From: Rhodospirillales bacterium
GTDB taxonomy: Bacteria > Pseudomonadota > Alphaproteobacteria > Rhodospirillales > Casp-alpha2
Direction: 5' to 3'
Assembly (NCBI GenBank): GCA_023145215.1
Contig: JAGLED010000008.1
Location: forward strand, 62,001 to 126,000
Length of the DNA: 64,000 bases
This document shows positions 1 through 64,000 of this stretch, piece by piece (the stretch's first letter is position 1; each line of letters starts with the position of its first letter). The translations under genes and the position numbers were made by a program. The notes beneath the pieces are model-generated. The model was not told where the DNA came from. It saw only the letters and a program-made list of their open reading frames with translations, and did no database searches.

Positions 1-2
1 CG

Positions 3-131
3 CCCGGCGAAGTCGCAACGGCGGCGCCGCTGTTCGGCCAGCATACCGAAGAAGTGCTCGCTGAATATGGCTTCGAGGCGGACGAGATCGCGGCGTTCGC
101 CGACGAGGGCGCGGTCGCCAAATCAGGCTGA
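3..131 (+). CDS. CaiB/BaiF-type CoA-transferase, C-terminal end (partial)
   Basis: Only the last 42 codons are inside the window; frame 3 stays open from the edge to TGA. The tail reads APLFGQHTEEVLAEYGF followed by a short acidic helix, which is how class III (CaiB/BaiF, formyl-CoA transferase-like) CoA-transferases usually end. These enzymes move CoA between carboxylic acids in the cytoplasm; the substrate cannot be told from this piece. The gene converges on the next one and overlaps its 3' end by 9 bases. Family call is from memory of this C-terminal pattern and the fragment is short. Confidence 0.6.
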   Translation, partial: PGEVATAAPLFGQHTEEVLAEYGFEADEIAAFADEGAVAKSG

Positions 132-875
132 CCGGCAATCGTGCGCGGCGATGATTCGCGTCATCTGTTCGCCGACGTCGATCTCGGAAATCGAGGTTAC
201 TTCCAGGTTCTTGTCGTCGAAAACGTGCGCCCCGGCGTTCGGGGCATGCTGGGCTAAAACGTCGTCGCGCGCATGGAGCAAGGCTTCGACCGTGGGGCGG
301 AACAGGACGAGCATCGCATTGATCCACTGATTTACCATCGGCGACGGATCGTTGTGCCCGATATGAAAATGGCGCAGCAGGCGCGCCACGATGGTTGCAT
401 CACACCATGCTTCGCCGGTGACCCAGCGATTGGTCGTGAACAGGCGGGTTGCCTTGCCGTCGAACCCCATCGAGATCGCGACCAGGTGCGCCGGCGGTTC
501 GGTATCCGGACTCGCCGGATCGGGGTCCGGGTTCGCGCCCTTCGCCACCTCGGCGGGGAACCCGATCTGCCTCAAGAACGTGTGGAAGTGCCCGTGCTCT
601 TCGCCCCAACCGTTCCCACGCACGTCCGGCGGGTGAGAATGGTAATAGTACTGGGCATGGCTCCCCGGACAGTAGACATCGCCCTCGGGGTAATGATCCC
701 ACTGATAGAAATCCCTGTCCGTGCCCAGCAGTTCCGCCACCACGTTACTGCCGGTTTCGAACAGCTTGCGCTCGCACGCCAGAACGCACTGACCCGCTTC
801 ATACATCTCGTCCAGGACCGACTGCGAGAGCGTTTCAAGGGGCTGAACATCTTCTTGGCTCAGAACACGCATCAC
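123..875 (-). CDS. DUF6969-like conserved hypothetical protein
   Basis: A 250-residue protein with no signal peptide or membrane segment. It has a conserved-looking core with WDHYPEGDVYCPGSHAQYYY, EEHGHFHTFLR, LVAISMGFDGKATRLFTTNR and VNQWINAMLVLFRP, matching what I remember of the DUF6969 family; its function is unknown. The many His, Asp and Glu residues in HSHPPDV and HGHFHTF could bind metal, which is inference. The start is GTG at 875 or ATG at 872; both overlap the stop of the upstream protease gene, so translation is probably coupled and the two form an operon. Confidence 0.6.
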   Translation of the reverse strand: MMRVLSQEDVQPLETLSQSVLDEMYEAGQCVLACERKLFETGSNVVAELLGTDRDFYQWDHYPEGDVYCPGSHAQYYYHSHPPDVRGNGWGEEHGHFHTFLRQIGFPAEVAKGANPDPDPASPDTEPPAHLVAISMGFDGKATRLFTTNRWVTGEAWCDATIVARLLRHFHIGHNDPSPMVNQWINAMLVLFRPTVEALLHARDDVLAQHAPNAGAHVFDDKNLEVTSISEIDVGEQMTRIIAAHDCRSA

Positions 876-1855
876 GCCCCATCCAACTGAACCGTTATCG
901 CGCGCCTTTCGTTGCCGCGTCTGGTTTCAAGCGTCATCGTCTCGTCCGGCCGCTTTTTGAACATGATCGTTTCCAGGGCAGACATCGACGATACCGGCAA
1001 CCCGTCGATATGCGTGATGATATCGCCTGCCTCCAGCCCGGCCTCAAAGGCCGGCCCATCGACGATGACACTTTCAACCATCGCGCCGCCACCTGACATG
1101 GCCATCGCCGGCGGTAACGGCCCCGCCCTGAAGCCGGCAACGCCGCGCACCACATGGCCGTGCGCCTTGAGATCGCCCACCACCCGCATCAACAACGGTA
1201 CCGACGTTGCGAAATTGACGCCGATATCGGCATCGCTTGATTTCGTGAAGATCGCCGCCACCATTCCGACCAGCCGCCCCTGCATATCGACCAGTGCGCC
1301 GCCGGACCCGCCCGGATTGACGGCGGCGTCTGTCTGGATGAAATCCTCCACCGGGTTGAAGCCCATGCCGCTGCGTCCGGTCGCGGAAACGACGCCGCAC
1401 GTGACACTCAGTCCGAGACCGAATTGATTCCCGATCGCGCAGACTGGCGCCGCCAGTTCCGGCGCGGGCGCGATGTCCAATACCGGCAGGTCGGCCTCGA
1501 CTTTCAAAAGCGCAATATCGGTCGCCTTGTCCCGCCCCGCGACCGCCGCTTTGAGAATGCGGCCGTCCTCGGTCATGACATCGATGTCGGTGGCATCGCC
1601 GATCACGTGAACGTTGGTCGCAATGTAGCCGCCCGGCATGACCGCGACACCTGTCCCCTGCGGATCGCGTGGTATCCCCGTCGGATCCGTCCCGCGCGCC
1701 GCCAGCGACCAGTCCGGCTTGATGCGGACGACCGAATTCAGGACTTTGACGTCGAGCGCCAGCACCGTGCCCGGCCAGACCGAGAGCGCAACGCAAAACA
1801 CCGTCATCATGCGAACCATGATCTTCATAAGAAACAGGATGACGCGAAGCCGCAT
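872..1855 (-). CDS. S1C (HtrA/DegP-like) periplasmic serine protease with one PDZ domain
   Basis: I start the gene at the internal Met whose product opens with MRLRVILFLMKIMVRMMTV, a Sec signal peptide ending near VLA-LD; the upstream 34 codons of the open frame look non-coding. About 327 residues remain. The catalytic triad is visible: His in TNVHVIGDATD, Asp in ATDIALLKVE and Ser in NPGGSGGAL. A C-terminal PDZ domain follows (GDIITHIDGLPVSSM). With a single PDZ domain it resembles DegS-type or simple HtrA proteases that degrade or sense misfolded envelope proteins. It is divergent from the desulfhydrase gene, only 32 bases away, and overlaps the DUF6969-like gene downstream. Confidence 0.85.
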   Translation of the reverse strand: MRLRVILFLMKIMVRMMTVFCVALSVWPGTVLALDVKVLNSVVRIKPDWSLAARGTDPTGIPRDPQGTGVAVMPGGYIATNVHVIGDATDIDVMTEDGRILKAAVAGRDKATDIALLKVEADLPVLDIAPAPELAAPVCAIGNQFGLGLSVTCGVVSATGRSGMGFNPVEDFIQTDAAVNPGGSGGALVDMQGRLVGMVAAIFTKSSDADIGVNFATSVPLLMRVVGDLKAHGHVVRGVAGFRAGPLPPAMAMSGGGAMVESVIVDGPAFEAGLEAGDIITHIDGLPVSSMSALETIMFKKRPDETMTLETRRGNERRAITVQLDGA

Positions 1856-1887
1856 GTCAGTAAACTCAATCCCTGGGGAGAACGAGT

Positions 1888-2928
1888 ATGCTTCATAACC
1901 CTGAGGATGCGGTATCCGCGTTTCCGCGCGCCTTGCTGGCGCATGCCCCGACGCCACTGGTCCCGCTCGGGAACACGATGCGGGGCAGTGGGCACGACCA
2001 CCTGTTCGTCAAACGCGATGACCTGACGGGACTGGCGATTGGCGGCAACAAGGCGCGCCAGCTCGAATACTATTTCGGCCAGGCGCTTTCGGAAGGCGCC
2101 GATACGGTGCTGATCACGGGCGCCGTGCAGTCGAACTTCGTCCGTCAATGCGCGGCGGCGGCCCGAAAGCTCGGCCTCGCGTGTGAGATCCAGTTGGAAA
2201 ACCGTGTCCAAGGCATGCCCGCCGGACAGGAAAAGACGGGGAACATGTTGCTCGACCGGCTGCTTGGCGTGCCGATCCACATGTTTCCGGTCGGTGAGGA
2301 CGAAAAAGCCGCAGACTATAATCTTGAAAAAATTGCCGACGATGTCCGGTCGCGCGGCGGTAAGCCCTACGTGATTCACCTGGGTGCCGATCATCCGCCG
2401 TTGGGCGCGCTCGGGTACGTCGATTGCGCGCGTGAGATCATCGAACAAACGGACGCGCTGGGGGTGAAGCTGGGTGCGGTCATCGTCGCCAGCGGCAGTG
2501 CCGCGTCACACGCGGGTGTCGTAACCGGTTTACGTCATTATGGGTCGGACGCAACGGTCCATGGGATTTGCGTCCGCCGCACGGCCGACCTGCAGCATCC
2601 ACGCGTCCTGAAACGCAGCCGCGATTTAGCCGGCATGCTGGGGTCCCCGGATCTGGTTCAGGACGCCGACGTGATCACCACAGACGCCTATCTGGGGGAG
2701 GGCTACGGCAAGCCGACCCCGGGCACCATGGCCGCCATCGCGCGGGGCGCGAAAGAAGAGACGTTGCTCCTCGACCCGGTCTATAGCGGCAAGGCGTTCG
2801 ACGGGTTTCTGAGCCTGCTCAACGAAGGCGCGCTTCCCTCGGACAAGGCATGCGTTTTCATCCACACGGGCGGCACGCCTGGTCTGTTCGCCTACGCGCA
2901 CCTGTGGGAACCCGCGAGGGCGTCATGA
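1888..2928 (+). CDS. dcyD: D-cysteine desulfhydrase / ACC deaminase family PLP enzyme
   Basis: A 346-residue fold-type II PLP enzyme. The PLP lysine lies in LAIGGNKARQLEYYF, and VIVASGSAASHAGVVTGL is the phosphate/serine-rich loop of this family. KRDDLTGLAIGGNK is shared by D-cysteine desulfhydrases and 1-aminocyclopropane-1-carboxylate deaminases; the two cannot be separated safely by eye, but desulfhydrase (D-Cys to pyruvate, H2S and ammonia) is the commoner bacterial annotation. It starts 32 bases from the divergent protease and overlaps the next gene by ATGA, so those two are translationally coupled. Confidence 0.8.
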   Translation: MLHNPEDAVSAFPRALLAHAPTPLVPLGNTMRGSGHDHLFVKRDDLTGLAIGGNKARQLEYYFGQALSEGADTVLITGAVQSNFVRQCAAAARKLGLACEIQLENRVQGMPAGQEKTGNMLLDRLLGVPIHMFPVGEDEKAADYNLEKIADDVRSRGGKPYVIHLGADHPPLGALGYVDCAREIIEQTDALGVKLGAVIVASGSAASHAGVVTGLRHYGSDATVHGICVRRTADLQHPRVLKRSRDLAGMLGSPDLVQDADVITTDAYLGEGYGKPTPGTMAAIARGAKEETLLLDPVYSGKAFDGFLSLLNEGALPSDKACVFIHTGGTPGLFAYAHLWEPARAS

Positions 2929-3404
2929 AACTGCCGCGCACCATCCGGCTCGACCCGTCGGACACGAATGTATTCGCATTGGCGGCGGCACCCGGCGAAT
3001 GGGCGGTGACCGGGACCTTTGCCTTTGTGGACGCCACACCCGAGCAGATGGACAATAAGACCCAGCTCGCGTTCAAATCGGGTTGGCTGGGCCTTTCGAG
3101 CTTTGGCTTTTCGACCTTCGTACAGGTCACCGTCGTCCCCGAAGGCGAGGACGAGGCGGCGGCGCGCGCGCTCGCGACGCACTTGTTCGAAGATTACGGC
3201 GCACCCGATATGCTGATGGCGTTGACGGCTGCGAAAAGTGAGATTGCCTACGCCGCCTCGCTTTGCGACCAGCCTGCCGGAACGCTCCTCGCCATCGAGC
3301 GCGAGATGACCGAAGACGGCATCACCGAAAAGATTCGCGTCATGCCGCGTCCCGACGAGGACGGCGGGCACGCGCAGATATGGTCGCTCACCGAAGATTG
3401 CTGA
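2925..3404 (+). CDS. Small conserved protein, DUF6505-like
   Basis: The start is fixed by an ATGA overlap with the stop of the desulfhydrase gene, giving 159 residues. There is no signal peptide or membrane segment. Features are an N-terminal MKLPRTIRLDPSDTNVF, a GTFAFVDATPEQM segment and WLGLSSFGFSTFVQV. This resembles the DUF6505 family as I remember it; no biochemical role is known. The coupling with the desulfhydrase suggests a shared operon. Its 3' end overlaps the convergent gene on the other strand by 17 bases. Confidence 0.5.
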   Translation: MKLPRTIRLDPSDTNVFALAAAPGEWAVTGTFAFVDATPEQMDNKTQLAFKSGWLGLSSFGFSTFVQVTVVPEGEDEAAARALATHLFEDYGAPDMLMALTAAKSEIAYAASLCDQPAGTLLAIEREMTEDGITEKIRVMPRPDEDGGHAQIWSLTEDC

Positions 3405-3801
3405 ACCGCCCCTGGCGACAGCCCAGGTAACGCCGCAACTGCCACGGCGTCACGATATACCACGCACGAATGCCGAGCACCCGCTTCACCGCTTCGACGC
3501 ATGTGAACGGTGCGGGCGGCATGGCCCTGCGGACGGGCGCCCGGCGCTGCACGGGAACGGCATCGCAACCGCATGCATTGAACGATTGGATGATCTCCCT
3601 GGGCGTGAGCGCGTCCAGGGTCGTGATTTCGGTACTGTTGGAAAGCGGGTCGATCAGGTGCCAGCGGCCGCCTGACTGGGCCGCAACGAGACAATGCCGG
3701 TAGGCCGGCTTCAACGCCCGCAGATATGAAAGCTCCGACGGACCGAAAATCACGATCGCCAAAGACTGCCCGCGCGGGCGGAGAGTGGAATATCTGCTCA
3801 T
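3388..3801 (-). CDS. Unknown protein with a possible permuted papain-like (H then C) signature
   Basis: The longer open frame begins at 3858, but the Met at 3801 sits in an ATGA overlap with the upstream gene, so I take 137 residues. It carries RWHLIDPLSN and, about 60 residues later, PFTCVEAVKRVLG. A His-Asp segment before a helix-starting Cys is the order seen in circularly permuted papain-like peptidases. That reading is inference, and the protein may be structural. The downstream helix AWYIVTPWQLRRYL completes a compact domain. I recall similar short proteins in alphaproteobacterial prophage neighbourhoods but cannot name a family. It is translated with the next gene. Confidence 0.55.
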   Translation of the reverse strand: MSRYSTLRPRGQSLAIVIFGPSELSYLRALKPAYRHCLVAAQSGGRWHLIDPLSNSTEITTLDALTPREIIQSFNACGCDAVPVQRRAPVRRAMPPAPFTCVEAVKRVLGIRAWYIVTPWQLRRYLGCRQGRFSNLR

Positions 3802-4169
3802 TCGACAATCCCCCGGTCGATCAGCAGCGGCTCTAGGACATCGAACGCATCGAGCCAAATGATCCAGTCGACCGCTTCCTCGTCGACATCGGGAAACGGC
3901 GGGCGGTCGAGAAAGCCGTATTCACCCATGACTTCCAGATGCAGATCGCAAAGTTCATGGGCCCGGTGCAACCTGGATACGATGGCGTACACATCGTCCG
4001 GCAGACAGGGCCTGTCGTAAACGGCGTCGCCCTGGGCCGCCTTCGCCTTCTCCGCCCGCGCTTTCTCGGTGCGCATGAACCAGAACCATGCCTCCTCGGC
4101 GCTGGAGAATCGGACGACCGGCCGCGCATCACCGATCGGGGACGGCCGGTTACGTTGGGCTGCGTACAT
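3798..4169 (-). CDS. Unknown protein, first gene of a two-gene unit
   Basis: A 123-residue, soluble, mostly helical protein with RFSSAEEAWFWFMRTEKAR near the start, a PCLPDDVYAIVSRLHRA segment and a tryptophan-rich acidic tail (VDWIIWLDAFDVLEPLL). No catalytic pattern is evident. I recall homologues as uncharacterised alphaproteobacterial proteins, sometimes near phage genes, but give no function. It overlaps the downstream gene by ATGA, so the two products are probably needed together. Its start is 194 bases from the divergent ilvE gene, in an AT-rich spacer. Confidence 0.55.
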   Translation of the reverse strand: MYAAQRNRPSPIGDARPVVRFSSAEEAWFWFMRTEKARAEKAKAAQGDAVYDRPCLPDDVYAIVSRLHRAHELCDLHLEVMGEYGFLDRPPFPDVDEEAVDWIIWLDAFDVLEPLLIDRGIVE

Positions 4170-4314
4170 TATTTACTTCCTCTCTTTCCTGGGTGGTTTA
4201 CCGGTTTATCTTGTCGGATTTCCGCACATGGGAATGTCCAAAAGGGTCACCGTTTTAAATATATTTCGGTACATATTTCTATTTATACGTGTTTTCTTGA
4301 CGATTCCGCACGTT

Positions 4315-4340
4315 TTGACTCTCCCGGTCAAACGTATAAA
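4315..4340 (+). promoter_or_regulatory. Weak promoter candidate for ilvE in an AT-rich spacer
   Basis: The 194-base gap between 4170 and 4363 is much richer in A and T than its surroundings. It holds TTGACT and TATAAA, but separated by only 14 bases, shorter than the usual 16-18; another TTGACG lies at 4297. No clear operator or riboswitch is seen. Confidence 0.25.
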
Positions 4341-4363
4341 AAAGAACCGAGGGAGGCCTTCGC

Positions 4364-5221
4364 ATGGCACACAACGCACCCGGCACGGTCTGGACGTACG
4401 CGGATGAAGCATGGCACGACGGTGACAAGGGCGTACTCGCGCCTCGGCACCAGGCTTTCTGGCTGGCGTCCACCGTATTCGACGGTGCCAGGTATATGTC
4501 GGGCCGGACACCGGATCTGGACAAACACGCCGCACGGCTGATGAATTCCGCACGCGTTCTTGGTCTGAAGCCGACGAAGACGGTGGAGGAAATCGAGAAG
4601 CTGGCCTGGGAAGGCATCGCCAAATTCGACAAGGACGCGGATCTGTATATCTGCCCGATTTTCTATGCCGAAGAAGGCGCGGTCGTTTTGCCCGACCCGG
4701 AAAGCACGCGCTTTGCAATGGTGGTCCGCGAAGCGCCGATGCCGCCGTTCGAAGGGTTCAGTGCGTGTCTTTCAAGCTTTCGCCGCCCCGCCCGTGACAT
4801 GGCGCCGACGGAAGCCAAGGCTTCGTGTCTTTATCCGAACGTCGCGCGCACGGTCGGCGAAGCGCAGGAAAAGGGATTCGATGTCGGCGTCGTGCTGGAC
4901 CCGAGCGGCAACGTCGCCGAGTTCTCGTATGCCAACCTTTTCATGGTGAAGGACAGCGTCGTCACCACACCGGCGATCAACGGCACGTTCCTGAACGGCA
5001 TCACACGCCAGCGCGTCATCAAGCTTTTGCGCGACGACGGCTATGAGATCGTCGAGCGCGCCGTCGATTTCAAGGAACTGCTGTCTGCCGACGAACTGTT
5101 CGCCACCGGCAACTATGCCAAGGTCAAACCGTGCACCAAGCTTGAAGACCGGGAATACCAGCCAGGCCCCGTCGCAACGCGCGCCCGCGAGCTGTACTTC
5201 GAGTTCGCCAAGACCGCTTAG
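4364..5221 (+). CDS. ilvE: Branched-chain amino acid aminotransferase
   Basis: A 285-residue class IV (D-amino-acid transaminase fold) PLP enzyme. The Schiff-base lysine is in MAPTEAKASCLYPNVAR, and GNVAEFSYANLFMVKD followed by FLNGITRQRVIKL are typical substrate- and phosphate-binding segments of IlvE. It catalyses the last step of Leu, Ile and Val synthesis, and the first step of their breakdown, using glutamate/2-oxoglutarate. A good ribosome site (GAGGGAGG) lies about 10 bases before the ATG. The gene is alone, convergent with ubiA (3 bases between stops). Confidence 0.88.
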   Translation: MAHNAPGTVWTYADEAWHDGDKGVLAPRHQAFWLASTVFDGARYMSGRTPDLDKHAARLMNSARVLGLKPTKTVEEIEKLAWEGIAKFDKDADLYICPIFYAEEGAVVLPDPESTRFAMVVREAPMPPFEGFSACLSSFRRPARDMAPTEAKASCLYPNVARTVGEAQEKGFDVGVVLDPSGNVAEFSYANLFMVKDSVVTTPAINGTFLNGITRQRVIKLLRDDGYEIVERAVDFKELLSADELFATGNYAKVKPCTKLEDREYQPGPVATRARELYFEFAKTA

Positions 5222-5224
5222 ACG

Positions 5225-6151
5225 TCAGGCCAGAAGCGCGCCCAGGAAGATGATCAGGCCGACGTCCCGGTTCGACTTGAAACGCGCCAAACAGTTTTTC
5301 GGCGCGTCGATCTCCAGCGTTCCCACCTGCCAGGCGAACTGCACCGCTGCCGCCCCCAGCATCAGGAAATAAAACCACCCCATGCCCGCCGCATCGCCAG
5401 CGAACGCCATGAGGACAACGGTCAACGTATAGAACAGCGCCACGAACGGCTTGGTGTTGCGTCCGAGCTTGATCGAGGCGGACTTCACCCCCACCAACAT
5501 GTCGTCTTCCTTGTCCTGGTGGCCGTAAACCGTGTCGTAACCAAGGGTCCAGAAGAACCCGGCGACGTACATCAGAATGGCAGGCCAGCCGACACTGCCT
5601 TCGACGGCGGCCCACGCGAGCAATGCCCCCCAGTTGAAGGTGATCCCGAGAAACGCCTGCGGCCAGTAGGTGATGCGCTTCATCAACGGATAAACGGCGA
5701 CCAGACCGAGCGAGGCAACGCCCATCGTGATGGCCGCCGTGTTGAACTGTAAAAGCACGCCAAGCCCAATCAGCAACAGACACGCGAGGAACGCCAGCGC
5801 CTGTTTCACGCTGACCTCGCCTGACGCGATTGGCCGGTCCGCCGTTCGCGCCACCTTGCCGTCGATATCGCGGTCCCAGAGATCGTTGACCACGCATCCC
5901 GCACCCCGCATGACGAATGCGCCGACGGCGAAAAGCGTGATGAACCAGGGATCCGGCCTCGAGCCGAGCACGGCGCCGCTCGCCATTGTCACCGACCACA
6001 GGCAGGGCAGGAGGAGAAGCCACGTGCCGATCGGGCGGTCGGCGCGAATCAGGCGCATGTAAGGCCGGACCTTGCGGGGCGCAAGACGGATCATCCAGGA
6101 ATCGCGCCGGATATCGCTCGCACTCTGATACGTCGTACCGGGATAGGACAT
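5225..6151 (-). CDS. ubiA: 4-hydroxybenzoate polyprenyltransferase
   Basis: A 308-residue integral membrane protein with about eight hydrophobic segments. Both Asp-rich motifs of the UbiA superfamily are present: NDLWDRDID in the first half and YDTVYGHQDKEDD in the second, which bind Mg2+ and the polyprenyl diphosphate. LIRADRPIGTWLLLLPCLWS at the start is typical of the 4-hydroxybenzoate enzyme. It attaches the isoprenoid tail in ubiquinone synthesis at the inner membrane. It is divergent from rsmE, with about 110 bases between the starts. Confidence 0.92.
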   Translation of the reverse strand: MSYPGTTYQSASDIRRDSWMIRLAPRKVRPYMRLIRADRPIGTWLLLLPCLWSVTMASGAVLGSRPDPWFITLFAVGAFVMRGAGCVVNDLWDRDIDGKVARTADRPIASGEVSVKQALAFLACLLLIGLGVLLQFNTAAITMGVASLGLVAVYPLMKRITYWPQAFLGITFNWGALLAWAAVEGSVGWPAILMYVAGFFWTLGYDTVYGHQDKEDDMLVGVKSASIKLGRNTKPFVALFYTLTVVLMAFAGDAAGMGWFYFLMLGAAAVQFAWQVGTLEIDAPKNCLARFKSNRDVGLIIFLGALLA

Positions 6152-6259
6152 CCGGCGTTTATAGCTGACGCGCGGGTCAAGGTGAAAGTCCTGATCGGCA
6201 ATATCGGGACGGTTTACGAGACCCCGGGCCCGAACGATAATCCCGGTCGGGAGAACGAG

Positions 6260-6997
6260 ATGGCGGAAAAATCACCGATCCGGCTCTATGTCGACGCGCC
6301 GCTCGAAGCGGATGCGGCAGTGCCGCTCGAACGCGGGCAAAGTCATTACCTGGTCAACGTCATGCGTCAGACGGTGGGGGCACATGTTTCCCTGTTTAAC
6401 GGACGCGACGGGGAGTGGGCGGGCGAGATCGCCGCGGCCGACAAGAAGGCAGCTGTCATATCCGTCATCAACCGGGTACGCACGCAGGATCCGGCACCCG
6501 ACGTCTGGTTGCTATTTGCACCCTTGAAAAAGGACCGTACGGATTTCCTGATCGAGAAAGCGACGGAACTGGGCGCTTCGAAGCTGATCCCGGTAACGAC
6601 ACAGTTCACACAGTCGACCCGCCTGAATACGGAGCGCGCCCGCGCCACCGCCATCGAGGCGGCCGAGCAGTCACGCCGGCTGACGATCCCGGAAATCGCC
6701 GAGCCTGCATCGCTGGCGCATGTCCTCGCCGGCTGGCCCAAAGACCGGCGGCTGGTTTATCTGGATGAAACCGGAGGCGGCGCACCGCTTGCCGAGATTC
6801 TGACCGGCCACGACGACGCTCTCGCATTCTTGATCGGCCCTGAGGGCGGCTTCGCGCCGGACGAGCTTGACGCGCTCCGCGATCTGACCTTTTCTGTCGC
6901 CGCCGATTTGGGGCCGCGTATCCTGCGCGCCGAAACGGCGGCCGCCGCAGCGCTAGCTATTCGCCAATCCGTTGCCGATTTGAAACCGAAATCCTGA
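6260..6997 (+). CDS. rsmE: 16S rRNA (uracil1498-N3)-methyltransferase
   Basis: The open frame begins at 6182, but the Met at 6260, preceded by GGGAGAACGAG, gives 245 residues, the usual length for RsmE. The SPOUT methyltransferase knot is visible at the C-terminus as FLIGPEGGFAPDEL and GPRILRAETAAAAALA, which bind S-adenosylmethionine; LLFAPLKKDRTDFLIEKATE is the conserved central segment. It methylates U1498 of 16S rRNA in the assembled 30S subunit. gshA follows after 18 bases, so the two are likely cotranscribed. Confidence 0.92.
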   Translation: MAEKSPIRLYVDAPLEADAAVPLERGQSHYLVNVMRQTVGAHVSLFNGRDGEWAGEIAAADKKAAVISVINRVRTQDPAPDVWLLFAPLKKDRTDFLIEKATELGASKLIPVTTQFTQSTRLNTERARATAIEAAEQSRRLTIPEIAEPASLAHVLAGWPKDRRLVYLDETGGGAPLAEILTGHDDALAFLIGPEGGFAPDELDALRDLTFSVAADLGPRILRAETAAAAALAIRQSVADLKPKS

Positions 6998-7015
6998 TCC
7001 CTGTCGGAGAATCTC

Positions 7016-8383
7016 ATGTCCGGTGCTTCCGCAAAAAACGACACCCCCATCGACAGCAAGGACGTACTCGTCCGCTATATGGAGAGCGGTTGCAAACCGC
7101 CAGAGCAGTGGCGCATCGGCACGGAACATGAAAAGTTCGCGTTCCGCCTCTCGGACCTCAAACCGCTGACCTACGACGGCGATCAGGGCATCCGCGAACT
7201 TCTGATGCGCCTCACGCGCTTCGGATGGGAACCGGTTTACGAAGGCGAGAACGTTATCGCCCTGACGTCAAAGGACGGGGGTTCGGTGTCGCTGGAACCG
7301 GCGGGCCAGTTGGAGCTTTCGGGCGCGGCGGTCGAGAACATTCACCAGACGTGTGATGAAGTGTCGAGCCACCTCCAGCAGGTCAAGGCCGTCGCCAAGG
7401 AGATGGAGATCGGTTTCGTCGGTCTGGGATATCGCCCCAAGTGGCCGGTCGAGGACGTCCCCTGGATGCCCAAGGGCCGCTACAAGATCATGCGCGAATA
7501 CATGCCGAAGAAGGGCAAACTCGGCCTCGAAATGATGCAGTCGACCTGCACGGTGCAGGTGAACCTCGACTTCTGCTCCGAAGACGTCATGGTTGAGATG
7601 TTCAGGATTTCCCTCGCCCTGCAGCCCATTGCGACGGCGCTCTGGGCCAACTCACCGTTCAGGAAAGGCAAGCCCAGCGATTTTCTGTCCTACCGCAGTC
7701 ACATCTGGACCGACGTCGACCCGGACCGGAGCGGCATGCTGCCGTTCGTGTTCGAGGACGGCATGGGCTTCGAGCGGTATGTCGATTACGCGCTCGACGT
7801 GCCGATGTACTTCGTCTATCGCGACGGCAATTACATCGACGCGTCCGGCCAGTCGTTCCGCGACTTCATGAAGGGTGAATTGCCGGCCTATCCGGGTCAC
7901 AAACCCGTTCTTTCCGACTGGGCCGATCATATCTCGACCATTTTCCCGGAAGTGCGGCTGAAAACGTTCCTCGAAATGCGGGGCGCCGATGGCGGGCCGT
8001 GGAACCGGCTTTGCGCATTGTCGGCGTTCTGGGTCGGACTTTTGTACGATGGCGAGGCGCGCGCCGCCGCCTACGACCTGATCAAGGACTGGACGGCCGA
8101 AGAACGCCAAGCGCTTCGCGACGAGGTGCCGCGGACCGCCCTCAAGACCCCGTTCCGCAATCAGACGGTCCGCGAGATCGCCAGCGAAGCACTTTGTATT
8201 TCGCACCGGGGCCTCAAGAACCGCAACCGGCTCGACAGCGTCGGGATGGACGAAAGCCACTTCCTGCAGCCGATTTTCCAGACCGCCGAGAGCGGGCTCA
8301 CGCCGGCGGACGAACTGCTTGCCGCCTATCATCGGCTGTGGAAGGGCAACGTCGATCAGGTGTTCACCGAGTACGCGTACTGA
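7016..8383 (+). CDS. gshA: Glutamate-cysteine ligase (plant/alphaproteobacterial type)
   Basis: A 455-residue cytoplasmic enzyme that joins Glu and Cys with ATP in the first step of glutathione synthesis. [12 protein letters not shown] (ATP/Mg2+-binding glutamates), [13 protein letters not shown] and [13 protein letters not shown] are hallmarks of the class found in plants and alphaproteobacteria rather than the E. coli type. [20 protein letters not shown] lies near the active site. It has its own AGAATCTC-type spacer after rsmE, and its transcript probably ends before the AT-rich accessory gene downstream. Confidence 0.92.
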
Positions 8384-8460
8384 CCTTTCGCCCGGATCAA
8401 ATTACAGAGCGAGAACATCCAAAATCCGCAGGCCGATTATGTGATCCGATAAAATTCCTC

Positions 8461-8480
8461 TAGCCTTTGCATGACTTCGG
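8461..8480 (+). promoter_or_regulatory. Degenerate copy of the partner-gene upstream element
   Basis: The segment AGCCTTTGCATGACTTCGG resembles the element seen in front of the two Sel1-type genes near 43.8 and 45.0 kb (CGGTCCTTGCATAAC). Its CATGAC lies about 36 bases before the chosen start codon, the same spacing as the strong copies. The match is partial, so this is a low-confidence call. Confidence 0.35.
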
Positions 8481-8505
8481 TAACGAGAATAGTGCGGTTG
8501 CGTTA

Positions 8506-9399
8506 ATGCGTTTCATCATCACTCTTGTCGGATTTATCGCACTGCTGGCCCCGGCATCTGCAGACGCAGATGGCACGCTATCCATTGATAATTTCCCTTG
8601 CGCAGAAGTCGCGGCTTTTCCGGATGATCCGGCAGAGATGACCCGAGAACAACTGTTCTACGCCGCGCACGCTTATGACAGCGGGGATTGCGGCGCAGAA
8701 GACGATAGTCTCGCATTCTCTTATTACAATGAGAGCGTTGAGCGAGGTGACCGATTCCCCATGATCCGGCTCGGTTATTTTTATCTGAACGGGACCGGCA
8801 TCAGGAGAGACATCGAAAAGGCGCAGTATTGGTTCCGGAGTTATGCGCTGGCATATCCAACCGCAAATGTCAGCGAATGGGACGGCATCGTTGAATCATT
8901 GTTCCATGGAGACCCGTTACCCGATGTTTTTCTGGCAGAAATCGCGAAGCGTGCCCAAGAGTATAATGGTAGCCCGGATATCTTGATGGAGAATTACCAC
9001 CGTCTTGCCGACGGGGACGGCGTTCGTGCCAATCCGGAGCGCGCCAAAATATGGCTTATGCAGGCCGTCGAAAAGAAACACCCGGACGCACTGTATGAAC
9101 TCGCCCAACGGCTTCGTGCAGAAAGAAACAGCAAAGGCGGTTATCGGGTATATTTACGGCTGGCCGCAGAAGCCAACCACCCAAAAGCGCAAAAAGAGTT
9201 GGGCGAGAACTACCTGACCACAGGCCAAGAGCTATCTGAAAAATATCACGCCTTGGTTTGGCTCGTCCGCGCCCAAATAAATGGCGTGAATGTGGAAATG
9301 CTTATTCGCAAGGCCGAGCAGCAGCTTGATGAACAACACCGTGCTTGGGCTCGCGAAAAAGCTGCCGATTTCAATTTCACACCGAGAAGTCAAGATTGA
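8506..9399 (+). CDS. Secreted Sel1-repeat protein; candidate immunity partner of the convergent gene
   Basis: I start at the Met of MRFIITLVGFIALLAPASADA, a Sec signal peptide, leaving 297 residues. Sel1/TPR-like repeats follow: MIRLGYFYLNGTGIRRDIEKA, HRLADGDGVRANPERAKIWL and YHALVWLVRAQ. Such repeats bind proteins and would sit in the periplasm. Local base composition is more AT-rich than in gshA. It converges on the PGB/MuF-like gene with 3 bases between stops. The two Sel1-type genes near 44 and 45.4 kb face related coiled-coil toxin ends in the same geometry. Immunity function is inferred from that arrangement only. Confidence 0.75.
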   Translation: MRFIITLVGFIALLAPASADADGTLSIDNFPCAEVAAFPDDPAEMTREQLFYAAHAYDSGDCGAEDDSLAFSYYNESVERGDRFPMIRLGYFYLNGTGIRRDIEKAQYWFRSYALAYPTANVSEWDGIVESLFHGDPLPDVFLAEIAKRAQEYNGSPDILMENYHRLADGDGVRANPERAKIWLMQAVEKKHPDALYELAQRLRAERNSKGGYRVYLRLAAEANHPKAQKELGENYLTTGQELSEKYHALVWLVRAQINGVNVEMLIRKAEQQLDEQHRAWAREKAADFNFTPRSQD

Positions 9400-9402
9400 G
9401 CC

Positions 9403-10248
9403 TCAAATGCATTTCGCCCGATGCTTGCGCTCAAGGTTCGATAACTCCATCCGTGCATCTGTTAAACGCCTCCGGCTATCCTCATAAGACTTTCTCGCGA
9501 TTTCCATTGCGTTTCGTGCCGCTCGTCGGCCATCCCAGGCAGAAGCGATGACTTCCAGCATCAATAGTTTCCCAGCAGAGCTTAAAGCCGCCCGGAGCCA
9601 AGCACGGATATCACTCACGTCATCTGGAATATCCGGAATTGCCGCTTCGGTGATCTTCGATAGAAGGTGGCTCTCTGCATCTGTGAAATCTTGTGCATGA
9701 TTTAAGTAGTTTTCACGAAAGCTGCGCAACTCTATACGAAAGGTTTCAACGTCTATGATTTTGCGTTGAATATCGATAGCCGACTTTTTGCATATACTGT
9801 CATTCGCGTCCAAATCCTCCGCCCGGCAGCGGCAGTTGGGCGCCTCGCCCGGATGGCCGCCCTCGGGCGGGTTGTTCCACTCGAAGACCTTGCCGTCCCG
9901 TTCGGCGTGTTCAGAGCGGACCTTGCTGTCGCCCCGCGTACGCCAGATGTATTTGCCTTCGTTTTCGGCGCGCGCTGAAGCACCGGACGAGTTCGTGTCC
10001 AAAGCGGTGCGGATCGCTTTTTCGGTGTCGTCGCCCGGCCGCACTTCACCCGTCGTACGCATGCCTTTGTCGCGCTGGAGATCGGAAACCGCATCGAAAA
10101 GCTGGGCATCGGGATACGGTGTCATGCCGTAGCCGGGTGCCTTGTAATACTCGAGCCTTTGCAGGGCGATCTTGGTCTTGATTGCGTCGTCGAGATCGAC
10201 GTGCGTGCTCGAAGCCAGCGGCGCCTTGATGAAGAAACGTGTGGTCAT
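9403..10248 (-). CDS. PGB-MuF-like modular protein with coiled-coil C-terminus; candidate polymorphic toxin
   Basis: 281 residues in three parts. Residues 1-85 are the PGB-like module shared with genes near 40.9, 42.1 and 46.5 kb (GYGMTPYPDAQLFDAV, then a DG/PG turn). Residues about 98-145 hold a Mu gpF/SPP1 gp7-type motif (YIWRTRGDSKVRSEHA, GGHPGEAPNCRC), seen in phage minor head proteins and known MuF polymorphic toxins. Residues 150-281 are a helical, coiled-coil region unlike the structural family. The Sel1 protein converges on this last part. There is no signal peptide, so export would need the particle or lysis. Toxin function is inferred; no catalytic residues are recognised. Confidence 0.7.
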   Translation of the reverse strand: MTTRFFIKAPLASSTHVDLDDAIKTKIALQRLEYYKAPGYGMTPYPDAQLFDAVSDLQRDKGMRTTGEVRPGDDTEKAIRTALDTNSSGASARAENEGKYIWRTRGDSKVRSEHAERDGKVFEWNNPPEGGHPGEAPNCRCRAEDLDANDSICKKSAIDIQRKIIDVETFRIELRSFRENYLNHAQDFTDAESHLLSKITEAAIPDIPDDVSDIRAWLRAALSSAGKLLMLEVIASAWDGRRAARNAMEIARKSYEDSRRRLTDARMELSNLERKHRAKCI

Positions 10249-10269
10249 TTGTCAGGTCCTTTCAGACAT

Positions 10270-10289
10270 AAAAAAAGCCCCGCCGGGCT
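10270..10289 (-). terminator. Intrinsic terminator, leftward
   Basis: Read on the minus strand, AGCCC-GGCG-GGGCT is followed directly by seven T. It lies upstream of the toxin-like gene and would stop read-through from the ABC transporter operon. Confidence 0.7.
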
Positions 10290-10381
10290 GCGGCGAGACG
10301 TTCGGTTTTAGTGAAAATACAGCGCGCGGATTGCGGCCGGGCGAAACGCGTTCAGGCACCGCCGATGCCCTTGCGCAAAAG

Positions 10382-10417
10382 AAAAGGCCGCCGCCCCATA
10401 GGGACGACGGCCTTTTT
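10382..10417. terminator. Bidirectional intrinsic terminator
   Basis: A hairpin with arms AAAAGGCCG and CGGCCTTTT has A-runs and T-runs on both sides, so it can work in either direction. It follows the stop of the substrate-binding protein gene by about 25 bases. Together with the terminator at 10270 it fills the 190-base gap between the two genes. Confidence 0.8.
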
Positions 10418-10439
10418 GAAACTTAACTGATGTAGCGGA

Positions 10440-11231
10440 TTACATCGTCGGCAGCGGTGGCAGCTTCTGCCCCAGCCACTTCTGCGACAGGCCTTCGAGT
10501 TCACCGCCCAGCGTCTTGTGCAGGATGAACACGTTGACCCACTGCAGAAGATCGAAGTTGCCCTTCTTCACACCGATGAAGCAGGGGGACTCCTTGATGA
10601 TGAACTTGGTTTCGATGCCGAAGTCCGGGTTCTTCTTGGCGAAGTCGGCGGCCAGCGTGTTGCCCGTCACGATGACATCGGTCTGACCTGACGCGTAGGC
10701 CGCGATCGTCGATGCGTTATCGCCGAAGCGGATAATCTCGGTGCCCTTGGGTGCGACCTTGGTCAGTTCGAGATCCTCGAGCGTGCCGCCCGTAAGGCCG
10801 ACTTTCTTACCCGCAAGATCGGCGACCGAATTGACCACCATGTCCTTCTTGGCGAACGCCCCGGAGAAGAACGGCGCATAGGCGCTGGAGAACCAGATCG
10901 ATTTGGCGCGACCCGGGTTCGCACCCATGACAGAGATCACCAGATCGACGCGGTCGGTCTCGAGAAACGGGATGCGTTGCTTGGAGGTCACCGGCACGAG
11001 TTCCAGTTCGACGCCGAGGTCCTTGGCGACCAGCTTGGCGACGTCGACATCGTAGCCTTCGTATTCGCCGTCGGCCCCGATCGAACCGAATGGCGGGAAG
11101 TTCTCCGGCACCGCGATCTTCACTTTTCCGGCTTTCAGGATATCCGATAGGTCGGCGGACGCCGGCGCGGTCTGTACGAGTGCGGCGCATGCAAACGCGG
11201 CAATCGTGAGTTTGCGCATAAGGTTGAACAT
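10440..11231 (-). CDS. Polar amino acid-type ABC transporter substrate-binding protein
   Basis: 263 residues with a signal peptide (MRKLTIAAFACAALVQTAPASA). The mature part is a class II periplasmic binding protein of the bacterial solute-binding family 3: VPENFPPFGSIGADGEYEGYDVDVAKLVAKDLGV is the opening lobe, VAVLTGGT-like VGLTGGTLEDLEL the hinge, and the C-terminus closes with LSQKWLGQKLPPLP. It delivers a small ligand to the two permeases encoded upstream on the same strand. The ligand is unknown; the divergent ureide operon hints at a nitrogen compound. A strong terminator follows. Confidence 0.87.
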   Translation of the reverse strand: MFNLMRKLTIAAFACAALVQTAPASADLSDILKAGKVKIAVPENFPPFGSIGADGEYEGYDVDVAKLVAKDLGVELELVPVTSKQRIPFLETDRVDLVISVMGANPGRAKSIWFSSAYAPFFSGAFAKKDMVVNSVADLAGKKVGLTGGTLEDLELTKVAPKGTEIIRFGDNASTIAAYASGQTDVIVTGNTLAADFAKKNPDFGIETKFIIKESPCFIGVKKGNFDLLQWVNVFILHKTLGGELEGLSQKWLGQKLPPLPTM

Positions 11232-11253
11232 TAGAAACTCCTTTCCCTGTGGG

Positions 11254-11961
11254 TTATGCGGCTTGGACCTGCGGATCCTTCGAGTAGGTCCCGAGCCGTT
11301 TTTCGAAATAGATGGCGAGCCTTGAAAGCGGAAAGCAAAGGCAGAAGTAGATCAGCGCCATCAGCGGATAAATGACGAACGGTTCGGTGCCGTCGACCGG
11401 CGTGTTGGCCCATCGCCGCCCCAGGTTCATCAGATCGTTGAAACCGATTATGTAGGCGAGCGACGTGCCCTTGATGATCTGCACGCTGAAGCCGACGGTG
11501 GGCGCGAGCGCGAGCCTGAGAGCCTGCGGCAGGATGATCGCGCGCAAGACGGGGAAGAACCGCATCCCGACGGAATAGGCCCCTTCCCACTGTCCCTTCG
11601 GGACGGCCTGAATTGCGCCGCGCCAAACCTCTGCCAGATAGGCACTGGCATAAAGCGTCAGCGATATGGTCGCCGACACCCACGGGTTCACGTCCTGCCC
11701 GAGAAGCCGGGGCACGCCGAGACCCGACAGAAACAACAGCATCAAAAGCGGCACGGACTGGAAGCACCAGATGTAACTGGTGGCGAGCCGGATCAACGCA
11801 GGCTTGCCTGAAATGCGCATCAACGTGATGACCGCGCCGATGATGCCGCCGCCGACAAAGGCGATCAGCGACAGGTAGATCGTGAACTGGGTCGCGTCCA
11901 GCAACTGGAACATCACGATGCCCATGGGCTTACCGAGCATATCGACGAAGATGTCCTTCAT
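11254..11961 (-). CDS. ABC transporter permease, HisM/GlnP type (second permease)
   Basis: The track shows a longer frame to 12372, but that part is a shadow of the upstream permease. The Met at 11961 overlaps the previous stop as TAATG and gives 235 residues, normal for the family. There are several membrane segments and the EAA-type loop AYSVGMRFFPVLRAIILPQALRLALAPTV, which docks on the ATPase. It pairs with the adjacent permease in the inner membrane. No ATP-binding subunit gene is present nearby, so the importer must use one encoded elsewhere. Confidence 0.87.
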   Translation of the reverse strand: MKDIFVDMLGKPMGIVMFQLLDATQFTIYLSLIAFVGGGIIGAVITLMRISGKPALIRLATSYIWCFQSVPLLMLLFLSGLGVPRLLGQDVNPWVSATISLTLYASAYLAEVWRGAIQAVPKGQWEGAYSVGMRFFPVLRAIILPQALRLALAPTVGFSVQIIKGTSLAYIIGFNDLMNLGRRWANTPVDGTEPFVIYPLMALIYFCLCFPLSRLAIYFEKRLGTYSKDPQVQAA

Positions 11962-12638
11962 TACCGGTCCTTCCAGGCGAAGTAATGCCGGTCGATGGCG
12001 AGCATGCCGAACTTGAACAGGAGCGCGATCGCCACATACAGCAACGTCAGGGTGATGAATATCTCGAACGATCGGAACGTCCGGCTGTCGATAAAGACCC
12101 CCGCATGGGTCAGGTCCTCGACGCCGATTTCGGAAATCACGCCCGTGGTCAGGAACAGAAAGATGAACTGGCTGGTGAGCGACGGATAAACACTGGCGAT
12201 CACCTGCGGGACGATCACTTTTCTGAACCGCTGCAACGGTTTCAATCCAAGCGCGATGGCGGCTTCGATCTGTCCCTTGGAAATCGACTGAAGACCGGAG
12301 CGGAGGATCTCGGCGAAATAAGCGGAGAAGTTCAGCGTCAGCCCCAGAAGGGCATGCGCCCAGAACGGCCACGAATACCCGAAAAGTAGCGGCAGGCCGA
12401 AGGCGACGAAAAAGAGCTGCACGATCAACGGTGTGTTGCGGATAAATTCGACGTAGGCTGCCGAGAGCTGGGCGGCAACCGGCACCTTGGCGTTTCTGAC
12501 TGCGGCCAGCATGCCCGCAACGACGAAACCGATGATGGCGGCACCGACGGTCAACGAAATGCTGAGCCAGATTCCCTCCGCCAGGCGCAGCAGATAGTCG
12601 CCGTTCCGGTAGATTTCGAAGAATCGCAGTTCAAACAA
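11961..12638 (-). CDS. ABC transporter permease, HisQ/GlnP type (first permease)
   Basis: 225 residues, hydrophobic, with the coupling loop IEAAIALGLKPLQRFRKVIVPQVI and the FIRNTPLIVQLFFVAFGLP motif of polar amino acid permeases. It is the first gene of the leftward transporter operon and its stop overlaps the start of the second permease. The operon runs permease, permease, binding protein. The promoter should lie in the AT-rich 178-base gap shared with the divergent RpiR regulator, which is the likely controller. Confidence 0.87.
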   Translation of the reverse strand: MFELRFFEIYRNGDYLLRLAEGIWLSISLTVGAAIIGFVVAGMLAAVRNAKVPVAAQLSAAYVEFIRNTPLIVQLFFVAFGLPLLFGYSWPFWAHALLGLTLNFSAYFAEILRSGLQSISKGQIEAAIALGLKPLQRFRKVIVPQVIASVYPSLTSQFIFLFLTTGVISEIGVEDLTHAGVFIDSRTFRSFEIFITLTLLYVAIALLFKFGMLAIDRHYFAWKDR

Positions 12639-12719
12639 TCCGGGAATTCCCCTGCCGCGTTGCTCCCTTTTTGATCATCTTTGGCGTGATGATTCTTGTT
12701 TGATCGTTTGAGTTAACAC

Positions 12720-12765
12720 TGAAATTATTTTCTCAACAAGTAAATTTTTAAAAACTTGAGTTTCA
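12720..12765. promoter_or_regulatory. Nested inverted repeat in the divergent regulator/transporter spacer
   Basis: The AT-rich spacer 12639-12816 between the ABC operon and the RpiR gene contains TGAAA...CTCAACAAG and, 14 bases later, CTTGAG-TTTCA, so an outer TGAAA/TTTCA pair encloses an inner CTCAA/TTGAG pair. The dyad is about 50 bases before the RpiR start, where an RpiR dimer would act. The operator role is inferred. Confidence 0.45.
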
Positions 12766-12816
12766 GATCAAGCGGGCATAGCCTTATCGCCATACGGAGA
12801 GAGCGCTGGCCTGATC

Positions 12817-13713
12817 ATGCCTAAGAAACCCGACACATCGAGGACACCCGCAACCGACACAGCGAGTCCGGGTTTCACCGCGCTCGAAAAAGCGATCCGC
12901 AAGCACTACCCGGAACTGCCCGAGAGCGAACGACGCATCGCCGATTTGATCCTCGAATTTCCGGGGGAAGTCGCCGCCTACACCGCAACGGAACTCGCCA
13001 AACTCTCGAACGGATCGAAAGCCGCCGTCACCCGGCTGATCCAGCGGTTGGGATATTCGAACTACGATGAGGCGCGGCGCACCGCGCGCGATGCGCAGGC
13101 GTGGGGCTCGCCGGTCTATCTGATGGCCAAAAAGCCGGAGCCTTCGAGCTTCGCGGCGCGGGTGCAATCGCATATCGAACAGGATACCCAGAACATCAAC
13201 GTTACCCTGCAATCTCTCAGGCCCGACACGGTGCGCGCCATCGTCAAGGCGATCTGCAAGGCGAAGCGCGTATTCTGCCTGGGTTGGCGCAATAGTTACT
13301 TCCTTGCCGGCTACCTTCAGTGGCAGATCATCCAGGTGCGCCCGGATGTGATCCTGTTACCGGCTGCCGGCAACACGCTCGCCGAAAACGTTGCGGCGAT
13401 GAACAAGGACGACATTCTGATCTGCGTTGGCATGCGCCGGCGCGTGCCGCAGATGAACACCGTGATCGCCCAGGCCAACGCCAACGGGGCCAAAGTGCTT
13501 TACGTCACCGACCGCACTGCGCCGCCGGTTGCCAGCGCCACGTGGACCATTCCGTGCGCGGTGCGCGGCACCGACCCGCTGGACCGCTACGGGGCGGTTC
13601 TGTCGCTGTTCCATTTCCTCAGCATCGCGGTGTTCGAAGAAATGGCGGAGCATGGCCGCGATCATCTTCAGACCATCGAACGGCTCCACGATGAGCTTGG
13701 GGAACTTCAATAA
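12817..13713 (+). CDS. MurR/RpiR family transcriptional regulator
   Basis: 298 residues. The N-terminal helix-turn-helix is visible as LPESERRIADLILEFPGEVAAYTATELAKLSNGSKAAVTRLIQRLGY (residues about 35-85). The C-terminal SIS sugar-isomerase-like domain (residues about 125-270) includes VRAIVKAICKAKRVFCLGWRNS, AENVAAMNKDDILICVGMRR and NANGAKVLYVTDR. SIS domains sense small metabolites. It heads the operon with the two ureide genes and faces the transporter operon, so it probably controls uptake and breakdown of a purine-derived nitrogen source. HpxU-like regulators of that kind are known; the effector here is not. Confidence 0.87.
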   Translation: MPKKPDTSRTPATDTASPGFTALEKAIRKHYPELPESERRIADLILEFPGEVAAYTATELAKLSNGSKAAVTRLIQRLGYSNYDEARRTARDAQAWGSPVYLMAKKPEPSSFAARVQSHIEQDTQNINVTLQSLRPDTVRAIVKAICKAKRVFCLGWRNSYFLAGYLQWQIIQVRPDVILLPAAGNTLAENVAAMNKDDILICVGMRRRVPQMNTVIAQANANGAKVLYVTDRTAPPVASATWTIPCAVRGTDPLDRYGAVLSLFHFLSIAVFEEMAEHGRDHLQTIERLHDELGELQ

Positions 13714-13756
13714 GTAGCGGGCTGAACGCCCGCGATCGAACAACGAGGACAGGAAT

Positions 13757-14587
13757 GTGAACGACACTTCGTATTACACCCCCAAAGGCGGCCTGCCCGG
13801 CCCGACGAACCTGATGACCGGCCGTGCCGTGTTCACGACGGCCTATGCCGTGATCCCCAAGGGTGTCATGGCCGATATCGTCACCAGCAAGCTGCCGTTC
13901 TGGACGGATACGCGTTTGTGGGTTCTGTCCAAACCGTTGTCCGGTTTCGCGGAGACCTTTTCCCAATACATTGTCGAAGTTTCTCCGGGCGGCGGCAGCG
14001 AGAAGCCGGAGACCGAACCGGGGACCGAGGCCGTGCTGTTCGTGACCGACGGCGAACTGACCCTGACCCTCGATAACGAAACGCACACGATGACGTCTGG
14101 GGGCTACGCCTATATCTCTTGCAATGCCGACTGGACCGTAAAGAACAACAGCGGCGCGACCGTCAGTTTCCACTGGATCCGCAAGGCGTACGAGCAAGTC
14201 GACGGCCTCGACACACCCGACAGTTTCGTCACCAACGAAAAAGACCACGCCCCCCAGGTCATGCCGGACGACCACACCGGCTGGATGACGACGCGCTTCG
14301 TCGACGGCGCCGACATGCGCCACGACATGCACGTCAACATCGTGACGTTCAAGCCGGGAAGCGCGATCCCGTTCAAGGAAACCCACGTGATGGAGCATGG
14401 GCTTTACGTGCTGCAGGGCAAGGCCGTGTATCACCTCAATCAGGACTGGGTGGAGGTCGAGGCCGGCGATTACATGTGGCTTCGCGCGTTTTGCCCGCAG
14501 GCCTGCTACGCCGGCGGGCCCGAACTGTTCCGCTACCTTCTTTACAAGAACGTCAACCGTCACATGAAGCTGGTGCCCGCGGGATGA
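13757..14587 (+). CDS. allE: (S)-ureidoglycine aminohydrolase (bicupin)
   Basis: 276 residues forming two cupin domains. The first contains EKPETEPGTEAVLFVTDGELTLTL; the second has the metal-binding set FKETHVMEHGLYVLQGKAVYHL with His, His, Glu. The enzyme takes ammonia from (S)-ureidoglycine to give (S)-ureidoglycolate in allantoin degradation. The start is GTG at 13757 with AGGACAGGA just before it. It lies 43 bases after the RpiR gene and overlaps allA by ATGA, so the three form one operon. Confidence 0.87.
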   Translation: MNDTSYYTPKGGLPGPTNLMTGRAVFTTAYAVIPKGVMADIVTSKLPFWTDTRLWVLSKPLSGFAETFSQYIVEVSPGGGSEKPETEPGTEAVLFVTDGELTLTLDNETHTMTSGGYAYISCNADWTVKNNSGATVSFHWIRKAYEQVDGLDTPDSFVTNEKDHAPQVMPDDHTGWMTTRFVDGADMRHDMHVNIVTFKPGSAIPFKETHVMEHGLYVLQGKAVYHLNQDWVEVEAGDYMWLRAFCPQACYAGGPELFRYLLYKNVNRHMKLVPAG

Positions 14588-15078
14588 GCGAGAGATCCGT
14601 TACGGCCGTGGCGCTGACGGCGGACGCGTTCCGTCCCTTCGGCGATGTGATCGCACCCTTGGGCGACGCCGATATGATGATCAACGACGGCCGCTGCGAA
14701 CGCTTTCACGATCTCGCGCGCCTGACCTTCGACGGCGGCGAAGCTGGAATAAGCTTGTTTCGAACCGACGCCATATCGCTGCCCTTTACGATGGATCTGA
14801 TGGAGCGCCACCCCCTGGGCTCGCAGGCATTCATACCGATGTCCGCGCAGCCGTTCCTGGTCGTGGTTGCGCCCGACGACGCCGGCAGACCCGGGACGCC
14901 GCACGCTTTCATCACCAACGCCGGGCAGGGGGTCAATTACCTCAACAATATCTGGCACGCGCCGCTTCTGGCGCTGGAGGACGGCGCCGTCTTCGCGGTC
15001 GTCGATCTCATCGGCGGCGGCGGTAACCTGGAAGAGTTCCGGCTGGCGACGCCGGTCACCGTCTTGGCGGACGTATAA
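14584..15078 (+). CDS. allA: Ureidoglycolate lyase
   Basis: 164 residues; the start is set by the ATGA overlap with allE. ADAFRPFGDVIAP opens the protein; MDLMERHPLGSQAFIPM and VNYLNNIWHAPLLAL are the conserved parts of the ureidoglycolate lyase (cupin-like) family. It splits ureidoglycolate to glyoxylate and urea, completing the allantoin route after AllE. No allantoinase, allantoicase or urease gene is inside the window. The gene ends a few bases before a convergent tRNA gene. Confidence 0.9.
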   Translation: MSERSVTAVALTADAFRPFGDVIAPLGDADMMINDGRCERFHDLARLTFDGGEAGISLFRTDAISLPFTMDLMERHPLGSQAFIPMSAQPFLVVVAPDDAGRPGTPHAFITNAGQGVNYLNNIWHAPLLALEDGAVFAVVDLIGGGGNLEEFRLATPVTVLADV

Positions 15079-15089
15079 ACCTGAAAAGC

Positions 15090-15166
15090 TGGTGCGCCCG
15101 GCAGGATTTGAACCTGCGACCCCAGGATTAGGAATCCTGTGCTCTATCCAACTGAGCTACGAGCGC
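15090..15166 (-). tRNA. tRNA-Arg (anticodon CCT)
   Basis: On the minus strand the sequence folds as a cloverleaf: acceptor GCGCTCG pairs with CGGGCGC, the D-arm is AGCTCAGTTGGATAGAGC, the anticodon stem is CAGGA/TCCTG around TTCCTAA, and the T-arm contains GGTTCAAATCC. The anticodon is CCT (Arg, AGG codon), and CCA is encoded. No phage attachment repeat was seen at this tRNA. Confidence 0.95.
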
Positions 15167-15213
15167 TTGTTCGACTGACTACACCAGCGCCCTTCGCTTG
15201 GCAATCGTGTGGC

Positions 15214-16113
15214 TTAAGCCGGCCCGGCCTTGAGGCTGCGGCGCTTTTCGAACCAATGGTCCGCATAGCGTTCGTCGTTGAACGGCGCAACTTCGCGGTA
15301 ACCGGCGCGGCGGTACATTTCCTGTGCCTCCTTCAACGCCTTGTTGGTCTCGAGCCGAATCGTATGGAGACCGAGCTTCGCCGCTTCATCCTCCAATGCG
15401 TCTAGCAAACGCCGGCCGAGCCCGATCCCGCGAACGTCGGGCGCAACCCACATCCGGCGTATATGCGCAATGCCGCCCTGTTCGGCAAGCAACGCCCCGC
15501 ACCCGACAGGCTTTCCATCCAGCCTGGCCATCAGGAATATGCCTTTGGGCGGCGTCATGTCCGCGACCCCGGTCGCGAGGCCCAGATCCGGATCGAACCC
15601 ATCGTCAAAACGTGCTGCGATTTCCGTGAAGTAATTCGTCAGGCATGTCTGCGCATCAGCCCCGGCGGCACAGTCGGGGCCGATCCGGATCGCGAAGGTG
15701 CGCATTAGTTTTTCAACCTCATTCATCGCGGCGACGAGGCGGGTGCGCTCCCCTGCCGTCAATGGCGCCAAGACTTCTGCGGCAAAGGTATCTCCGGCAC
15801 GGTCAACGTCGGCGTATACCGCCCGCCCGGCGTCGGTCAGCCGCGCCACCCGCACGCGTCCGTCTGCATCGGACGGCTTGGTCTGGATCAAGCCCTGACG
15901 CTCCAACCCGCGCAACAGGCGGCTCACATAGCCGGAGTCGAGCCCCATCCGTGCCCGCAGATCGCGGATCTCGGCGCCATCGGGTCCGATTTCATATAAC
16001 AAACGGGCCTCGCCAAACGGTCGCCCTAGATCCAGAAAGCTATCGTCCAGCGTTCCCATCCGGAGCGTAATGGCACGGTTGAACCGCCGAATTTGGTCGA
16101 TGTGCGCCTTCAT
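15214..16113 (-). CDS. MarR-type regulator fused to GNAT acetyltransferase
   Basis: I start at MKAHIDQIRRFNR (299 residues); 16 more codons are open upstream but run through a palindrome. Residues 1-145 are a winged-helix MarR domain (LRARMGLDSGYVSRLLRGLERQGLI, ADGRVRVARLTDAGRAVYADV). Residues 150-299 are a GNAT domain with the acetyl-CoA loop VAPDVRGIGLGRRLLDALEDEAAKLG and LETNKALKEAQEMYRRAGYRE. Such fusions are common in bacteria; the acetylated substrate is not known. A perfect palindrome touches the start codon, suggesting self-repression. Confidence 0.87.
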   Translation of the reverse strand: MKAHIDQIRRFNRAITLRMGTLDDSFLDLGRPFGEARLLYEIGPDGAEIRDLRARMGLDSGYVSRLLRGLERQGLIQTKPSDADGRVRVARLTDAGRAVYADVDRAGDTFAAEVLAPLTAGERTRLVAAMNEVEKLMRTFAIRIGPDCAAGADAQTCLTNYFTEIAARFDDGFDPDLGLATGVADMTPPKGIFLMARLDGKPVGCGALLAEQGGIAHIRRMWVAPDVRGIGLGRRLLDALEDEAAKLGLHTIRLETNKALKEAQEMYRRAGYREVAPFNDERYADHWFEKRRSLKAGPA

Positions 16114-16139
16114 ATTTATCTGACTTAAGTCAGATAAAT
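16114..16139. promoter_or_regulatory. Perfect 26-bp palindrome directly before the MarR-GNAT start
   Basis: Two arms of 13 bases (ATTTATCTGACTT and its complement) meet without a spacer, ending at the base before the ATG. It is a good MarR-family operator. On the mRNA it would form a hairpin between AAGGAAA and the start codon. Confidence 0.7.
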
Positions 16140-16232
16140 TTCCTTGGCAACAATAAATCACGATAGCCTGAGCGCATGCTGGCCCGACACTGCCGAACTG
16201 ATAACGGATAACCGAACGAACGAAGTAGGGAG

Positions 16233-16754
16233 TCAGTTCCCGAACAACGTGGTCGGGATGGAGACGTTGACCATCAACGATTCCGTCCCCGGATTGGTGT
16301 CCCCTAAGTGGGCGTTCGAACTGTGCGAGAACGATATGCCGAAACGCGACTTGTCGGGGAAGCGGTAAGCGACCTCAAGCCGAGCGCGGAACTCGAGTCC
16401 ATAGCCTAGATCGAGATCGCTGGTGGCGCCGCGCCACCAAGTCGGCGCGAATGAGGGCTGGATGATCCAGTTGTCGCCGACCTGCAGGTCGATCAACACC
16501 CCGGCACCAACGAAACTCATGCCGTTGGTGACGTACGCAGCGTGCGCAAACGGTTTGAAGATCCACAAATCGACGTTGGAACGGTATTCAAGCGAGAGTT
16601 CCGCCGCTTCGTCCTTCTGCCGGTTGATGTCGAAATATCCGGCCGAGAAAGTGAGATACGTCGGATCTTTGGCAATCTTGAAACCGTCAGCCAGCACCGG
16701 CTGCGCCACCATAACCAGAATGGCCAGGGAAAGCCCCCGCAATAGACCCGCCAT
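16233..16754 (-). CDS. pagL: Lipid A 3-O-deacylase, PagL-like outer membrane enzyme
   Basis: 173 residues with a signal peptide (MAGLLRGLSLAILVMVAQPVLA). The rest is an eight-stranded barrel pattern of alternating residues. The catalytic region RFGISFSHSSNAHLGDTNPG carries the His-x-Ser and downstream Glu of the PagL family. PagL removes the 3-position acyl chain from lipid A in the outer membrane. It ends at the phenylalanine-rich TTLFGN terminus, usual for barrel insertion. Function by motif only. Confidence 0.75.
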   Translation of the reverse strand: MAGLLRGLSLAILVMVAQPVLADGFKIAKDPTYLTFSAGYFDINRQKDEAAELSLEYRSNVDLWIFKPFAHAAYVTNGMSFVGAGVLIDLQVGDNWIIQPSFAPTWWRGATSDLDLGYGLEFRARLEVAYRFPDKSRFGISFSHSSNAHLGDTNPGTESLMVNVSIPTTLFGN

Positions 16755-16851
16755 AACCGATTCCCCTCTGAAATCCCCGCTCGCACTTTACGGTCAGGTT
16801 TTGAGGCGGTCAATTGTGCTGCCGGAAGATGGTTAACGGCAAGCAGGCTTA

Positions 16852-17811
16852 TTATAGGCGGTCTTTCATCGACTCCGTAGCACGGACAAGCTGCGATCGG
16901 ATACCTGGCTCCATCGCTGAATGGCCCGCGTCCGGCACGATCCGGTAATCGATCTCGGGCCAGGCCCGGACCAACGCATCTGCGGTGCGGATCGGGCATA
17001 CCATATCGTAGCGCCCCTGCACCACGGCGCACGGCAGATGGCGAAGCCCGGCGACGCCGTCCAGTATTTCCGTGTCGCCGATGAAAACTTCGTTGATAAA
17101 GAAGTGTGCCTCGATCCGTGCCAAAGACAGAGCGCCACTAGACGCTTGCGGCGGCGCCTCGCTTGGGCTCGCGAGCAGGTTGGAGCATGATGTCTCGTAG
17201 CCCGCCCAATAGGCAGCGGCAGGCATGTGTACTTCAGGTGACGGATCGATCAGACGGGTGTGATACGCGCTCAGGAGATCGTTCTGCTCCGATGCCGGAA
17301 TGTATTCCGCAAAACGCCGCCAGGCCTCCGGAAATACCGCGTGCATGCCGTAAAGAAACCAGTCGAGTTCGCTGCTGCTGCCGAGGAAGATTCCCCTGAG
17401 GACCAGGCCCCGGCAATGCTCGGCGTGGCGGAGCGCGTAGACCAGCGCCAGCGTCGAGCCCCAGGATCCGCCGAACACCAGCCAGTTCTCGATGTTCAGA
17501 TGCGCGCGAAGTTTTTCCGTATCCGCAACGAGATCGTCCGTCGTGTTGTTTTCGATCGATGCGAAAGGCCGCGAACGCCCGGCACCACGCTGATCGAATA
17601 CGACGATGCGGTAATGGTCCGGGTCGAAAAACCGCCGGTGCGCCGGGTTCGATCCGGCGCCGGGGCCACCGTGCAGGAACACGACGGGCACGCCCTGCGG
17701 GTTGCCCGATTGTTCGTAATAAAGCCGGTGACCGTCGCCGACATCGAGCATGCCGCGGTCGTAGGGTTCGATCTTCGGGTAAAGATCCATATGACGGGGT
17801 GCTGTATCCAT
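16852..17811 (-). CDS. pip: Proline iminopeptidase
   Basis: 319-residue alpha/beta hydrolase. HGGPGAGSNP forms the oxyanion region, FGGSWGSTLAL holds the nucleophile Ser, and DAGHSAMEPGI near the C-terminus holds the catalytic His; VVQGRYDMVCP precedes it with the Asp. FDQRGAGRS is the family signature. It removes N-terminal proline from peptides in the cytoplasm. It starts 39 bases after the stop of the Nudix gene on the same strand, so the two may share a transcript. Confidence 0.9.
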   Translation of the reverse strand: MDTAPRHMDLYPKIEPYDRGMLDVGDGHRLYYEQSGNPQGVPVVFLHGGPGAGSNPAHRRFFDPDHYRIVVFDQRGAGRSRPFASIENNTTDDLVADTEKLRAHLNIENWLVFGGSWGSTLALVYALRHAEHCRGLVLRGIFLGSSSELDWFLYGMHAVFPEAWRRFAEYIPASEQNDLLSAYHTRLIDPSPEVHMPAAAYWAGYETSCSNLLASPSEAPPQASSGALSLARIEAHFFINEVFIGDTEILDGVAGLRHLPCAVVQGRYDMVCPIRTADALVRAWPEIDYRIVPDAGHSAMEPGIRSQLVRATESMKDRL

Positions 17812-17850
17812 ATCGCTACCTTAGCAACCGGTGCCGCGGGGAGAAAAGAC

Positions 17851-18723
17851 TCAACGTACCTTCGCGGCGGAAAAACGACCGACCCGGATCGCTTCCGTGA
17901 TGTCGATATATTCGGGATCGTCGGGTTCAAGCACACCATGGCGCACGGCGAAATCGATGATCACCAGCGCCGCGTTGAACTTGAAATCTTCGGTTTCCCG
18001 AATGCGGTGGACGACATCTTCGATGGGCCAAAGATAAAATGCATCCACTTCGCCGTCCGTCGGCGTCGGCTCGAATGTCTCGGGAAGCTCAAGGTCGTAA
18101 TTGAAAAGGACGTCATGGCGCAGCCCTTCATCGCGCTCCGTTATATAGGAGACGGTGCCGACCGGCCACGCGCGCCGGGCAAGGTCGGCGGGCATCCCCG
18201 CCTCTTCCGCGCATTCCTTCATCAGATTGTCCCAGACCGACAGTCCGACCGGCTGCCCGCCAGCAACGACCTGGTCGAGCTTGCCGGGGCCGGTCGGTTT
18301 CATCATCGATCGCTTACCGACCCACATGTGAAGGCCGCCATTCTTCATGACGAAGCCGTTCAGATGCACGCCGTAGCCCATGGTGCCGAAGCGGGGAACG
18401 GTGGCGCGTTCGACGGTCAGAAGCGGTGCTGCGTAGAAACTCTCCGATACCGGATAATGCTCACCCCGCCAGCCGGGAAAAACACCGTCATCCCGCAGTC
18501 GCTCCAGCACATGGGCGACGGCCTCGGTGCGCGCTGCCGGATCGGTAAGATTGTCGGCAAGCGCGACCGCATCCGCCGTCACATCGAACACGTCATCGAA
18601 GGTGGAGAGGATCTCAGCGAACTCGTGGTCGACGCGGCCCAGCATCTTGTCCGCGACCATCAGCGGCCGATAGTTCGCCGGCGTGAAACGGGCACAGGCA
18701 TCAAGGCGTTCGATCAGGCTCAC
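17851..18723 (-). CDS. DUF4743-Nudix hydrolase
   Basis: 290 residues. The N-terminal 115 residues match the DUF4743 arrangement (small-molecule-facing domain with FPGWRGEHYPVSESF), followed by a Nudix domain: VVAGGQPVGLSVWDNLMKEC then AEEAGM gives the Gx5Ex7 plus E-E-x-G core with a Lys for the usual Arg. DUF4743-Nudix proteins resemble the C-terminal part of thiamine pyrophosphokinase-like eukaryotic enzymes and hydrolyse nucleoside diphosphate derivatives; the substrate is unknown. It is followed by the ACT-domain gene on the same strand. Confidence 0.82.
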   Translation of the reverse strand: MSLIERLDACARFTPANYRPLMVADKMLGRVDHEFAEILSTFDDVFDVTADAVALADNLTDPAARTEAVAHVLERLRDDGVFPGWRGEHYPVSESFYAAPLLTVERATVPRFGTMGYGVHLNGFVMKNGGLHMWVGKRSMMKPTGPGKLDQVVAGGQPVGLSVWDNLMKECAEEAGMPADLARRAWPVGTVSYITERDEGLRHDVLFNYDLELPETFEPTPTDGEVDAFYLWPIEDVVHRIRETEDFKFNAALVIIDFAVRHGVLEPDDPEYIDITEAIRVGRFSAAKVR

Positions 18724-18740
18724 GTTGCAGCTCCGGATTG

Positions 18741-19049
18741 TCAGATGCTTTCGGCCATCCTCTTTTCAGATGTGAGGACGGTCTGCACCAGATACAACGC
18801 CCTGAGATCGTTGGCCAGCCGCCAGGCCGTCTCATCATCGGCGCCGGCCAGTTGCAGATCGACGTGCATCGCTTCGCCTTTCTCGCCGGTGCGCATTGCA
18901 TACACGTGCGACGGCGTCAGGCCGCGTTTGGTGAACGGTTCCAGGATGCGGCTCAGCGCATTGGGATCGCTCTGGGCGACGACGGAAAAACAGGCGGTGA
19001 AGGGTTCGGTTTGATGGGCCGGCTCGGCCAGCCCCGCTTGGGTGCTCAT
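18741..19049 (-). CDS. Small ACT-domain-like protein
   Basis: 102 residues with the look of a single ACT domain: ACFSVVAQSDPNALSRILEPFTKRGLTPSHVYAM, then a beta-strand pair (AMHVDLQLAG) and a helix (TAWRLANDLRALYLV). It resembles the N-terminal domain of acetolactate synthase small subunits but is too short to be one. Free-standing ACT proteins bind amino acids or regulate partner enzymes. It lies 17 bases upstream of the Nudix gene, in the same direction. Confidence 0.65.
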   Translation of the reverse strand: MSTQAGLAEPAHQTEPFTACFSVVAQSDPNALSRILEPFTKRGLTPSHVYAMRTGEKGEAMHVDLQLAGADDETAWRLANDLRALYLVQTVLTSEKRMAESI

Positions 19050-19229
19050 AACGTGTTCCTTTTCGTTGAGTGATCGGTGAAGCGCACAAAAACGCGTGCG
19101 TGTCCCGGCAACCTCAGAGGGTCACCGGGTCCGTAATTCGACCAATCACACCAAGCGAAAAGAATGTCGTCATGGCGTCGAGCATACGCCGTTTGCCGAT
19201 AGAATCAAGGGGTGGAAAGGCGGCCGCGC

Positions 19230-19601
19230 TCAGCCGTTCGCGGCGCGTTTGCGGCGGTCTTCCTTGGACGGTTTGACATAGGCGCGCTCGCAGTGCGTCG
19301 CACAGTAAGGACGCCCCGGCGCCGCCTTGTCGCCGCAGAAATGGAAGTCGTCCGTCGCCGGATCGCCGGTCGGCCACACGCACATGCCGGGACGAAGTTG
19401 CGCCATCGACACGACGTTGGTCTTTTTTTCCGGTTTGGGCTTGATCGGCGAGCCGCGTTTCGGCAAACCGAGACGGTGAACCTTACCGACCACCGCGTTC
19501 TTGGTGATCCCCATACGGGACCCGATCTCGCTGGTCGTCAGACCTTCGTTCCAAAGGGCGATCAGCGTCTTGATGTGCTCCGGTGTCCACTCGAAGGTCA
19601 T
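19230..19601 (-). CDS. gcrA: GcrA cell cycle regulator
   Basis: I take the Met of MTFEWTPEHIKTLIALWNEG at 19601, with GGAG just upstream, giving 123 residues. The N-terminal helix-turn-helix (TTSEIGSRMGITKNAVVGKVHRLGL) binds promoters with methylated GANTC; the C-terminal part (GMCVWPTGDPATDDFHFCG, then GRPYCATHCERAYV) is the Cys/His-rich domain that contacts sigma-70. GcrA works with the methyltransferase CcrM in alphaproteobacterial S-phase gene control. This gene is a strong lineage marker. It is alone and leftward. Confidence 0.95.
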   Translation of the reverse strand: MTFEWTPEHIKTLIALWNEGLTTSEIGSRMGITKNAVVGKVHRLGLPKRGSPIKPKPEKKTNVVSMAQLRPGMCVWPTGDPATDDFHFCGDKAAPGRPYCATHCERAYVKPSKEDRRKRAANG

Positions 19602-19751
19602 GTCGGTCTCCTCGGCTTGCCTGGATCGGCAATGTGGTTGCATCCCCTGATCGCGACCGATTTTATGCTCAAATCGCGATCTCCAACACCATATTTTGTT
19701 TAAGCGAGGCTGGCAATCGCATGATGTGGATAACTACGCAATATTTTGGGG

Positions 19752-19857
19752 TTGACGTGCATTTTTCCCATTTCACATTTCGCAACTGCAAAATTCATGG
19801 AAGTGACAGGGTGCGCTCGTCTATAATTCCATCCCTTGGGAGAGAAGTGATCGGAGG
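19752..19857 (+). promoter_or_regulatory. Probable mutase promoter region
   Basis: The 261-base gap between gcrA and the mutase gene is AT-rich. It holds TATAAT at 19822 without a convincing -35, TTGACG at 19752, and TTTCGCAACTGCAAAA near 19778, which resembles the TTTGCAAA-type sites of short-chain acyl-CoA regulators (PccR family). GGAGG precedes the ATG by 5-6 bases. Operator assignment is a guess. Confidence 0.3.
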
Positions 19858-19862
19858 ATTTG

Positions 19863-22016
<2,154 letters not shown>

Positions 22017-22029
22017 CACCCCGAACGGC

Positions 22030-22053
22030 GACGGGCGCCCGAAAGCGCCCGTC
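22030..22053. terminator. Hairpin after the mutase gene
   Basis: GACGGGCGC and GCGCCCGTC form a 9-bp stem with a 6-base loop 13 bases after the mutase stop. There is no T-run, so termination would be weak. It lies between the host gene and the convergent toxin-like gene and marks the left edge of the first accessory block. Confidence 0.4.
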
Positions 22054-22081
22054 CGCCGATCCAGATTTGACGAACCGCCGC

Positions 22082-23488
22082 TCAGCCTAAACCGAACCCG
22101 AGGTCGTCCGCGTAGCGTTTCGTGAGTTTTTCCGCGCCGTGATCGGCGAGCGCGGAAGCGAACGCCCCGTCGGTCTTCGGGCCGATATCGCCATCCAGTT
22201 TCAACGGCTCGGGCTTCGGCGCGCTCCGTTCAGCCGCGGCTTCATCGTTCAGGTCGTTGAGGCTCGACTGCAGCGTTTCGGCCGCGACCTTCGGCTGTTT
22301 GTCGCCGAACAATGGCTGCACGTCCGTCTCGACCGTATCGCGAAGACCCGACTTGGGCGCCCCCGATGCACGCCCCGCGTCCACCATGCGTTTGAAGCCG
22401 CCCATGGCGACCGCCTCTTCGGTTTTTGCGGCCCCCTGTTTGGCAACCGTAGCCGCCAGTCCGGCGCGGGTTTTCGGCCCCGGATCGCCGTCCACCTTCA
22501 ACGCCTGACCGGCGAGATTGAGACCGGTCTGCAGCACCTTGGCGGCATTGGCGAGACCGTCCTTGCCGGCGCGCTTCACGAGCGCTCCAGTAATGCGGCG
22601 GATGCCTTCTTTAAGGGTATGGCCGTCCGCTGATTTGGCGGGGGTCGGTTTTTCCGGGACCGCGCGCCGAGGCTGGACCGGTTTCATGCGCCCGGTCTCG
22701 TCCACCGCCGCCGGATCGTCGCCGTAGTTGAGCCGATAGTAATCCCGGCGCATGCGGTCCAGCTCGCCCCGCAACGGATCGGACGATTGCAGGCCCTGAT
22801 ACCAGCGCCCGAGTTCGAGCGCCTCGGCCTCGGTCAACTGATCGGCGGACTTGAACAAAAGCTCGTCCCGCCCGCCGTCATCGTCCTTTTCAGACGGCAT
22901 CAGCGCCGCCTTCATCTTCGCCGGGTCGGGCGGGTCCGGCGGCAACTCCCCGCCGCGCGTCCAATAATCCCGTATTGCTTTGCGGCGCTCAGCACCCGGT
23001 TTTGTCTCGGAGACGATCTTTTCTATATCCTGAAGGTGACCTCGGCGCTGCGCCAGATCGCCAGCGCCGTAAATTGGAAAATCCCCTATCTCATCCAATT
23101 CCTGATCAGTAAACATCTTGTCGACCCTGGCGTCTGCACCGGATGCATCGAGGGCACCTTGCGCCAAGTCGATACAATTCTTGCCGAACAACTCATACTC
23201 GCCGGGATTGGCGCGTGCATCGGCAATGTATTCAGCGGCTTTCTTTGCCTGCGCTCTCGTCAGCGGGACCGACCGTTCTATCACTGTGGATTTTCCCTTG
23301 CGGTCGGAATCGTTCCTCACCGCACCCGGCGCACCGCCGGTTAGGGCTCCGACTTTCCCGGAGACCGTTTCATCCCGGAGATACTTGCCGGACAGCGGCT
23401 CGTCGATACCAGGACCGGTGACGCCGACCGAGAAATGACCGAAAGGGCCTTCCTCGTCAGCATAGATCGTCAGTTTGTATTCGCTCAT
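22082..23488 (-). CDS. Modular protein: papain-like N-terminal tip plus two PGB domains; candidate toxin
   Basis: The start is the Met of MSEYKLTIYADEEG with AGGAGTAAGAATT before it (468 residues). Residues 1-150 look like a permuted papain-fold hydrolase: His18 in GPFGHFSVGV and Asn104-Cys105 in ELFGKNCIDLAQGAL, the His...Asn-Cys order of LRAT/PPPDE/YiiX-type enzymes. Residues about 190-300 are a charged linker. Residues about 319-468 hold two repeats ending in LKVDGDPGPKT and LKLDGDIGPKT, typical PGB turns. The last 270 residues match the gene at 31837-33510. There is no signal peptide. A membrane-protein gene diverges from the tip. I infer a cell-wall or protein-cleaving toxin. Confidence 0.7.
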   Translation of the reverse strand: MSEYKLTIYADEEGPFGHFSVGVTGPGIDEPLSGKYLRDETVSGKVGALTGGAPGAVRNDSDRKGKSTVIERSVPLTRAQAKKAAEYIADARANPGEYELFGKNCIDLAQGALDASGADARVDKMFTDQELDEIGDFPIYGAGDLAQRRGHLQDIEKIVSETKPGAERRKAIRDYWTRGGELPPDPPDPAKMKAALMPSEKDDDGGRDELLFKSADQLTEAEALELGRWYQGLQSSDPLRGELDRMRRDYYRLNYGDDPAAVDETGRMKPVQPRRAVPEKPTPAKSADGHTLKEGIRRITGALVKRAGKDGLANAAKVLQTGLNLAGQALKVDGDPGPKTRAGLAATVAKQGAAKTEEAVAMGGFKRMVDAGRASGAPKSGLRDTVETDVQPLFGDKQPKVAAETLQSSLNDLNDEAAAERSAPKPEPLKLDGDIGPKTDGAFASALADHGAEKLTKRYADDLGFGLG

Positions 23489-23700
23489 AATTCTTACTCC
23501 TATACAGGTGGATGATGTCCGGAATACTTCGCGGACGGATCGGCGCAAACACGCGCCATTCGGTCCCGCTGTGGAACCGGCAGGGTGAATTCGTGAACTT
23601 CAGGTGGCGGTCGAATTTTCGCTCTGGTCCATCCATAATCGGAACAAATACGATTAGGAGACCTGCCATGTTGGCCTTGGATTATTTTTTACGGATGCGC
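23380..23700. repeat. Direct repeat, copy 1 (toxin tip start, intergenic region, partner start)
   Basis: This segment recurs at 24200-24520 with an offset of exactly 820 bases and only a few differences by eye. It covers the first 36 codons of the toxin-like gene, the divergent promoter region and the first codons of the membrane partner gene. It shows that the tip-plus-partner unit was tandemly duplicated. Confidence 0.9.
23624..23640 (+). promoter_or_regulatory. Partner-gene upstream element, copy A
   Basis: CTGGTCCATCCATAATC, 34 bases from its CATAAT to the ATG at 23668, followed by a short TAATCG/CGATTA dyad and AGGAG. Related copies precede six other accessory genes. Confidence 0.65.
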
Positions 23701-24201
23701 AATGGGATTGTCGGGATACTGATCGTTATCGCGGTCGCGATGTATTTGCTGCCGCCTGCTTACTTAATGGTTCAGAACACCAGAACGGGCATGCCTGTTG
23801 CCGAACTCATATGGCAGACGTCGGGCGGGATTTTTAATTTATTTTATTGGTTTCCGGCGGCCGGAATTGTAAGCGTTTGTGCGGTTATACTTCATCGTGC
23901 AAAAACAGTCGGCAAGCAAGTTGCCTTGGGATTTGCAGCATCGATTGCATGGTTTTTTCTGATTGTATGCTTGGAAACTTTTCTCATGGCCCTGTTACCA
24001 GGCCCTGTAACTTATGTGTTGGGTACTTTGCTACTCGCCTACCCGCCCTATTTCGCGCTGCGCTGGTTATTGCGCGATGAGTGCCAGTTTTCAGGATCAC
24101 TTCTTGAACACTTGGCTTTTGTGGCAGCTTTTGGCCTACCGCTACTATTTATCGGATTCTCGATGATGTTCGACCCCAAGTATTTTGACTTCTATTTCTG
24201 A
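23668..24201 (+). CDS. Four-helix membrane protein; candidate immunity partner 1
   Basis: 177 residues starting at the ATG after TTAGGAGACCTGCC. Four hydrophobic segments are clear: GILIVIAVAMYLLPPAYLMV, a second around WFPAAGIVSVCAVIL, a third around FAASIAWFFLIVCLETFLMAL and a fourth around LLFIGFSMMF. The C-terminus is FDPKYFDFYF. Two paralogues lie at 24488 (decayed) and 34623. Base composition is AT-richer than in host genes. It diverges from the toxin-like gene whose tip may act in the envelope; a membrane immunity protein would fit. No known family is recognised. Confidence 0.7.
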   Translation: MLALDYFLRMRNGIVGILIVIAVAMYLLPPAYLMVQNTRTGMPVAELIWQTSGGIFNLFYWFPAAGIVSVCAVILHRAKTVGKQVALGFAASIAWFFLIVCLETFLMALLPGPVTYVLGTLLLAYPPYFALRWLLRDECQFSGSLLEHLAFVAAFGLPLLFIGFSMMFDPKYFDFYF

Positions 24202-24308
24202 TACTTGCCGGACAGCGGCTCGTCGATACCAGGACCGGTGACGCCGACCGAGAAATGACCGAAAGGGCCTTCCTTGTCAGCATAGATCGTCAGTTTGTAG
24301 TCGCTCAT
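24200..24308 (-). pseudogene. Orphan toxin tip (first 36 codons only)
   Basis: This is the second copy of the start of the gene at 22082-23488, including the AGGAGTAAGAATT ribosome site and the His18 segment, but it is cut off at the repeat edge directly after the stop of the first membrane partner. The Asn-Cys half is missing, so no enzyme can be made. It is a by-product of the 820-base tandem duplication. Confidence 0.8.
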
Positions 24309-24443
24309 AATTCTTACTCCTATACAGGTGGATGATGTCCGGAATACTTCTCGGACGGATCGGCGCAAACACGCGCCATTCAGTCCCGCGGTGGAACCGG
24401 CAGGGTGAATTCGTGAATTTCAGGTGACGGTCGAGTTTTCGCT

Positions 24444-24460
24444 CTGGTCCATCCATAATC
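24444..24460 (+). promoter_or_regulatory. Partner-gene upstream element, copy B
   Basis: CTGGTCCATCCATAATC, identical to copy A, carried by the 820-base duplication; here it precedes the broken partner gene. Confidence 0.6.
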
Positions 24461-24487
24461 GGAAAAAGTACGATTAGGAGACCTGCC

Positions 24488-25015
24488 ATGTTCGCCTTGG
24501 ATTATTTTTAACGGATGCGGAATAGCATCGTCGCGGCGCTCATTATCGTTACGGTAACAATGTATCTGCTGCCACCTGCGTATCTGATGGTGAAAAGCTT
24601 CGGCACGGGCACACCTTTCACAGATTATATATGGCAACTGCCAGATGAGATATTTCTGTATTGGTTTTCTATAGCCGGGCTTTCGAGCATTTCAGCTGTG
24701 TTGTTATATCGAGCAGAGAAGTTGGGTAAGCGTCTGACTATTTCCATCGGCATGGCGTTTGTTTGGCTATTGCTCATTGTGAATTTTGGAATATTTCCAC
24801 AATTTTTGCTGTTCCCGGGATGGATAGCGTTTATCACTATTACCTCATCGCTTGCCTACCCACCCTATTTTGCGCTGAAGCACTTGACTAAAGATACTTG
24901 CCGGTTTTCCAGCTCGATCCTGGAGCATCTTGCCGTTTTGCCTCATTCGCCTTGCCACAAATGTTTGTGGTTTTCAGCTATATGTTCGATCCCAAGTATT
25001 TTGGCTTTTTTTCTA
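24488..25015 (+). pseudogene. Decayed membrane partner 2
   Basis: A paralogue of the genes at 23668 and 34623. The original ATG at 24488 is followed after seven codons by TAA. The track's ATG at 24515 would restart translation and still give the first three membrane segments (LIIVTVTMYLLPPAYLMVKS and so on). Near 24935 one T is missing from GCCGTTTTGCC, so the frame leaves LEHLAV and the expected end ASFALPQMFVVFSYMFDPKYF lies in another frame. Two independent lesions argue for loss of function, although a restarted, truncated protein is possible. Confidence 0.75.
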
Positions 25016-25129
25016 GCGCCAAACCTCAACCAAGCGCGCCGTCATACCGTCGAAATGAAAACCCTGCCGCGTGCCTTCAAGATCGCGCAGCCGGGCGTAG
25101 GCATGATCGGTCGTCGTTTGATTTGGCAT
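25013..25129 (-). CDS. Very small ORF (38 codons), uncertain
   Basis: Too short for the ORF track. It reads MPNQTTTDHAYARLRDLEGT and ends FDGMTARLVEVWR, with GAAGAAGAGAGA before the ATG. It lies between the decayed membrane partner and a leftward terminator. The composition is protein-like and soluble. It may be a real small gene or the remnant tip of a lost toxin gene; no family is recognised. Confidence 0.35.
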   Translation of the reverse strand: MPNQTTTDHAYARLRDLEGTRQGFHFDGMTARLVEVWR

Positions 25130-25154
25130 TTCTCTCTTCTTCGACGTTGCCAAT

Positions 25155-25179
25155 AAAAAAGCGGCCCCAGTGGGGAGGC
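25155..25179 (-). terminator. Intrinsic terminator, leftward
   Basis: Minus-strand hairpin built on CCCC-ACT-GGGG with outer GC pairs, followed by TTTTTTATT. It lies just upstream of the 38-codon ORF. Confidence 0.55.
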
Positions 25180-25185
25180 GACCTG

Positions 25186-25216
25186 GATTGCCGGCAATGA
25201 TCGATGGTCAGGGGAT
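25186..25216. repeat. Short repeat shared with the end of the secreted gene at 33.57 kb
   Basis: GATTGCCGGCAATGATCGA and its continuation match 33567-33597 with a few changes. At 33.57 kb it encodes the last residues PLTIDHCR of a secreted protein; here the same residues are present without that gene. Both copies are followed by a leftward terminator. It looks like a scar of recombination at the edge of the accessory block. Confidence 0.5.
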
Positions 25217-25230
25217 GCTCTGCGCCCGTC

Positions 25231-26016
25231 CTAGATCGACGACGGATCGTTGGAGAGAAACAGCTCGCCCCCGTACCCGGCATCGCCCGGGATGCGCACC
25301 ATCCGGCCCTTGGGTGTTTCGACGCTTTCGGGGCGGACGGTCACGACCGGCGTGTCGCGGACCGTCGCAATCGCGTCATCGACCGAGGCGAACGCGGCAA
25401 GCCGCTCGACATTCAGCCGCGTCGCGAAAACGAGTTTGTATCGGCCGTTTTTTGCATCGGAAAGCAGCGTCTCGGGCGAGATCCATTCGGCCTGCGTCAC
25501 CTCGCCGTCGTCGTGAAGGATCTCCTGATCGCCGTCATAGGGCGCGATAAAGAAGTGCGTATCGTAACGCTTCTTGCGCAACGGCGGGGTGATCCAGTGC
25601 GCGAAGGGAATCAACAGATCCGTCGCGGGACGAAGCCGCTCGTCGCGCAGCATATCGGCGAAGGCCAGCTCTCCGGTCGAGACGGCAAGCCGGTACGTCT
25701 CACGCAGCGCCCGCGCCCGCGCCTTCGACACCAGTTCACCACCCGTGTCTTCGTAGGCCAGGACGATGCCGCATTCTTCGAACGTCTCGCGGATGGCGGC
25801 GAACCTGAACGCGTCATCGTCCGCTTCGGCATGAACATGATCCGACGCATCGACGCGCCCGCCCGGGAAAACCGCGGCACCGCCGGCGAACTCGACGGCT
25901 GTGTGGCGCACGACCATCAGCGCCTGCAGCGGGCATCGGGCGGTCCGCCGCAGCAATACGAGTGTCGCGGCCGGACGCGGTTCGGGTGAATTTTCTGTCC
26001 CGGTGTCGGGTTTCAT
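25231..26016 (-). CDS. Nudix hydrolase
   Basis: The track frame runs to 26475, but the Met of MKPDTGTENSPEPRPAATL at 26016 begins a normal Nudix protein of 261 residues. VFPGGRVDASD and, after an insertion, AIRETFEECGIVLAYE form the Nudix box with the REx2EEx(G) core. LIPFAHWITPPLRKKRYDTHFFIA and VTQAEWISPE are typical of large alphaproteobacterial Nudix proteins acting on CoA or nucleotide derivatives. It looks like a host gene lying between the toxin block and the particle cluster, leftward like its neighbours. Confidence 0.85.
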   Translation of the reverse strand: MKPDTGTENSPEPRPAATLVLLRRTARCPLQALMVVRHTAVEFAGGAAVFPGGRVDASDHVHAEADDDAFRFAAIRETFEECGIVLAYEDTGGELVSKARARALRETYRLAVSTGELAFADMLRDERLRPATDLLIPFAHWITPPLRKKRYDTHFFIAPYDGDQEILHDDGEVTQAEWISPETLLSDAKNGRYKLVFATRLNVERLAAFASVDDAIATVRDTPVVTVRPESVETPKGRMVRIPGDAGYGGELFLSNDPSSI

Positions 26017-26090
26017 ATCATGACGCCATCCACGGTTACCGGTCGAGATTAAGCGGTCACCGCACCCGGGACAAATCTTCCGGGAGGAAA

Positions 26091-26660
26091 TTAAAACCCG
26101 CGCCAGACGGTCCAGAGCAACGCCGAGACGGTCATGATCACGGTCGGATAGAAGGTGAGCGCGAACCCGAAAGCACGCGCACCGGCGCCACCGGCGTACC
26201 CGCGCGCGAAACAGACGCGCCCGATCACGAACAACATCGCTGCGACGGGAAGAGCGCCCTGCGCGCCGAACGGCATAACGGATGCCCAGAACAAGTGGGC
26301 GAGAACGGCTATCACCGTCTGCTCCAAAGTATTCTGCAAGATCGCCTGATAAACGTGCGCACGGTCGGTCCCGGACGTCAGTCCGCTGCCGTCGATATCC
26401 GCCGGTGTCATGAAACGATGCCGCGCAAGGTTGCCGATGGCAATGATCAAACAGATCAGCAAACCGCCATCCCACGTCAACGCCCAGGCAAACGGCGATG
26501 TAATATCGGCAGGCGGCAGAAGAAACCCAGGCCCCATTACCGCAGCCCAGCCGAGCAAGACGATACTAAGCGCGAGCGCCGTCAACATGTTCACGAGAAC
26601 GGATCGTTGCTTATCGTCTAGCGGCATGGATATCGGGCCTTCCGCCGTTGCGTGGTTCAT
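26091..26660 (-). CDS. MAPEG family membrane protein
   Basis: 189 residues with four hydrophobic segments. RAHVYQAILQNTLEQTVIAV carries the Asn-Thr-x-Glu-Gln signature of MAPEG proteins (membrane-associated eicosanoid and glutathione metabolism). Bacterial members are poorly defined and may act as glutathione transferases. The start could also be the Met at 26627. It is probably a host gene; the particle cluster begins immediately upstream on the same strand. Confidence 0.8.
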   Translation of the reverse strand: MNHATAEGPISMPLDDKQRSVLVNMLTALALSIVLLGWAAVMGPGFLLPPADITSPFAWALTWDGGLLICLIIAIGNLARHRFMTPADIDGSGLTSGTDRAHVYQAILQNTLEQTVIAVLAHLFWASVMPFGAQGALPVAAMLFVIGRVCFARGYAGGAGARAFGFALTFYPTVIMTVSALLWTVWRGF

Positions 26661-26691
26661 CGCGAAGCATCCCGCAACAGGTGGTCCGCCG

Positions 26692-26877
26692 TCAATCTTG
26701 AGTTGCGTTCATGGCCGGCGAGACCCCTTGCGCCGGAACCGGCTCGGCCAGTGTCAGAAAGAACACCAGCGCCAGTCCGGTCCCGACGGCGAGCGGCACG
26801 CCGATCACCGCGCCCAGCCAGACCCGAAACAGCAACAACGCCTGAAGGCGTTGAATTTCAAGCTCGCGTTTATCCAT
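26692..26877 (-). CDS. Small one-helix membrane protein at the end of the particle cluster
   Basis: I take the Met of MDKRELEIQRLQALLLFRVW at 26877 because AAGGAGG lies 8 bases before it; 61 residues. One long hydrophobic stretch (VIGVPLAVGTGLALVFFLTLA) follows a charged helix. It lies downstream of the large terminase and carries its own copy of the upstream element, so it may be expressed apart from the structural genes. It could be a lysis accessory or another partner protein; no family is recognised. Confidence 0.6.
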   Translation of the reverse strand: MDKRELEIQRLQALLLFRVWLGAVIGVPLAVGTGLALVFFLTLAEPVPAQGVSPAMNATQD

Positions 26878-26900
26878 GTCTTTTCCTCCTTGCAACTGCA

Positions 26901-26919
26901 CCTGTTATGGACGGCCCAG
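26901..26919 (-). promoter_or_regulatory. Partner-gene upstream element, copy G
   Basis: Minus strand CTGGGCCGTCCATAACAGG, almost the same as copy C at 34577 (CTGGTCCGTCCATAACTGG). Its CATAAC is 32 bases before the ATG at 26877 and lies just after the terminase stop. Confidence 0.6.
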
Positions 26920-26927
26920 ACCGGTTT

Positions 26928-28427
26928 TTAGACATCGAAGTCGGCATTGATGCGCACCGGCGTCGACGCCCCGCGCCACGCCGTCATGCCGCGCGCGCGG
27001 GGATCGCGAACCCGTCCCGGTTCGGTGAGGCGGACCGGCTCCGCAAGCAGGCACCCTGCGACCGCATCGAGCCCGTCATCGGGACCGTTGCCGCCAGGCT
27101 GCCATTCCCGCATTTCGCGGATGAACGGGCTATCCCAAACGCGGCGGTGCGCACCCAGTTGTCCCGCCGCGAGAACGGCGTCGAAAGCTTCCAGGATGCG
27201 GTCGGTCTTATTGCGGCTGGACGCGTGTTCGATCACCGCCGCCGCCAGACCGGCGCGGCCCAGCTCGCGTCTGAATAGTCCGGGAAGAAATCGCCCGACG
27301 CCATTGGTCTCGATGGTGACGGCGGGCACGAAGTGGCGGCGCGCGAACGACACGGCCTGACGGCAAAGCTGCGTTGCCTCGTCGATCCGATCCGCGATCT
27401 CGGGCACGTGGGTCATATACTCGATCCCATGCAACCAGTAACCGCCGTCCTGATCGGTGTAGACTGCGGCGATCACGCTCGCGTCGCCGCGACCGGGCCG
27501 GCCGAAACTCGGATCCCAGAAACACGACGCCGACACCAGCCGCCGCCCACCCAAATGAAGGAGCGGTTCGCCGTTGGCTTCGCGATAGTCGAGTTCATCG
27601 CTGTATGACCGGATGCGATCCGGGTCGAGACGCGAGTCGAGCACATTGGTCGGCTGCAACATCATCTGCGAAGCATACTTCGCGGGTCCGGCGCGGCGGC
27701 GGAGCGCTTCGACCCGTTCCGGCGGAAACCGTTCGGGCCAACGCGATGCGCCGGTCTCGTCCGTGACGGGCAGCACGAGACGCCGAAAGCCGGCCAGATA
27801 CGGACGTTCTTCGCCGACTTCCGCCCGCGCCGTGTCGGCATAGACGGAGTAGTACGTATGCGGCGTGCCGACGAAGAGCCGAAGGCCACCCGGCACGAGA
27901 ATGAAATCGATTTCGTCCAGGCGGTCGCGCAGCTCGTCGCGCTTTAGTGCCGTATCGCAGGTGTTCGGCACTTCGACGTCGTCACAGATCACGATGTCGG
28001 CGCGGGACCCGGTAATGTTGGCGCCGATCCCCTTGGCCAGCATCGACGGATCCCGGTGCTCACGTCCGCGGGTGACCGTGAACCTGTCCGAGGCCCATTC
28101 CTCGGTGCGGGCGGGCCGAAGCCCCATCGCCAAGGGATGCCGTTCGAGTATGCGGCGCACGTTCCTGACCATCTTCTGCGCCAACTGGTGATCCGCCGCC
28201 AAGACCATAATCCGCAGTTCTGGGTTACAGACCAAAATCCAGGCCGAGAACAGCCCGACAAGGGTCGACTTTCCGGAGTTGCGAAACGCCATCAACAGAA
28301 GTTCCCGGTCACGCGAACGCCAACGAGTTTCGAGCCATGAAGCGATTTCGAAATGAAGTCCAGGCGTCCCCAGGCCCTGCACGTCATTCCATGCGGCCAG
28401 GAAAACGAGGAACGACGGCTTCTGCAT
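26928..28427 (-). CDS. terL: Phage large terminase subunit
   Basis: 499 residues. The ATPase half has a Walker A-like LLMAFRNSGKSTLVGLFSAW, a Walker B ADIVICDDVEV and coupling motif LFVGTPHTYYS. The nuclease half has FWDPSFGRPGRGDAS, TIETNGVG and a final GPDDGLDAVAG, giving the expected acidic residues. It pumps DNA into the prohead and cuts it. It resembles the packaging ATPases of T7/BPP-1-type podoviruses. The gene is intact, so the particle could still package DNA. It lies 5 bases after the putative small subunit. Confidence 0.92.
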   Translation of the reverse strand: MQKPSFLVFLAAWNDVQGLGTPGLHFEIASWLETRWRSRDRELLLMAFRNSGKSTLVGLFSAWILVCNPELRIMVLAADHQLAQKMVRNVRRILERHPLAMGLRPARTEEWASDRFTVTRGREHRDPSMLAKGIGANITGSRADIVICDDVEVPNTCDTALKRDELRDRLDEIDFILVPGGLRLFVGTPHTYYSVYADTARAEVGEERPYLAGFRRLVLPVTDETGASRWPERFPPERVEALRRRAGPAKYASQMMLQPTNVLDSRLDPDRIRSYSDELDYREANGEPLLHLGGRRLVSASCFWDPSFGRPGRGDASVIAAVYTDQDGGYWLHGIEYMTHVPEIADRIDEATQLCRQAVSFARRHFVPAVTIETNGVGRFLPGLFRRELGRAGLAAAVIEHASSRNKTDRILEAFDAVLAAGQLGAHRRVWDSPFIREMREWQPGGNGPDDGLDAVAGCLLAEPVRLTEPGRVRDPRARGMTAWRGASTPVRINADFDV

Positions 28428-28432
28428 GTGAG

Positions 28433-28804
28433 TTACTCCTCGTTCTTGTCTGTGGGTTCCGGATTGACGAAAGCGTCAACGGCCGCCTCCGCCCTTGCGA
28501 CGATGGGCGCGGTATTCGAACCCTCCGCAGCGGGGCCGCCGGAACCGGCATCGACCTGAGAGGCCAGCTTCAACAGCATTTCCACATGCTGGAGCGCCGC
28601 CTTGCACGCCGCCTGTTGCTGCTGGAATTCCTTGGCGTCCGCCGATGGGTCGGCGAATGCGACGGCTCTGTAGTTCTGCACCGCGTGACGGATCGAGACG
28701 GGCAACGAACGCCGAAGCACCTCGTTACCCGTCTCTACCGGCGATTTGCCCGGGCCGCGCCGGCGTGGCGCGGACCCGTCGCTACCAGGTGATCTGGTCG
28801 CCAT
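28433..28804 (-). CDS. Putative small terminase subunit (by position)
   Basis: The track gives a long frame, but the Met at 28804 opens MATRSPGSDGSAPRRRGPGK, a basic N-terminus, followed by a helical middle (EFQQQQAACKAALQHVEMLL) and an acidic tail; 123 residues. It overlaps the internal-protein gene by 23 bases and ends 5 bases before terL. In podoviruses this place is held by the DNA-recognition subunit of terminase. No motif proves it. Confidence 0.5.
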   Translation of the reverse strand: MATRSPGSDGSAPRRRGPGKSPVETGNEVLRRSLPVSIRHAVQNYRAVAFADPSADAKEFQQQQAACKAALQHVEMLLKLASQVDAGSGGPAAEGSNTAPIVARAEAAVDAFVNPEPTDKNEE

Positions 28805-29267
28805 GACCGGTCCCGCCACCTGCGCCGCCGCCCCCCGATATGGCACCTGCAAACATCTTGCCGCCGGTACCGATGACCGTATTGAGGATACTGTTGCGCG
28901 TTGCGAGCAGGTTTTGCCGCGCACTGGCACGCTGGTTCTCGCGCAGGCTTTCGATACCGAACTCGAGCGCCTGGCGGTCGCCGGCGATCGTTTCCTGCGT
29001 GTCGGCAGCAATACCCTGAAGCAATGCGCTGGCTGACCCGCTTGAAGAACCGACACCACGCGCACCGAACGATGCACGGGCCGTCGCTTGTTCCCGCTTC
29101 GACTGATCCAACATCGCCTTTTCACGACGTTGTTGTTCCATTTGCCGTGCCTGAATTTGGCGATTGACGGCAGCCTGTTGCGCGCGTTGCTGCGCACGGG
29201 CCTGCTGCTGTTGTTGCATCATACTGACGGCCGTCGTCACGGCGGTCACGATTGCTGCTGCACCCAT
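28782..29267 (-). CDS. Phage internal/virion-associated protein
   Basis: 161 residues: a long Gln/Arg/Ala-rich helix (MMQQQQQARAQQRAQQAAVN onwards), a Ser/Gly turn (GVGSSSGSASALLQGI) and a Gly-rich tail. This pattern is common in the small internal proteins encoded after the nozzle gene in alphaproteobacterial podoviruses, where they may leave the particle with the DNA. The larger core proteins of T7 (gp15, gp16) have no counterpart here. Confidence 0.65.
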   Translation of the reverse strand: MGAAAIVTAVTTAVSMMQQQQQARAQQRAQQAAVNRQIQARQMEQQRREKAMLDQSKREQATARASFGARGVGSSSGSASALLQGIAADTQETIAGDRQALEFGIESLRENQRASARQNLLATRNSILNTVIGTGGKMFAGAISGGGGAGGGTGHGDQITW

Positions 29268-29291
29268 TGTTTTCTCCTTTCTGAAATCTGG

Positions 29292-31190
29292 TTAGCCGTT
29301 GGCTGAAATCTTGGTCGCGACGGACAGGAGCGTGAACGCCAGCGGCACGTCCTGACGGATCGACCACATGGGCTCCGGCCCGACCGTCCGCCAGCCGAGC
29401 GCACGAACCGTCTTGTCACCGGTAAACGTCGCCACTGGCTGATCGAGTAGAGATGGCCCAAGCGATTGGAACGGCACCTCGCGGTAGCCGCGGCCGACAT
29501 CGAGCACAAGCGACGCTGTATCCTGCAGCCGCATCGTCACGGATAACGGCCGTACCTTCGTCCCGAGCCCGCTGTTGGACCCGGAAAGGATCGGCGGCAT
29601 CGGTTCGACGATGTGTTCGAATGCGAAACCGGCTTGGACGGCGGATGCCTCATACGCCAACGTGATCGCACCGGAAGCTACCGTCGCGTCATCGCGCGGC
29701 GCGCCGTCGGCGAGCACACTCAGCGAACGGCCTTCCAGATGATCGAAGCCGTCCCAGTTAACGGTCGCAGTCTCTGACGTGTTGCTGACGCCACTATCCG
29801 TGGAGAGCGTGGCGTCGAAACGTTCGATCAGCACGTCATCATCGCGCTTGATCAGCAAATACGTGTCGCCCCCGACGACGGCGACGGAGAGAAATGCCCC
29901 GTCCGTCGTCTGCACCGACCATGCGTTCACTTTCTCGGCACGGTAGACGGTCAGCGTGCCGAGCGAACCGTCCCCCATGACGACATGGAGATAACGGCCG
30001 GCGTTGTCGTAGTCCTGATCGACCGGCGCGTCGATCAGGTGCTGCGCCGTGGTTGCCAGATCGGTCGCTTGATAGGCCTGCTCCACATCCGCGAACAGGA
30101 ACTCGCGGATACCAGATCCATCGCGCGGCACGAAGATCGTCGCGCCGTCGACGTCACGCGGCGGCACCGCGCGGTCAACCGGCGAGCCGATCCGTGTCTG
30201 ACGTTTGAGCTGCAGGTTCCCCGGCGTCAGGGGCTCGCCCGTCACCATCCATTCGGCGCCGGACGTGAACACCTGAAGGTGACGTCCCGAAAATACGGCG
30301 CGGATAGCGTTGACCTGATCGGATAGGATCGCGAACTCGATTGCTTCGTCATCCAGTCCCTCACCCAGATCGAAATTGAAAAGATCCGCAGATTTGGAAA
30401 TCCAGAGCCGGTTCGGCAGATCGCGCGATCCGCCGATAACCAACCTGTCCTGGTGAAAACACACCGACGCCGGCCAACCGCGATAGGTTGAGAACGCCTG
30501 CTCCTCCCAGTCTTTCGTCGCAGCGGTCCCAGAGAGAGTTTCCTTGACGGTTGCACTTGCGGACGTCGCAGAACCGACGGCGGTGATCTCCACCTCCTTG
30601 TTGGAGACCCGCATGCGAACACCCACGTGATCGGCATCGAACACGTCCGCCGACGCGGTCAGGGTGATCGAGCCCGACGTCGAGCTTGGCGTCAATGTCA
30701 CGTCTTCGGTCGCGAACTTGTGATGCGGCTGTTGGATGCGGTCGTCCTCGTCGAGGAATGACCAGGTGTCGATCGCCCAGGATGTGTGAGACGTCCGCGT
30801 GATCTTGCGTGGCTCGACATCCGAATGCACGACGAACAGCGTGTCCGCACTCTGCACCCATTTGATTTCGGCAACTTGTGCCTCGGTCCAGGGCGTTGCG
30901 AAGTCGGCAACCTGTTCGCCGTCCTTGTAGACGTCGACGTGTTCATCCGTGAACAACAGCAGATAGACCTGTTCGGTGTTGAATTCGAACGCCACCAGCC
31001 TGCCAGCGCCGCGCGCGGTATCGACGTAGCGCAGACCCGGGCGGCGTGTCACGCCGCCGGTCGGGTGGATAAACACATTCCTGAGTTTGCCCGCACCGTT
31101 GGCATAGGTCCTGAGATCTCCCCGCCCCAATAGACGCGGCGAAATCTCACCGCCCGTGAAGTTGGATTTGTCGATGTTGATGTGAACCAT
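29292..31190 (-). CDS. Tail tubular protein B (T7 gp12-like nozzle)
   Basis: 632 residues, almost all beta-structure. The start VHINIDKSNFTGGEISPRLL then GRGDLRTYANGAGKLRNVFI and GGVTRRPGLRYVD is the recognisable signature of podoviral nozzle proteins. WISKSADLFNFD and SDQVNAIRAVFSGRHLQVFT are further conserved segments. Six copies would form the tail tip. Its start overlaps the stop of the adaptor gene by one base (TAATG), so their synthesis is coupled. Confidence 0.92.
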   Translation of the reverse strand: MVHINIDKSNFTGGEISPRLLGRGDLRTYANGAGKLRNVFIHPTGGVTRRPGLRYVDTARGAGRLVAFEFNTEQVYLLLFTDEHVDVYKDGEQVADFATPWTEAQVAEIKWVQSADTLFVVHSDVEPRKITRTSHTSWAIDTWSFLDEDDRIQQPHHKFATEDVTLTPSSTSGSITLTASADVFDADHVGVRMRVSNKEVEITAVGSATSASATVKETLSGTAATKDWEEQAFSTYRGWPASVCFHQDRLVIGGSRDLPNRLWISKSADLFNFDLGEGLDDEAIEFAILSDQVNAIRAVFSGRHLQVFTSGAEWMVTGEPLTPGNLQLKRQTRIGSPVDRAVPPRDVDGATIFVPRDGSGIREFLFADVEQAYQATDLATTAQHLIDAPVDQDYDNAGRYLHVVMGDGSLGTLTVYRAEKVNAWSVQTTDGAFLSVAVVGGDTYLLIKRDDDVLIERFDATLSTDSGVSNTSETATVNWDGFDHLEGRSLSVLADGAPRDDATVASGAITLAYEASAVQAGFAFEHIVEPMPPILSGSNSGLGTKVRPLSVTMRLQDTASLVLDVGRGYREVPFQSLGPSLLDQPVATFTGDKTVRALGWRTVGPEPMWSIRQDVPLAFTLLSVATKISANG

Positions 31191-31759
31191 TACGAACGCG
31201 CCTCCACGAGAGAGAAGTCCTCCAGATGCACAGACGATTCCTGCTGGCCGTCGATGATCTTTGCTTGTTGAAATCCGCTTTCGGCAAGGCGCGTCAGCAC
31301 CTCGGACCGCGACGTGCTGTCTGTCAGCGGAATGCAGAATTCCGCCGCCAGGCGCACGATCAGCGCCTGGTCGAAAAACGGCGGGAACGTCTGTTCGTCG
31401 GGCCGGAATATATAGGTCAGCGTGACTTCCGACGCGTCGGTATGCAGACGCCGTTCGGCGATCCGGTACTGAATGCCGCGCCCGCGTCCGCCGATACCGG
31501 CGGACAGTACGCGCAGAAAATCGCTCGGCAGTTGATAGGCGTAAGCATAATCAGCGACCGGTTCGGCGGCGAGACGCGCAAGGCCGATCTGCCCCGTCGC
31601 GAAACTCCACGGGTACGCCGACAACAGCGCATCACGGGTCGGGCCATAGAGGCTCGCCGCGACTTCGGCTTCCGCCGTGCCATCCTCGAATGAGGTAATA
31701 CTGTCCGCCCCCAGTTTCATGAGCGCGCGCGAACAGATCGCGATGCTGGATAGAGCCAT
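31190..31759 (-). CDS. Tail tubular protein A (T7 gp11-like adaptor)
   Basis: 189 residues. LSSIAICSRALMKLGADSIT, then TRDALLSAYPWSFAT and YAYQLPSDFLRVL are the conserved pieces of the gp11/gatekeeper family that forms a ring between portal and nozzle. It lies 78 bases downstream of the large PGB protein gene, with a leftward terminator in between, so it probably has its own promoter or depends on read-through. Confidence 0.9.
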   Translation of the reverse strand: MALSSIAICSRALMKLGADSITSFEDGTAEAEVAASLYGPTRDALLSAYPWSFATGQIGLARLAAEPVADYAYAYQLPSDFLRVLSAGIGGRGRGIQYRIAERRLHTDASEVTLTYIFRPDEQTFPPFFDQALIVRLAAEFCIPLTDSTSRSEVLTRLAESGFQQAKIIDGQQESSVHLEDFSLVEARS

Positions 31760-31790
31760 CGTGTTGTCTCCTGTGATGATGTCTGGACAT

Positions 31791-31811
31791 AAAAAAAGCG
31801 GCCGAAGCCGC
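31791..31811 (-). terminator. Intrinsic terminator between the PGB protein and tail genes
   Basis: Minus strand GCGGC-TTCG-GCCGC followed by seven T; 26 bases after the stop of the gene at 31837. Confidence 0.8.
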
Positions 31812-31836
31812 GGTGATCGTCAAATATAAAGAACCG

Positions 31837-33510
31837 TCAGTCGCCAAAGCCGAGGAAGGACGCGTAGGATTTCGCTACCTTCTCCGGCCCATTGTCCGCC
31901 AGCGCCGAACGGAACGCATCGGTCGTCTTGGGTCCGATGTCGCCGTCGACCTTCAACGGCTCCGGTGCCGGCGTGTTGCGCTCTTTCGCAGACTTGGCAT
32001 TCATGTCGTTGATGCTTTCCTGAAGCGTCTCGGCGGCGACCGTCGGCTTGCGCGTACCGAACAACCGCTGCACGTCCTTTTCGACCGTCTGCCTGAGCTT
32101 CGATGCCGACCCGCCCGTGTCGCGCTCGGTCTCGGCGAAGCGCTTGAAGCGGCCGACGGCGAAGGCCTCCTCGGCCTTGCCCGCACCACGTCTGGCAACG
32201 GTGCGTTTCAGCGCCGCTTTGGTCTTCGGCCCGGAGACCCCGTCAACTTTAAGCACATCGCCCAACATCGACAGGCCCGACTGCAACGCCTTGACGACGG
32301 TCGTCTCGCCGTCGTCAGCAACGGGCCGGGCGAGTTTGCCGGCAAACCGCTTCAACGCATCGCCAACAGGTTCGCCGTTCGGCATCGCCAAGCGCTTCGA
32401 TTTTGCGGGAATTTTCCGTACCGGTTCGGGCGCCGTCATGCGCCCGGTCTCGTCGAGCTTCGACGGTTTGTCGCCGTAGTTCAGCTCATAGAAATCCCGG
32501 CGGCGGTCCTCGACTTCGAGACGCTTCGGATCGTTCGACGGCAGTTTCCACGACCATTGACCGAGCGCCTTGGCTTCGTCCTCCGTCAGATCATCGACCT
32601 GTTTGAGCATCAGATCGTCGAGGTCATTCTCGACGCTGTCCAGGTCTCGATCCGTACCCTGGTCCACACCACGGCCATTCTTGCCGCCGGCGACAATCGC
32701 CATCGCCCTGGCCCGCGCGGACTTCGGTACGGCGTCAGAAGTCGCATCACCGGTGGCTGATTGCAAAGCGTTCGTTTCGGCATCCTCGGCAGCATTGCGC
32801 ACCGCCTCGGCCCCAAGTCCCACGCCCACAGGTGCTTTGGACACCTCATCCGGGTTGGCACCAGGCACGTCACCACCGTCGGAGTGCGGACCGAACGGAG
32901 AGTTTTCGATCCGGCTCGGGTCTTCTTCTTCGAGATCGCGAATATCCTGCTCACGCTCCCGCTTGTACGCATCGTAGGTGTCATCCAGATACTCAGCGGC
33001 TGCATCTGTGACGTCCGGTGCGTGTTCCCACCCGATCTCGACACTCTTGCGAACGAACGCCGGGTCGGTATCGGTCAACGTGTTCGCCTCGTCTCCGATG
33101 GCCTCGGCAATCGGCTGCAGCGTATAGGTGTCCTTGGGCAAGCCTTCGTCGGCAAAAATCTTGGTGTGATATACGACCGTTTCGTTAAGGGAGAGGCCTG
33201 CATGACCATCTCTTTCCAATCGCGCGGCACGCGCATTGGAGTCGGCGGCGGCAACTTTGCCCGCGATATCCTGCAGTTCTTTTTCACTGTAGCGCCGCCC
33301 AAGGGTTGCTTCCGCCTTGTCCTGCAATCGTTCGCGCGCACCCTTGCCGTGCAAAGACCCGGTCGCAACGCTACCTGCGAGCTTCGCATAGTCGGGGCTG
33401 ATCTGCTCCAGCGTCTGCCAATATCCTTTGACATCGCCTTGATCCAGTTTTGCCTTCGCGGCATCCAGCACGGCCGCATGCCGCGCACGCGTGTTCGTTT
33501 GCTCCGTCAT
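31837..33510 (-). CDS. Large modular protein: unknown N-terminal tip, linker and two PGB domains; candidate toxin or ejected protein
   Basis: 557 residues. The last 270 match the toxin-like gene at 22082-23488: a linker with FYELNYGDKPSKLDETGRM and two PGB repeats with LKVDGVSGPKT and LKVDGDIGPKT, ending FLGFGD. The first 200 residues (MTEQTNTRARHAAVLDAAKA, RERLQDKAEATLGRRYSEKE, LSLNETVVYHTKIFADEG) are unrelated to that gene and to anything I recognise; they are helical and soluble. No signal peptide. A secreted unknown protein is encoded directly upstream on the same strand. It may be a second toxin with another tip, or a virion protein ejected with the DNA. Confidence 0.65.
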   Translation of the reverse strand: MTEQTNTRARHAAVLDAAKAKLDQGDVKGYWQTLEQISPDYAKLAGSVATGSLHGKGARERLQDKAEATLGRRYSEKELQDIAGKVAAADSNARAARLERDGHAGLSLNETVVYHTKIFADEGLPKDTYTLQPIAEAIGDEANTLTDTDPAFVRKSVEIGWEHAPDVTDAAAEYLDDTYDAYKREREQDIRDLEEEDPSRIENSPFGPHSDGGDVPGANPDEVSKAPVGVGLGAEAVRNAAEDAETNALQSATGDATSDAVPKSARARAMAIVAGGKNGRGVDQGTDRDLDSVENDLDDLMLKQVDDLTEDEAKALGQWSWKLPSNDPKRLEVEDRRRDFYELNYGDKPSKLDETGRMTAPEPVRKIPAKSKRLAMPNGEPVGDALKRFAGKLARPVADDGETTVVKALQSGLSMLGDVLKVDGVSGPKTKAALKRTVARRGAGKAEEAFAVGRFKRFAETERDTGGSASKLRQTVEKDVQRLFGTRKPTVAAETLQESINDMNAKSAKERNTPAPEPLKVDGDIGPKTTDAFRSALADNGPEKVAKSYASFLGFGD

Positions 33511-33538
33511 GGAACAATCTCCTTCTCAAATGTTGTAG

Positions 33539-33561
33539 AAAAAACGAGCCGAACGGCCCGT
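33539..33561 (-). terminator. Intrinsic terminator after the secreted gene
   Basis: Minus strand ACGGGCC-GTTC-GGCTCGT (one G-T pair) followed by six T, just after the stop of the gene at 33568. Confidence 0.75.
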
Positions 33562-33566
33562 CATAG

Positions 33567-33597
33567 ATTACCGGCAGTGATCGATGGTCAACGGACG
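33567..33597. repeat. Short repeat shared with 25186-25216
   Basis: Encodes the last residues of the secreted protein (PLTIDHCR and stop). The other copy, at 25.2 kb, lies without the gene next to the decayed membrane partner, so the two cassette regions probably exchanged or shared this end. Confidence 0.5.
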
Positions 33598-34305
33598 CCC
33601 TGCCGGATCGGCACCCTTACCACGCGGCCATTCGAACCATGAACAGACAAGGCCGAATACTTTCTCTCGGATATCCTGTTCATGCATGAGAAGCCGTCGG
33701 TCAAAATCGACATCCAGTGCAATATCGTCAATCAGCATAAACTCAGTCGCGCATTGTGGATTGGGTGACCGGCCATCATCGATCGTGCATCGCGCAAAAT
33801 TGTAGTCAGCCCCCAGATAGATCATTTCCTTCGATGACTTTGACAGCCCGGAAAAATCCGGGCAGGTGTCGCCAACGCTCTTTGCCATGCATCTTCCCGC
33901 GTGAACCTCTCTGCGCATCATCTCCGCGGCATATGATTTCCCGTATCCAGGCACCGGATCTATTCGGATGTGAATCACGCCCACGCCGGATTGCTTGGGC
34001 TTTTTGACATCATGGTCTGCTTCGAATGTCATCCGCATTTCGGGATACACGGCCTCGACGCCGATCTGGTTCGTGCCCGTATCGACAACCCACAACTTCT
34101 TTTGCGGCGCTTTCCGTGTGGCCGCTTCGAACCACCAGCGGTAGCCTTCCGGTATGCTCACGGGATAGCCCATGACAAGATACCGTTGCAGATCATGCCG
34201 TGACGGCCCCGGCTCGGCATCGGATTGTGACGCGGCCAGCAAGTGCCCCCCTGACACGACGCATAAGCTTGCAGCAAGTACCCAGCACTTCGACCTGTTC
34301 ATCAT
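33568..34305 (-). CDS. Secreted cysteine-containing protein of unknown function; candidate partner
   Basis: A signal peptide is clear from MMNRSKCWVLAASLCVVSGG; I start at the first of the two Met (34305), though MVSEMMNRS at 34317 is possible. About 245 residues. The mature part has WWFEAATRKAPQKKLWVVDTG, a HIRIDPVPGYG segment, four Cys in GRCMAKSVGDTCPD and RCTIDDGRSPNPQC, and ends PLTIDHCR. It is upstream of the PGB protein gene on the same strand, next to that protein's unknown N-terminal tip. A periplasmic immunity role is possible by analogy but unproven; no family is recognised. Confidence 0.6.
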   Translation of the reverse strand: MMNRSKCWVLAASLCVVSGGHLLAASQSDAEPGPSRHDLQRYLVMGYPVSIPEGYRWWFEAATRKAPQKKLWVVDTGTNQIGVEAVYPEMRMTFEADHDVKKPKQSGVGVIHIRIDPVPGYGKSYAAEMMRREVHAGRCMAKSVGDTCPDFSGLSKSSKEMIYLGADYNFARCTIDDGRSPNPQCATEFMLIDDIALDVDFDRRLLMHEQDIREKVFGLVCSWFEWPRGKGADPAGRPLTIDHCR

Positions 34306-34340
34306 CTCGCTCACCATTCCTGGCAATTCTCTTATCCTCA

Positions 34341-34356
34341 TCTATGCAAGGGCGAG
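34341..34356 (-). promoter_or_regulatory. Degenerate partner-gene upstream element before the secreted gene
   Basis: Minus strand CGCCCTTGCATAGATG keeps the CCTTGCATA core of the element in front of the Sel1-type genes. It lies 29-41 bases before the possible start codons of the secreted gene. Confidence 0.35.
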
Positions 34357-34375
34357 AGGCAAAATTTTGCACGTG

Positions 34376-34444
34376 TACCCCAATCGAAAAGTGGCCTACG
34401 CGGCCGTCCTGATCAGCATAAACCGTCAGTTTGTAATCGCTCAT
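34376..34444 (-). pseudogene. Orphan toxin tip (23 codons)
   Basis: MSDYKLTVYADQDGRVGHFS and three further residues match the first codons of the toxin-like gene at 22082-23488, including the conserved His. The frame then runs into unrelated sequence. As at 24.2-24.5 kb, the fragment diverges from a four-helix membrane protein gene. It is therefore a third remnant of the same tip-partner pair. Confidence 0.75.
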
Positions 34445-34576
34445 AGTCATTTACTCCTAGTCAAAGGTTAGTGATTTCCGGGACTTCTTCGGTGGGATGG
34501 TGCACAGGCACCAATCAGTTCCGCCTCGATATTGACGAACCGAGCAATTATTATTTTAGGAGCGCAAAATATCTCA

Positions 34577-34593
34577 CTGGTCCGTCCATAACT
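34577..34593 (+). promoter_or_regulatory. Partner-gene upstream element, copy C
   Basis: CTGGTCCGTCCATAACT, with CATAAC 36 bases before the ATG at 34623. It is framed by the inverted repeat CACTGGT/ACCAGTG (34576-34603). Confidence 0.65.
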
Positions 34594-34622
34594 GGAACCA
34601 GTGAAACCATGGGGAAATAGCA

Positions 34623-35150
34623 ATGCCAACTCACGACAGCGCCGTACGCATACGCAGCATCACGGTGCCAATATTACTCGTGGCCACGGTGGCAATGTAC
34701 TTTTTGCCACCGGCTTACTTCATGGTGAAAAGCATCGCGGCGGATACGTCCGTGGCCAATTTAGTTTGGCGATTGCCGCGCGCGTATTATGCTTTTTGGT
34801 ATCCAACTGCAGGTTTTCTAAGCATCGCGGCAGTTGTCGTTTATCGCATAGAAACATTTCATTCACGACTTATTATCAGTTTGTTTATCGCCGGCATCTG
34901 GCTTCTAGCAATTGGAAACTTCGGGATTTATCTGCAACTTATGTTTCCGGGCTGGCTCACGAATACTGTTATCATTATAGCGCTTGCCTACCCGCCATAT
35001 TTCGTTATCAAGCGATTAACGCGAAATGTATGTCGCTTTTCCGGTTCCGCACTCGAGCATCTTGCTGTGTTTGGATCATTCGCCTTACCCCTTGTGAATC
35101 TTTTCTTTGCAGGGATGCTCGACCCAAAGTTCTTCAATTTCTATTTTTAG
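34623..35150 (+). CDS. Four-helix membrane protein; candidate immunity partner 3
   Basis: 175 residues, paralogous to the genes at 23668 and 24488: PILLVATVAMYFLPPAYFMV, AYPPYFVIKRLTRNVCRFSG, SALEHLAVFGSFALP and a C-terminal LDPKFFNFYF match segment by segment. Intact and AT-rich. The ATG follows GGGGAAATAGCA. It diverges from a 23-codon remnant of the papain-like tip. It may now protect the cell against toxin variants made by relatives, as orphan immunity genes do in other polymorphic systems; that is inference. Confidence 0.7.
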   Translation: MPTHDSAVRIRSITVPILLVATVAMYFLPPAYFMVKSIAADTSVANLVWRLPRAYYAFWYPTAGFLSIAAVVVYRIETFHSRLIISLFIAGIWLLAIGNFGIYLQLMFPGWLTNTVIIIALAYPPYFVIKRLTRNVCRFSGSALEHLAVFGSFALPLVNLFFAGMLDPKFFNFYF

Positions 35151-35205
35151 TAATATGTTCCAGACACCCCAGACCTCCAAATAAACACGGAGCACTGTGC
35201 TCACC

Positions 35206-35436
35206 ATGGTTTTGTGTGTGAACACAGCGCTTGTCTTCAAACTGATCCTCAGTTTTCAAGCAGTGGTGCCCCATTCGGATATTCAGTTTTGGGGATTCGC
35301 GTTGACATGCTCAGCGCTTGCTGGTGGATGCTTCTTTCTTGTGCCCGCCGACGAGGGCACTGAGATAAAATGGGGAGGACGCGTTCTGACAGCAGGCCTT
35401 CCTATTGCCGGAATACTTTTGGCTGCATGGATTTGA
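35206..35436 (+). CDS. Small membrane protein, unknown
   Basis: The track starts at GTG 35197; ATG at 35206, after ACGGAG, gives 76 residues with two to three hydrophobic stretches (CVNTALVFKLILSFQAV, FWGFALTCSALAGGCFFLV, GLPIAGILLAAWI). It follows membrane partner 3 in the same direction and converges on the holin gene. It may belong to the same cassette. No family is recognised. Confidence 0.5.
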   Translation: MVLCVNTALVFKLILSFQAVVPHSDIQFWGFALTCSALAGGCFFLVPADEGTEIKWGGRVLTAGLPIAGILLAAWI

Positions 35437-35493
35437 ATTAGCGAGCGCGTACTTCATAATGGAAAGAATCGCAACAAAGCCGGTGAAATTGGA

Positions 35494-35512
35494 GGCCGGC
35501 ATTATGCCGGCC
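35494..35512. terminator. Palindrome at the end of the holin gene
   Basis: GGCCGGCATTATGCCGGCC, an interrupted perfect palindrome spanning the holin stop codon. It could end transcription from both sides, but no good T-run follows on either strand. Confidence 0.4.
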
Positions 35513-35897
35513 CCTTCCACACTCTGACCCCTTTCTCGACCGACCGACCGACGACGTACCCACCGATGCCGATCTTGAGCAAATCCCACATGTCGTCCGG
35601 GATCTCCGCGGCGGCGGTGCCGAAGATCGGCACCAGCACGTAGTTGTTGGCGACGATGACGCCGAACAGGCACATCAGAAGCGGCCGCCAGTTTCTTTGC
35701 AGCCAGCTTTCGCCCTGTGCCTCGGCGACAATGATGTTGGCCGCCGCCTCGATCTCCTTCATCTGGCCGTCCAGCACCTTCTGTTGCAGGACGGACTTGA
35801 TCTGTGCGGCCTGGTCCTTGTCCTCGACCGCCTGATCGACGATGTCGAACAAGCCTTTCAAGAGCGGTCCGGCGACGGACGATATCAACCCGATCAT
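35502..35897 (-). CDS. 3TM holin of the gene-transfer-release type
   Basis: 131 residues. After an amphipathic N-terminal part (GLISSVAGPLLKGLFDIVDQ and a helical charged segment), SWLQRNWRPLLMCLFGVIVA with NNYVLVPIFG and a third segment (LLKIGIGGYVVGRSVEKG) match what I remember of the GTA_holin_3TM family, named for holins that release gene transfer agents. It would open the inner membrane for the SleB hydrolase. It lies 12 bases after the spanin-like gene on the same strand. Confidence 0.8.
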   Translation of the reverse strand: MIGLISSVAGPLLKGLFDIVDQAVEDKDQAAQIKSVLQQKVLDGQMKEIEAAANIIVAEAQGESWLQRNWRPLLMCLFGVIVANNYVLVPIFGTAAAEIPDDMWDLLKIGIGGYVVGRSVEKGVRVWKGPA

Positions 35898-35909
35898 GTG
35901 TGTCCCCTC

Positions 35910-36242
35910 TCAGTTTCCGGTCTGCGACTGCGTCTGCTTCAATAGGATATCGAGGATACGGTCGGTCTGCCGGGCGATGCCGCGGGTCCGCTCGTCCAAT
36001 CCGGCAAGCTGGGAATCGAGCATTTTCTGCTGCTGCTCAATCAACTCGATCCGGTCCCATTGTTTGCGGCGCAGGACGACGTTGTCCTCGACTGCAATTT
36101 CCAGCGCGTTGATTCGGTTCCCCGTCTCGGCGCGCCAGGCTGCTTCGGTATAGAGGAGCGCCAACGTCTGCACGATAAGCGCGGCGATAATACCGATCGG
36201 CACCCGCTTATCCAGGTGCCAGGCGCGTTGGTCGTCGTTCAT
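35910..36242 (-). CDS. One-helix coiled-coil protein; spanin-like candidate
   Basis: 110 residues: a membrane anchor near the start (PIGIIAALIVQTLALLYTEA) followed by long heptad-like helices (WDRIELIEQQQKMLDSQLAG, LDERTRGIARQTDRILDILL). The layout is that of an inner-membrane spanin or of similar proteins in GTA/prophage lysis blocks. It overlaps the previous gene by 4 bases and precedes the holin. No lipoprotein (outer spanin) partner with a lipobox was found nearby. Confidence 0.55.
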   Translation of the reverse strand: MNDDQRAWHLDKRVPIGIIAALIVQTLALLYTEAAWRAETGNRINALEIAVEDNVVLRRKQWDRIELIEQQQKMLDSQLAGLDERTRGIARQTDRILDILLKQTQSQTGN

Positions 36243-36439
36243 TGACCTCCCCCTTCCGGATGTGCCGCCTGCGCGGCGCGAACTTCGGCCAGCAGCGCCA
36301 ACATGGCGGCTGTACGCTGACAGACCGGTGTTGCGTCAACGATATCGGCGAGCACGACCAGAAGATCGTATTCGCGTTCGGTCGTCGGCGTATTCATGCC
36401 CAGGGCTTCGCGCTGGGACCGTTTCCATGACTTGCTCAT
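36239..36439 (-). CDS. Small soluble protein between fibre and lysis genes
   Basis: 66 residues, MSKSWKRSQREALGMNTPTT then a helical region (EYDLLVVLADIVDATPVCQR, TAAMLALLAEVRAAQAAH). It ends in an ATGA-type overlap with the spanin-like gene and follows the second tail fibre by 8 bases, so it belongs to the same transcript. No function can be assigned. Confidence 0.55.
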   Translation of the reverse strand: MSKSWKRSQREALGMNTPTTEREYDLLVVLADIVDATPVCQRTAAMLALLAEVRAAQAAHPEGGGQ

Positions 36440-36447
36440 ATCTCACC

Positions 36448-38133
36448 TCAATAGCTTGCAATCAGCCCGACGCAGTCGTGCAGCCGGATCTGTTTGGCGT
36501 TGAAAGTCGTGATTTCGTAAGTAAGCGATGATCCGCTACCGGCAGAGACATCCGCCTCGAGCCGCCACAGTTCCTCGCCGCCGGAGCCAATATCGCCGAT
36601 CTTGGTCCACGTTCCGGTCACCTTGGTTGTGCCGCCATCGATCGATATCTTGCCGACGATATCGGTACCGAAGGTCATAGAATCGACCGGCTCTATGACG
36701 AAGTACCCGATGACGTCGAGCGGATCGGCCGACGAAAGCGTTGCCGCCGACGGCGAGAGCGTCATCGCGTCAGGGGTCAGCACTTCGTACATTTCAAGAT
36801 TGCCGATCCCGTAACCGGGAAAACTTTGCGACCCCGTTACGCGGATCGCATAACGCGTGTAACTTGCCGGAGATGCGATCGAATAGGTCTTGAACTGGGT
36901 ATTCGACGAGAACGAGACGCCGCTGCGCGAGTCCAGTACATCCCAACCAGAACCGTTCCAGCCGCAAAACGTCCATGACGTCGGCGCACCGGGCAGGTCG
37001 TTGCTGTCAACCTGACGCGGTTTGAGACCGTAGCCCCCGATGGTTTTTGCCGACGTGAATTCATAGGCCAAATAACCGCTGTTCCACGACCCACCGGTGG
37101 CGTCCCAATGATAGGACGAGTTCGACGAGTCGAACGTCTGCCAAGCCGTTGGGTTATTGTTGCTCGACGTTACCATACCACTGGGCGCGGTCAGCCCCGT
37201 CATGACGGGGATGGCGTCCGTCTCGGAGATACCCGCCTCGTTGTGGTAATAGTCACCAGACGCGTCGTATCTGGCGTTCGTCGACGTCGTCAGGCTGCCG
37301 CTTTCGAAGTCGTCCGCCAGCCAGAAAGTGCCGACACTACCGGTGACCGAAGACGCATCGTTGGCCGCCATGGCATAGGCGAGTGCGCTCGCCGCCATTT
37401 CGCGGGCGATCTCGTCGGTTCCGTCGAATTGCGCGGCAATGGCTTCTGCCGTGCGAAACGGGGTCATCGCCTTGGTATTGTCGGTGCCTGCGACCGCCTC
37501 GGCTTGCGACGCGATTCCAAGGTCCGCCAATGCCGGCAGCGGATGCCGGTGATCCGCTGCGCTCAACTCGGTCGACGTGCCGGCGCTGCCGGATGCGGAT
37601 GCCTGTGCAGGTGTCGCCGACGAAATAACCGCGAGATCGCCGATATCAGCGAGCGGTGTCACATCGGCATTGCCGTCGACATCGAATGTCAGCGCGCACG
37701 AGGCACGCGTCGCGGCATCCGGAAGTTCGAGTGCCGCTGCGGCGTCGGTTGGTTGCAGGCGCACGGTGCGGCCGAGTTCGTCGTTAATCTGCTGCAGCGC
37801 CGCTGTCTGGAAATCCAGCTCGTCATTGATGACCTTGGCGCGGAATTCACCCGACGCCTGGAAATCGGTCGTACGCGCAATTGTCAGCGTCCTCAGCAAC
37901 AGAATATCCGCGCCGTCGCCCGGCGCCGTGGCAAAGCTGACCGAGCCGCCCGCACTTTGACCGGCACCGGACACCGTATACCCCGTACTTAGTACCTGTT
38001 TGACGCCATCGACATAAACCTCGAGATCGGCATCGGTAAAAATAGGAAACGGGAAAGTGAAATCCGTTTCCGTGCCGTCGCCGGCGCGATTCACGCGCGG
38101 CGCGACATCGCCAATCTGGATATGATCAGCCAT
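36448..38133 (-). CDS. Tail fibre protein 2 with an inserted discoidin-like domain
   Basis: 561 residues. The first 150 (MADHIQIGDVAPRVNRAGDG, FTFPFPIFTDADLEVYVDGV, DFQTAALQQINDELGR) form the T7 gp17-like N-terminal part that docks on the tail. The middle and end match fibre 1 closely. At the point where fibre 1 reads YHNEDPSP, this protein instead carries about 140 residues resembling an F5/8-type C (discoidin) sugar-binding fold (TSWTFCGWNGSGWDVLDSRS, YTRYAIRVTGSQSFPGYGIG). Both fibres then resume with LDVIGYFVIEPVD. It probably recognises a different cell-surface glycan. Confidence 0.85.
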   Translation of the reverse strand: MADHIQIGDVAPRVNRAGDGTETDFTFPFPIFTDADLEVYVDGVKQVLSTGYTVSGAGQSAGGSVSFATAPGDGADILLLRTLTIARTTDFQASGEFRAKVINDELDFQTAALQQINDELGRTVRLQPTDAAAALELPDAATRASCALTFDVDGNADVTPLADIGDLAVISSATPAQASASGSAGTSTELSAADHRHPLPALADLGIASQAEAVAGTDNTKAMTPFRTAEAIAAQFDGTDEIAREMAASALAYAMAANDASSVTGSVGTFWLADDFESGSLTTSTNARYDASGDYYHNEAGISETDAIPVMTGLTAPSGMVTSSNNNPTAWQTFDSSNSSYHWDATGGSWNSGYLAYEFTSAKTIGGYGLKPRQVDSNDLPGAPTSWTFCGWNGSGWDVLDSRSGVSFSSNTQFKTYSIASPASYTRYAIRVTGSQSFPGYGIGNLEMYEVLTPDAMTLSPSAATLSSADPLDVIGYFVIEPVDSMTFGTDIVGKISIDGGTTKVTGTWTKIGDIGSGGEELWRLEADVSAGSGSSLTYEITTFNAKQIRLHDCVGLIASY

Positions 38134-38169
38134 TTGAAACTCCTGTTCGTTTGAAGGTTAAGATCGGTG

Positions 38170-39402
38170 TCAGTAGAGCGGGACCAGCCCCGTGCACTCG
38201 TGAAAGCGGATCTCTTTTCCGTTCGCGCTATTCAGTCTGTACGACAGCGATGCGCCGGCCTCGCCTGACATGTTTGCGTCGAGTCGGTAAAGCTCCCGGC
38301 CGGCGGCGCCGACATCCGCGACTTTGGTCCAGGTGCCGGTCACGTAAGCCGTGCCGCCATCGATCGACACCTCGCCGGTCAAATCCGTCCCGAAAGTCAC
38401 AGTATCGACAGGCTCGATCACGAAGTACCCGATCACGTCCAGCGGGTTCGCCGCTGCAAGAGGCGTGGGGGACGGTGCCAGCGTCATGTCCGGCGGCGAC
38501 GGATCTTCGTTGTGGTAATAATCCCCACTCGCGTCATACGTAGCATTCGTCGACACGCTTAAACTGTTACTCTGGAATGTGTCGCTCAAGAAGAAAGCGC
38601 CAACATTACCGGCCACTGCCGTGGCGTCATAGCTGGCCATGACATAGGCCAGTGCGCTCGCCGCCATGTTGCGTGCCGTGTTGTCCGCCGGCTGACCCAA
38701 GACGGTCATGGCCTGCCCGGTGCGCAGTGACGTCATCACCGTGGTGTTGACGGAACCCGCTTCGGCTTCGGCCTGTGATGCGATTCCAATATCGTCCCAA
38801 AGCGGGCGCGGATGCGAATGATCGGCGACGCTCACTTCCGATGCACTGCCCGCATCGCCGCCGACGCTATCGGCAAGTGGCGTGGAAGCGGAAACCGCAA
38901 GGCCTTTGGAAGCATCGATGGCCGTCGCCGCCGCCGCACCACCGTCCTCATCGAAGATCAAGGTCTTCAAGGCGCGTGCGTCCGCCTTCGGCAACATCAG
39001 CGGAGCCGTCGTGTCCGTTTTCGTTAACCTGAGCGAACGCACAAGGTCGTCATTGACCTGCTGCAACGCCGCTGCCTGGAAATCGAACTCTGCATTGATG
39101 ACGTCGGCCTTGAACTCGCCCGACGCCGTGAAGTCCGACATGCGTTCGACCGTCAAGCGGCGCACCAGTGTCACGGACACGCCTGCTATAGGCGTTTCAC
39201 TGAGAATCGCCGTCCCGCCGGCGCGCTTGCCGACGCCGTCGACCGCATAGTCCGTCGTGATCGTCTTTAACTGTCCGCCTACGTAGACCTCGAGATCCCC
39301 CGGCGCGAAAATGGGGAATGGATAATGGAACAGCGATGTCACCCCGTCCGCCACGTAACGCACGCGCGGGGTGACGTCGCCGATCCGAATTTGATCGGCC
39401 AT
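38170..39402 (-). CDS. Tail fibre protein 1
   Basis: The track frame extends upstream; the Met of MADQIRIGDVTPRVRYVADG at 39402, after GGAGGCACCC, gives 410 residues. The N-terminal domain is T7 gp17-like (LFHYPFPIFAPGDLEVYVGG). A long coiled and Ala/Ser-rich shaft follows, then a C-terminal domain (LDVIGYFVIEPVDTVTFGTD to FHECTGLVPLY) shared with fibre 2. The two genes are tandem duplicates 36 bases apart. No chaperone or second fibre-tip gene is seen. Confidence 0.87.
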   Translation of the reverse strand: MADQIRIGDVTPRVRYVADGVTSLFHYPFPIFAPGDLEVYVGGQLKTITTDYAVDGVGKRAGGTAILSETPIAGVSVTLVRRLTVERMSDFTASGEFKADVINAEFDFQAAALQQVNDDLVRSLRLTKTDTTAPLMLPKADARALKTLIFDEDGGAAAATAIDASKGLAVSASTPLADSVGGDAGSASEVSVADHSHPRPLWDDIGIASQAEAEAGSVNTTVMTSLRTGQAMTVLGQPADNTARNMAASALAYVMASYDATAVAGNVGAFFLSDTFQSNSLSVSTNATYDASGDYYHNEDPSPPDMTLAPSPTPLAAANPLDVIGYFVIEPVDTVTFGTDLTGEVSIDGGTAYVTGTWTKVADVGAAGRELYRLDANMSGEAGASLSYRLNSANGKEIRFHECTGLVPLY

Positions 39403-39413
39403 GGGTGCCTCCT

Positions 39414-39860
39414 CTATTCCACGTTGTTGTAGAAAACATGCCGCCCGATGGTCGCCGCGATCTCGCGGCCGCGTGCCCAGGGGGGCTCGACGCCGACGGC
39501 ATGATAGTGCGTCGATCCATCGGTCGGGTCTTTCAAAGCGCCGCCCAGCGCACGCCGCGCGACCCGTTTGCAGGTCTTGAAGACAGTGTTTCCCGCATCG
39601 ACCTTGAGAAGCTTTTCCAGGTTCGGATCGTCCTCGTTCCAACACGAAAACTGCCACGGCTTGTGGCACACTTCGATGAGATCACCACCCCACCAGTAAC
39701 CACCGCGCCGTTTCGCCCGGCGCACGCGATTGAGGATCACGCATGCCACGGCTTCCTTGCCGCGCACGGGCTCGCCCCTGGCCTCGCCATAGATGGTGCG
39801 CGCAAGCACATCGATTTCACGATCGCGGCGCGCGCGATCGCTCGCTGTCTGTTCAGACAT
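39414..39860 (-). CDS. SleB-type cell wall hydrolase (endolysin candidate)
   Basis: The Met of MSEQTASDRARRDREIDVLA at 39860 gives 148 residues. RTIYGEARGEPVRGKEAVAC holds the catalytic Glu of the Hydrolase_2/SleB family, and CHKPWQFSCWNEDDPN, DPTDGSTHYHA and PPWARGREIAATIGRHVFYN complete the domain. These enzymes are lytic transglycosylases acting on peptidoglycan. With no signal peptide it needs the holin. GTAs and phages of this lineage often use such an enzyme for release. It precedes the two fibres in the same transcript. Confidence 0.87.
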   Translation of the reverse strand: MSEQTASDRARRDREIDVLARTIYGEARGEPVRGKEAVACVILNRVRRAKRRGGYWWGGDLIEVCHKPWQFSCWNEDDPNLEKLLKVDAGNTVFKTCKRVARRALGGALKDPTDGSTHYHAVGVEPPWARGREIAATIGRHVFYNNVE

Positions 39861-39888
39861 CGGTCGTCTCCTTTTGCGGTTTGAAAAC

Positions 39889-39916
39889 AAAAAAAGCCGC
39901 CGGTGGTGCCGGCGGC
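39889..39916 (-). terminator. Intrinsic terminator after the DUF2927 gene
   Basis: Minus strand GCCGCCGG-(5)-CCGGCGGC followed by TTTTTTTGT; perfect 8-bp stem, 43 bases after the stop of the gene at 39960. Confidence 0.85.
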
Positions 39917-39959
39917 AGGTCATGGTTTACCCGGTCGGGCAATAGGTAATTTTGGATGC

Positions 39960-40709
39960 TTAATCGACGACGATCGCCTCCCAGTGCGCGTCGAACTTGC
40001 GGCGCACCGTCGCTTCGTCGTCGCCCGGTTCAAGGTACTTGTAGAGGAAGATCAACACTTTTTTGTCGACAGTCGCCAAGTCTGACCAAGTCGTCGTGCT
40101 TTCGTTGTCCTCGAAGATTAGGCTTTCTTCCAGCAAGACTTGATCGTTGGTAACGCCAAGTGACTGGAACACCTCTTCTAGAAATGCGCTCTTAAACAGT
40201 TCTTGGTCCAAGCCCTCATCTATCAGGATGATTACATCGCCAATTGCGCCCGACCGCCGATCCACCTTGACACATGTGATGCCTGAATTGTCATCGGACG
40301 GAATTGAGCACCGAGCAGCGCGAAGCATCCGATCAAAGTCGTTGGCAGGAACAATAGAAATTACTCCGTCGGCGGTGCCCCTCTCATTCTCTCCAATTGA
40401 GATGCCCCAGTTGGCTTGGCGAAGGACACGATTGATTTCTTTCTCCACTTTCCTTACAGCCTCTCGATGCGGCCCAGCCCGGGCAAAAAGCTTATATCTT
40501 GGTGAGTAGTTCCACCGTGATATTCGTGAATTGCCATGCCCGTACTCCGACGTCAGCAGGACATGCCGGACGAACGCCCAGTCGCGCTCGGCGCCTTGCG
40601 CATATGCATCAAACCCCGCGTGCGGCAACATGGCGACGAACCCGGCAATTGCCGAAGCTCGCCACCATCTGCCGAAAATCAATAAATTGATGATCATCCG
40701 ACTCTTCAT
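39960..40709 (-). CDS. Secreted DUF2927-like protein; candidate partner
   Basis: I start at MKSRMIINLLIFGRWWRASA (40709), which leads a signal peptide; about 249 residues. The C-terminal part resembles DUF2927: FLEEVFQSLGVTNDQVLLEE, then SLIFEDNESTTTWSDLATVD and LYKYLEPGDDE. DUF2927 proteins are secreted and may be zinc peptidase-like, though the HExxH motif is not present here. It begins 5 bases after the frameshifted PGB gene on the same strand. It could be a secreted effector part or the immunity half of that cassette. Confidence 0.6.
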   Translation of the reverse strand: MKSRMIINLLIFGRWWRASAIAGFVAMLPHAGFDAYAQGAERDWAFVRHVLLTSEYGHGNSRISRWNYSPRYKLFARAGPHREAVRKVEKEINRVLRQANWGISIGENERGTADGVISIVPANDFDRMLRAARCSIPSDDNSGITCVKVDRRSGAIGDVIILIDEGLDQELFKSAFLEEVFQSLGVTNDQVLLEESLIFEDNESTTTWSDLATVDKKVLIFLYKYLEPGDDEATVRRKFDAHWEAIVVD

Positions 40710-40714
40710 CGGCC

Positions 40715-41312
40715 CTACATGTCCAGCCACTCGTAGAGATCATAACTGCCGCGGCCGTATGGAGAATAACGTTTTGGATTGATCCCCATCCCGCCACCAC
40801 GGAACGGCCTGGCGCTCTTGGACGGTGTCTGGCGTTTTTCACTGTTTCTCGCCTCCGGTCGATACCCGTCAGTTTTTCCAAGTACTTTTTCTTCGCTTTC
40901 TCCTCTGCCTGGCTGCGCACGTAGTTCTCAACCGTCTCCCCGTAGGGGTTCGGCTTATCCCCATCGGGCCCGGCGCGTCCGCGATCACGTCGAAGCGCAT
41001 CGCGCCGATCCTTTCGGCGTGCCGTGGCGTCATGACGCGCTCGTTCGGCAGCTTGCGCCTCGGCGACCCGTTTGTTCATGGATTGCTCGGTCTCGCCGCC
41101 CGGTTTCATCACGCCGTCGACCTTGAGCTTATTGGCTTTCTGATAGGCTTTGATACCGTTGAACATCGGCTCGTCCGGATACGGCGTCATGCCGTAGGCC
41201 GGTGTCTTGTAATGGCCGAGCGCCTTGAGCGCAGACTTGGTTTGCAGGTGTCGTCTTCATCGACCTGTGCGGCGCGGTCGACGCGGCTGGCCAGTTTCAG
41301 CGGATAGAACAT
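40715..41312 (-). pseudogene. Frameshifted PGB-type modular gene
   Basis: The start MFYPLKLASRVDRAAQVDED is followed by a lost base: DDTLQTKSAL in the sister gene at 42.1 kb is here DDTCKPSLR, and the frame ends soon after. In the next frame the PGB module is perfect (GMTPYPDEPMFNGIKAYQKA, LKVDGVMKPGGETE). Near 40870 a second shift is likely, because the natural-looking end SPYGRGSYDLYEWLDM and stop lies in a third frame, 5 bases before the DUF2927 gene. Two shifts suggest decay, unless the assembly is wrong there. The variable end would have been a basic, Gly-rich tail of unknown function. Confidence 0.65.
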
Positions 41313-41340
41313 GTCGTCACTCCTTTGGATGATACATATG

Positions 41341-41371
41341 AAAGGGCCACGCCGGTTATTCGGCGTGGCCC
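41341..41371 (-). terminator. Strong hairpin upstream of the frameshifted PGB gene
   Basis: GGGCCACGCCG and CGGCGTGGCCC form a perfect 11-bp stem with a 6-base loop; on the minus strand CTTTC follows. It would end leftward transcription before the frameshifted gene. Confidence 0.6.
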
Positions 41372-41391
41372 CGATCGTAAAAATTCCCGGG

Positions 41392-41408
41392 CTGGTCCGT
41401 GCATAACG
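41392..41408 (+). promoter_or_regulatory. Partner-gene upstream element, copy D
   Basis: CTGGTCCGTGCATAACG followed by the dyad TAACGTC/GACGTTA; CATAAC is 46 bases before the ATG at 41448. Confidence 0.6.
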
Positions 41409-41447
41409 TCCGAGACGTTAGATCATCGATTACGTTAGGATCGGCTT

Positions 41448-41894
41448 ATGACATTCGAGAAGAGATCGTCGTATTACCTGAACGAGCCATGGGCAGACTC
41501 ACCGCCCGGCGTCGGGCCGCACGAACTCCGGGAACTGGAGTTGATGCTGGCCGGCACCAAGCCGCTGGCGATGTTCTACGATGTCGTACCGGCGTCAATC
41601 GAGCTGCCAGAGGCCGACTTCGATCCTTTCGTCGAGGCGGGCAGGATCGTCAAGCGAGTCTGTTTCTTTCGCGACAAAAGACACGGTTTCGATCACCGGT
41701 ATCTTTTCTATGCACTACCAGGCGAGGAATGGCGAATTGACGAGATGTATGCATTCAAAGAATCCCTATTCTCCGGCAGCTACCGATTTAATCCGGAAGA
41801 CGAACGTCGGATCGGGCAACTTCTTGGCTACGATGATCAAGATATAGAATCTTATATCGCTCACGCTTTGAACAACCGCCCGTCCATTAAATGA
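41448..41894 (+). CDS. Small soluble protein; candidate immunity partner of the truncated PGB gene
   Basis: 148 residues, no signal peptide or membrane segment: MTFEKRSSYYLNEPWADSPP, FYDVVPASIELPEADFDPFV, FDHRYLFYALPGEEWRIDEM and a C-terminal helix (ERRIGQLLGYDDQDIESYIA). It has the shared upstream element and converges on the truncated PGB gene with 41 bases between stops, the same geometry as the Sel1/coiled-coil pairs. A cytoplasmic immunity protein is the simplest guess. The family is not recognised. Confidence 0.6.
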   Translation: MTFEKRSSYYLNEPWADSPPGVGPHELRELELMLAGTKPLAMFYDVVPASIELPEADFDPFVEAGRIVKRVCFFRDKRHGFDHRYLFYALPGEEWRIDEMYAFKESLFSGSYRFNPEDERRIGQLLGYDDQDIESYIAHALNNRPSIK

Positions 41895-41935
41895 TGTTGC
41901 TTTCCAATCTACATCATTGATAACACCGGTTTAGT

Positions 41936-42346
41936 TTAGCTGTTGAGCTGGGCGTAACAGTCTGCGCATAAGTATCGTGATACGACACCTCCATGAATGA
42001 CCCCGCATCTCGTGCATTTGAAACCATGGCTGCGGGCAGCAAGTTTCTGATTGAGTGAGTTCTCCGTCTCGCCGCCCGGCTTCATGACACCGTCGACGCG
42101 TAGCTTGTTGTCGCGCTGGTACTTCTTGATCCCGTCGAACATCGGCTCGTCCGGGTAGGCTGTGAGGCCATAGCCTGGCAGCTTGTAATACCCGAGTTCC
42201 CCGAGTGCGGACTTGGTTTGCAGCGTGTCGTCCTCGTCGACGCGTGCGGCGCGGTCGACAACGCCGCGCAAACGAATATTTTTCTCGTTCAATCTCCTGA
42301 AATCTGAACGGGAAAAGGGGCCGCCCGTGGGACGACCCCTCTCCAC
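41936..42346 (-). CDS. Short PGB-type modular protein with a zinc-ribbon-like end
   Basis: The open frame has 136 codons, but its first part overlaps a terminator. By alignment with sister genes the real start should be near 42290, where only TTG or weaker codons follow AGGAG, so expression is doubtful. The PGB module is intact (TLQTKSALGELGYYKLPGYG, FDGIKKYQRDNKLRVDGVMK, PGGETENSLNQ). The variable end is only about 32 residues, with two Cys pairs (CTRCGVIHGG, YLCADCYAQLNS) like a zinc ribbon. It is probably a cassette whose toxin end has been replaced or shortened. Confidence 0.55.
   Translation of the reverse strand: MERGRPTGGPFSRSDFRRLNEKNIRLRGVVDRAARVDEDDTLQTKSALGELGYYKLPGYGLTAYPDEPMFDGIKKYQRDNKLRVDGVMKPGGETENSLNQKLAARSHGFKCTRCGVIHGGVVSRYLCADCYAQLNS
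42313..42340 (-). terminator. Intrinsic terminator after the capsid-adjacent gene
   Basis: Minus strand AGGGG...CCCCT with inner GC pairs (imperfect), followed by TTTTCC. It lies about 55 bases after the stop of the gene at 42396. Confidence 0.5.
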
Positions 42347-42395
42347 GCCGGGTAGCCCCGGCAGGCTGTTGGCGATTTATACCGCCGCATCACGA

Positions 42396-42665
42396 TCAGT
42401 CGGTGTCGGTGCCGCCGATCTGTGTCATGTCGGCGACGTCGACGGTGCCGGATGCGTTGGCGTTGACATAGAAAATGCCGCCCGCCGGCGTGCCGTCGGT
42501 ATCGACGTTGGCGAACAGCATGTCCCCGACGCGGAGCATGTCCGCCGCATCGTTGAAGTAGCCTGCCGTATCAACAGTCGCGGCGGTATCCACCGTCGTG
42601 TAGTGCCAGAGCGTGAAGCCGTTGGCATACGCCAGCACGCTCAGATCCTTCGATTTGAAGGCCAT
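42396..42665 (-). CDS. Capsid-adjacent small structural protein
   Basis: 89 residues: MAFKSKDLSVLAYANGFTLW, then AADMLRVGDMLFANVDTDGT and VDVADMTQIGGTDTD. I recall very similar 80-90-residue proteins directly after the capsid gene in alphaproteobacterial podovirus-type prophages, where they are thought to decorate the head or fibres. It lies 27 bases after the capsid gene. Role inferred from position. Confidence 0.7.
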   Translation of the reverse strand: MAFKSKDLSVLAYANGFTLWHYTTVDTAATVDTAGYFNDAADMLRVGDMLFANVDTDGTPAGGIFYVNANASGTVDVADMTQIGGTDTD

Positions 42666-42692
42666 GGTCGGTCTCCTTTCAGATGTTCAGGT

Positions 42693-43511
42693 TCAGGATT
42701 CGAGGCAGCGCATGGAAACCACGCCGGCCGTATCGACCAGCACCGAGCCCTGGCTCATCGAGTTGTTGATGAAGTGCGCCGCCCGGTCGCCGTGCCACGT
42801 GATGTCGGTCTTGACCTCGGAGCCGACGGCATGGCCAATCGCGGTCTTGTGGTACCAGTAGCAGTACCGGACGTTCGACGTCTTGGTCAGACCCGAATGC
42901 GGCATCCAGAGCGTCCCGAGCCAGCGTTTGGCCTGGGTGCCCTTCCACGGCAGGTCATCGTCGCCGATGTAGTCCGCGTGCGCGAACTCCTCGATACCGA
43001 GCAGGTCCGACCACTGTTTCCAGCCGACGATGGCGTAACGTTCGCCGTCGTCCGGCACGTCGGCCCCGCCCAGCATCTCGAACGCCGTCAGCACCTTGGC
43101 CTTGGTCAGGCCGTCGGCGCCGGTCCCGGCGTAGTTCGTGGACGTATCGAGTTGCTCGATCACAAGCTCGTCGGTCTTGCGGCCGAGCGCATAGGCCCCG
43201 GCGCGCGCGATGACACCGCGCTCGTCGTGCGCGGTCTTGAGCTCGTCCAGGCTGTCGACCCAGTCACCGGCATAGTAGTCGTAGAGCGTGCATTCGACCG
43301 GTTCGTGATCGACGTTCATCACCGGCACCTTGCCGTGACGCGCCTTGGTCGAAGCGGTGCCCTTGCCGATTTTCTGGAAGGTGGTCGACGAGCCCTTGAT
43401 GTCGTTCTTGGTGCGAACGGTGTTCCGAAGCTTCGAGCCCATCCGCTGGTAAGCCAGATGAACGTCGGCCTGGAAATGTTTGACGAACGATTGTTCGACG
43501 GAAGTGGACAT
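42693..43511 (-). CDS. Major capsid protein (HK97-fold podovirus type)
   Basis: 272 residues. MSTSVEQSFVKHFQADVHLA, then KLRNTVRTKNDIKGSSTTFQ (N-arm and E-loop region), DHEPVECTLYDYYAGDWVDS and ALGRKTDELVIEQLD (spine helix) and DITWHGDRAAHFINNSMSQG near the end match the T7/BPP-1-like capsid group. Intact. GAGAGAGG precedes its ATG. Upstream is a 299-base gap up to the opposing partner gene; it holds GC-rich dyads but no clear promoter. Confidence 0.87.
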   Translation of the reverse strand: MSTSVEQSFVKHFQADVHLAYQRMGSKLRNTVRTKNDIKGSSTTFQKIGKGTASTKARHGKVPVMNVDHEPVECTLYDYYAGDWVDSLDELKTAHDERGVIARAGAYALGRKTDELVIEQLDTSTNYAGTGADGLTKAKVLTAFEMLGGADVPDDGERYAIVGWKQWSDLLGIEEFAHADYIGDDDLPWKGTQAKRWLGTLWMPHSGLTKTSNVRYCYWYHKTAIGHAVGSEVKTDITWHGDRAAHFINNSMSQGSVLVDTAGVVSMRCLES

Positions 43512-43763
43512 GGTCCTCTCTCCATTTCAGTTGAGTTTGGTTTGGATGAAATTCGGCCGACGCGGGTTGTGACGTCACGTCGCGTGACGCCGCCCGCGCT
43601 GCCGGGACGCGCAATCGGGGCCGGGCACGGACAGGAACGTTTGTCCGCGCCGGTTATCCCGGTGCGAAAAGGAAAAGAGAAATCGGTTGGGTAAAATTCC
43701 GGTGCGCCAACGAAGGTGAGCCTGAGATTTAGCCTTTCAACCGGAACGTGCTAAATAATCCCA

Positions 43764-43793
43764 CCGGTCCTTGCATAACCGCATGCAGGACCG
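43764..43793 (+). promoter_or_regulatory. Partner-gene upstream element, copy E, with inverted repeat
   Basis: CCGGTCCTTGCATAACC, with CATAAC 37 bases before the ATG at 43811. CCGGTCC and GGACCGG plus TGCA on both sides make a strong hairpin around the TAACC core. Confidence 0.65.
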
Positions 43794-43810
43794 GAACGAC
43801 GGAGCAGGCG

Positions 43811-44449
43811 ATGCGCGACCACGACAAATATGGTGTGAGCACCGGCAAGAAACTCTCTCTTGTATTCATCACCATTCTGGCCTTCATCGGCTTGATAAAT
43901 TTGCTGCCGATCGAGAAGCCGTTGTTTCTAGCGAAGGACTCCGAAACCCGTGCTTTTCGAATGCTGCTGCGCGGACAGTGCGAGGAGGGTTACGCTATTT
44001 ACGAGAAACGCGCGGACAAAGGTGAAACATTACATTTCCTCAGTCTTGGCAAATGGCTTTACTCCGGCATGTGCGGTGCGCCGGATATTCCTCGCGCAAT
44101 CATGTATTATCGCCAAGCCGCTGCTGCCAGTTGGTGCCAGGCAAACTTTCGCCTCGCCGGAATCGCACTTACTCATCCGGAGGTGCCGGACGTTACACAA
44201 GTACCGCCAGCGAATAATCTTTTCTCTGCGGTGATGTGCGCCTTCCATGTGGAAGACGAAGAAACCATCCGCCTGTTCTTCGAAAGCAGATCTCTGCCAC
44301 CTGCCTTCGAACAGTTGAGACCGCTGTTCCTGGAAGCCTTGGAACGGCGCCGCGATTACAAAGCTCTTGCAGAGCAAGAGCAAGAGAAGATCGTGAAGGC
44401 ACTCGTCAACGGTGACGGCTACGATGCCAATCCAGACGCCAAACCGTAA
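43811..44449 (+). CDS. Membrane-anchored Sel1-repeat protein; candidate immunity partner
   Basis: 212 residues from MRDHDKYGVSTGKKLSLVFI, with GGAGCAGGCG just before the ATG. An N-terminal anchor (LSLVFITILAFIGLINLLPI) is followed by Sel1-type repeats on the periplasmic side (GQCEEGYAIYEKRADKGETL, DIPRAIMYYRQAAAASWCQA, EALERRRDYKALAEQEQE). Its paralogue is at 45034. It converges on an orphan toxin tip. Variation between the paralogues is concentrated in the repeat region (residues about 50-120), as expected if they bind different toxin tips. Confidence 0.75.
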   Translation: MRDHDKYGVSTGKKLSLVFITILAFIGLINLLPIEKPLFLAKDSETRAFRMLLRGQCEEGYAIYEKRADKGETLHFLSLGKWLYSGMCGAPDIPRAIMYYRQAAAASWCQANFRLAGIALTHPEVPDVTQVPPANNLFSAVMCAFHVEDEETIRLFFESRSLPPAFEQLRPLFLEALERRRDYKALAEQEQEKIVKALVNGDGYDANPDAKP

Positions 44450-44504
44450 GACTGGTGGCGCTGGTCATTTCACAATCGAACATATGACAGCATGTTCGAA
44501 GCTC

Positions 44505-44948
44505 TTAATCAGCTTCGCAGCGTCGAAGATCGGCTTCGGCTTGCGCGAGTCGTCCGCGTGCGTGCGCAAGCTCTGGATTCAGGTCTCGTCGCTTGTGCAA
44601 TTTATCGCGCATACTTTCTCGTATCGGGTCGAGCTTTCCTTGGATATTCTGCAACTTTTCAAGCAACTCTTCTCTTTGAAGGTAGAACTCTTCATCGCTC
44701 ATGCCCAATGCCCGGTTGAACTCTCCGACCACAGCGTCCGGGTGTAGCTTGGCCCCGACGTAAACCGCCGTCATACCCTGAAGCCGCTCAAGAACCTGCT
44801 GCTTCTCGCGCTCGAGGCCCGTCACCTGATCGGCGAGATCGACAATCTCGCGTTCCAACTCGTCGGCGCGGGCTTCTAAGGTCTCCACCTCAGCTTCGGC
44901 CTCGTCGACCGCCTGTTCGTATGCGGCGCACGGGTCGTCGCAGTCAGA
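44505..44948 (-). pseudogene. Orphan coiled-coil toxin tip
   Basis: The open frame covers the last 147 codons of the complete gene at 45738-47138 (DDPCAAYEQAVDEAEAEVET onward to RRCEAD), with differences near the end (LEKLQNIQGKLDPIRESMRD against LEKLKGAQQKLDPIRKIMHE). It has no PGB module and no ribosome site of its own; the Met at 44888 is internal. It ends abruptly at the repeat junction. This is the typical form of a displaced toxin cassette, able to recombine into the full gene. Confidence 0.8.
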
Positions 44949-44987
44949 GGATTTAGCCTTTCAACCGGAACGTGCTAAATAATCCCA

Positions 44988-45017
44988 CCGGTCCTTGCAT
45001 AAACGATGCAGAACCGG
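44988..45017 (+). promoter_or_regulatory. Partner-gene upstream element, copy F
   Basis: CCGGTCCTTGCATAAAC, with CATAAA 36 bases before the ATG at 45034 and a TGCAT/ATGCA dyad. Same unit as copy E. Confidence 0.65.
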
Positions 45018-45033
45018 AACGACGGAGCAGGCG

Positions 45034-45690
45034 ATGCGCGACCACGACAAATATGGTGTGAGCACCGGCAAGAAACTCTCTCTTGTATTCATCACCATTC
45101 TGGCCTTCATCGGCTTGATAAATTTGCTGCCGATCGAGAAGCCTTTCTTTCTGGCAGACGACTCGGCTATCAGAGCCCACCGCTTGCTTGCCGACGGCAA
45201 GTGCGAAGAAGGCTATGCCATTTACGAGAAGCGCGCCGCCGACGGCCGTTACGACGTTTCGTGGCAAACGGTCGGCAGATTGAAATACCGCGGCGCATGC
45301 GGTGGCCAGGACTTGCCCGGCGCCATCGCCGCGTATCGACAGGCCGCGCGTGAAGGCTATTGCAATGCCAATTTTCGCCTCGCTGGAATCGCACATACCC
45401 ATCCGGAGGTGCCGGGCATTACACAGGTATCATCAGCGAATAATCTTTTCTCTGCGGTGATGTGCGCCTTCTATATGGAAGACGAAGAAACCATCCGCCT
45501 GTTTTTCGAAAGCAGATCTCTGCCACCCGCCTTCGAACAGTTGAGACCGCTGTTCCTGGAAGCACTGGAACGACGCCGGGAATTCAAATCCTTGGCACAG
45601 GACGAACAGGAGAAAGTCGTGGCGGCACTCGTCAACGGTGATGGTTACGATGCCAATCCGGATACCAAGCCGTTAAGCTACCGGCCCTGA
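45034..45690 (+). CDS. Membrane-anchored Sel1-repeat protein, second paralogue; candidate immunity for the complete toxin
   Basis: 218 residues. The first 40 residues equal those of the paralogue at 43811, including the anchor LSLVFITILAFIGLINLLPI. The repeats then differ (GKCEEGYAIYEKRAADGRYD, DLPGAIAAYRQAAREGYCNA) before the near-identical C-terminal third (FFESRSLPPAFEQLRPLFLE). It converges on the complete PGB/coiled-coil gene with 47 bases between stops, so it is the cognate partner by position. Confidence 0.75.
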   Translation: MRDHDKYGVSTGKKLSLVFITILAFIGLINLLPIEKPFFLADDSAIRAHRLLADGKCEEGYAIYEKRAADGRYDVSWQTVGRLKYRGACGGQDLPGAIAAYRQAAREGYCNANFRLAGIAHTHPEVPGITQVSSANNLFSAVMCAFYMEDEETIRLFFESRSLPPAFEQLRPLFLEALERRREFKSLAQDEQEKVVAALVNGDGYDANPDTKPLSYRP

Positions 45691-45737
45691 TGATCTTGGA
45701 ATCAGATATCAGATACATGACAGCATATTCGACGCGC

Positions 45738-47138
45738 TCATTCAGCTTCACAGCGTCGAAGAACGGCCTCGGCGCGGGCGAGCTGTCCACGTGCGTATGC
45801 AATTTTCGGAGTCAGGCTTCGTCTTTTATCTGATGCCTCGTGCATTATCTTGCGAATAGGATCGAGCTTCTGTTGGGCACCTTTCAACTTTTCCAACAGC
45901 TCTTTTCTTTGACGGTAGAACTCTTCATCGCTCATGCCCAATGCCCGGTTGAACTCTCCGACCACAGCGTCCGGGTGTAGCTTGGCCCCGACGTAAACCG
46001 CTGTCATACCCTGAAGCCGCTCAAGAACCTGCTGCTTCTCGCGCTCGAGGCCCGTCACCTGATTGGCGAGATCGACAATCTCGCGTTCCAACTCGTCGGC
46101 GCGGGCTTCTAAGGTCTCCACCTCAGCTTCGGCCTCGTCGACCGCCTGTTCGTATGCGGCGCACGGGTCTTCAGGATCGTCCTGGCCCGGATCGTCGGGC
46201 GTTTCGTCCGGCTCCTCCGGGCCGTCCTGACCGGGATCGTCCGGTGCCGGTTTCTCATCCTCGCTGCCGGGATCGGCGGCGGGGCGGGCAATCGCGGCGG
46301 CGTGCGCGGGGATCGAATCCGTATTGGGCGCATGATCCGGCGCTTTCGCCTGTGGCAATACTGGATTCCGGTCTGCACCGGAATGACGGGTCATTTCACC
46401 CAGCACGGAGCCCAGCATATCGCCCGCCTTGTCGGCGAGCACGTTCAGCGCGCGTTCTGCGCGTTGGTGGTTTTCCATCGCGTCGTCCCTGGCGTCGTTC
46501 GCTGCTTTCTGCGCGGCGGCGGCGCGTTTCTCCTGCAGGCGGCGGGTGCGTTCGGCCTGTTCGTGACGGGCACGGACGTCGGCGCGGTCGGCGTCTTCGC
46601 GTGCTTTCTGCAATCTGTTACGATCCTGCGCTTTTCGGTAATCGGAGCGGGTGTCGTCGCTGAGGTTCGCCTTGATCCGCGCCTCGGCGGCGGCGACCGC
46701 GTCGTGCTTGTTCTGGGCGCGTAGTTTCGCGTTCAGGACGATGTCCCCCGTGGCGGGTTGCCCGGATGACGCGGTGCCCGTTATGGCGGGAGAGGCCACA
46801 GGCTTCACGAATCCCTGGCCGGCAAGGCGGGAAAACGCCTGTTCCGTCGGGCCGCCCGGATTGACGATGCCGTCGCGTTTCAACGTGCTGTCCATCCGTT
46901 CCTGCGCGCCGATGATCCCCTTGAACAACATGCTGTCGGCGTGCGCCTGGGGGGCGTCCATCAAACCGTTGGCGGCCAGCGCCCCCGAGACCTTCATAAC
47001 GTCTTCGGGGGCGTTCGCCTTGCCTATGCCCACGGACCCGCTAAGGCCTGTATTCGATGTGCGCCCGCCCTGTGCGGCAGATGCGGATCGCATACTCCGG
47101 ACGGCGGTTTCCGCCGCGGTGTTTTCGGTCGTGCCCAT
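45738..47138 (-). CDS. PGB-like modular protein with coiled-coil C-terminal tip; candidate toxin inside the head-gene operon
   Basis: I start at MGTTENTAAETAVRSMRSAS (47138), after AAGGAAA; 466 residues. Residues about 45-115 are a diverged PGB-like module (DAPQAHADSMLFKGIIGAQE, DGIVNPGGPTEQAF). Residues 130-260 are Ala/Arg/Lys-rich helix. Residues 280-340 are a Pro/Asp/Glu linker with repeats (PDDPGQDGPEEPDETPDDPG). Residues 345-466 are a long coiled coil with ALGMSDEEFYRQRKELLEKL. No signal peptide and no membrane segment. It lies between scaffold and capsid genes, where phages rarely keep cargo. Toxin role is inferred from its duplicated tip and the facing Sel1 gene. Confidence 0.7.
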   Translation of the reverse strand: MGTTENTAAETAVRSMRSASAAQGGRTSNTGLSGSVGIGKANAPEDVMKVSGALAANGLMDAPQAHADSMLFKGIIGAQERMDSTLKRDGIVNPGGPTEQAFSRLAGQGFVKPVASPAITGTASSGQPATGDIVLNAKLRAQNKHDAVAAAEARIKANLSDDTRSDYRKAQDRNRLQKAREDADRADVRARHEQAERTRRLQEKRAAAAQKAANDARDDAMENHQRAERALNVLADKAGDMLGSVLGEMTRHSGADRNPVLPQAKAPDHAPNTDSIPAHAAAIARPAADPGSEDEKPAPDDPGQDGPEEPDETPDDPGQDDPEDPCAAYEQAVDEAEAEVETLEARADELEREIVDLANQVTGLEREKQQVLERLQGMTAVYVGAKLHPDAVVGEFNRALGMSDEEFYRQRKELLEKLKGAQQKLDPIRKIMHEASDKRRSLTPKIAYARGQLARAEAVLRRCEAE

Positions 47139-47160
47139 GGCTGAGTTTCCTTGTCTCTTG

Positions 47161-47204
47161 AAAAAAGGGCGGGGGTGCCGCCGGAAGAAAGCGACACCCC
47201 CGCC
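47161..47204 (-). terminator. Intrinsic terminator after the scaffold gene
   Basis: GGCGGGGGTG and CACCCCCGCC form a perfect 10-bp stem; on the minus strand TTTTTT follows. It separates the portal-scaffold genes from the toxin-like gene. Confidence 0.87.
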
Positions 47205-47267
47205 AATCACGGGGGAGCTGCGAATACCCCAAACGCGCTCGACCCCGCGTCATATCCGGGCCAAGTG

Positions 47268-47990
47268 TCAGCCCGGATAGAGCCTTTCGAAACCGGCGCG
47301 GACTTTCTCGACCAATGCCGGGTCCTGTTCACGCCAGTAACGGGGGTCGGCCATCATCTCGCGAAGCTTCTTCTCGTCGAGATCGCCGCCGGTGCGCTGC
47401 CCGTCCCGGGCAATGCCGGGTTCGTCCGCTTCCATCATGCGGTGAAGCGCGAGAACGCCTTCGAACGATGAGCCGAGCGCAGCGGTGACTTCTTCGGGAA
47501 GATGCGCTTTCGCCCAGTCGCCCAACTGCCGGGCGATGGTGTTCCAGCGTTCCTTGCCGCCGAAGTATTCCTCCAGCCGGCCCTGCACGCCGGCCGTCTC
47601 GGCGCCTTTTCGGGCGTCCTGCAAATGCGGCTCCACATACTTCTGCGCCAGGTCGTAGACGAGCTGCGCCTGTTCGTTGGTGAAGCCGGCCTGATGCAGG
47701 ATGCGGTCGACGTCCGGGTCGCTCCTCCGCTCGCCGCAGTCGATGCAATAGTCCTCCGGCTTTTCGGGAACGATCCCGGTGCCGCGGGAGAAGCGTTGCT
47801 CCAACGCCTGATACGAGCGCCAGAGCGAGCCGGTGCGGACCTCGCCTTTCTCTTCATCCCAGAACTTGTCGGGCAGGCCCTTCGGACGCTGGCGCTTCAT
47901 CGTGGGTTCCAGCGGCAGCGGCGGCGGTGCCGGCGGATTGTTTTGAGCCGCGGTATCGCGTTTTTCGATGTCGTCAATGATGTTATTCAT
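47268..47990 (-). CDS. Capsid assembly scaffolding protein
   Basis: 240 residues, acidic and mostly helical, with a Pro-rich start (PAPPPLPLEPTMKRQRPKGL), LPDKFWDEEKGEVRTGSLWR and the C-terminal LDEKKLREMMADPRYWREQD with PALVEKVRAGFERLYPG. The last part is the typical C-terminus of scaffold proteins of this podovirus group, which contacts the capsid. It lies between the Bbp19-like gene and the capsid gene, as in T7 (gp9). Confidence 0.82.
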   Translation of the reverse strand: MNNIIDDIEKRDTAAQNNPPAPPPLPLEPTMKRQRPKGLPDKFWDEEKGEVRTGSLWRSYQALEQRFSRGTGIVPEKPEDYCIDCGERRSDPDVDRILHQAGFTNEQAQLVYDLAQKYVEPHLQDARKGAETAGVQGRLEEYFGGKERWNTIARQLGDWAKAHLPEEVTAALGSSFEGVLALHRMMEADEPGIARDGQRTGGDLDEKKLREMMADPRYWREQDPALVEKVRAGFERLYPG

Positions 47991-47999
47991 GATCGTCTC

Positions 48000-48275
48000 C
48001 TATTGATCGGTGTGAGAGCTTGAATTTGACTCGGACGTGGGACCGTTTCGGCCACGTTCGATCAGTGTCTGGATGTGATGGACGAGCTGGCGCTGCCCCT
48101 CGAGATGCCGGAGGTGCGCGTCGTCCGCCCCCGGCCCCAACGTGCGTTCCAGCGTGATGGCCCGCAGGTATGCGAGCATCCGCCGCCCGTCTGCGCCCTG
48201 GAAACATCGCGCCGCGATGAGCGCGAGTTCGGCCGGGTCGGGCTTGGGATCGGTTGCCAAGGCGTCACTGGACAT
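48000..48275 (-). CDS. Bbp19-like phage protein
   Basis: The Met of MSSDALATDPKPDPAELALI at 48275 overlaps the end of the portal gene by 11 bases; 91 residues. AARCFQGADGRRMLAYLRAI and HLEGQRQLVHHIQTLIERGR fit the Bbp19 family, first named in Bordetella podovirus BPP-1 and encoded next to the portal. Its function is unknown, possibly head assembly. The family assignment comes from memory of the pattern. Confidence 0.65.
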   Translation of the reverse strand: MSSDALATDPKPDPAELALIAARCFQGADGRRMLAYLRAITLERTLGPGADDAHLRHLEGQRQLVHHIQTLIERGRNGPTSESNSSSHTDQ

Positions 48276-49908
48276 GCTTGGCCTCCGCTGTCTCAACCGG
48301 CGCGGGTTCCACCGCACCGGCGTCGCCCGGCGGCGCATCGCTACCCAGCAGGTCGCCCAGCATGCCCATCAGATCGCCGCCCGCGCCCAAGTCCGGGACG
48401 GGCGGTACGTTTTCCGGCAGCTCCGAGATTTCGGCGTCGGTCCGAAGAATGTCTTCGGGGACCCCGAATGCCGCGGCGAGATAGCGCGACGTCTTGAGCG
48501 GGTCGATCAGCTTCTGCGCTTCCGGCCCCATGGCGGTGACGGCGTTGATCCAGTCCCGCACCATGCCCGCTTCGCGCTGCCGGCGGTGACGTGCCAAGGG
48601 CGACGTGTAGATCATCTCGACAACGCGGCCGTCGATCTCGAAACGGCCCACTTCGCCCCGGCGCTGAAGGATCGCCACGGCCCGGTTGGCCAGAGGCGTC
48701 AGCAGTTCGGACTGCAGGCGCCCATAGGTCGCGCCCAAAAGCCGCGCCATTTCCAGCGAACGTTCCAGGACTTCGGTCGCCGTCATGTCCGGTTTGTCGG
48801 GCTGACCCAGCATGTCGACCATCAGGGCGTGACGGATGCGGGCGCGCATCTGCTCCAGCACGTCGGTCGACAGGGTCATGTCGTTGGCGGGCTTCAACGG
48901 TGTGAGGCCGGCGGAGCCGACCGCCTTGGGAATGATGGTGCCCGGTTCCAGCTTGATCGTAGCCGGGTTCAGAACCCCATCGTCGTCGGCCTGCCAGATG
49001 CCGGTAACCGCGATCGACGCGTTCTTCAGTATCAACTCGACCACCTTGTTGGCGGTCTTGATATCCGGCAACGCCTTCATAACGGGCGAGCGCCCATAGA
49101 TTTCACCCGGCGCCTTGACCCAGCGGAAGTTGATGAACGGCGAGGAGCGGAACGCGCCGGTCCGAAGCACCTGCGTATCGGCGGCTTCGCCATCCGCCCC
49201 TTCGCGCACGGCGGCGTAATCGTAGCCGCGGCGTCCGGGCACCACCGCCTCGATGACGGCGATCTTCTTGTCCTTGTCGCTCTCTTCGGTGTCTTTATCC
49301 GTAAGCGTCGCTTCCGGATAGCGTTCCTTGAACTGTGCGACGGTGAGTTCCGATCTTCGGAATGTGGCGTCGAGCCGGCCCGACAGGCTTTCCTCGAACA
49401 CGACCTCCGACAGCGGCACGGCGGTGAAGCGAAATGCCGACGTTTCACCGACCGGTGCTTCCTCGAACATCAGACACGCGGTGCCTGCGGTGACGAGATC
49501 CAGATAGCACTGGTGCATCTCGACGGCGAAGTTCGAGCGGTCGAAATGCCCCTGCAGTACCGAAGCGGCATGGCCGAGGATTTCGCCCATCTTCTGAAGC
49601 GCCTCGTCGGGTGCCTCTTTGCCCGGCTTGAAGTCGAACCACTGATCCCAGGGCGGGGTCAGTTCCGACAACAGGCTCGCCGCCAACTGGTCGACGGCGT
49701 CTGTCGCGGTGCCGTCATAAAGCCGTGTGCCTTTCTTGGCGCCCGGCGCGGTGTCGGTGATCGCGGCTTCGCGTTGCGGCAGCGCATGTTCATAACATTC
49801 CCGCCATTGACCCGCCCAAGGGCTGCGCCGTTCCTTGGCACGGCGATAGCGCTCGGTCAGCTTTTGCGGATCGGGCATGTGTTCTTTTTCGGTCGGCGTC
49901 ATGGTCAA
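48265..49908 (-). CDS. Portal (head-tail connector) protein, T7 gp8-like
   Basis: 547 residues. LTERYRRAKERRSPWAGQWR and ECYEHALPQREA open the clip/stem region; TRLYDGTATDAVDQLAASLL and ELTPPWDQWFDFKPG are conserved in podoviral portals; INFRWVKAPGEIYGRSPVMK and GRLQSELLTPLANRAVAILQ lie in the body, and a Gly/Ala/Pro-rich tail ends in VETAEAKHVQ. Twelve copies form the DNA entry channel. Start at 49908 or the Met at 49902; it overlaps the small upstream gene by 4 bases. Confidence 0.92.
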   Translation of the reverse strand: MTMTPTEKEHMPDPQKLTERYRRAKERRSPWAGQWRECYEHALPQREAAITDTAPGAKKGTRLYDGTATDAVDQLAASLLSELTPPWDQWFDFKPGKEAPDEALQKMGEILGHAASVLQGHFDRSNFAVEMHQCYLDLVTAGTACLMFEEAPVGETSAFRFTAVPLSEVVFEESLSGRLDATFRRSELTVAQFKERYPEATLTDKDTEESDKDKKIAVIEAVVPGRRGYDYAAVREGADGEAADTQVLRTGAFRSSPFINFRWVKAPGEIYGRSPVMKALPDIKTANKVVELILKNASIAVTGIWQADDDGVLNPATIKLEPGTIIPKAVGSAGLTPLKPANDMTLSTDVLEQMRARIRHALMVDMLGQPDKPDMTATEVLERSLEMARLLGATYGRLQSELLTPLANRAVAILQRRGEVGRFEIDGRVVEMIYTSPLARHRRQREAGMVRDWINAVTAMGPEAQKLIDPLKTSRYLAAAFGVPEDILRTDAEISELPENVPPVPDLGAGGDLMGMLGDLLGSDAPPGDAGAVEPAPVETAEAKHVQ

Positions 49909-50132
49909 TCTCCAAGCTTGTCCTTGAGCGGGCTTGCCGATGCGGCGGCCGCGACTGTGTCGTTGCGTTCCTCGAGCACGCCGCGGTCCGATGTGGCGAT
50001 GGTGCCGGCACGGCCGCGGCGGCGGCGTTCGATGGCATCGAGGCGGCGCTGGCGGTCCTCTTCCGACGTGTCAGGCGGCGGCGGTGGCGGCGCCGGTGGC
50101 GGCGTGGAAGGCGATGAGAAAAATCCACCCAT
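49905..50132 (-). CDS. Small proline-rich protein, first gene of the particle cluster
   Basis: MGGFFSSPSTPPPAPPPPPP starts at 50132 with AAAGGAG 7 bases upstream; 75 residues. After the proline run comes a basic helix (RLDAIERRRRGRAGTIATSD) and LKDKLGD. I recall this MGGFFSSP-type protein in front of the portal in many alphaproteobacterial podovirus-like prophages; it is probably a head or assembly factor. It is the first open frame after the promoter-terminator leader. Confidence 0.7.
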   Translation of the reverse strand: MGGFFSSPSTPPPAPPPPPPDTSEEDRQRRLDAIERRRRGRAGTIATSDRGVLEERNDTVAAAASASPLKDKLGD

Positions 50133-50173
50133 GGTCTGTCTCCTTTGCTGGGTTGCATGGTGCCGTTCGGGCA

Positions 50174-50201
50174 CAAAAAAAGGCGCCCGGTCGGGGCGCC
50201 T
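50174..50201 (-). terminator. Terminator inside the leader of the particle operon
   Basis: Minus strand AGGCGCCC-(5)-GGGCGCCT followed by TTTTTTTGTG. It lies about 90 bases after the predicted start of transcription and 42 bases before the first gene, so the transcript must pass it to reach the structural genes. Confidence 0.85.
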
Positions 50202-50297
50202 CGTTACGAAAACACGGTCTGTCAGGGAGGGGCCGAACGGGCCCGAAAATACGAAAGCCCCGGATTGCGGACACACTTGTCCCCGGGACTTGTCGCT

Positions 50298-50326
50298 AAT
50301 CTAAAATTCTATTCGCGAAGAGTCAA
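50298..50326 (-). promoter_or_regulatory. Sigma-70-type promoter for the particle operon
   Basis: Minus strand TTGACT, exactly 17 bases, TAGATT. Transcription would begin near 50291 and run left toward the portal gene. The -35 box touches the T-run of the tldD terminator, so the accessory cluster begins immediately after the host gene's terminator. The 50133-50330 leader contains no convincing ORF. Confidence 0.7.
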
Positions 50327-50327
50327 C

Positions 50328-50371
50328 AAAAAATTCCCGCCATGGGTGTACAATTTGGTCACCCTTGGCGG
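50328..50371 (-). terminator. Intrinsic terminator of tldD
   Basis: Arms CCGCCATGGGTG and CACCCTTGGCGG (one mismatch) with an 11-base loop; minus strand AATTTTTTG follows. It lies 24 bases after the tldD stop and marks the right boundary of the accessory cluster. Confidence 0.82.
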
Positions 50372-50394
50372 AGGGGCTTCAGAATGCCGCCACT

Positions 50395-51831
<1,437 letters not shown>

Positions 51832-51930
51832 TGGCTTGCCTTTGCGTTTCCGGTAAAGACGAGCAACATTTGTTGCGTCTTCCGTTAATATAGTAATGAC
51901 AAGGCGCTATGACGAGGCGGAGTTCCAAAA

Positions 51931-53223
51931 ATGGCCTTCGAAGAACACCCGTTACGGGCCGAACTGACGGCGGAGATGAACGCCCGCCCGCATGCCGTGA
52001 TATTGGCGCCGGCGCAAATCTCGCACATCACCTGCGTCACCGGCGAGGAGAGCGGTGACGCAGACCGTGAGCATCTGAAAGCGCTCTGCCAATCATTCAA
52101 AGTCTCGGCGCCGGCGGCGTCGGCGTCCCAATTCGACGCCGATTTCGGGCCGTTCAGACTGAAATGGGAACGGCACACGGAATTTTCCGCCTACACGCTC
52201 ATCAAGGAAGGCGGCTTCGACCAACCGTTCAAGGGTTTGCCCGTCGGCGAAGTGCCGTCGGATTGGTTGGACGCGCTACCGGGGAAGGTATTGACGGCGC
52301 TCCATATCTCTATCGAAACGGGCGCGACGCCGGAGCGTGAGGGCGCGGACCTTGCCGGCTTGTTCGACAACAATTCGATTGTCGGCGCCAACGTCGCCGA
52401 CAAGCGCGCGACGTTGTGGACCGATTACCAGCTTCACACGGACGGCTTCCTCCGTTTCCTGATCCGCAACTGCGACATGAGCGCATCGTCCTTGGGACGA
52501 CTGGTCAAGCGTCTCTGCGAGATGGAAACCTATCGCATGATGGCAATGCTGGCGTTGCCGCCGGCACGCGAAGCCCGACCGGTGATCGCGGATTTGGAAC
52601 AGAACCTCTCCGACATTCTGCAGACCCTTGCGTTTAGCGACGGCACCGACGACGAACAGCGGCTTTTGGAGCAGCTTTCCAAAGTCGCCGCCGAGACGGA
52701 ACGCACGTCCGCTTCGCTCAATTACCGGTTCAGCGCGTCCCGCGCCTACCAGGAACTGGTCGAACAACGCGCCGATGCGATGCGGGTCGAGCGTATCACC
52801 GGCGTGCAGCCGCTCACCGATTACATGATGACCCGGTTCGCGCCGGCAATGGAAACCCGGGACAACCTGACCCGCCGGATCGAGACCTTGAGCCGCCGCG
52901 TCGCCCGTGCAAGCGACCTTTTGCGCACGCGCGTCGACGTTGCGCTGGAGGCGCAGAACCGCGATCTTCTGCAATCCATGGACCGGCGCGCCAAGTTGCA
53001 GCTTCGCCTGCAGCAAACCGTCGAGGGGCTGTCAGTTGTCGCGGTTAGTTATTATCTCCTGGGTCTGCTAGGCTATATCGTCAAAGGTGTGCACGATACT
53101 TATGACTTCGGCTTCGATACCGATGTCGCGTTGATGGCACTGTTGATCCCTGTCGTCGCCCTGGTTTGGTGGGGCGTGCATCGGGTCAGGGATGCCGTGA
53201 TGAATCCGCCAAAGTCGGACTGA
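51931..53223 (+). CDS. DUF3422 family membrane protein
   Basis: 430 residues. FEEHPLRAELTAEMNARPHA at the start and GPFRLKWERHTEFSAYTLIK are hallmarks of DUF3422. A helical middle (LTRRIETLSRRVARASDLLR, LRTRVDVALEAQNRDLLQSM) precedes two C-terminal membrane segments (VVAVSYYLLGLLGYIVKGV and MALLIPVVALVWWGVHRVRD). This resembles an inner-membrane sensor or CorA-like layout, but the function is unknown. Confidence 0.82.
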   Translation: MAFEEHPLRAELTAEMNARPHAVILAPAQISHITCVTGEESGDADREHLKALCQSFKVSAPAASASQFDADFGPFRLKWERHTEFSAYTLIKEGGFDQPFKGLPVGEVPSDWLDALPGKVLTALHISIETGATPEREGADLAGLFDNNSIVGANVADKRATLWTDYQLHTDGFLRFLIRNCDMSASSLGRLVKRLCEMETYRMMAMLALPPAREARPVIADLEQNLSDILQTLAFSDGTDDEQRLLEQLSKVAAETERTSASLNYRFSASRAYQELVEQRADAMRVERITGVQPLTDYMMTRFAPAMETRDNLTRRIETLSRRVARASDLLRTRVDVALEAQNRDLLQSMDRRAKLQLRLQQTVEGLSVVAVSYYLLGLLGYIVKGVHDTYDFGFDTDVALMALLIPVVALVWWGVHRVRDAVMNPPKSD

Positions 53224-53266
53224 GATCGCGTGCCGCCCGGGAAATGACCCGGAAAGGCCTGTTGCT

Positions 53267-53746
53267 ATGCCATTCAGATACAAAGTCCTACCTGACCACA
53301 GACTTCTTTTCGGTGTGTTCCACGGGACGTTGACGCCCGACGAGTATTTGAACGGCATCGAAGAGTTGAGCCGAAACCAGGCATTCGAACCCGATTACGA
53401 TCGCCTTGGTATTCTTCACGACGATCTCGATCTATCCCTGTTCGGCCTGAAAGAATTGCATGCGATCAGGGATCGAATGAGCACCGCCTATTACGGTAAC
53501 CATCGCCCCGCCGATACTGAAAAGCGGTCGTACCGGATTGCCTTGGTGTCGAAACCTTCGATCAATGAGACCATGCTCAAGCTCTATGCGGCAACGTTGG
53601 CATCGAGCTTAGTACCAACGGTATCAATGAAGATTTTTCCAAAACTCGACAAGGCGCTTGGATGGCTGGAACGGGACGAACTCGCCGCGCAGTTCGCCGA
53701 ACCGGATTGGGTCGCGTTCATGGCGTTCGATGCACGCTCAGGCTAG
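53267..53746 (+). CDS. SpoIIAA/STAS-like hypothetical protein
   Basis: 159 residues: MPFRYKVLPDHRLLFGVFHG, LTPDEYLNGIEELSRNQAFE, then a STAS-like beta-alpha pattern and YRIALVSKPSINETMLKLYA. No signal or membrane segment. Similar short proteins occur in Rhodospirillales genomes without known role. It follows the DUF3422 gene by 43 bases and overlaps the convergent BNR gene by 9 bases. Confidence 0.55.
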   Translation: MPFRYKVLPDHRLLFGVFHGTLTPDEYLNGIEELSRNQAFEPDYDRLGILHDDLDLSLFGLKELHAIRDRMSTAYYGNHRPADTEKRSYRIALVSKPSINETMLKLYAATLASSLVPTVSMKIFPKLDKALGWLERDELAAQFAEPDWVAFMAFDARSG

Positions 53747-54841
53747 TTCGAACCTGACACAGGCCACCGGCGGCAGGCGGCAGTCCGGCGCCGTCCATAT
53801 TTCCCCGCCGTCGGCGGAAATCCAGAGACCGCCACTTGTCGATCCGAACGCGAGTTGCATGCCCGTTGCGTCCACATCGAGCGCATGACGATAGACGAGA
53901 TCATAGGCATGACGCGCGGGAAGCCCCCGATCGAGGACGTCGAAGGTTTTTCCGCCATCTCGTGTTCTTGAAACCACCACCTTGGCATCGACGGGGAACC
54001 GCTGCTCGTCCTTGATCGCGGGCACGAACCACGCGACATCGGGATCCTGCGGGTGTGCGACGACGGCGAACCCGAAACCGGACGGTTTGGCGCTTTCCAG
54101 CGGCGACCAGGTCATTCCGTAATCCGTGGAGCGGTAGATGCGCGAGTGATGCTGGCACCAGATGACTTCCGGATGTGCCTTGCAGTGTGCAATCTGATGA
54201 ATGTCCTGCGCAATCGGGTCGTGCCGCTGGTCCGGCGGCATGTATTCGTTGTCGAACCCATCTCCGATATTCGTCCAAGACACGCCGCCGTCCTCGGTCT
54301 GCCAGATGCCGGCGCACGACACGCCGATGGTCAGCTTGTCGGCGTTCTTGGGGTCAACCAGAACAGAACTCAGACCTGGCTGCTCTCCGCCGGCGACGCC
54401 CATCCATTTCCGTCTATCCGGCATCATCCATAAAGCATCGTTCAATGTCCACGTCGCACCATTGTCGTCGGATCGGAACAAACCGCCCGGCATGGTCCCG
54501 GCCCAGAATGCACCATCCTTACCGGCCGGGTTGATATTCCAGATGCGCCCGACCGACCAGGGATGTGGATCGTCATCGGCGTCATCAGGTTTTTTGGGAA
54601 ACGTGGGAACCCGCATTTCCTGCCATTCACCATCTCCCTCCCGCCGCCAGAGCTTCGGGCCGAAATGGCCAAGATCGAGTGCGGCCAAAGTCGTCTGACC
54701 ATCCGAATAAACCGCCGACACCGGTTCGCCGAGAAACTTCGTTTCATCGATATCCCAGCCGCCGTTCTTTCGGACCAGAATGAAAAGCCCCTTGCGGGTG
54801 CCGACATACAGTTTGCTTGCCACGTCAACCTTCCTTGTCAC
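53738..54841 (-). CDS. BNR/sialidase-fold repeat protein
   Basis: 367 residues forming a beta-propeller with Asp-box repeats: FRSDDNGATWTLNDA, WQTEDGGVSWTNIGDGF, YRSTDYGMTWSPLES, SRTRDGGKTFDVLDRG and ISADGGEIWTAPDC. Sialidase catalytic residues are not evident, and no signal peptide is present, so it is more likely a cytoplasmic propeller of the WD40/YVTN/BNR class, common in bacteria with unknown function. It is followed upstream by the ThiS-like gene 4 bases away, suggesting an operon. Confidence 0.8.
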   Translation of the reverse strand: MTRKVDVASKLYVGTRKGLFILVRKNGGWDIDETKFLGEPVSAVYSDGQTTLAALDLGHFGPKLWRREGDGEWQEMRVPTFPKKPDDADDDPHPWSVGRIWNINPAGKDGAFWAGTMPGGLFRSDDNGATWTLNDALWMMPDRRKWMGVAGGEQPGLSSVLVDPKNADKLTIGVSCAGIWQTEDGGVSWTNIGDGFDNEYMPPDQRHDPIAQDIHQIAHCKAHPEVIWCQHHSRIYRSTDYGMTWSPLESAKPSGFGFAVVAHPQDPDVAWFVPAIKDEQRFPVDAKVVVSRTRDGGKTFDVLDRGLPARHAYDLVYRHALDVDATGMQLAFGSTSGGLWISADGGEIWTAPDCRLPPVACVRFELA

Positions 54842-54845
54842 CTCG

Positions 54846-55115
54846 TCAGCCCCCGGAGAGGGCCTGAAAAATATGAATTTCGCTCTTGTCGTTCAGCGCG
54901 ACCGAGAGGTTCGTCCGGTCTCTTACCTGCATGCCGTCGATAAACACCGCAACGTGCCGGCGGATTGCACCCTGATCATCCAGGATATAGCCCTTCAATT
55001 GCGGATGGTCGGAGAACACATTTCCGAGTACCGCGTCGAGCGTGTCTCCCGGGGCCACGACGGTCGGCGCATCAATGAATCGCGCCAGTTGGCTCGTGAA
55101 GAACACGGTCGGCAT
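54846..55115 (-). CDS. ThiS/MoaD family sulfur-carrier-like protein
   Basis: Start at MPTVFFTSQLARFIDAPTVV (55115), after TAGGAGCTT-like AGGAG on the minus strand; 89 residues. The beta-grasp pattern (VVAPGDTLDAVLGNVFSDHP, RRHVAVFIDGMQVRDRTNLS) ends in QALSGG, whose Gly-Gly could be adenylated and thiocarboxylated. It is not next to thiamine or molybdopterin genes, so its pathway is unknown. It sits in an operon with the BNR, SRPBCC and ArsR genes. Confidence 0.78.
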   Translation of the reverse strand: MPTVFFTSQLARFIDAPTVVAPGDTLDAVLGNVFSDHPQLKGYILDDQGAIRRHVAVFIDGMQVRDRTNLSVALNDKSEIHIFQALSGG

Positions 55116-55122
55116 AGGAGCT

Positions 55123-55584
55123 TCAGACGTCCGCCGCTTCCGGCAAGTACGCGTCGAGACGAGCAAAGCTTCTTCCCCACCCTTCGCCGTGCAGATCGCG
55201 GAGTTCGGTCGTATCGAACAGTGTATGAACCATCGTCATTTCGGTTTTTCCATCCACCTCTTCGAGCGTCACGGTGACGACGGTTTCGGTCCCTAATCCC
55301 CCGTTCTCCCAATCCCAGGTGAACGACACACGCTCGGGTTCATCTATCTCCAGGTACTTCCCGACCACAACGTGCAGCGTTCCGTCTTCGAGCGTCATTT
55401 CCGAGCGGATGACGCCACCAACCCGAAGGTCGTTGCGGATACGGTTGTTGCAGGTCTGATCACATCCCCACCAACGCGCCATGTGCTCCGGCTGGGTCCA
55501 CATCTTGAAGACAAGCGCACGCGGCGCATCGAACGTTCGCGTCATCGTCAGTACGCGTGTGGTCGTATCAGTGCTTGCGTCCAT
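55123..55584 (-). CDS. SRPBCC (AHSA1-like) protein
   Basis: 153 residues with the START-like fold pattern of AHSA1 homologues: LTMTRTFDAPRALVFKMWTQ, EHMARWWGCDQTC, VSFTWDWENGGLGTETVVTV and TMVHTLFDTTELRDLHGEGW. Such proteins bind hydrophobic ligands and are often paired with ArsR regulators, as here; the genes overlap by 17 bases. The ligand is unknown. Confidence 0.85.
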   Translation of the reverse strand: MDASTDTTTRVLTMTRTFDAPRALVFKMWTQPEHMARWWGCDQTCNNRIRNDLRVGGVIRSEMTLEDGTLHVVVGKYLEIDEPERVSFTWDWENGGLGTETVVTVTLEEVDGKTEMTMVHTLFDTTELRDLHGEGWGRSFARLDAYLPEAADV

Positions 55585-55912
55585 CGTCGGATCCCTCCTG
55601 CACCTCTTTCAAATAATCGTCGAGCCTGTCGAAGCTCTGCGTCCAGAATTTCTTGTAGGTTTCAATCCACGCATTGGCGTCCTTGAGGGGCTCGGGGTTC
55701 AGCCGGCAGGGCCGCCATTGCGCGTTGCGCCCGCGCTCGATCAGGCCGGCGTTCTCCAGCACCTTCAAATGACGGGAAATCGCCGGCATCGATATCTCGA
55801 ACGGCGCAGCCAATTCCTTGACCGTCATCTCGCCGCCTGCGAGCCGCGACAGGATTGCGCGCCGGGTTGGGTCGGCTAAAGCTGCAAACGTTCCGCTCAA
55901 TGTATCTGTCAT
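55568..55912 (-). CDS. ArsR-family transcriptional regulator
   Basis: 114 residues. The winged helix is plain: ALADPTRRAILSRLAGGEMT, VKELAAPFEISMPAISRHLK and VLENAGLIERGRNAQWRPCR. No Cys metal site is visible, which is normal for the ArsR members paired with SRPBCC proteins. It heads the operon ArsR-SRPBCC-ThiS-BNR. AT-rich direct repeats touch its start codon. Confidence 0.88.
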   Translation of the reverse strand: MTDTLSGTFAALADPTRRAILSRLAGGEMTVKELAAPFEISMPAISRHLKVLENAGLIERGRNAQWRPCRLNPEPLKDANAWIETYKKFWTQSFDRLDDYLKEVQEGSDDGRKH

Positions 55913-55939
55913 CTTTAATTAACGTATCCTTTAATTAAC
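55913..55939. promoter_or_regulatory. Direct repeats before the ArsR gene
   Basis: CTTTAATTAAC occurs at 55913 and 55929, 16 bases apart, with a further GTTAATAAC at about 55946. Each contains the palindrome TTAATTAA. Probable self-operator of the ArsR regulator, inferred from place and repetition. Confidence 0.55.
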
Positions 55940-56005
55940 TGACGCGTTAATAACAAGCGATTGCCTTGCTGTCAAACGGGGTTTTCGCGCACTCGACAGA
56001 GGGTC

Positions 56006-56034
56006 TTGTCGAAACGGAGGCGAATGCATATAAA
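56006..56034 (+). promoter_or_regulatory. Promoter of the metZ transcript
   Basis: TTGTCG, 17 bases, TATAAA; the expected start of transcription, near 56041, is the first base of the riboswitch aptamer. Confidence 0.65.
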
Positions 56035-56040
56035 TCTCTG

Positions 56041-56102
56041 CACGTGGTGATTTGTCCGACCGGCTTGCGGCCACGTTAAATAAACCCGCTAAAAGGTCTC
56101 GG
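56041..56102 (+). ncRNA. SAM-II riboswitch aptamer
   Basis: The sequence follows the SAM-II consensus: GGTGATTTG, CCGACCGGCTTGC, GCCACGTTAAA and CGCTAAAAGG in order and at normal spacing. The T-loop pseudoknot can form between these parts. It binds S-adenosylmethionine and lowers expression of metZ when SAM is plentiful. SAM-II is typical of alphaproteobacterial metA/metZ genes. Confidence 0.9.
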
Positions 56103-56113
56103 TTCGACGAGGC

Positions 56114-56139
56114 CCCTGGCGTGAGTGTCAGGGTTTTTT
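56114..56139 (+). terminator. Terminator between the SAM-II aptamer and metZ
   Basis: CCCTGGC-GTGAGT-GTCAGGG followed by TTTTTT. It lies 11 bases after the aptamer, suggesting control by early termination rather than only by hiding the ribosome site. Confidence 0.8.
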
Positions 56140-56172
56140 ATTGGACCGGGGCCCCAGAACTGGAGGCTCCTT

Positions 56173-57372
56173 ATGAGCAAAGACACGTCTTCAAAATCCT
56201 GGCGTCCGGCGACGCAACTCGTGCGCGGCGGCACGCAACGTTCGCCTTTCGAAGAGACATCGGAAGCGATCTTCCTGACGTCCGGCTATGTCTATCCAAG
56301 CGCGGACGAGGCCGAACTTGCATTTAAAGGTGACAAGCAGCGCTACATTTATTCGCGCTACGCCAATCCAACGCTATCGATGTTCGAACAACGCCTCGCC
56401 CTTCTTGAAGGCGCGGCATACGGTGTCGCCACGGCGAGCGGCATGTCGGCCGTTTTCGCGGCGCTCGCATCGCAGTTAAAGGCAGGCGATCGGATTGTTG
56501 CGTCGAAAGCGCTGTTCGGTTCGTGCCTCTACATCATCGCCGACCAGCTACCGAAGTTCGGCATCGAAGCGGATTTCGTCGACGGAACCGATTACGATGC
56601 CTGGGCGAAGGCACTTTCGACACCGGCGAACGTGGTGTTCATGGAAACGCCGTCGAACCCCTGTCTCGAAGTCATCGACATCGCGAAAGTATCCGAGATG
56701 GCGCATGCCGCCGGAGCACGCGTTGTCGTCGACAACGTGTTTGCGACCCCGATCCTGCAACGTCCCCTCGCACTCGGCGCAGACATTGTCGTTTATTCGG
56801 CCACCAAGCACATCGACGGTCAGGGTCGCACTTTGGGTGGCGCCATCCTGACCAACGACCAGGAATTCATCGAGGATCATCTGACACCCTGGATGCGGCA
56901 TACGGGGCCGGCGCTGTCCCCCTTCAACGCGTGGGTGCTGTTGAAAGGTCTCGAGACCCTTGCGGTTCGCGTCAAGCAGCACTGCGAGAACGCGGCGAAG
57001 GTTGCCGCATTTCTCGAGGGCCATCCGAAAATCGAGAAAGCAATTTATCCCGGCCTGAAGAGCCATCCCCAGCACAATCTGGCGCTGGCGCAGATGAACG
57101 GTCAGGGCTCCAGTCTTGTCGCGTTCGAAATCAAAGGCGGGAAGAAGGCGAGCTTCGCCACGCTGAACGCACTCGGCATTGTCGATATCTCCAACAACCT
57201 CGGTGACGCAAAAAGCCTGATCACCCACCCGGCGACAACGACGCACCAGCGTTTGAGCGACGAAGAAAAAACCGCGCTCGGCATCACCGACGGCCTCGTA
57301 CGCTTGTCGGTCGGCTTGGAAGACGCGGAAGATCTGATCGAGGATCTGGACCAGGCGCTCGCCGCGGCCTGA
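56173..57372 (+). CDS. metZ: O-succinylhomoserine sulfhydrylase
   Basis: The Met at 56173 with GGAGGCTCCTT before it gives 399 residues; the upstream codons are leader. The PLP lysine is in VVYSATKHIDGQGRTLGGAI, and YIYSRYANPT, YGVATASGMSAVFA and MSDVVD-like VVDNVFATPILQRPL mark the Cys/Met metabolism PLP family. MetZ makes homocysteine from O-succinylhomoserine and sulfide. The SAM-II riboswitch upstream fits a methionine role. It converges on pabC (3 bases between stops). Confidence 0.92.
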   Translation: MSKDTSSKSWRPATQLVRGGTQRSPFEETSEAIFLTSGYVYPSADEAELAFKGDKQRYIYSRYANPTLSMFEQRLALLEGAAYGVATASGMSAVFAALASQLKAGDRIVASKALFGSCLYIIADQLPKFGIEADFVDGTDYDAWAKALSTPANVVFMETPSNPCLEVIDIAKVSEMAHAAGARVVVDNVFATPILQRPLALGADIVVYSATKHIDGQGRTLGGAILTNDQEFIEDHLTPWMRHTGPALSPFNAWVLLKGLETLAVRVKQHCENAAKVAAFLEGHPKIEKAIYPGLKSHPQHNLALAQMNGQGSSLVAFEIKGGKKASFATLNALGIVDISNNLGDAKSLITHPATTTHQRLSDEEKTALGITDGLVRLSVGLEDAEDLIEDLDQALAAA

Positions 57373-57375
57373 CGA

Positions 57376-58188
57376 TCAAACGGCGCGGCGCGGCAAATCC
57401 TCGAGCCGTGCCGCCGCCGGGCCGGCGCATCCGTCACCGATGATTTTGCCATCGATCCGCACCAGCGGACGGATTGAAAGGCTCGACGTCAGAAACACCT
57501 CGTCCGCACCTTTCAACTCATCGGCCGAGATACTGCGTTCGATGACGGTTTCGGCGTTCATCACGCAGGCGCGCATGATGCCGGGCAACGCACCGTCCGA
57601 AACAGGCGGTGTCACAAGTTCCTCACCGAAGCGGCAAAACACATTGGCCGCCGTCGCTTCCGCAACCATATCGCGGGTATTCAGCAGGATCGCATCGCCG
57701 GCCCCGGCGTCGGATGCCTCACGCACGGCAATGACGGCGTCCAGGTAGTTTGTGCTTTTGACCTGCGCCAGCGGCGAGCGTTCGTTGCGCCGGGTCGTCG
57801 TTGCGATGATCGCCTCGACGGGCGCGGCATTCCCGACCATCCCCGCTGCTGCAGAGATCATCAGGGTTGGTTCGGCGGTTGCCGGCGGCAATACGCCGCG
57901 TGGTGCCGGACCGCGTAAAAGCGTGACCCTCGCAGAGCCTTCGGGAACTCCTTCGGCGGTGCAGATATTCTTTACCGCGCCGATCAGGGTCTCCTTATCC
58001 ACGCTCAACTCGATCCCGAGCACGGCCGCACCGTTATTAAGACGCGCCATGTGCCGGTCGAACCGACGTGGCGCCCCATCGACGATGGCAAGCGTCTCGA
58101 AGATACCGTCGCCGAGGGTGACCCCCCGGTCATTTGCATCGATTGCACCCTTGGCATCGGCAATCCGTCCGTTCACCCAGACTTTCAT
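57376..58188 (-). CDS. pabC: Aminotransferase class IV, probable 4-amino-4-deoxychorismate lyase
   Basis: 270 residues. The class IV PLP fold shows NDRGVTLGDGIFETLAIVDG, the Lys in SPLAQVKSTNYLDAVIAVRE and VAEATAANVFCRFGE. It releases pyruvate from aminodeoxychorismate to give 4-aminobenzoate. Class IV paralogues are hard to tell apart, but the 4-base overlap with pabB makes PabC the natural call. Start at 58188 inside the pabB stop. Confidence 0.85.
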   Translation of the reverse strand: MKVWVNGRIADAKGAIDANDRGVTLGDGIFETLAIVDGAPRRFDRHMARLNNGAAVLGIELSVDKETLIGAVKNICTAEGVPEGSARVTLLRGPAPRGVLPPATAEPTLMISAAAGMVGNAAPVEAIIATTTRRNERSPLAQVKSTNYLDAVIAVREASDAGAGDAILLNTRDMVAEATAANVFCRFGEELVTPPVSDGALPGIMRACVMNAETVIERSISADELKGADEVFLTSSLSIRPLVRIDGKIIGDGCAGPAAARLEDLPRRAV

Positions 58189-59552
58189 GATCCGGCCTCG
58201 CCGGTAACGCTGGCCAATAGCGGTGCCGCCTTGGTACGCATCTCTTCATACTCATCCGCCGGATTGCTGTCGGCGACAATACCACCGCCGGCATGCGCCG
58301 ATACGGTGCCATCCGATACCATCAGCGACCGGATCACGATGTTGGAGTCCATCGCCCCGTCCATGCCCGCCCAGAACACACTGCCGCAATAGGCGGCACG
58401 GCGGGATGCTTCCAGTTCGTGAATGATCTCCATGGCGCGGATCTTTGGCGCGCCGGTCACCGACCCGCCAGGGAAAGTGGCGCGGAACAGGTCGACAGCA
58501 TCGAAACCCGGGCGCAACTTCCCGACAATTTCGGACACCAGATGATGTACCCGGGCGAATGTTTCGAGTTCGCAAAGCGCCGTCACCCCGACGCTGCCAA
58601 TCAGGGCAACGCGGGAAATATCGTTTCGCAGCAGATCGACGATCATCAGATTCTCTGCCCGATCCTTGACGCTTTCCGTCAGTTCCAACGCATAGTCGAC
58701 ATCGACTTCGGGAACGTCGCTGCGGGGCCGCGTCCCTTTGATGGGCCGGGTTGATATTCGTCCCGACGTGTCCAGTTTCAGAAAGCGTTCCGGTGATGCG
58801 CATAACAACTGATGGCCGGGGCCACATGCCGCGTACGCCGCAAACGGCGCCGGCGTGGCCCAGCGAAGCCTGCGATAAAGCATGTAGGGCGTGAGCCCTC
58901 CCGGCAGCTCGGCGGTGGCCCGGGTCGTAATGTTGGCCTGGAATATGTCGCCGGCGTAGATGTAATCGATGGCGCGCTGCACCGCCGCTTCATAGGCGCT
59001 GCGATCCATCTCCCAATGCCACTCTGCAACGGGCGCCCGATCAAGGGGCGGCAACGTCCCGGCCGCCGCGATCTTGCCAGCCATGCCTTCGAGGCGCCGC
59101 GCCGCCGACGGACGCCCCGGCATGAGATCGGCGGCAACAACCCATGCACGATGTTCAAACGTGTCGAAGGCGACGATGGTGTCGTACAGACCCGCCGCAA
59201 CGGCCGGGAAGCCGGTGCCGCCACGATGGTTCGGCAGGCGCTCGATGACCCCGCCCAGTTCGTAGCCCAGAACGCCGCACAATCCCGTCTGAAACGGCGG
59301 CAGCGCCGGATCGGTATCGAGGTGCGCCATATGCAGGAGCGCCCGCAACTTCCCGAATGGGTCGCGGTTCGTGAGTCCGTCGGGGCCTCCAATCAAGGTT
59401 TCTGCCGGATCGGCGGCGATATAGGCGTACCGGCCCCGGCCGCCGCCTTCATCGGCGCTATCGAGCAGCACGGCGACCGGATCGCTTGCGAACGGCTGGA
59501 ACGCCGCCACGGGATCACGGTAGGGAACTTCCTTGGCTACGGGTTTGGCCAT
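58185..59552 (-). CDS. pabB: Aminodeoxychorismate synthase component I
   Basis: 455 residues of the anthranilate synthase component I/chorismate-binding family. RISTRPIKGTRPRSDV carries the PIKGT lysine specific to PabB, and FRATFPGGSVTGAPKIRAME with LEASRRAAYCGSVF is the Mg2+/chorismate site. It makes aminodeoxychorismate for folate. The glutaminase PabA is not adjacent. The gene overlaps pabC by 4 bases and forms an operon with it. Confidence 0.92.
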   Translation of the reverse strand: MAKPVAKEVPYRDPVAAFQPFASDPVAVLLDSADEGGGRGRYAYIAADPAETLIGGPDGLTNRDPFGKLRALLHMAHLDTDPALPPFQTGLCGVLGYELGGVIERLPNHRGGTGFPAVAAGLYDTIVAFDTFEHRAWVVAADLMPGRPSAARRLEGMAGKIAAAGTLPPLDRAPVAEWHWEMDRSAYEAAVQRAIDYIYAGDIFQANITTRATAELPGGLTPYMLYRRLRWATPAPFAAYAACGPGHQLLCASPERFLKLDTSGRISTRPIKGTRPRSDVPEVDVDYALELTESVKDRAENLMIVDLLRNDISRVALIGSVGVTALCELETFARVHHLVSEIVGKLRPGFDAVDLFRATFPGGSVTGAPKIRAMEIIHELEASRRAAYCGSVFWAGMDGAMDSNIVIRSLMVSDGTVSAHAGGGIVADSNPADEYEEMRTKAAPLLASVTGEAGS

Positions 59553-59587
59553 GGTTTACGCCGCCACCCCGGGGGTGGCGGCTCCGA

Positions 59588-60574
59588 TCAGAAGCTGTCG
59601 CCGAGCACCCGGTCGGGCGGGGCGTGTCCGTCGACAAAGGTTTTGATGTTGATCAGAACCTTCTCGCCCATGTCATTCCGGCCTTCGTGTGTGGCCGAGC
59701 CCATGTGCGGCAGCAGGACGACATTATCCAACGCCAGGAGTTTCGGGTTCACGGCGGGTTCGTGTTCGAAGACATCGAGACCGGCGCCCGCGATCTCGCC
59801 GTTCGACAACATGCGGGTGAGCGCATTCTCGTCGATGATTTCGCCGCGCGCCGTGTTGACGATCACCGCGTTCTCCCGGAGCAGTTTAAGACGCCGCGCC
59901 GACAACAGGTGATAGGTCGCCGGCGTGTGCGGGCAGTTGACCGAGACGAAGTCCATCCGCGCCAGCATCTGGTCGAGGCTTTCCCAATATGTCGCTTCGA
60001 GTTCGTTCTCAACCGCTTCCGGGACCTGACGGCGATTGTGGTAATGGATCGAAAGGCCGAAGCCGCGCGCGCGACGCGCCACTGCCTGGCCGATCCGCCC
60101 CATGCCGATGATCCCGAGGCGCTTGCCGTAAATGCGGTGGCCGAGCATCCAGGTCGGCGACCAGCCGGGCCAATCCCCGTTGCGGAGCTGACGCTCGCCT
60201 TCGGTCAAACGGCGGGGGACGGCCAGCAACAGCGCCATGGTCATATCCGCCGTGTCCTCGGTCAGCACGTCGGGGGTGTTGGTAATGGTCACGCCACGCT
60301 GACGCGCCGTCGCCAGATCGATGTGGTCGACCCCGGCACCGTAGTTGGCGATCAGACGCAGATTGGGCCCCGACTGACTGAGGATCTTCGCATCGATCCT
60401 GTCGGTCACGGTCGGCACGAGCACATCCGCAGTCTTCACGGCCTCCGCCAGATCGGACGCGGACATCGGCGTGTCGTCGAGATTCAGCCGGACGTCGAAC
60501 AACTCCATCATGCGGGTTTCGATGGCATCCGGTAGTTTTCGGGTGACAACGACGATTGGCTTGTTACGCGGCAT
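59588..60574 (-). CDS. gyaR: 2-hydroxyacid dehydrogenase, glyoxylate reductase/D-glycerate dehydrogenase type
   Basis: 328 residues. NAD(P)-binding GKRLGIIGMGRIGQAVARRA, catalytic Arg in NTARGEIIDENALTRML, Glu in DVFEHEPAVNPKLLAL and His in NVVLLPHMGSATHEGR are all present. NYGAGVDHIDLATARQRGV is the substrate loop. It reduces glyoxylate or hydroxypyruvate in the cytoplasm. It follows (upstream of) pabB by 35 bases on the same strand. Confidence 0.88.
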   Translation of the reverse strand: MPRNKPIVVVTRKLPDAIETRMMELFDVRLNLDDTPMSASDLAEAVKTADVLVPTVTDRIDAKILSQSGPNLRLIANYGAGVDHIDLATARQRGVTITNTPDVLTEDTADMTMALLLAVPRRLTEGERQLRNGDWPGWSPTWMLGHRIYGKRLGIIGMGRIGQAVARRARGFGLSIHYHNRRQVPEAVENELEATYWESLDQMLARMDFVSVNCPHTPATYHLLSARRLKLLRENAVIVNTARGEIIDENALTRMLSNGEIAGAGLDVFEHEPAVNPKLLALDNVVLLPHMGSATHEGRNDMGEKVLINIKTFVDGHAPPDRVLGDSF

Positions 60575-60677
60575 TTGTGAGCCCTTTCAACGCGCTTTGT
60601 TAGCCGTGGCCATAGCAATCCGGCACCGGGTTGTCCAGTAACTTGACCGAAGGCGCTACGGTGGCGATAAACACACC

Positions 60678-61202
60678 ATGAATAGCATGCGCCCGCGCCG
60701 TCGTCCCCTTTTGCTGACGATTTTCGTCCTTGCCGGATTTTTCCTTGCCGGCTTGCCCATCGCCCACGCGCAGACCCAGGGTACGGGTCTGCCACTTCCC
60801 CGCTATGTCAGCCTGCGCGCGGCGGAGGTCAACCTGCGCACGGGCCCGGGCGTCCAGTATCCGGTCGAATGGATATTCCAGCGTGAATCGTTGCCGGTCG
60901 AAATCATCAAGGAATACCGCACGTGGCGGCTGGTCCGGGATTGGGAAGGCACGCAGGGCTGGATGCACCAAAGCATGCTATCCGGCAAACGCACTTTCCT
61001 GGTCACCGGCAAGGACCGCACGGTCAGGGCCGAGCCGGACACCAAGAGCCGCGCCGTCGCAATCGTGCAGCACGGCATCATTGGCGAGATCACGTCATGT
61101 CCCGCCGCGGCCGGCTGGTGCAAGGTGCGGATCAAGGGGATCGAAGGCTGGCTACGCCGGGTCGAGTTCTGGGGCGTGTACCGGAACGAAACCTTCGAAT
61201 AA
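60678..61202 (+). CDS. Secreted SH3-domain protein
   Basis: 174 residues with a signal peptide (RRPLLLTIFVLAGFFLAGLP, cut near AHAQ). Two bacterial SH3-like (SH3b) units follow: YVSLRAAEVNLRTGPGVQYP and VTGKDRTVRAEPDTKSRAVA, each with a Trp-rich segment (RLVRDWEGTQGWMHQSML). SH3b domains bind peptidoglycan or partner proteins in the periplasm. Homologues are common in alphaproteobacteria without assigned function. Divergent from gyaR, with about 100 bases between starts. Confidence 0.82.
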   Translation: MNSMRPRRRPLLLTIFVLAGFFLAGLPIAHAQTQGTGLPLPRYVSLRAAEVNLRTGPGVQYPVEWIFQRESLPVEIIKEYRTWRLVRDWEGTQGWMHQSMLSGKRTFLVTGKDRTVRAEPDTKSRAVAIVQHGIIGEITSCPAAAGWCKVRIKGIEGWLRRVEFWGVYRNETFE

Positions 61203-61206
61203 CGGC

Positions 61207-61794
61207 TTACGCCAGGTCGCTCGCCAACGCGGACTTGGTCTCTTCCGAAAACACCGCGATATGACCGTACTTGGGGTGATTGATCCCCAGCATCACGCGA
61301 CCGTCGAACGCCTTGAACTTTTCAGCCTGCGCGTCGGCGAACGGGAAATGGATAAACTGCACCGACGATGCCTTGCCATCGGCCGTGGTCCGGTCGACGT
61401 CATCTTCCGGCACGCCTTTTATCGTCTCGTCATCGAACTCGAGCGTGATGGTTTCCTCGACCCCGCCAAGCCCGGACAGAAACACCTTGCGGCGCGCTTC
61501 GTCCTCGACTTCGAACATCAGGGTCGCAACCAGTTCGCGACCGTTCGGGATGAGCGGATTGTATGCGGCGAGTTCGTCCGCGATCTGCTCTTCGCCGCCT
61601 TTTTCGATATAGAGCATTTCATGGACCTGATGCCACATGGTCTCGTAGTTTTCGAAATAGAAGGTGGCGTCGGGGCCGCATGAAACGCGCCGGTCACGCT
61701 TCATTGCCGTGACGGCGGTGCGGCGCTCCTTGCGTGTCTTCGCGTACTCCTCGATGGGCATGATGTCTTCGCGAGTAATCTCGGTTCTGAGCAT
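61207..61794 (-). CDS. DUF3501 family protein
   Basis: 195 residues from the ATG at 61794 (an in-frame TTG lies just before), with GGAGGACATTTG upstream. LRTEITREDIMPIEEYAKTR, VSCGPDATFYFENYETMWHQ, VHEMLYIEKGGEEQIADELA and NPLIPNGRELVATLMFEVED are typical of DUF3501. The family regularly accompanies rubrerythrin and an Fe-S oxidoreductase, as here, and probably helps in peroxide defence. It is the last gene of that operon. Confidence 0.85.
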   Translation of the reverse strand: MLRTEITREDIMPIEEYAKTRKERRTAVTAMKRDRRVSCGPDATFYFENYETMWHQVHEMLYIEKGGEEQIADELAAYNPLIPNGRELVATLMFEVEDEARRKVFLSGLGGVEETITLEFDDETIKGVPEDDVDRTTADGKASSVQFIHFPFADAQAEKFKAFDGRVMLGINHPKYGHIAVFSEETKSALASDLA

Positions 61795-61821
61795 CAAATG
61801 TCCTCCGTCCTTTAAGTCGTA

Positions 61822-63153
61822 TTACAGTCCATATGCCCGGGCGAACACCTCGACCGGGTGAGTCACGTGCTCGATGCCATCCGTCGGTTTATCCAACATC
61901 TCGATACCCTGCACGATGTGGTCGCGCGCCAAAGGACATTCGGACAGCACGTACTTGGCGCCGGCGTCACCGGCTTTTCGGGCGACCGGCTTGCCGACCT
62001 TGAGGCCGACCTCGAAATTGTCCTTCATCACGCCCCAGGAACCGCCGTGCCCGGAGCAGCGCTCGATGACGTCGAGCTTCACGTCGGGAATCAGGCGCAG
62101 CATCTCGGCGGCTTTCTGACCCATGTTCTGGGCCCGGGAATGACAAGAGATATGCACCGTCACGCCGCCGTCGAGGGCTTCAAGGCCGTCGGCCAATCCC
62201 TCGTCCTTGGCGATCGAGACAATATATTCGGTGATGTCGAATGTGGCGCCACTGAGGATTTTGACGTCGTCGTCGTCCGGGACCACCAGTGGCCATTCGA
62301 ACTTGAGCATCAAGGCGCATGACGGTACGAGCGCGATGACGTCATAACCTTTTTCGATCCACGGCTTCAGGTCCTGCGCGGTCGCTTTGGCACTTTCGGC
62401 AACGGCCGCGATATCGCCCTGCTCCAACTGCGGCATGCCGCAGCAACGCGGATAGACCACTTCCGTTTCGACACCATTCTTCGCCAGAATGGCGCGGGCC
62501 GCGTTACCGATATCGGGATTGTTGTAGTTGGCGAAACAGGTCGCATACAGAACCGCCTTGCGGCCGTGCGCCGGCGCGGCCGTGTTCACGGACGGCACGT
62601 CTGTTTGCTCCGTGAACGGCGTCGACGTGAACTCCGGCAGCTTGGCTTGCCGGTGCACACCGAGCGTCGCTTCCATGGCCGGCCGGGTCAGCGAGTTGCC
62701 GCACTTCGACGCCCAGTTCGCAAGGCCCGCAACCTTACTGGCGAGCTGGCCGTTACGGTCGGTCTTGGTCAGTTGTTTCGCCGCGAACGGCACCTCGCCC
62801 TTTTTCAACTCGACCGCCCGATAGCGCAGCATCAGATGCGGGAAATCGAGGTTGAACTCGTGCGGCGGGACATATGGGCACTTCGTCATGAAGCACATGT
62901 CGCACAGGGTGCAAGCGTCAACGACGGGTTTGAAATCGGCGCTATTGACGGAATCGAGCTCACCCGACTCGGACTCGTCGATCAGATCGAAGAGCCTGGG
63001 AAAGCTGTCGCACAGGTTGAAGCAGCGCCGGCATCCATGACAGATGTCGAAAACGCGGCGCAGTTCTTCATCGAGTTTCGCTTCGTCGTAAAAATCGGGA
63101 TCCTGCCAAGGGATCGGATGGCGCTCCGGCGCCTCAAGACTGCCTTCGCTCAT
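61822..63153 (-). CDS. Fe-S-binding (GlpC/HdrD-like) oxidoreductase of the rubrerythrin cluster
   Basis: 443 residues. Two [4Fe-4S] motifs are at the N-terminus (CHGCRRCFNLCDSFPRLFDL and CTLCDMCFMTKCPYVPPHEF). Two Cys-Cys-Gly-type segments follow in the C-terminal half (VYPRCCGMPQLEQGDIA and ERCSGHGGSWGV), as in heterodisulfide-reductase subunit D. It probably passes electrons to rubrerythrin. It lies between the rubrerythrin and DUF3501 genes, with gaps below 100 bases. Confidence 0.88.
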   Translation of the reverse strand: MSEGSLEAPERHPIPWQDPDFYDEAKLDEELRRVFDICHGCRRCFNLCDSFPRLFDLIDESESGELDSVNSADFKPVVDACTLCDMCFMTKCPYVPPHEFNLDFPHLMLRYRAVELKKGEVPFAAKQLTKTDRNGQLASKVAGLANWASKCGNSLTRPAMEATLGVHRQAKLPEFTSTPFTEQTDVPSVNTAAPAHGRKAVLYATCFANYNNPDIGNAARAILAKNGVETEVVYPRCCGMPQLEQGDIAAVAESAKATAQDLKPWIEKGYDVIALVPSCALMLKFEWPLVVPDDDDVKILSGATFDITEYIVSIAKDEGLADGLEALDGGVTVHISCHSRAQNMGQKAAEMLRLIPDVKLDVIERCSGHGGSWGVMKDNFEVGLKVGKPVARKAGDAGAKYVLSECPLARDHIVQGIEMLDKPTDGIEHVTHPVEVFARAYGL

Positions 63154-63251
63154 GACTGATTCCTCAGAAAATGAAACGCTGGTTCAATCACGCTGGATGA
63201 TGAAGGGGGGCACACGCCCCCCTTCGATATCGCATCGATCAAACGTCGCGA

Positions 63252-63668
63252 TTATTCCATCGTGTCGAGCGCTTTCTGGAAGCGGCCGGCGTGCGACTTT
63301 TCAGCCTTCGCCAGCGTCTCGAACCAGTCGGCAATCTCGTCGAAACCTTCTTCACGGGCGGTTTTGGCCATACCCGGATACATGTCGGTGTATTCGTGCG
63401 TTTCACCGGCGATCGCCGCTTTCAGGTTGGCGCCGGTATCGCCGATCGGCTCACCCGTCGCCGGATCGCCGACTTCTTCGAGGAATTCGAGGTGGCCATG
63501 CGCGTGGCCCGTTTCACCTTCGGCGGTGGAGCGGAAAACGGCGGCAACGTCGTTGTAGCCCTCAACGTCGGCCTTTTGCGCGAAGTACAGGTAACGGCGG
63601 TTGGCCTGCGATTCGCCGGCAAAAGCCTCTTTCAGATTCTCTTCGGTTTTCGTTCCCTTGAGGGACAT
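63252..63668 (-). CDS. Rubrerythrin family protein
   Basis: The Met of [20 protein letters not shown] at 63668, after AGGAGGATCAT, gives 138 residues. Two ExxH di-iron motifs are visible in [20 protein letters not shown] and [19 protein letters not shown] with a third acidic helix ([20 protein letters not shown]). The C-terminal rubredoxin domain of classical rubrerythrin is missing, so it is an erythrin-vacuolar or ferritin-like form that reduces peroxide using the neighbouring Fe-S protein. Confidence 0.88.
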
Positions 63669-63695
63669 ATGATCCTCCTTCTGCATAATCTCTTT

Positions 63696-63727
63696 GAGTG
63701 GCAATACTCATGCGAGTGGGAATACTC
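63696..63727. promoter_or_regulatory. Two tandem dyads in the rubrerythrin leader
   Basis: GAGTGGCAATACTC (63696) and GAGTGGGAATACTC (63714) are 18 bases apart, each with GAGT/ACTC arms. They lie 24-55 bases after the predicted transcription start. This form resembles operators of Rrf2-type Fe-S or nitric oxide sensors; the regulator is not identified. Confidence 0.5.
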
Positions 63728-63757
63728 GTAAGGGCGCAGAGGCCCGTGCACGCAGCA

Positions 63758-63786
63758 AATATGCCTCTCGCTCAGCAGCAAGTCAA
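63758..63786 (-). promoter_or_regulatory. Promoter of the rubrerythrin operon
   Basis: Minus strand TTGACT, 17 bases, CATATT. The ICE-like box ends four bases upstream of its -35 hexamer. Confidence 0.65.
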
Positions 63787-63789
63787 CGG

Positions 63790-63806
63790 ATTAGAATCGT
63801 TCTAAT
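63790..63806. promoter_or_regulatory. ICE-like (Irr) box
   Basis: ATTAGAATCGTTCTAAT is a perfect dyad around TCG and matches the iron control element bound by Irr (TTTAGAA...TTCTAAA form). It lies between the Irr-like gene and rubrerythrin, just upstream of the rubrerythrin -35 box, which would suit activation. Confidence 0.6.
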
Positions 63807-63815
63807 TTTGGAAAA

Positions 63816-64000
63816 TTAGTCTTCGCGAACGCGAATGACGACATCGACACGGGATATCTTCGCCCCGCCCGGCGGCGTCGGCAGACTGGACACCACGACA
63901 TCGTTGGACGCGACATCTTCGAGATGGCCGTCGTTTTCGAAGTAGAAATGGTGGTGATCGGAGGTATTGGTGTCGAAGTAGGATCGGCCCGCTTCGACCG
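63816..64000 (-). CDS. irr: Irr/Fur family iron-responsive regulator, C-terminal part (partial)
   Basis: The last 61 codons are inside the window, read leftward from the edge to TAA. YFDTNTSDHHHFYFENDGHL is the His-rich segment of Irr-type Fur proteins (His-His-His heme/iron site) and the domain ends in AKISRVDVVIRVRED. Irr adjusts iron genes to heme status in alphaproteobacteria. The rest, with the DNA-binding half, lies beyond the window. The ICE-like box beside it supports the call. Confidence 0.78.
   Translation of the reverse strand, partial: VEAGRSYFDTNTSDHHHFYFENDGHLEDVASNDVVVSSLPTPPGGAKISRVDVVIRVRED

Follow-up and report, generated by a model that had tools for sequence, protein, structure and literature searches.

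A promoter, a conserved initial transcribed element and a terminator precede a podovirus-type particle cluster in Rhodospirillales and suggest control by antitermination

The window (the whole stretch of DNA analysed, 64,000 nucleotides) was found to carry, downstream of tldD on the minus strand, a T7/Bbp19-type podoviral set of head, tail, packaging and lysis genes running from 50.1 to 26.9 kb, portal to large terminase (Table 1). In addition to the genes listed there, the cluster encodes a Bbp19-like protein, a T7 scaffold (PF05396), a cell-wall hydrolase, GTA_holin_3TM, tail proteins and T7-type fibre N-termini. Capsid, portal and packaging genes are present as in a GTA, with no replication or integration genes (polymerase, integrase) among the cluster ORFs scanned. 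The cluster also lies downstream of tldD in the same-genus genomes G043 and G046, and pN/pS over shared genes ranges from 0.02 to 0.42 (capsid 0.02–0.05, terminase 0.16–0.18, portal 0.18–0.24). The structural genes are under purifying selection, and together with the shared tldD neighbourhood this is the long vertical inheritance typical of a GTA. A GTA-like nature is plausible because of this selection and neighbourhood, the large terminase, the lack of detected replication genes and the dispersed regulon described below.

Of 48 genomes in the family, 28 have the portal gene. The GTDB collection has 494 loci with it, the best 80 of the 494 being mostly from Rhodospirillales. The closest isolated phages are Pelagibacter podophages (portal 35%, capsid 47%). 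A free-phage source of the leader cassette was rejected, as the IMG/VR matches, judged by contig names and lengths, were short contigs or isolate-genome calls resembling the same host clusters. No report of a podoviral GTA from Rhodospirillales turned up in the literature searched; an Azospirillum paper describes particles with ~10 kb of random DNA and assigns them to other loci.

Table 1. Features of the leader and of the particle cluster in the window.
Feature	Position	Strand	Evidence or remark
tldD stop	50395	-	NCBIfam NF008006, 563 bits, cut-off 513
Intrinsic terminator of tldD, abutting the -35 hexamer	50327..50372	-	TCCGCCAaGGGTG..CACCCaTGGCGGG AATTTTTTG
Arms of the tldD terminator	50372-50327	-	TCCGCCAAGGGTG..CACCCATGGCGGGAATTTTTTG
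-35 hexamer TTGACT	50321..50326	-	
-10 hexamer TAGATT, 17-nt spacer from -35	50298..50303	-	
Leader hairpin around the ITS element	50255..50291	-	Fold of the first 37 nt of the leader
Conserved 26-nt ITS element, core TGYGYCC	50265..50290	-	AGTCCCGGGGACAAGTGTGTCCGCAA; EM motif; R1 match
Leader intrinsic terminator, 9-bp stem, 5-nt loop, seven T	50175..50202	-	Hairpin GAGGCGCCCCGACCGGGCGCCTT at 50202-50180; seven T at 50181-50175
First gene, small proline-rich protein, phrog_831	49905..50132	-	MGGFFSSPSTPPP...; ATG 50132; kept in most homologs
Portal / head-tail connector	48265..49902	-	PF12236, 441 bits
Terminator before the 490-aa gene	47168..47204	-	15-pair stem, CTTTTTT
Major capsid protein	42693..43511	-	PF19821
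Terminator before the cell-wall hydrolase gene	39896..39916	-	
Terminator before the 557-aa peptidoglycan-binding gene	33544..33561	-	
Terminator before the 189-aa tail protein gene	31798..31811	-	
T7-type terminase large subunit, last clear cluster gene	26928..28427	-	NF033889, 425 bits, cut-off 150; phrog_38

The first-pass annotation described the tldD terminator, then TTGACT-17-TAGATT, a hairpin with seven T about 90 bases into the leader, and the first gene; all of these were recovered on the minus strand. The stretch holding the tldD terminator (50390-50323) folds at about -26 kcal/mol. Judged from the -10 spacing, transcription would start near 50291, and counted from there the leader terminator hairpin begins 89 nt into the leader. 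On composition alone, one promoter was found in the same 2.5 kb against 0.3 expected and two terminators against 2.2 expected, so that the promoter and terminator of the window, taken alone, are only modestly above chance. They are regarded as real because dozens of related genomes have the promoter, ITS element and terminator together in front of the same gene; terminators like that of the window stand at the matching place in four same-genus loci (L003, L004, L024 and L030).

The ITS (initial-transcribed-sequence) element, 26 nt long and located between promoter and terminator, had been missed by the first-pass annotation. EM on 94 non-redundant upstream regions yielded one strong motif, TCAACGcCAcAnnTGcGtCCgnAgCC, with a log-likelihood of 563 compared with 228–238 in shuffled regions, and the sequence model R1 matched the ITS in the genome of the window at E 4.6e-7. 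Among 48 distinct leaders (<80% identical) in which conservation columns were scored, Y17, G18 and C20 are invariant (core TGYGYCC) and T15 is kept in 44. The -35 could be located in 43 leaders and is 35, 36 or 37 nt from the ITS in all of them. In the 43 homologous leaders with a placeable TTG, A3 and C4 of TTGAC show 98% conservation, and the -10 in homologs mostly ends 5–8 nt before the ITS. This fixed -35 distance and short gap place the motif at about +1 to +26, as the initial transcribed sequence. The columns of the -35/-10 spacer are information-poor, mostly ≤0.3 bit. The core TGYG resembles the consensus elemental pause in its 3' half, and a polymerase pause at this core is predicted.

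In the window the ITS is enclosed by a hairpin, likewise absent from the first-pass annotation, which is stronger than that of the terminator. It was rejected as a conserved feature, as it is not kept in every clade: the Magnetospirillum-type ITS of L073 did not form it when folded, and other ITS elements of this type lack the letters for the pairing in the alignment. What is conserved at the ITS, by these alignments, is the sequence and not the hairpin. This bears on a leader RNA that would itself antiterminate without a factor, like HK022 put. The strong hairpin with which the window leader opens and the immediately promoter-proximal position of the ITS would suit such an RNA, but a conserved RNA structure at the leader start was not found, and we give this reading very little credence. 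Two further explanations of the leader were set aside. A riboswitch or other known RNA family was rejected for lack of an Rfam match at gathering (best weak match RF02837, 16.5 bits, E 0.16; gathering score 49.5). Leader peptide attenuation was rejected as no ORF with an evident ribosome-binding site precedes the terminator; in most homologs there is no room for such a peptide, because the terminator starts within ~5 nt of the ITS.

A terminator score of at least 21 was reached behind the ITS in 37 of 84 cassettes, compared with 2.6 expected from dinucleotide shuffles, and the stricter score of at least 27 in 33 of 84, compared with 0.6. About half of the cassettes are without a strong terminator by this consensus scan, which is partly due to the strict T-run rules, since hairpins are visible yet unscored in L068, L047 and L058. 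In most relatives the stem starts a few nucleotides after the ITS, so that the default transcript would be ~55–60 nt long. A 16-sequence alignment of such abutting terminators has 13 stem pairs, and in 7 of them both partners have changed with pairing preserved; compensatory cells number 24 compared with 7.4 when shuffled, and every slid structure scores lower. The stem result was obtained by RNAalifold with the terminator-only subset (A3), while no pairs came out of the mixed alignment of full leaders (A1), owing to variation in the position and loop of the terminator. In the genus of the window the ITS lies inside a hairpin and a second terminator follows further on. In the unlinked same-genus copies L142 (...GGGACTTTTTTG) and L143 (...GGGGCTTTTTTG) the ITS hairpin leads directly into a T run (TTTTTTG) and forms a first terminator, whereas in the window this T run is degenerate. 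Three loci of genus g6 with portals 24–30% identical (L026, L027 and L031) have an intrinsic terminator at about -16 nt before the portal gene, and no ITS was recognised in them.

Strong terminators also occur within the cluster. The window cluster carries nine, all of them on the coding strand, and 60 homologous clusters carry 70 on that strand compared with 28 antisense. Those beginning at 47204, 39916, 33561 and 31811 stand shortly 5' of a start codon and have no cassette promoter of their own. A single upstream promoter would therefore be blocked unless the polymerase is termination-resistant.

These terminators bear on the main rival explanation, namely that the ITS is a DNA operator. Initiation across the regulon would then be governed by a repressor sitting on +1 to +26, or by an activator, and the terminators would only limit leakage. 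The ITS is conserved in sequence, partly dyad-symmetric, overlaps the start region and matches within each genome, and its position after the start site would also suit a repressor. LexA-type boxes (GAAC-N7-GAAC) were observed in some Magnetospirillum-type leaders, mostly between terminator and start codon, with six exact cases (L046, L048, L050, L055, L063 and L069) compared with 0.44 expected; about 20 leaders have GAACAAA between -18 and -40. The boxes hint at SOS control and, because of them, classical repression may act in those leaders; none was seen in the window. However, an operator by itself leaves unexplained the terminator abutting the ITS, the covariation of its stem and the coding-strand terminators that recur between genes for which no promoter was recognised. 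We therefore consider this explanation unlikely, although less so than the others weighed here.

Cassette copies are not confined to the portal end of the cluster. They were found before the capsid gene (L035, L054, L079, L253 and L104) and before peptidoglycan-binding-type genes (L032 and L037), and L051 has four; a second cassette before the capsid gene of the window itself was looked for and none was detected. In the complete genome G046, with the cluster at 0.3 Mb, unlinked cassettes at 3.88 and 2.47 Mb precede an internal-virion-like gene and a homolog of the 490-aa gene of the window, both with a terminator downstream, shortly before the start codon. G012 has a further copy 43 kb away. 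Some lineages have no cassette directly before the portal, and in lineages such as g13 it lies ~20 kb from the portal, before other cluster-region genes. ITS identity is 0.72 within genomes versus 0.54 between them, and that of the spacer 0.40 versus 0.29, over 36 pairs, which are not all independent and include the duplicated L054/L158 cluster and some out-of-register pairs. Among 289 Alphaproteobacteria, the portal is present in 17 of 18 cassette genomes and the cassette in 1 of 221 portal-less genomes (Fisher 6e-11), whole genomes having been scanned with R1, which was trained on portal-adjacent leaders and misses divergent cassettes.

In two genomes of one genus, G310 (L238-L252) and G221, promoter and ITS occur in 16 and 11 dispersed copies, respectively. 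The G310 copies read are mostly followed by CGGCCGGCCGAC and mostly have no gene start nearby; the portal is broken in G221 and was not found in G310. These repeats might be a mobile promoter repeat or a multicopy sRNA. A related explanation for the leader is that it is a stand-alone sRNA gene, one of several siblings sharing the ITS, with the particle genes on other promoters. A promoter followed by a terminator 55–115 nt later is also the layout of an sRNA gene, and the dispersion in G310 and G221 would fit, as would the lack of a gene right behind most G310 copies. However, in many genera it is the same cluster genes that follow the cassette, and a ribosome-binding site and an ATG are often found shortly behind it. 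The Rfam search also gave no match, and we consider this explanation improbable.

The leader might also be a relic, with a leaky phage promoter and insulating terminators left in a decaying prophage and no regulated function. Some relatives have indeed lost the cluster by internal deletion, which joined the portal start to the terminase end in L150 (G044) and to the hydrolase end in L119 (G006), promoter and ITS being retained in both. The purifying selection, the conserved position next to tldD in the genus and the conserved, compensatory leader architecture speak against decay, and we hold this to be a highly improbable account.

The reading we favour, although only with moderate confidence, is that the leader would place a domesticated podovirus-derived GTA-like cluster under factor-dependent antitermination control, with polymerase reading through the internal terminators. 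A housekeeping-type promoter would start the RNA at ~50291, and polymerase would then meet the ITS as a loading or pause site. By default transcription would stop at the leader terminator, releasing a leader RNA of ~115 nt in the window and of the shorter length given above in most relatives. A factor acting in trans, whose gene most likely belongs to the host and lies outside the cluster, would engage polymerase at the promoter and ITS, and the modified, termination-resistant polymerase would read the ~23-kb cluster across its internal terminators, so that the antitermination is probably processive. This arrangement suggests that particle production may be held back until the host factor permits read-through. 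An antiterminator-dependent leader and a factor supplied from outside the cluster had both been proposed in the first-pass annotation; the comparative evidence (conserved promoter and terminator, the conserved element between them, the further coding-strand terminators and the unlinked cassette copies) fits this combined idea well, although it does not amount to proof.

A search for phage-type antiterminators, also suggested in that annotation, gave no match to the Q families PF03589 and PF06530 in eight genomes, with E. coli controls that worked. PF06323 had no match in the eight genomes, nor a control match in this search. DUF6456 (PF20057), which we take to mark GafA/GafZ, was found in none of the eight, its control matching Caulobacter. 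The genome of the window is 66% complete and absence there consequently means little; G046 and G032 are single-contig. Among these partly incomplete assemblies, several have a NusG paralog (a second PF02357 protein); cassette genomes in which none was detected include G007 (96% complete), G009 and G013. Where looked at (L232 and L235, sequences by eye), the NusG paralogs adjoin sugar-nucleotide or glycosyltransferase genes. A NusG paralog is considered an unlikely factor on account of this sugar-gene context and its not being found in G007.

The layout resembles that of lambda Q and 21Q at pR'-tR', with a promoter, an intrinsic terminator in the leader and particle genes after it, and with a promoter-proximal element able to pause polymerase, here by prediction. 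In these phages the Q-binding element lies between -35 and -10, and the initial transcribed region contains a -10-like pause element (PMC6606751). In the present leaders it is the region from +1 to +26 that is conserved and not the spacer, the cassette is repeated at several loci and the Q families PF03589 and PF06530 are without match in the eight genomes. The comparison with lambda pR'-tR' made in the first-pass annotation thus stands for the terminator between promoter and first late gene, but not for the place of the conserved element; it describes function and not family, because there is no Q-family match and the element is in the initial transcribed region.

Among GTAs, the Caulobacter cluster is controlled by GafZ antitermination, its activators being encoded elsewhere in the genome (PMC11150451). 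At its promoter PgtaT (GafY/GafZ, IHF, terGTA), as proposed here, expression of an alphaproteobacterial GTA cluster needs terminator bypass; however, GafZ has a palindromic site located between -35 and -10, in contrast to an element after the start site, the mapped terminator follows the first gene and the phage ancestor is different. For BaGTA, the title of Korotaev, Niggli and Dehio 2025 (cited in PMC13236601) refers to antitermination integrating dispersed GTA loci, and the likeness is drawn from that title. Podovirus-type GTA-like operons in a different phylum are likewise split over loci. RfaH is recruited to several operons by ops, a short conserved leader element on the non-template strand (PMC2871177). 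The ITS differs from ops in sequence and position, and the NusG paralogs differ from RfaH in their sugar-gene neighbours and in not being found in every cassette genome.

It is possible, and tentatively suggested, that the ITS represents an undescribed class of antitermination signal. Its 26 nt would be recognised by a new host factor of Alphaproteobacteria that has no relation to Q, GafZ, N or RfaH, and in many genera of Rhodospirillales this factor would license read-through of a podovirus-type GTA regulon with dispersed loci. One short element, repeated and tied to particle genes across Rhodospirillales, predicts a single trans-acting factor. The cassette hosts include Magnetospirillum, Terasakiella and Skermanella, some of them culturable, and provide a ready test of host control over domesticated phage particles. 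If this is correct, GTA-type clusters that descend from different phages (those of Caulobacter and Bartonella and the podoviral one here) would have come to rely on antitermination repeatedly, and GTA-like elements derived from podoviruses would be common among Alphaproteobacteria instead of being described only from Faecalibacterium.

Some minor features were observed around the cassettes and in the window. In many relatives (e.g., L119:736-1496) the cassette is directly preceded by genes for two conserved proteins of 121 and 131 aa without a Pfam or NCBIfam match, the 131-aa protein having ...TPWNLY near its end; neither was seen at the window locus. A protein of 231–233 aa (MRDHDKYGVSTGKKLSLV...) is encoded by plus-strand genes twice within the cluster (window 43748-45690 and 44505-44888), accompanied by a duplicated C-terminal piece of the 490-aa gene, a local duplication. 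A SAM_alpha riboswitch (70.5 bits) lies at 56034-56133 of the window on the plus strand and is followed by an intrinsic terminator.
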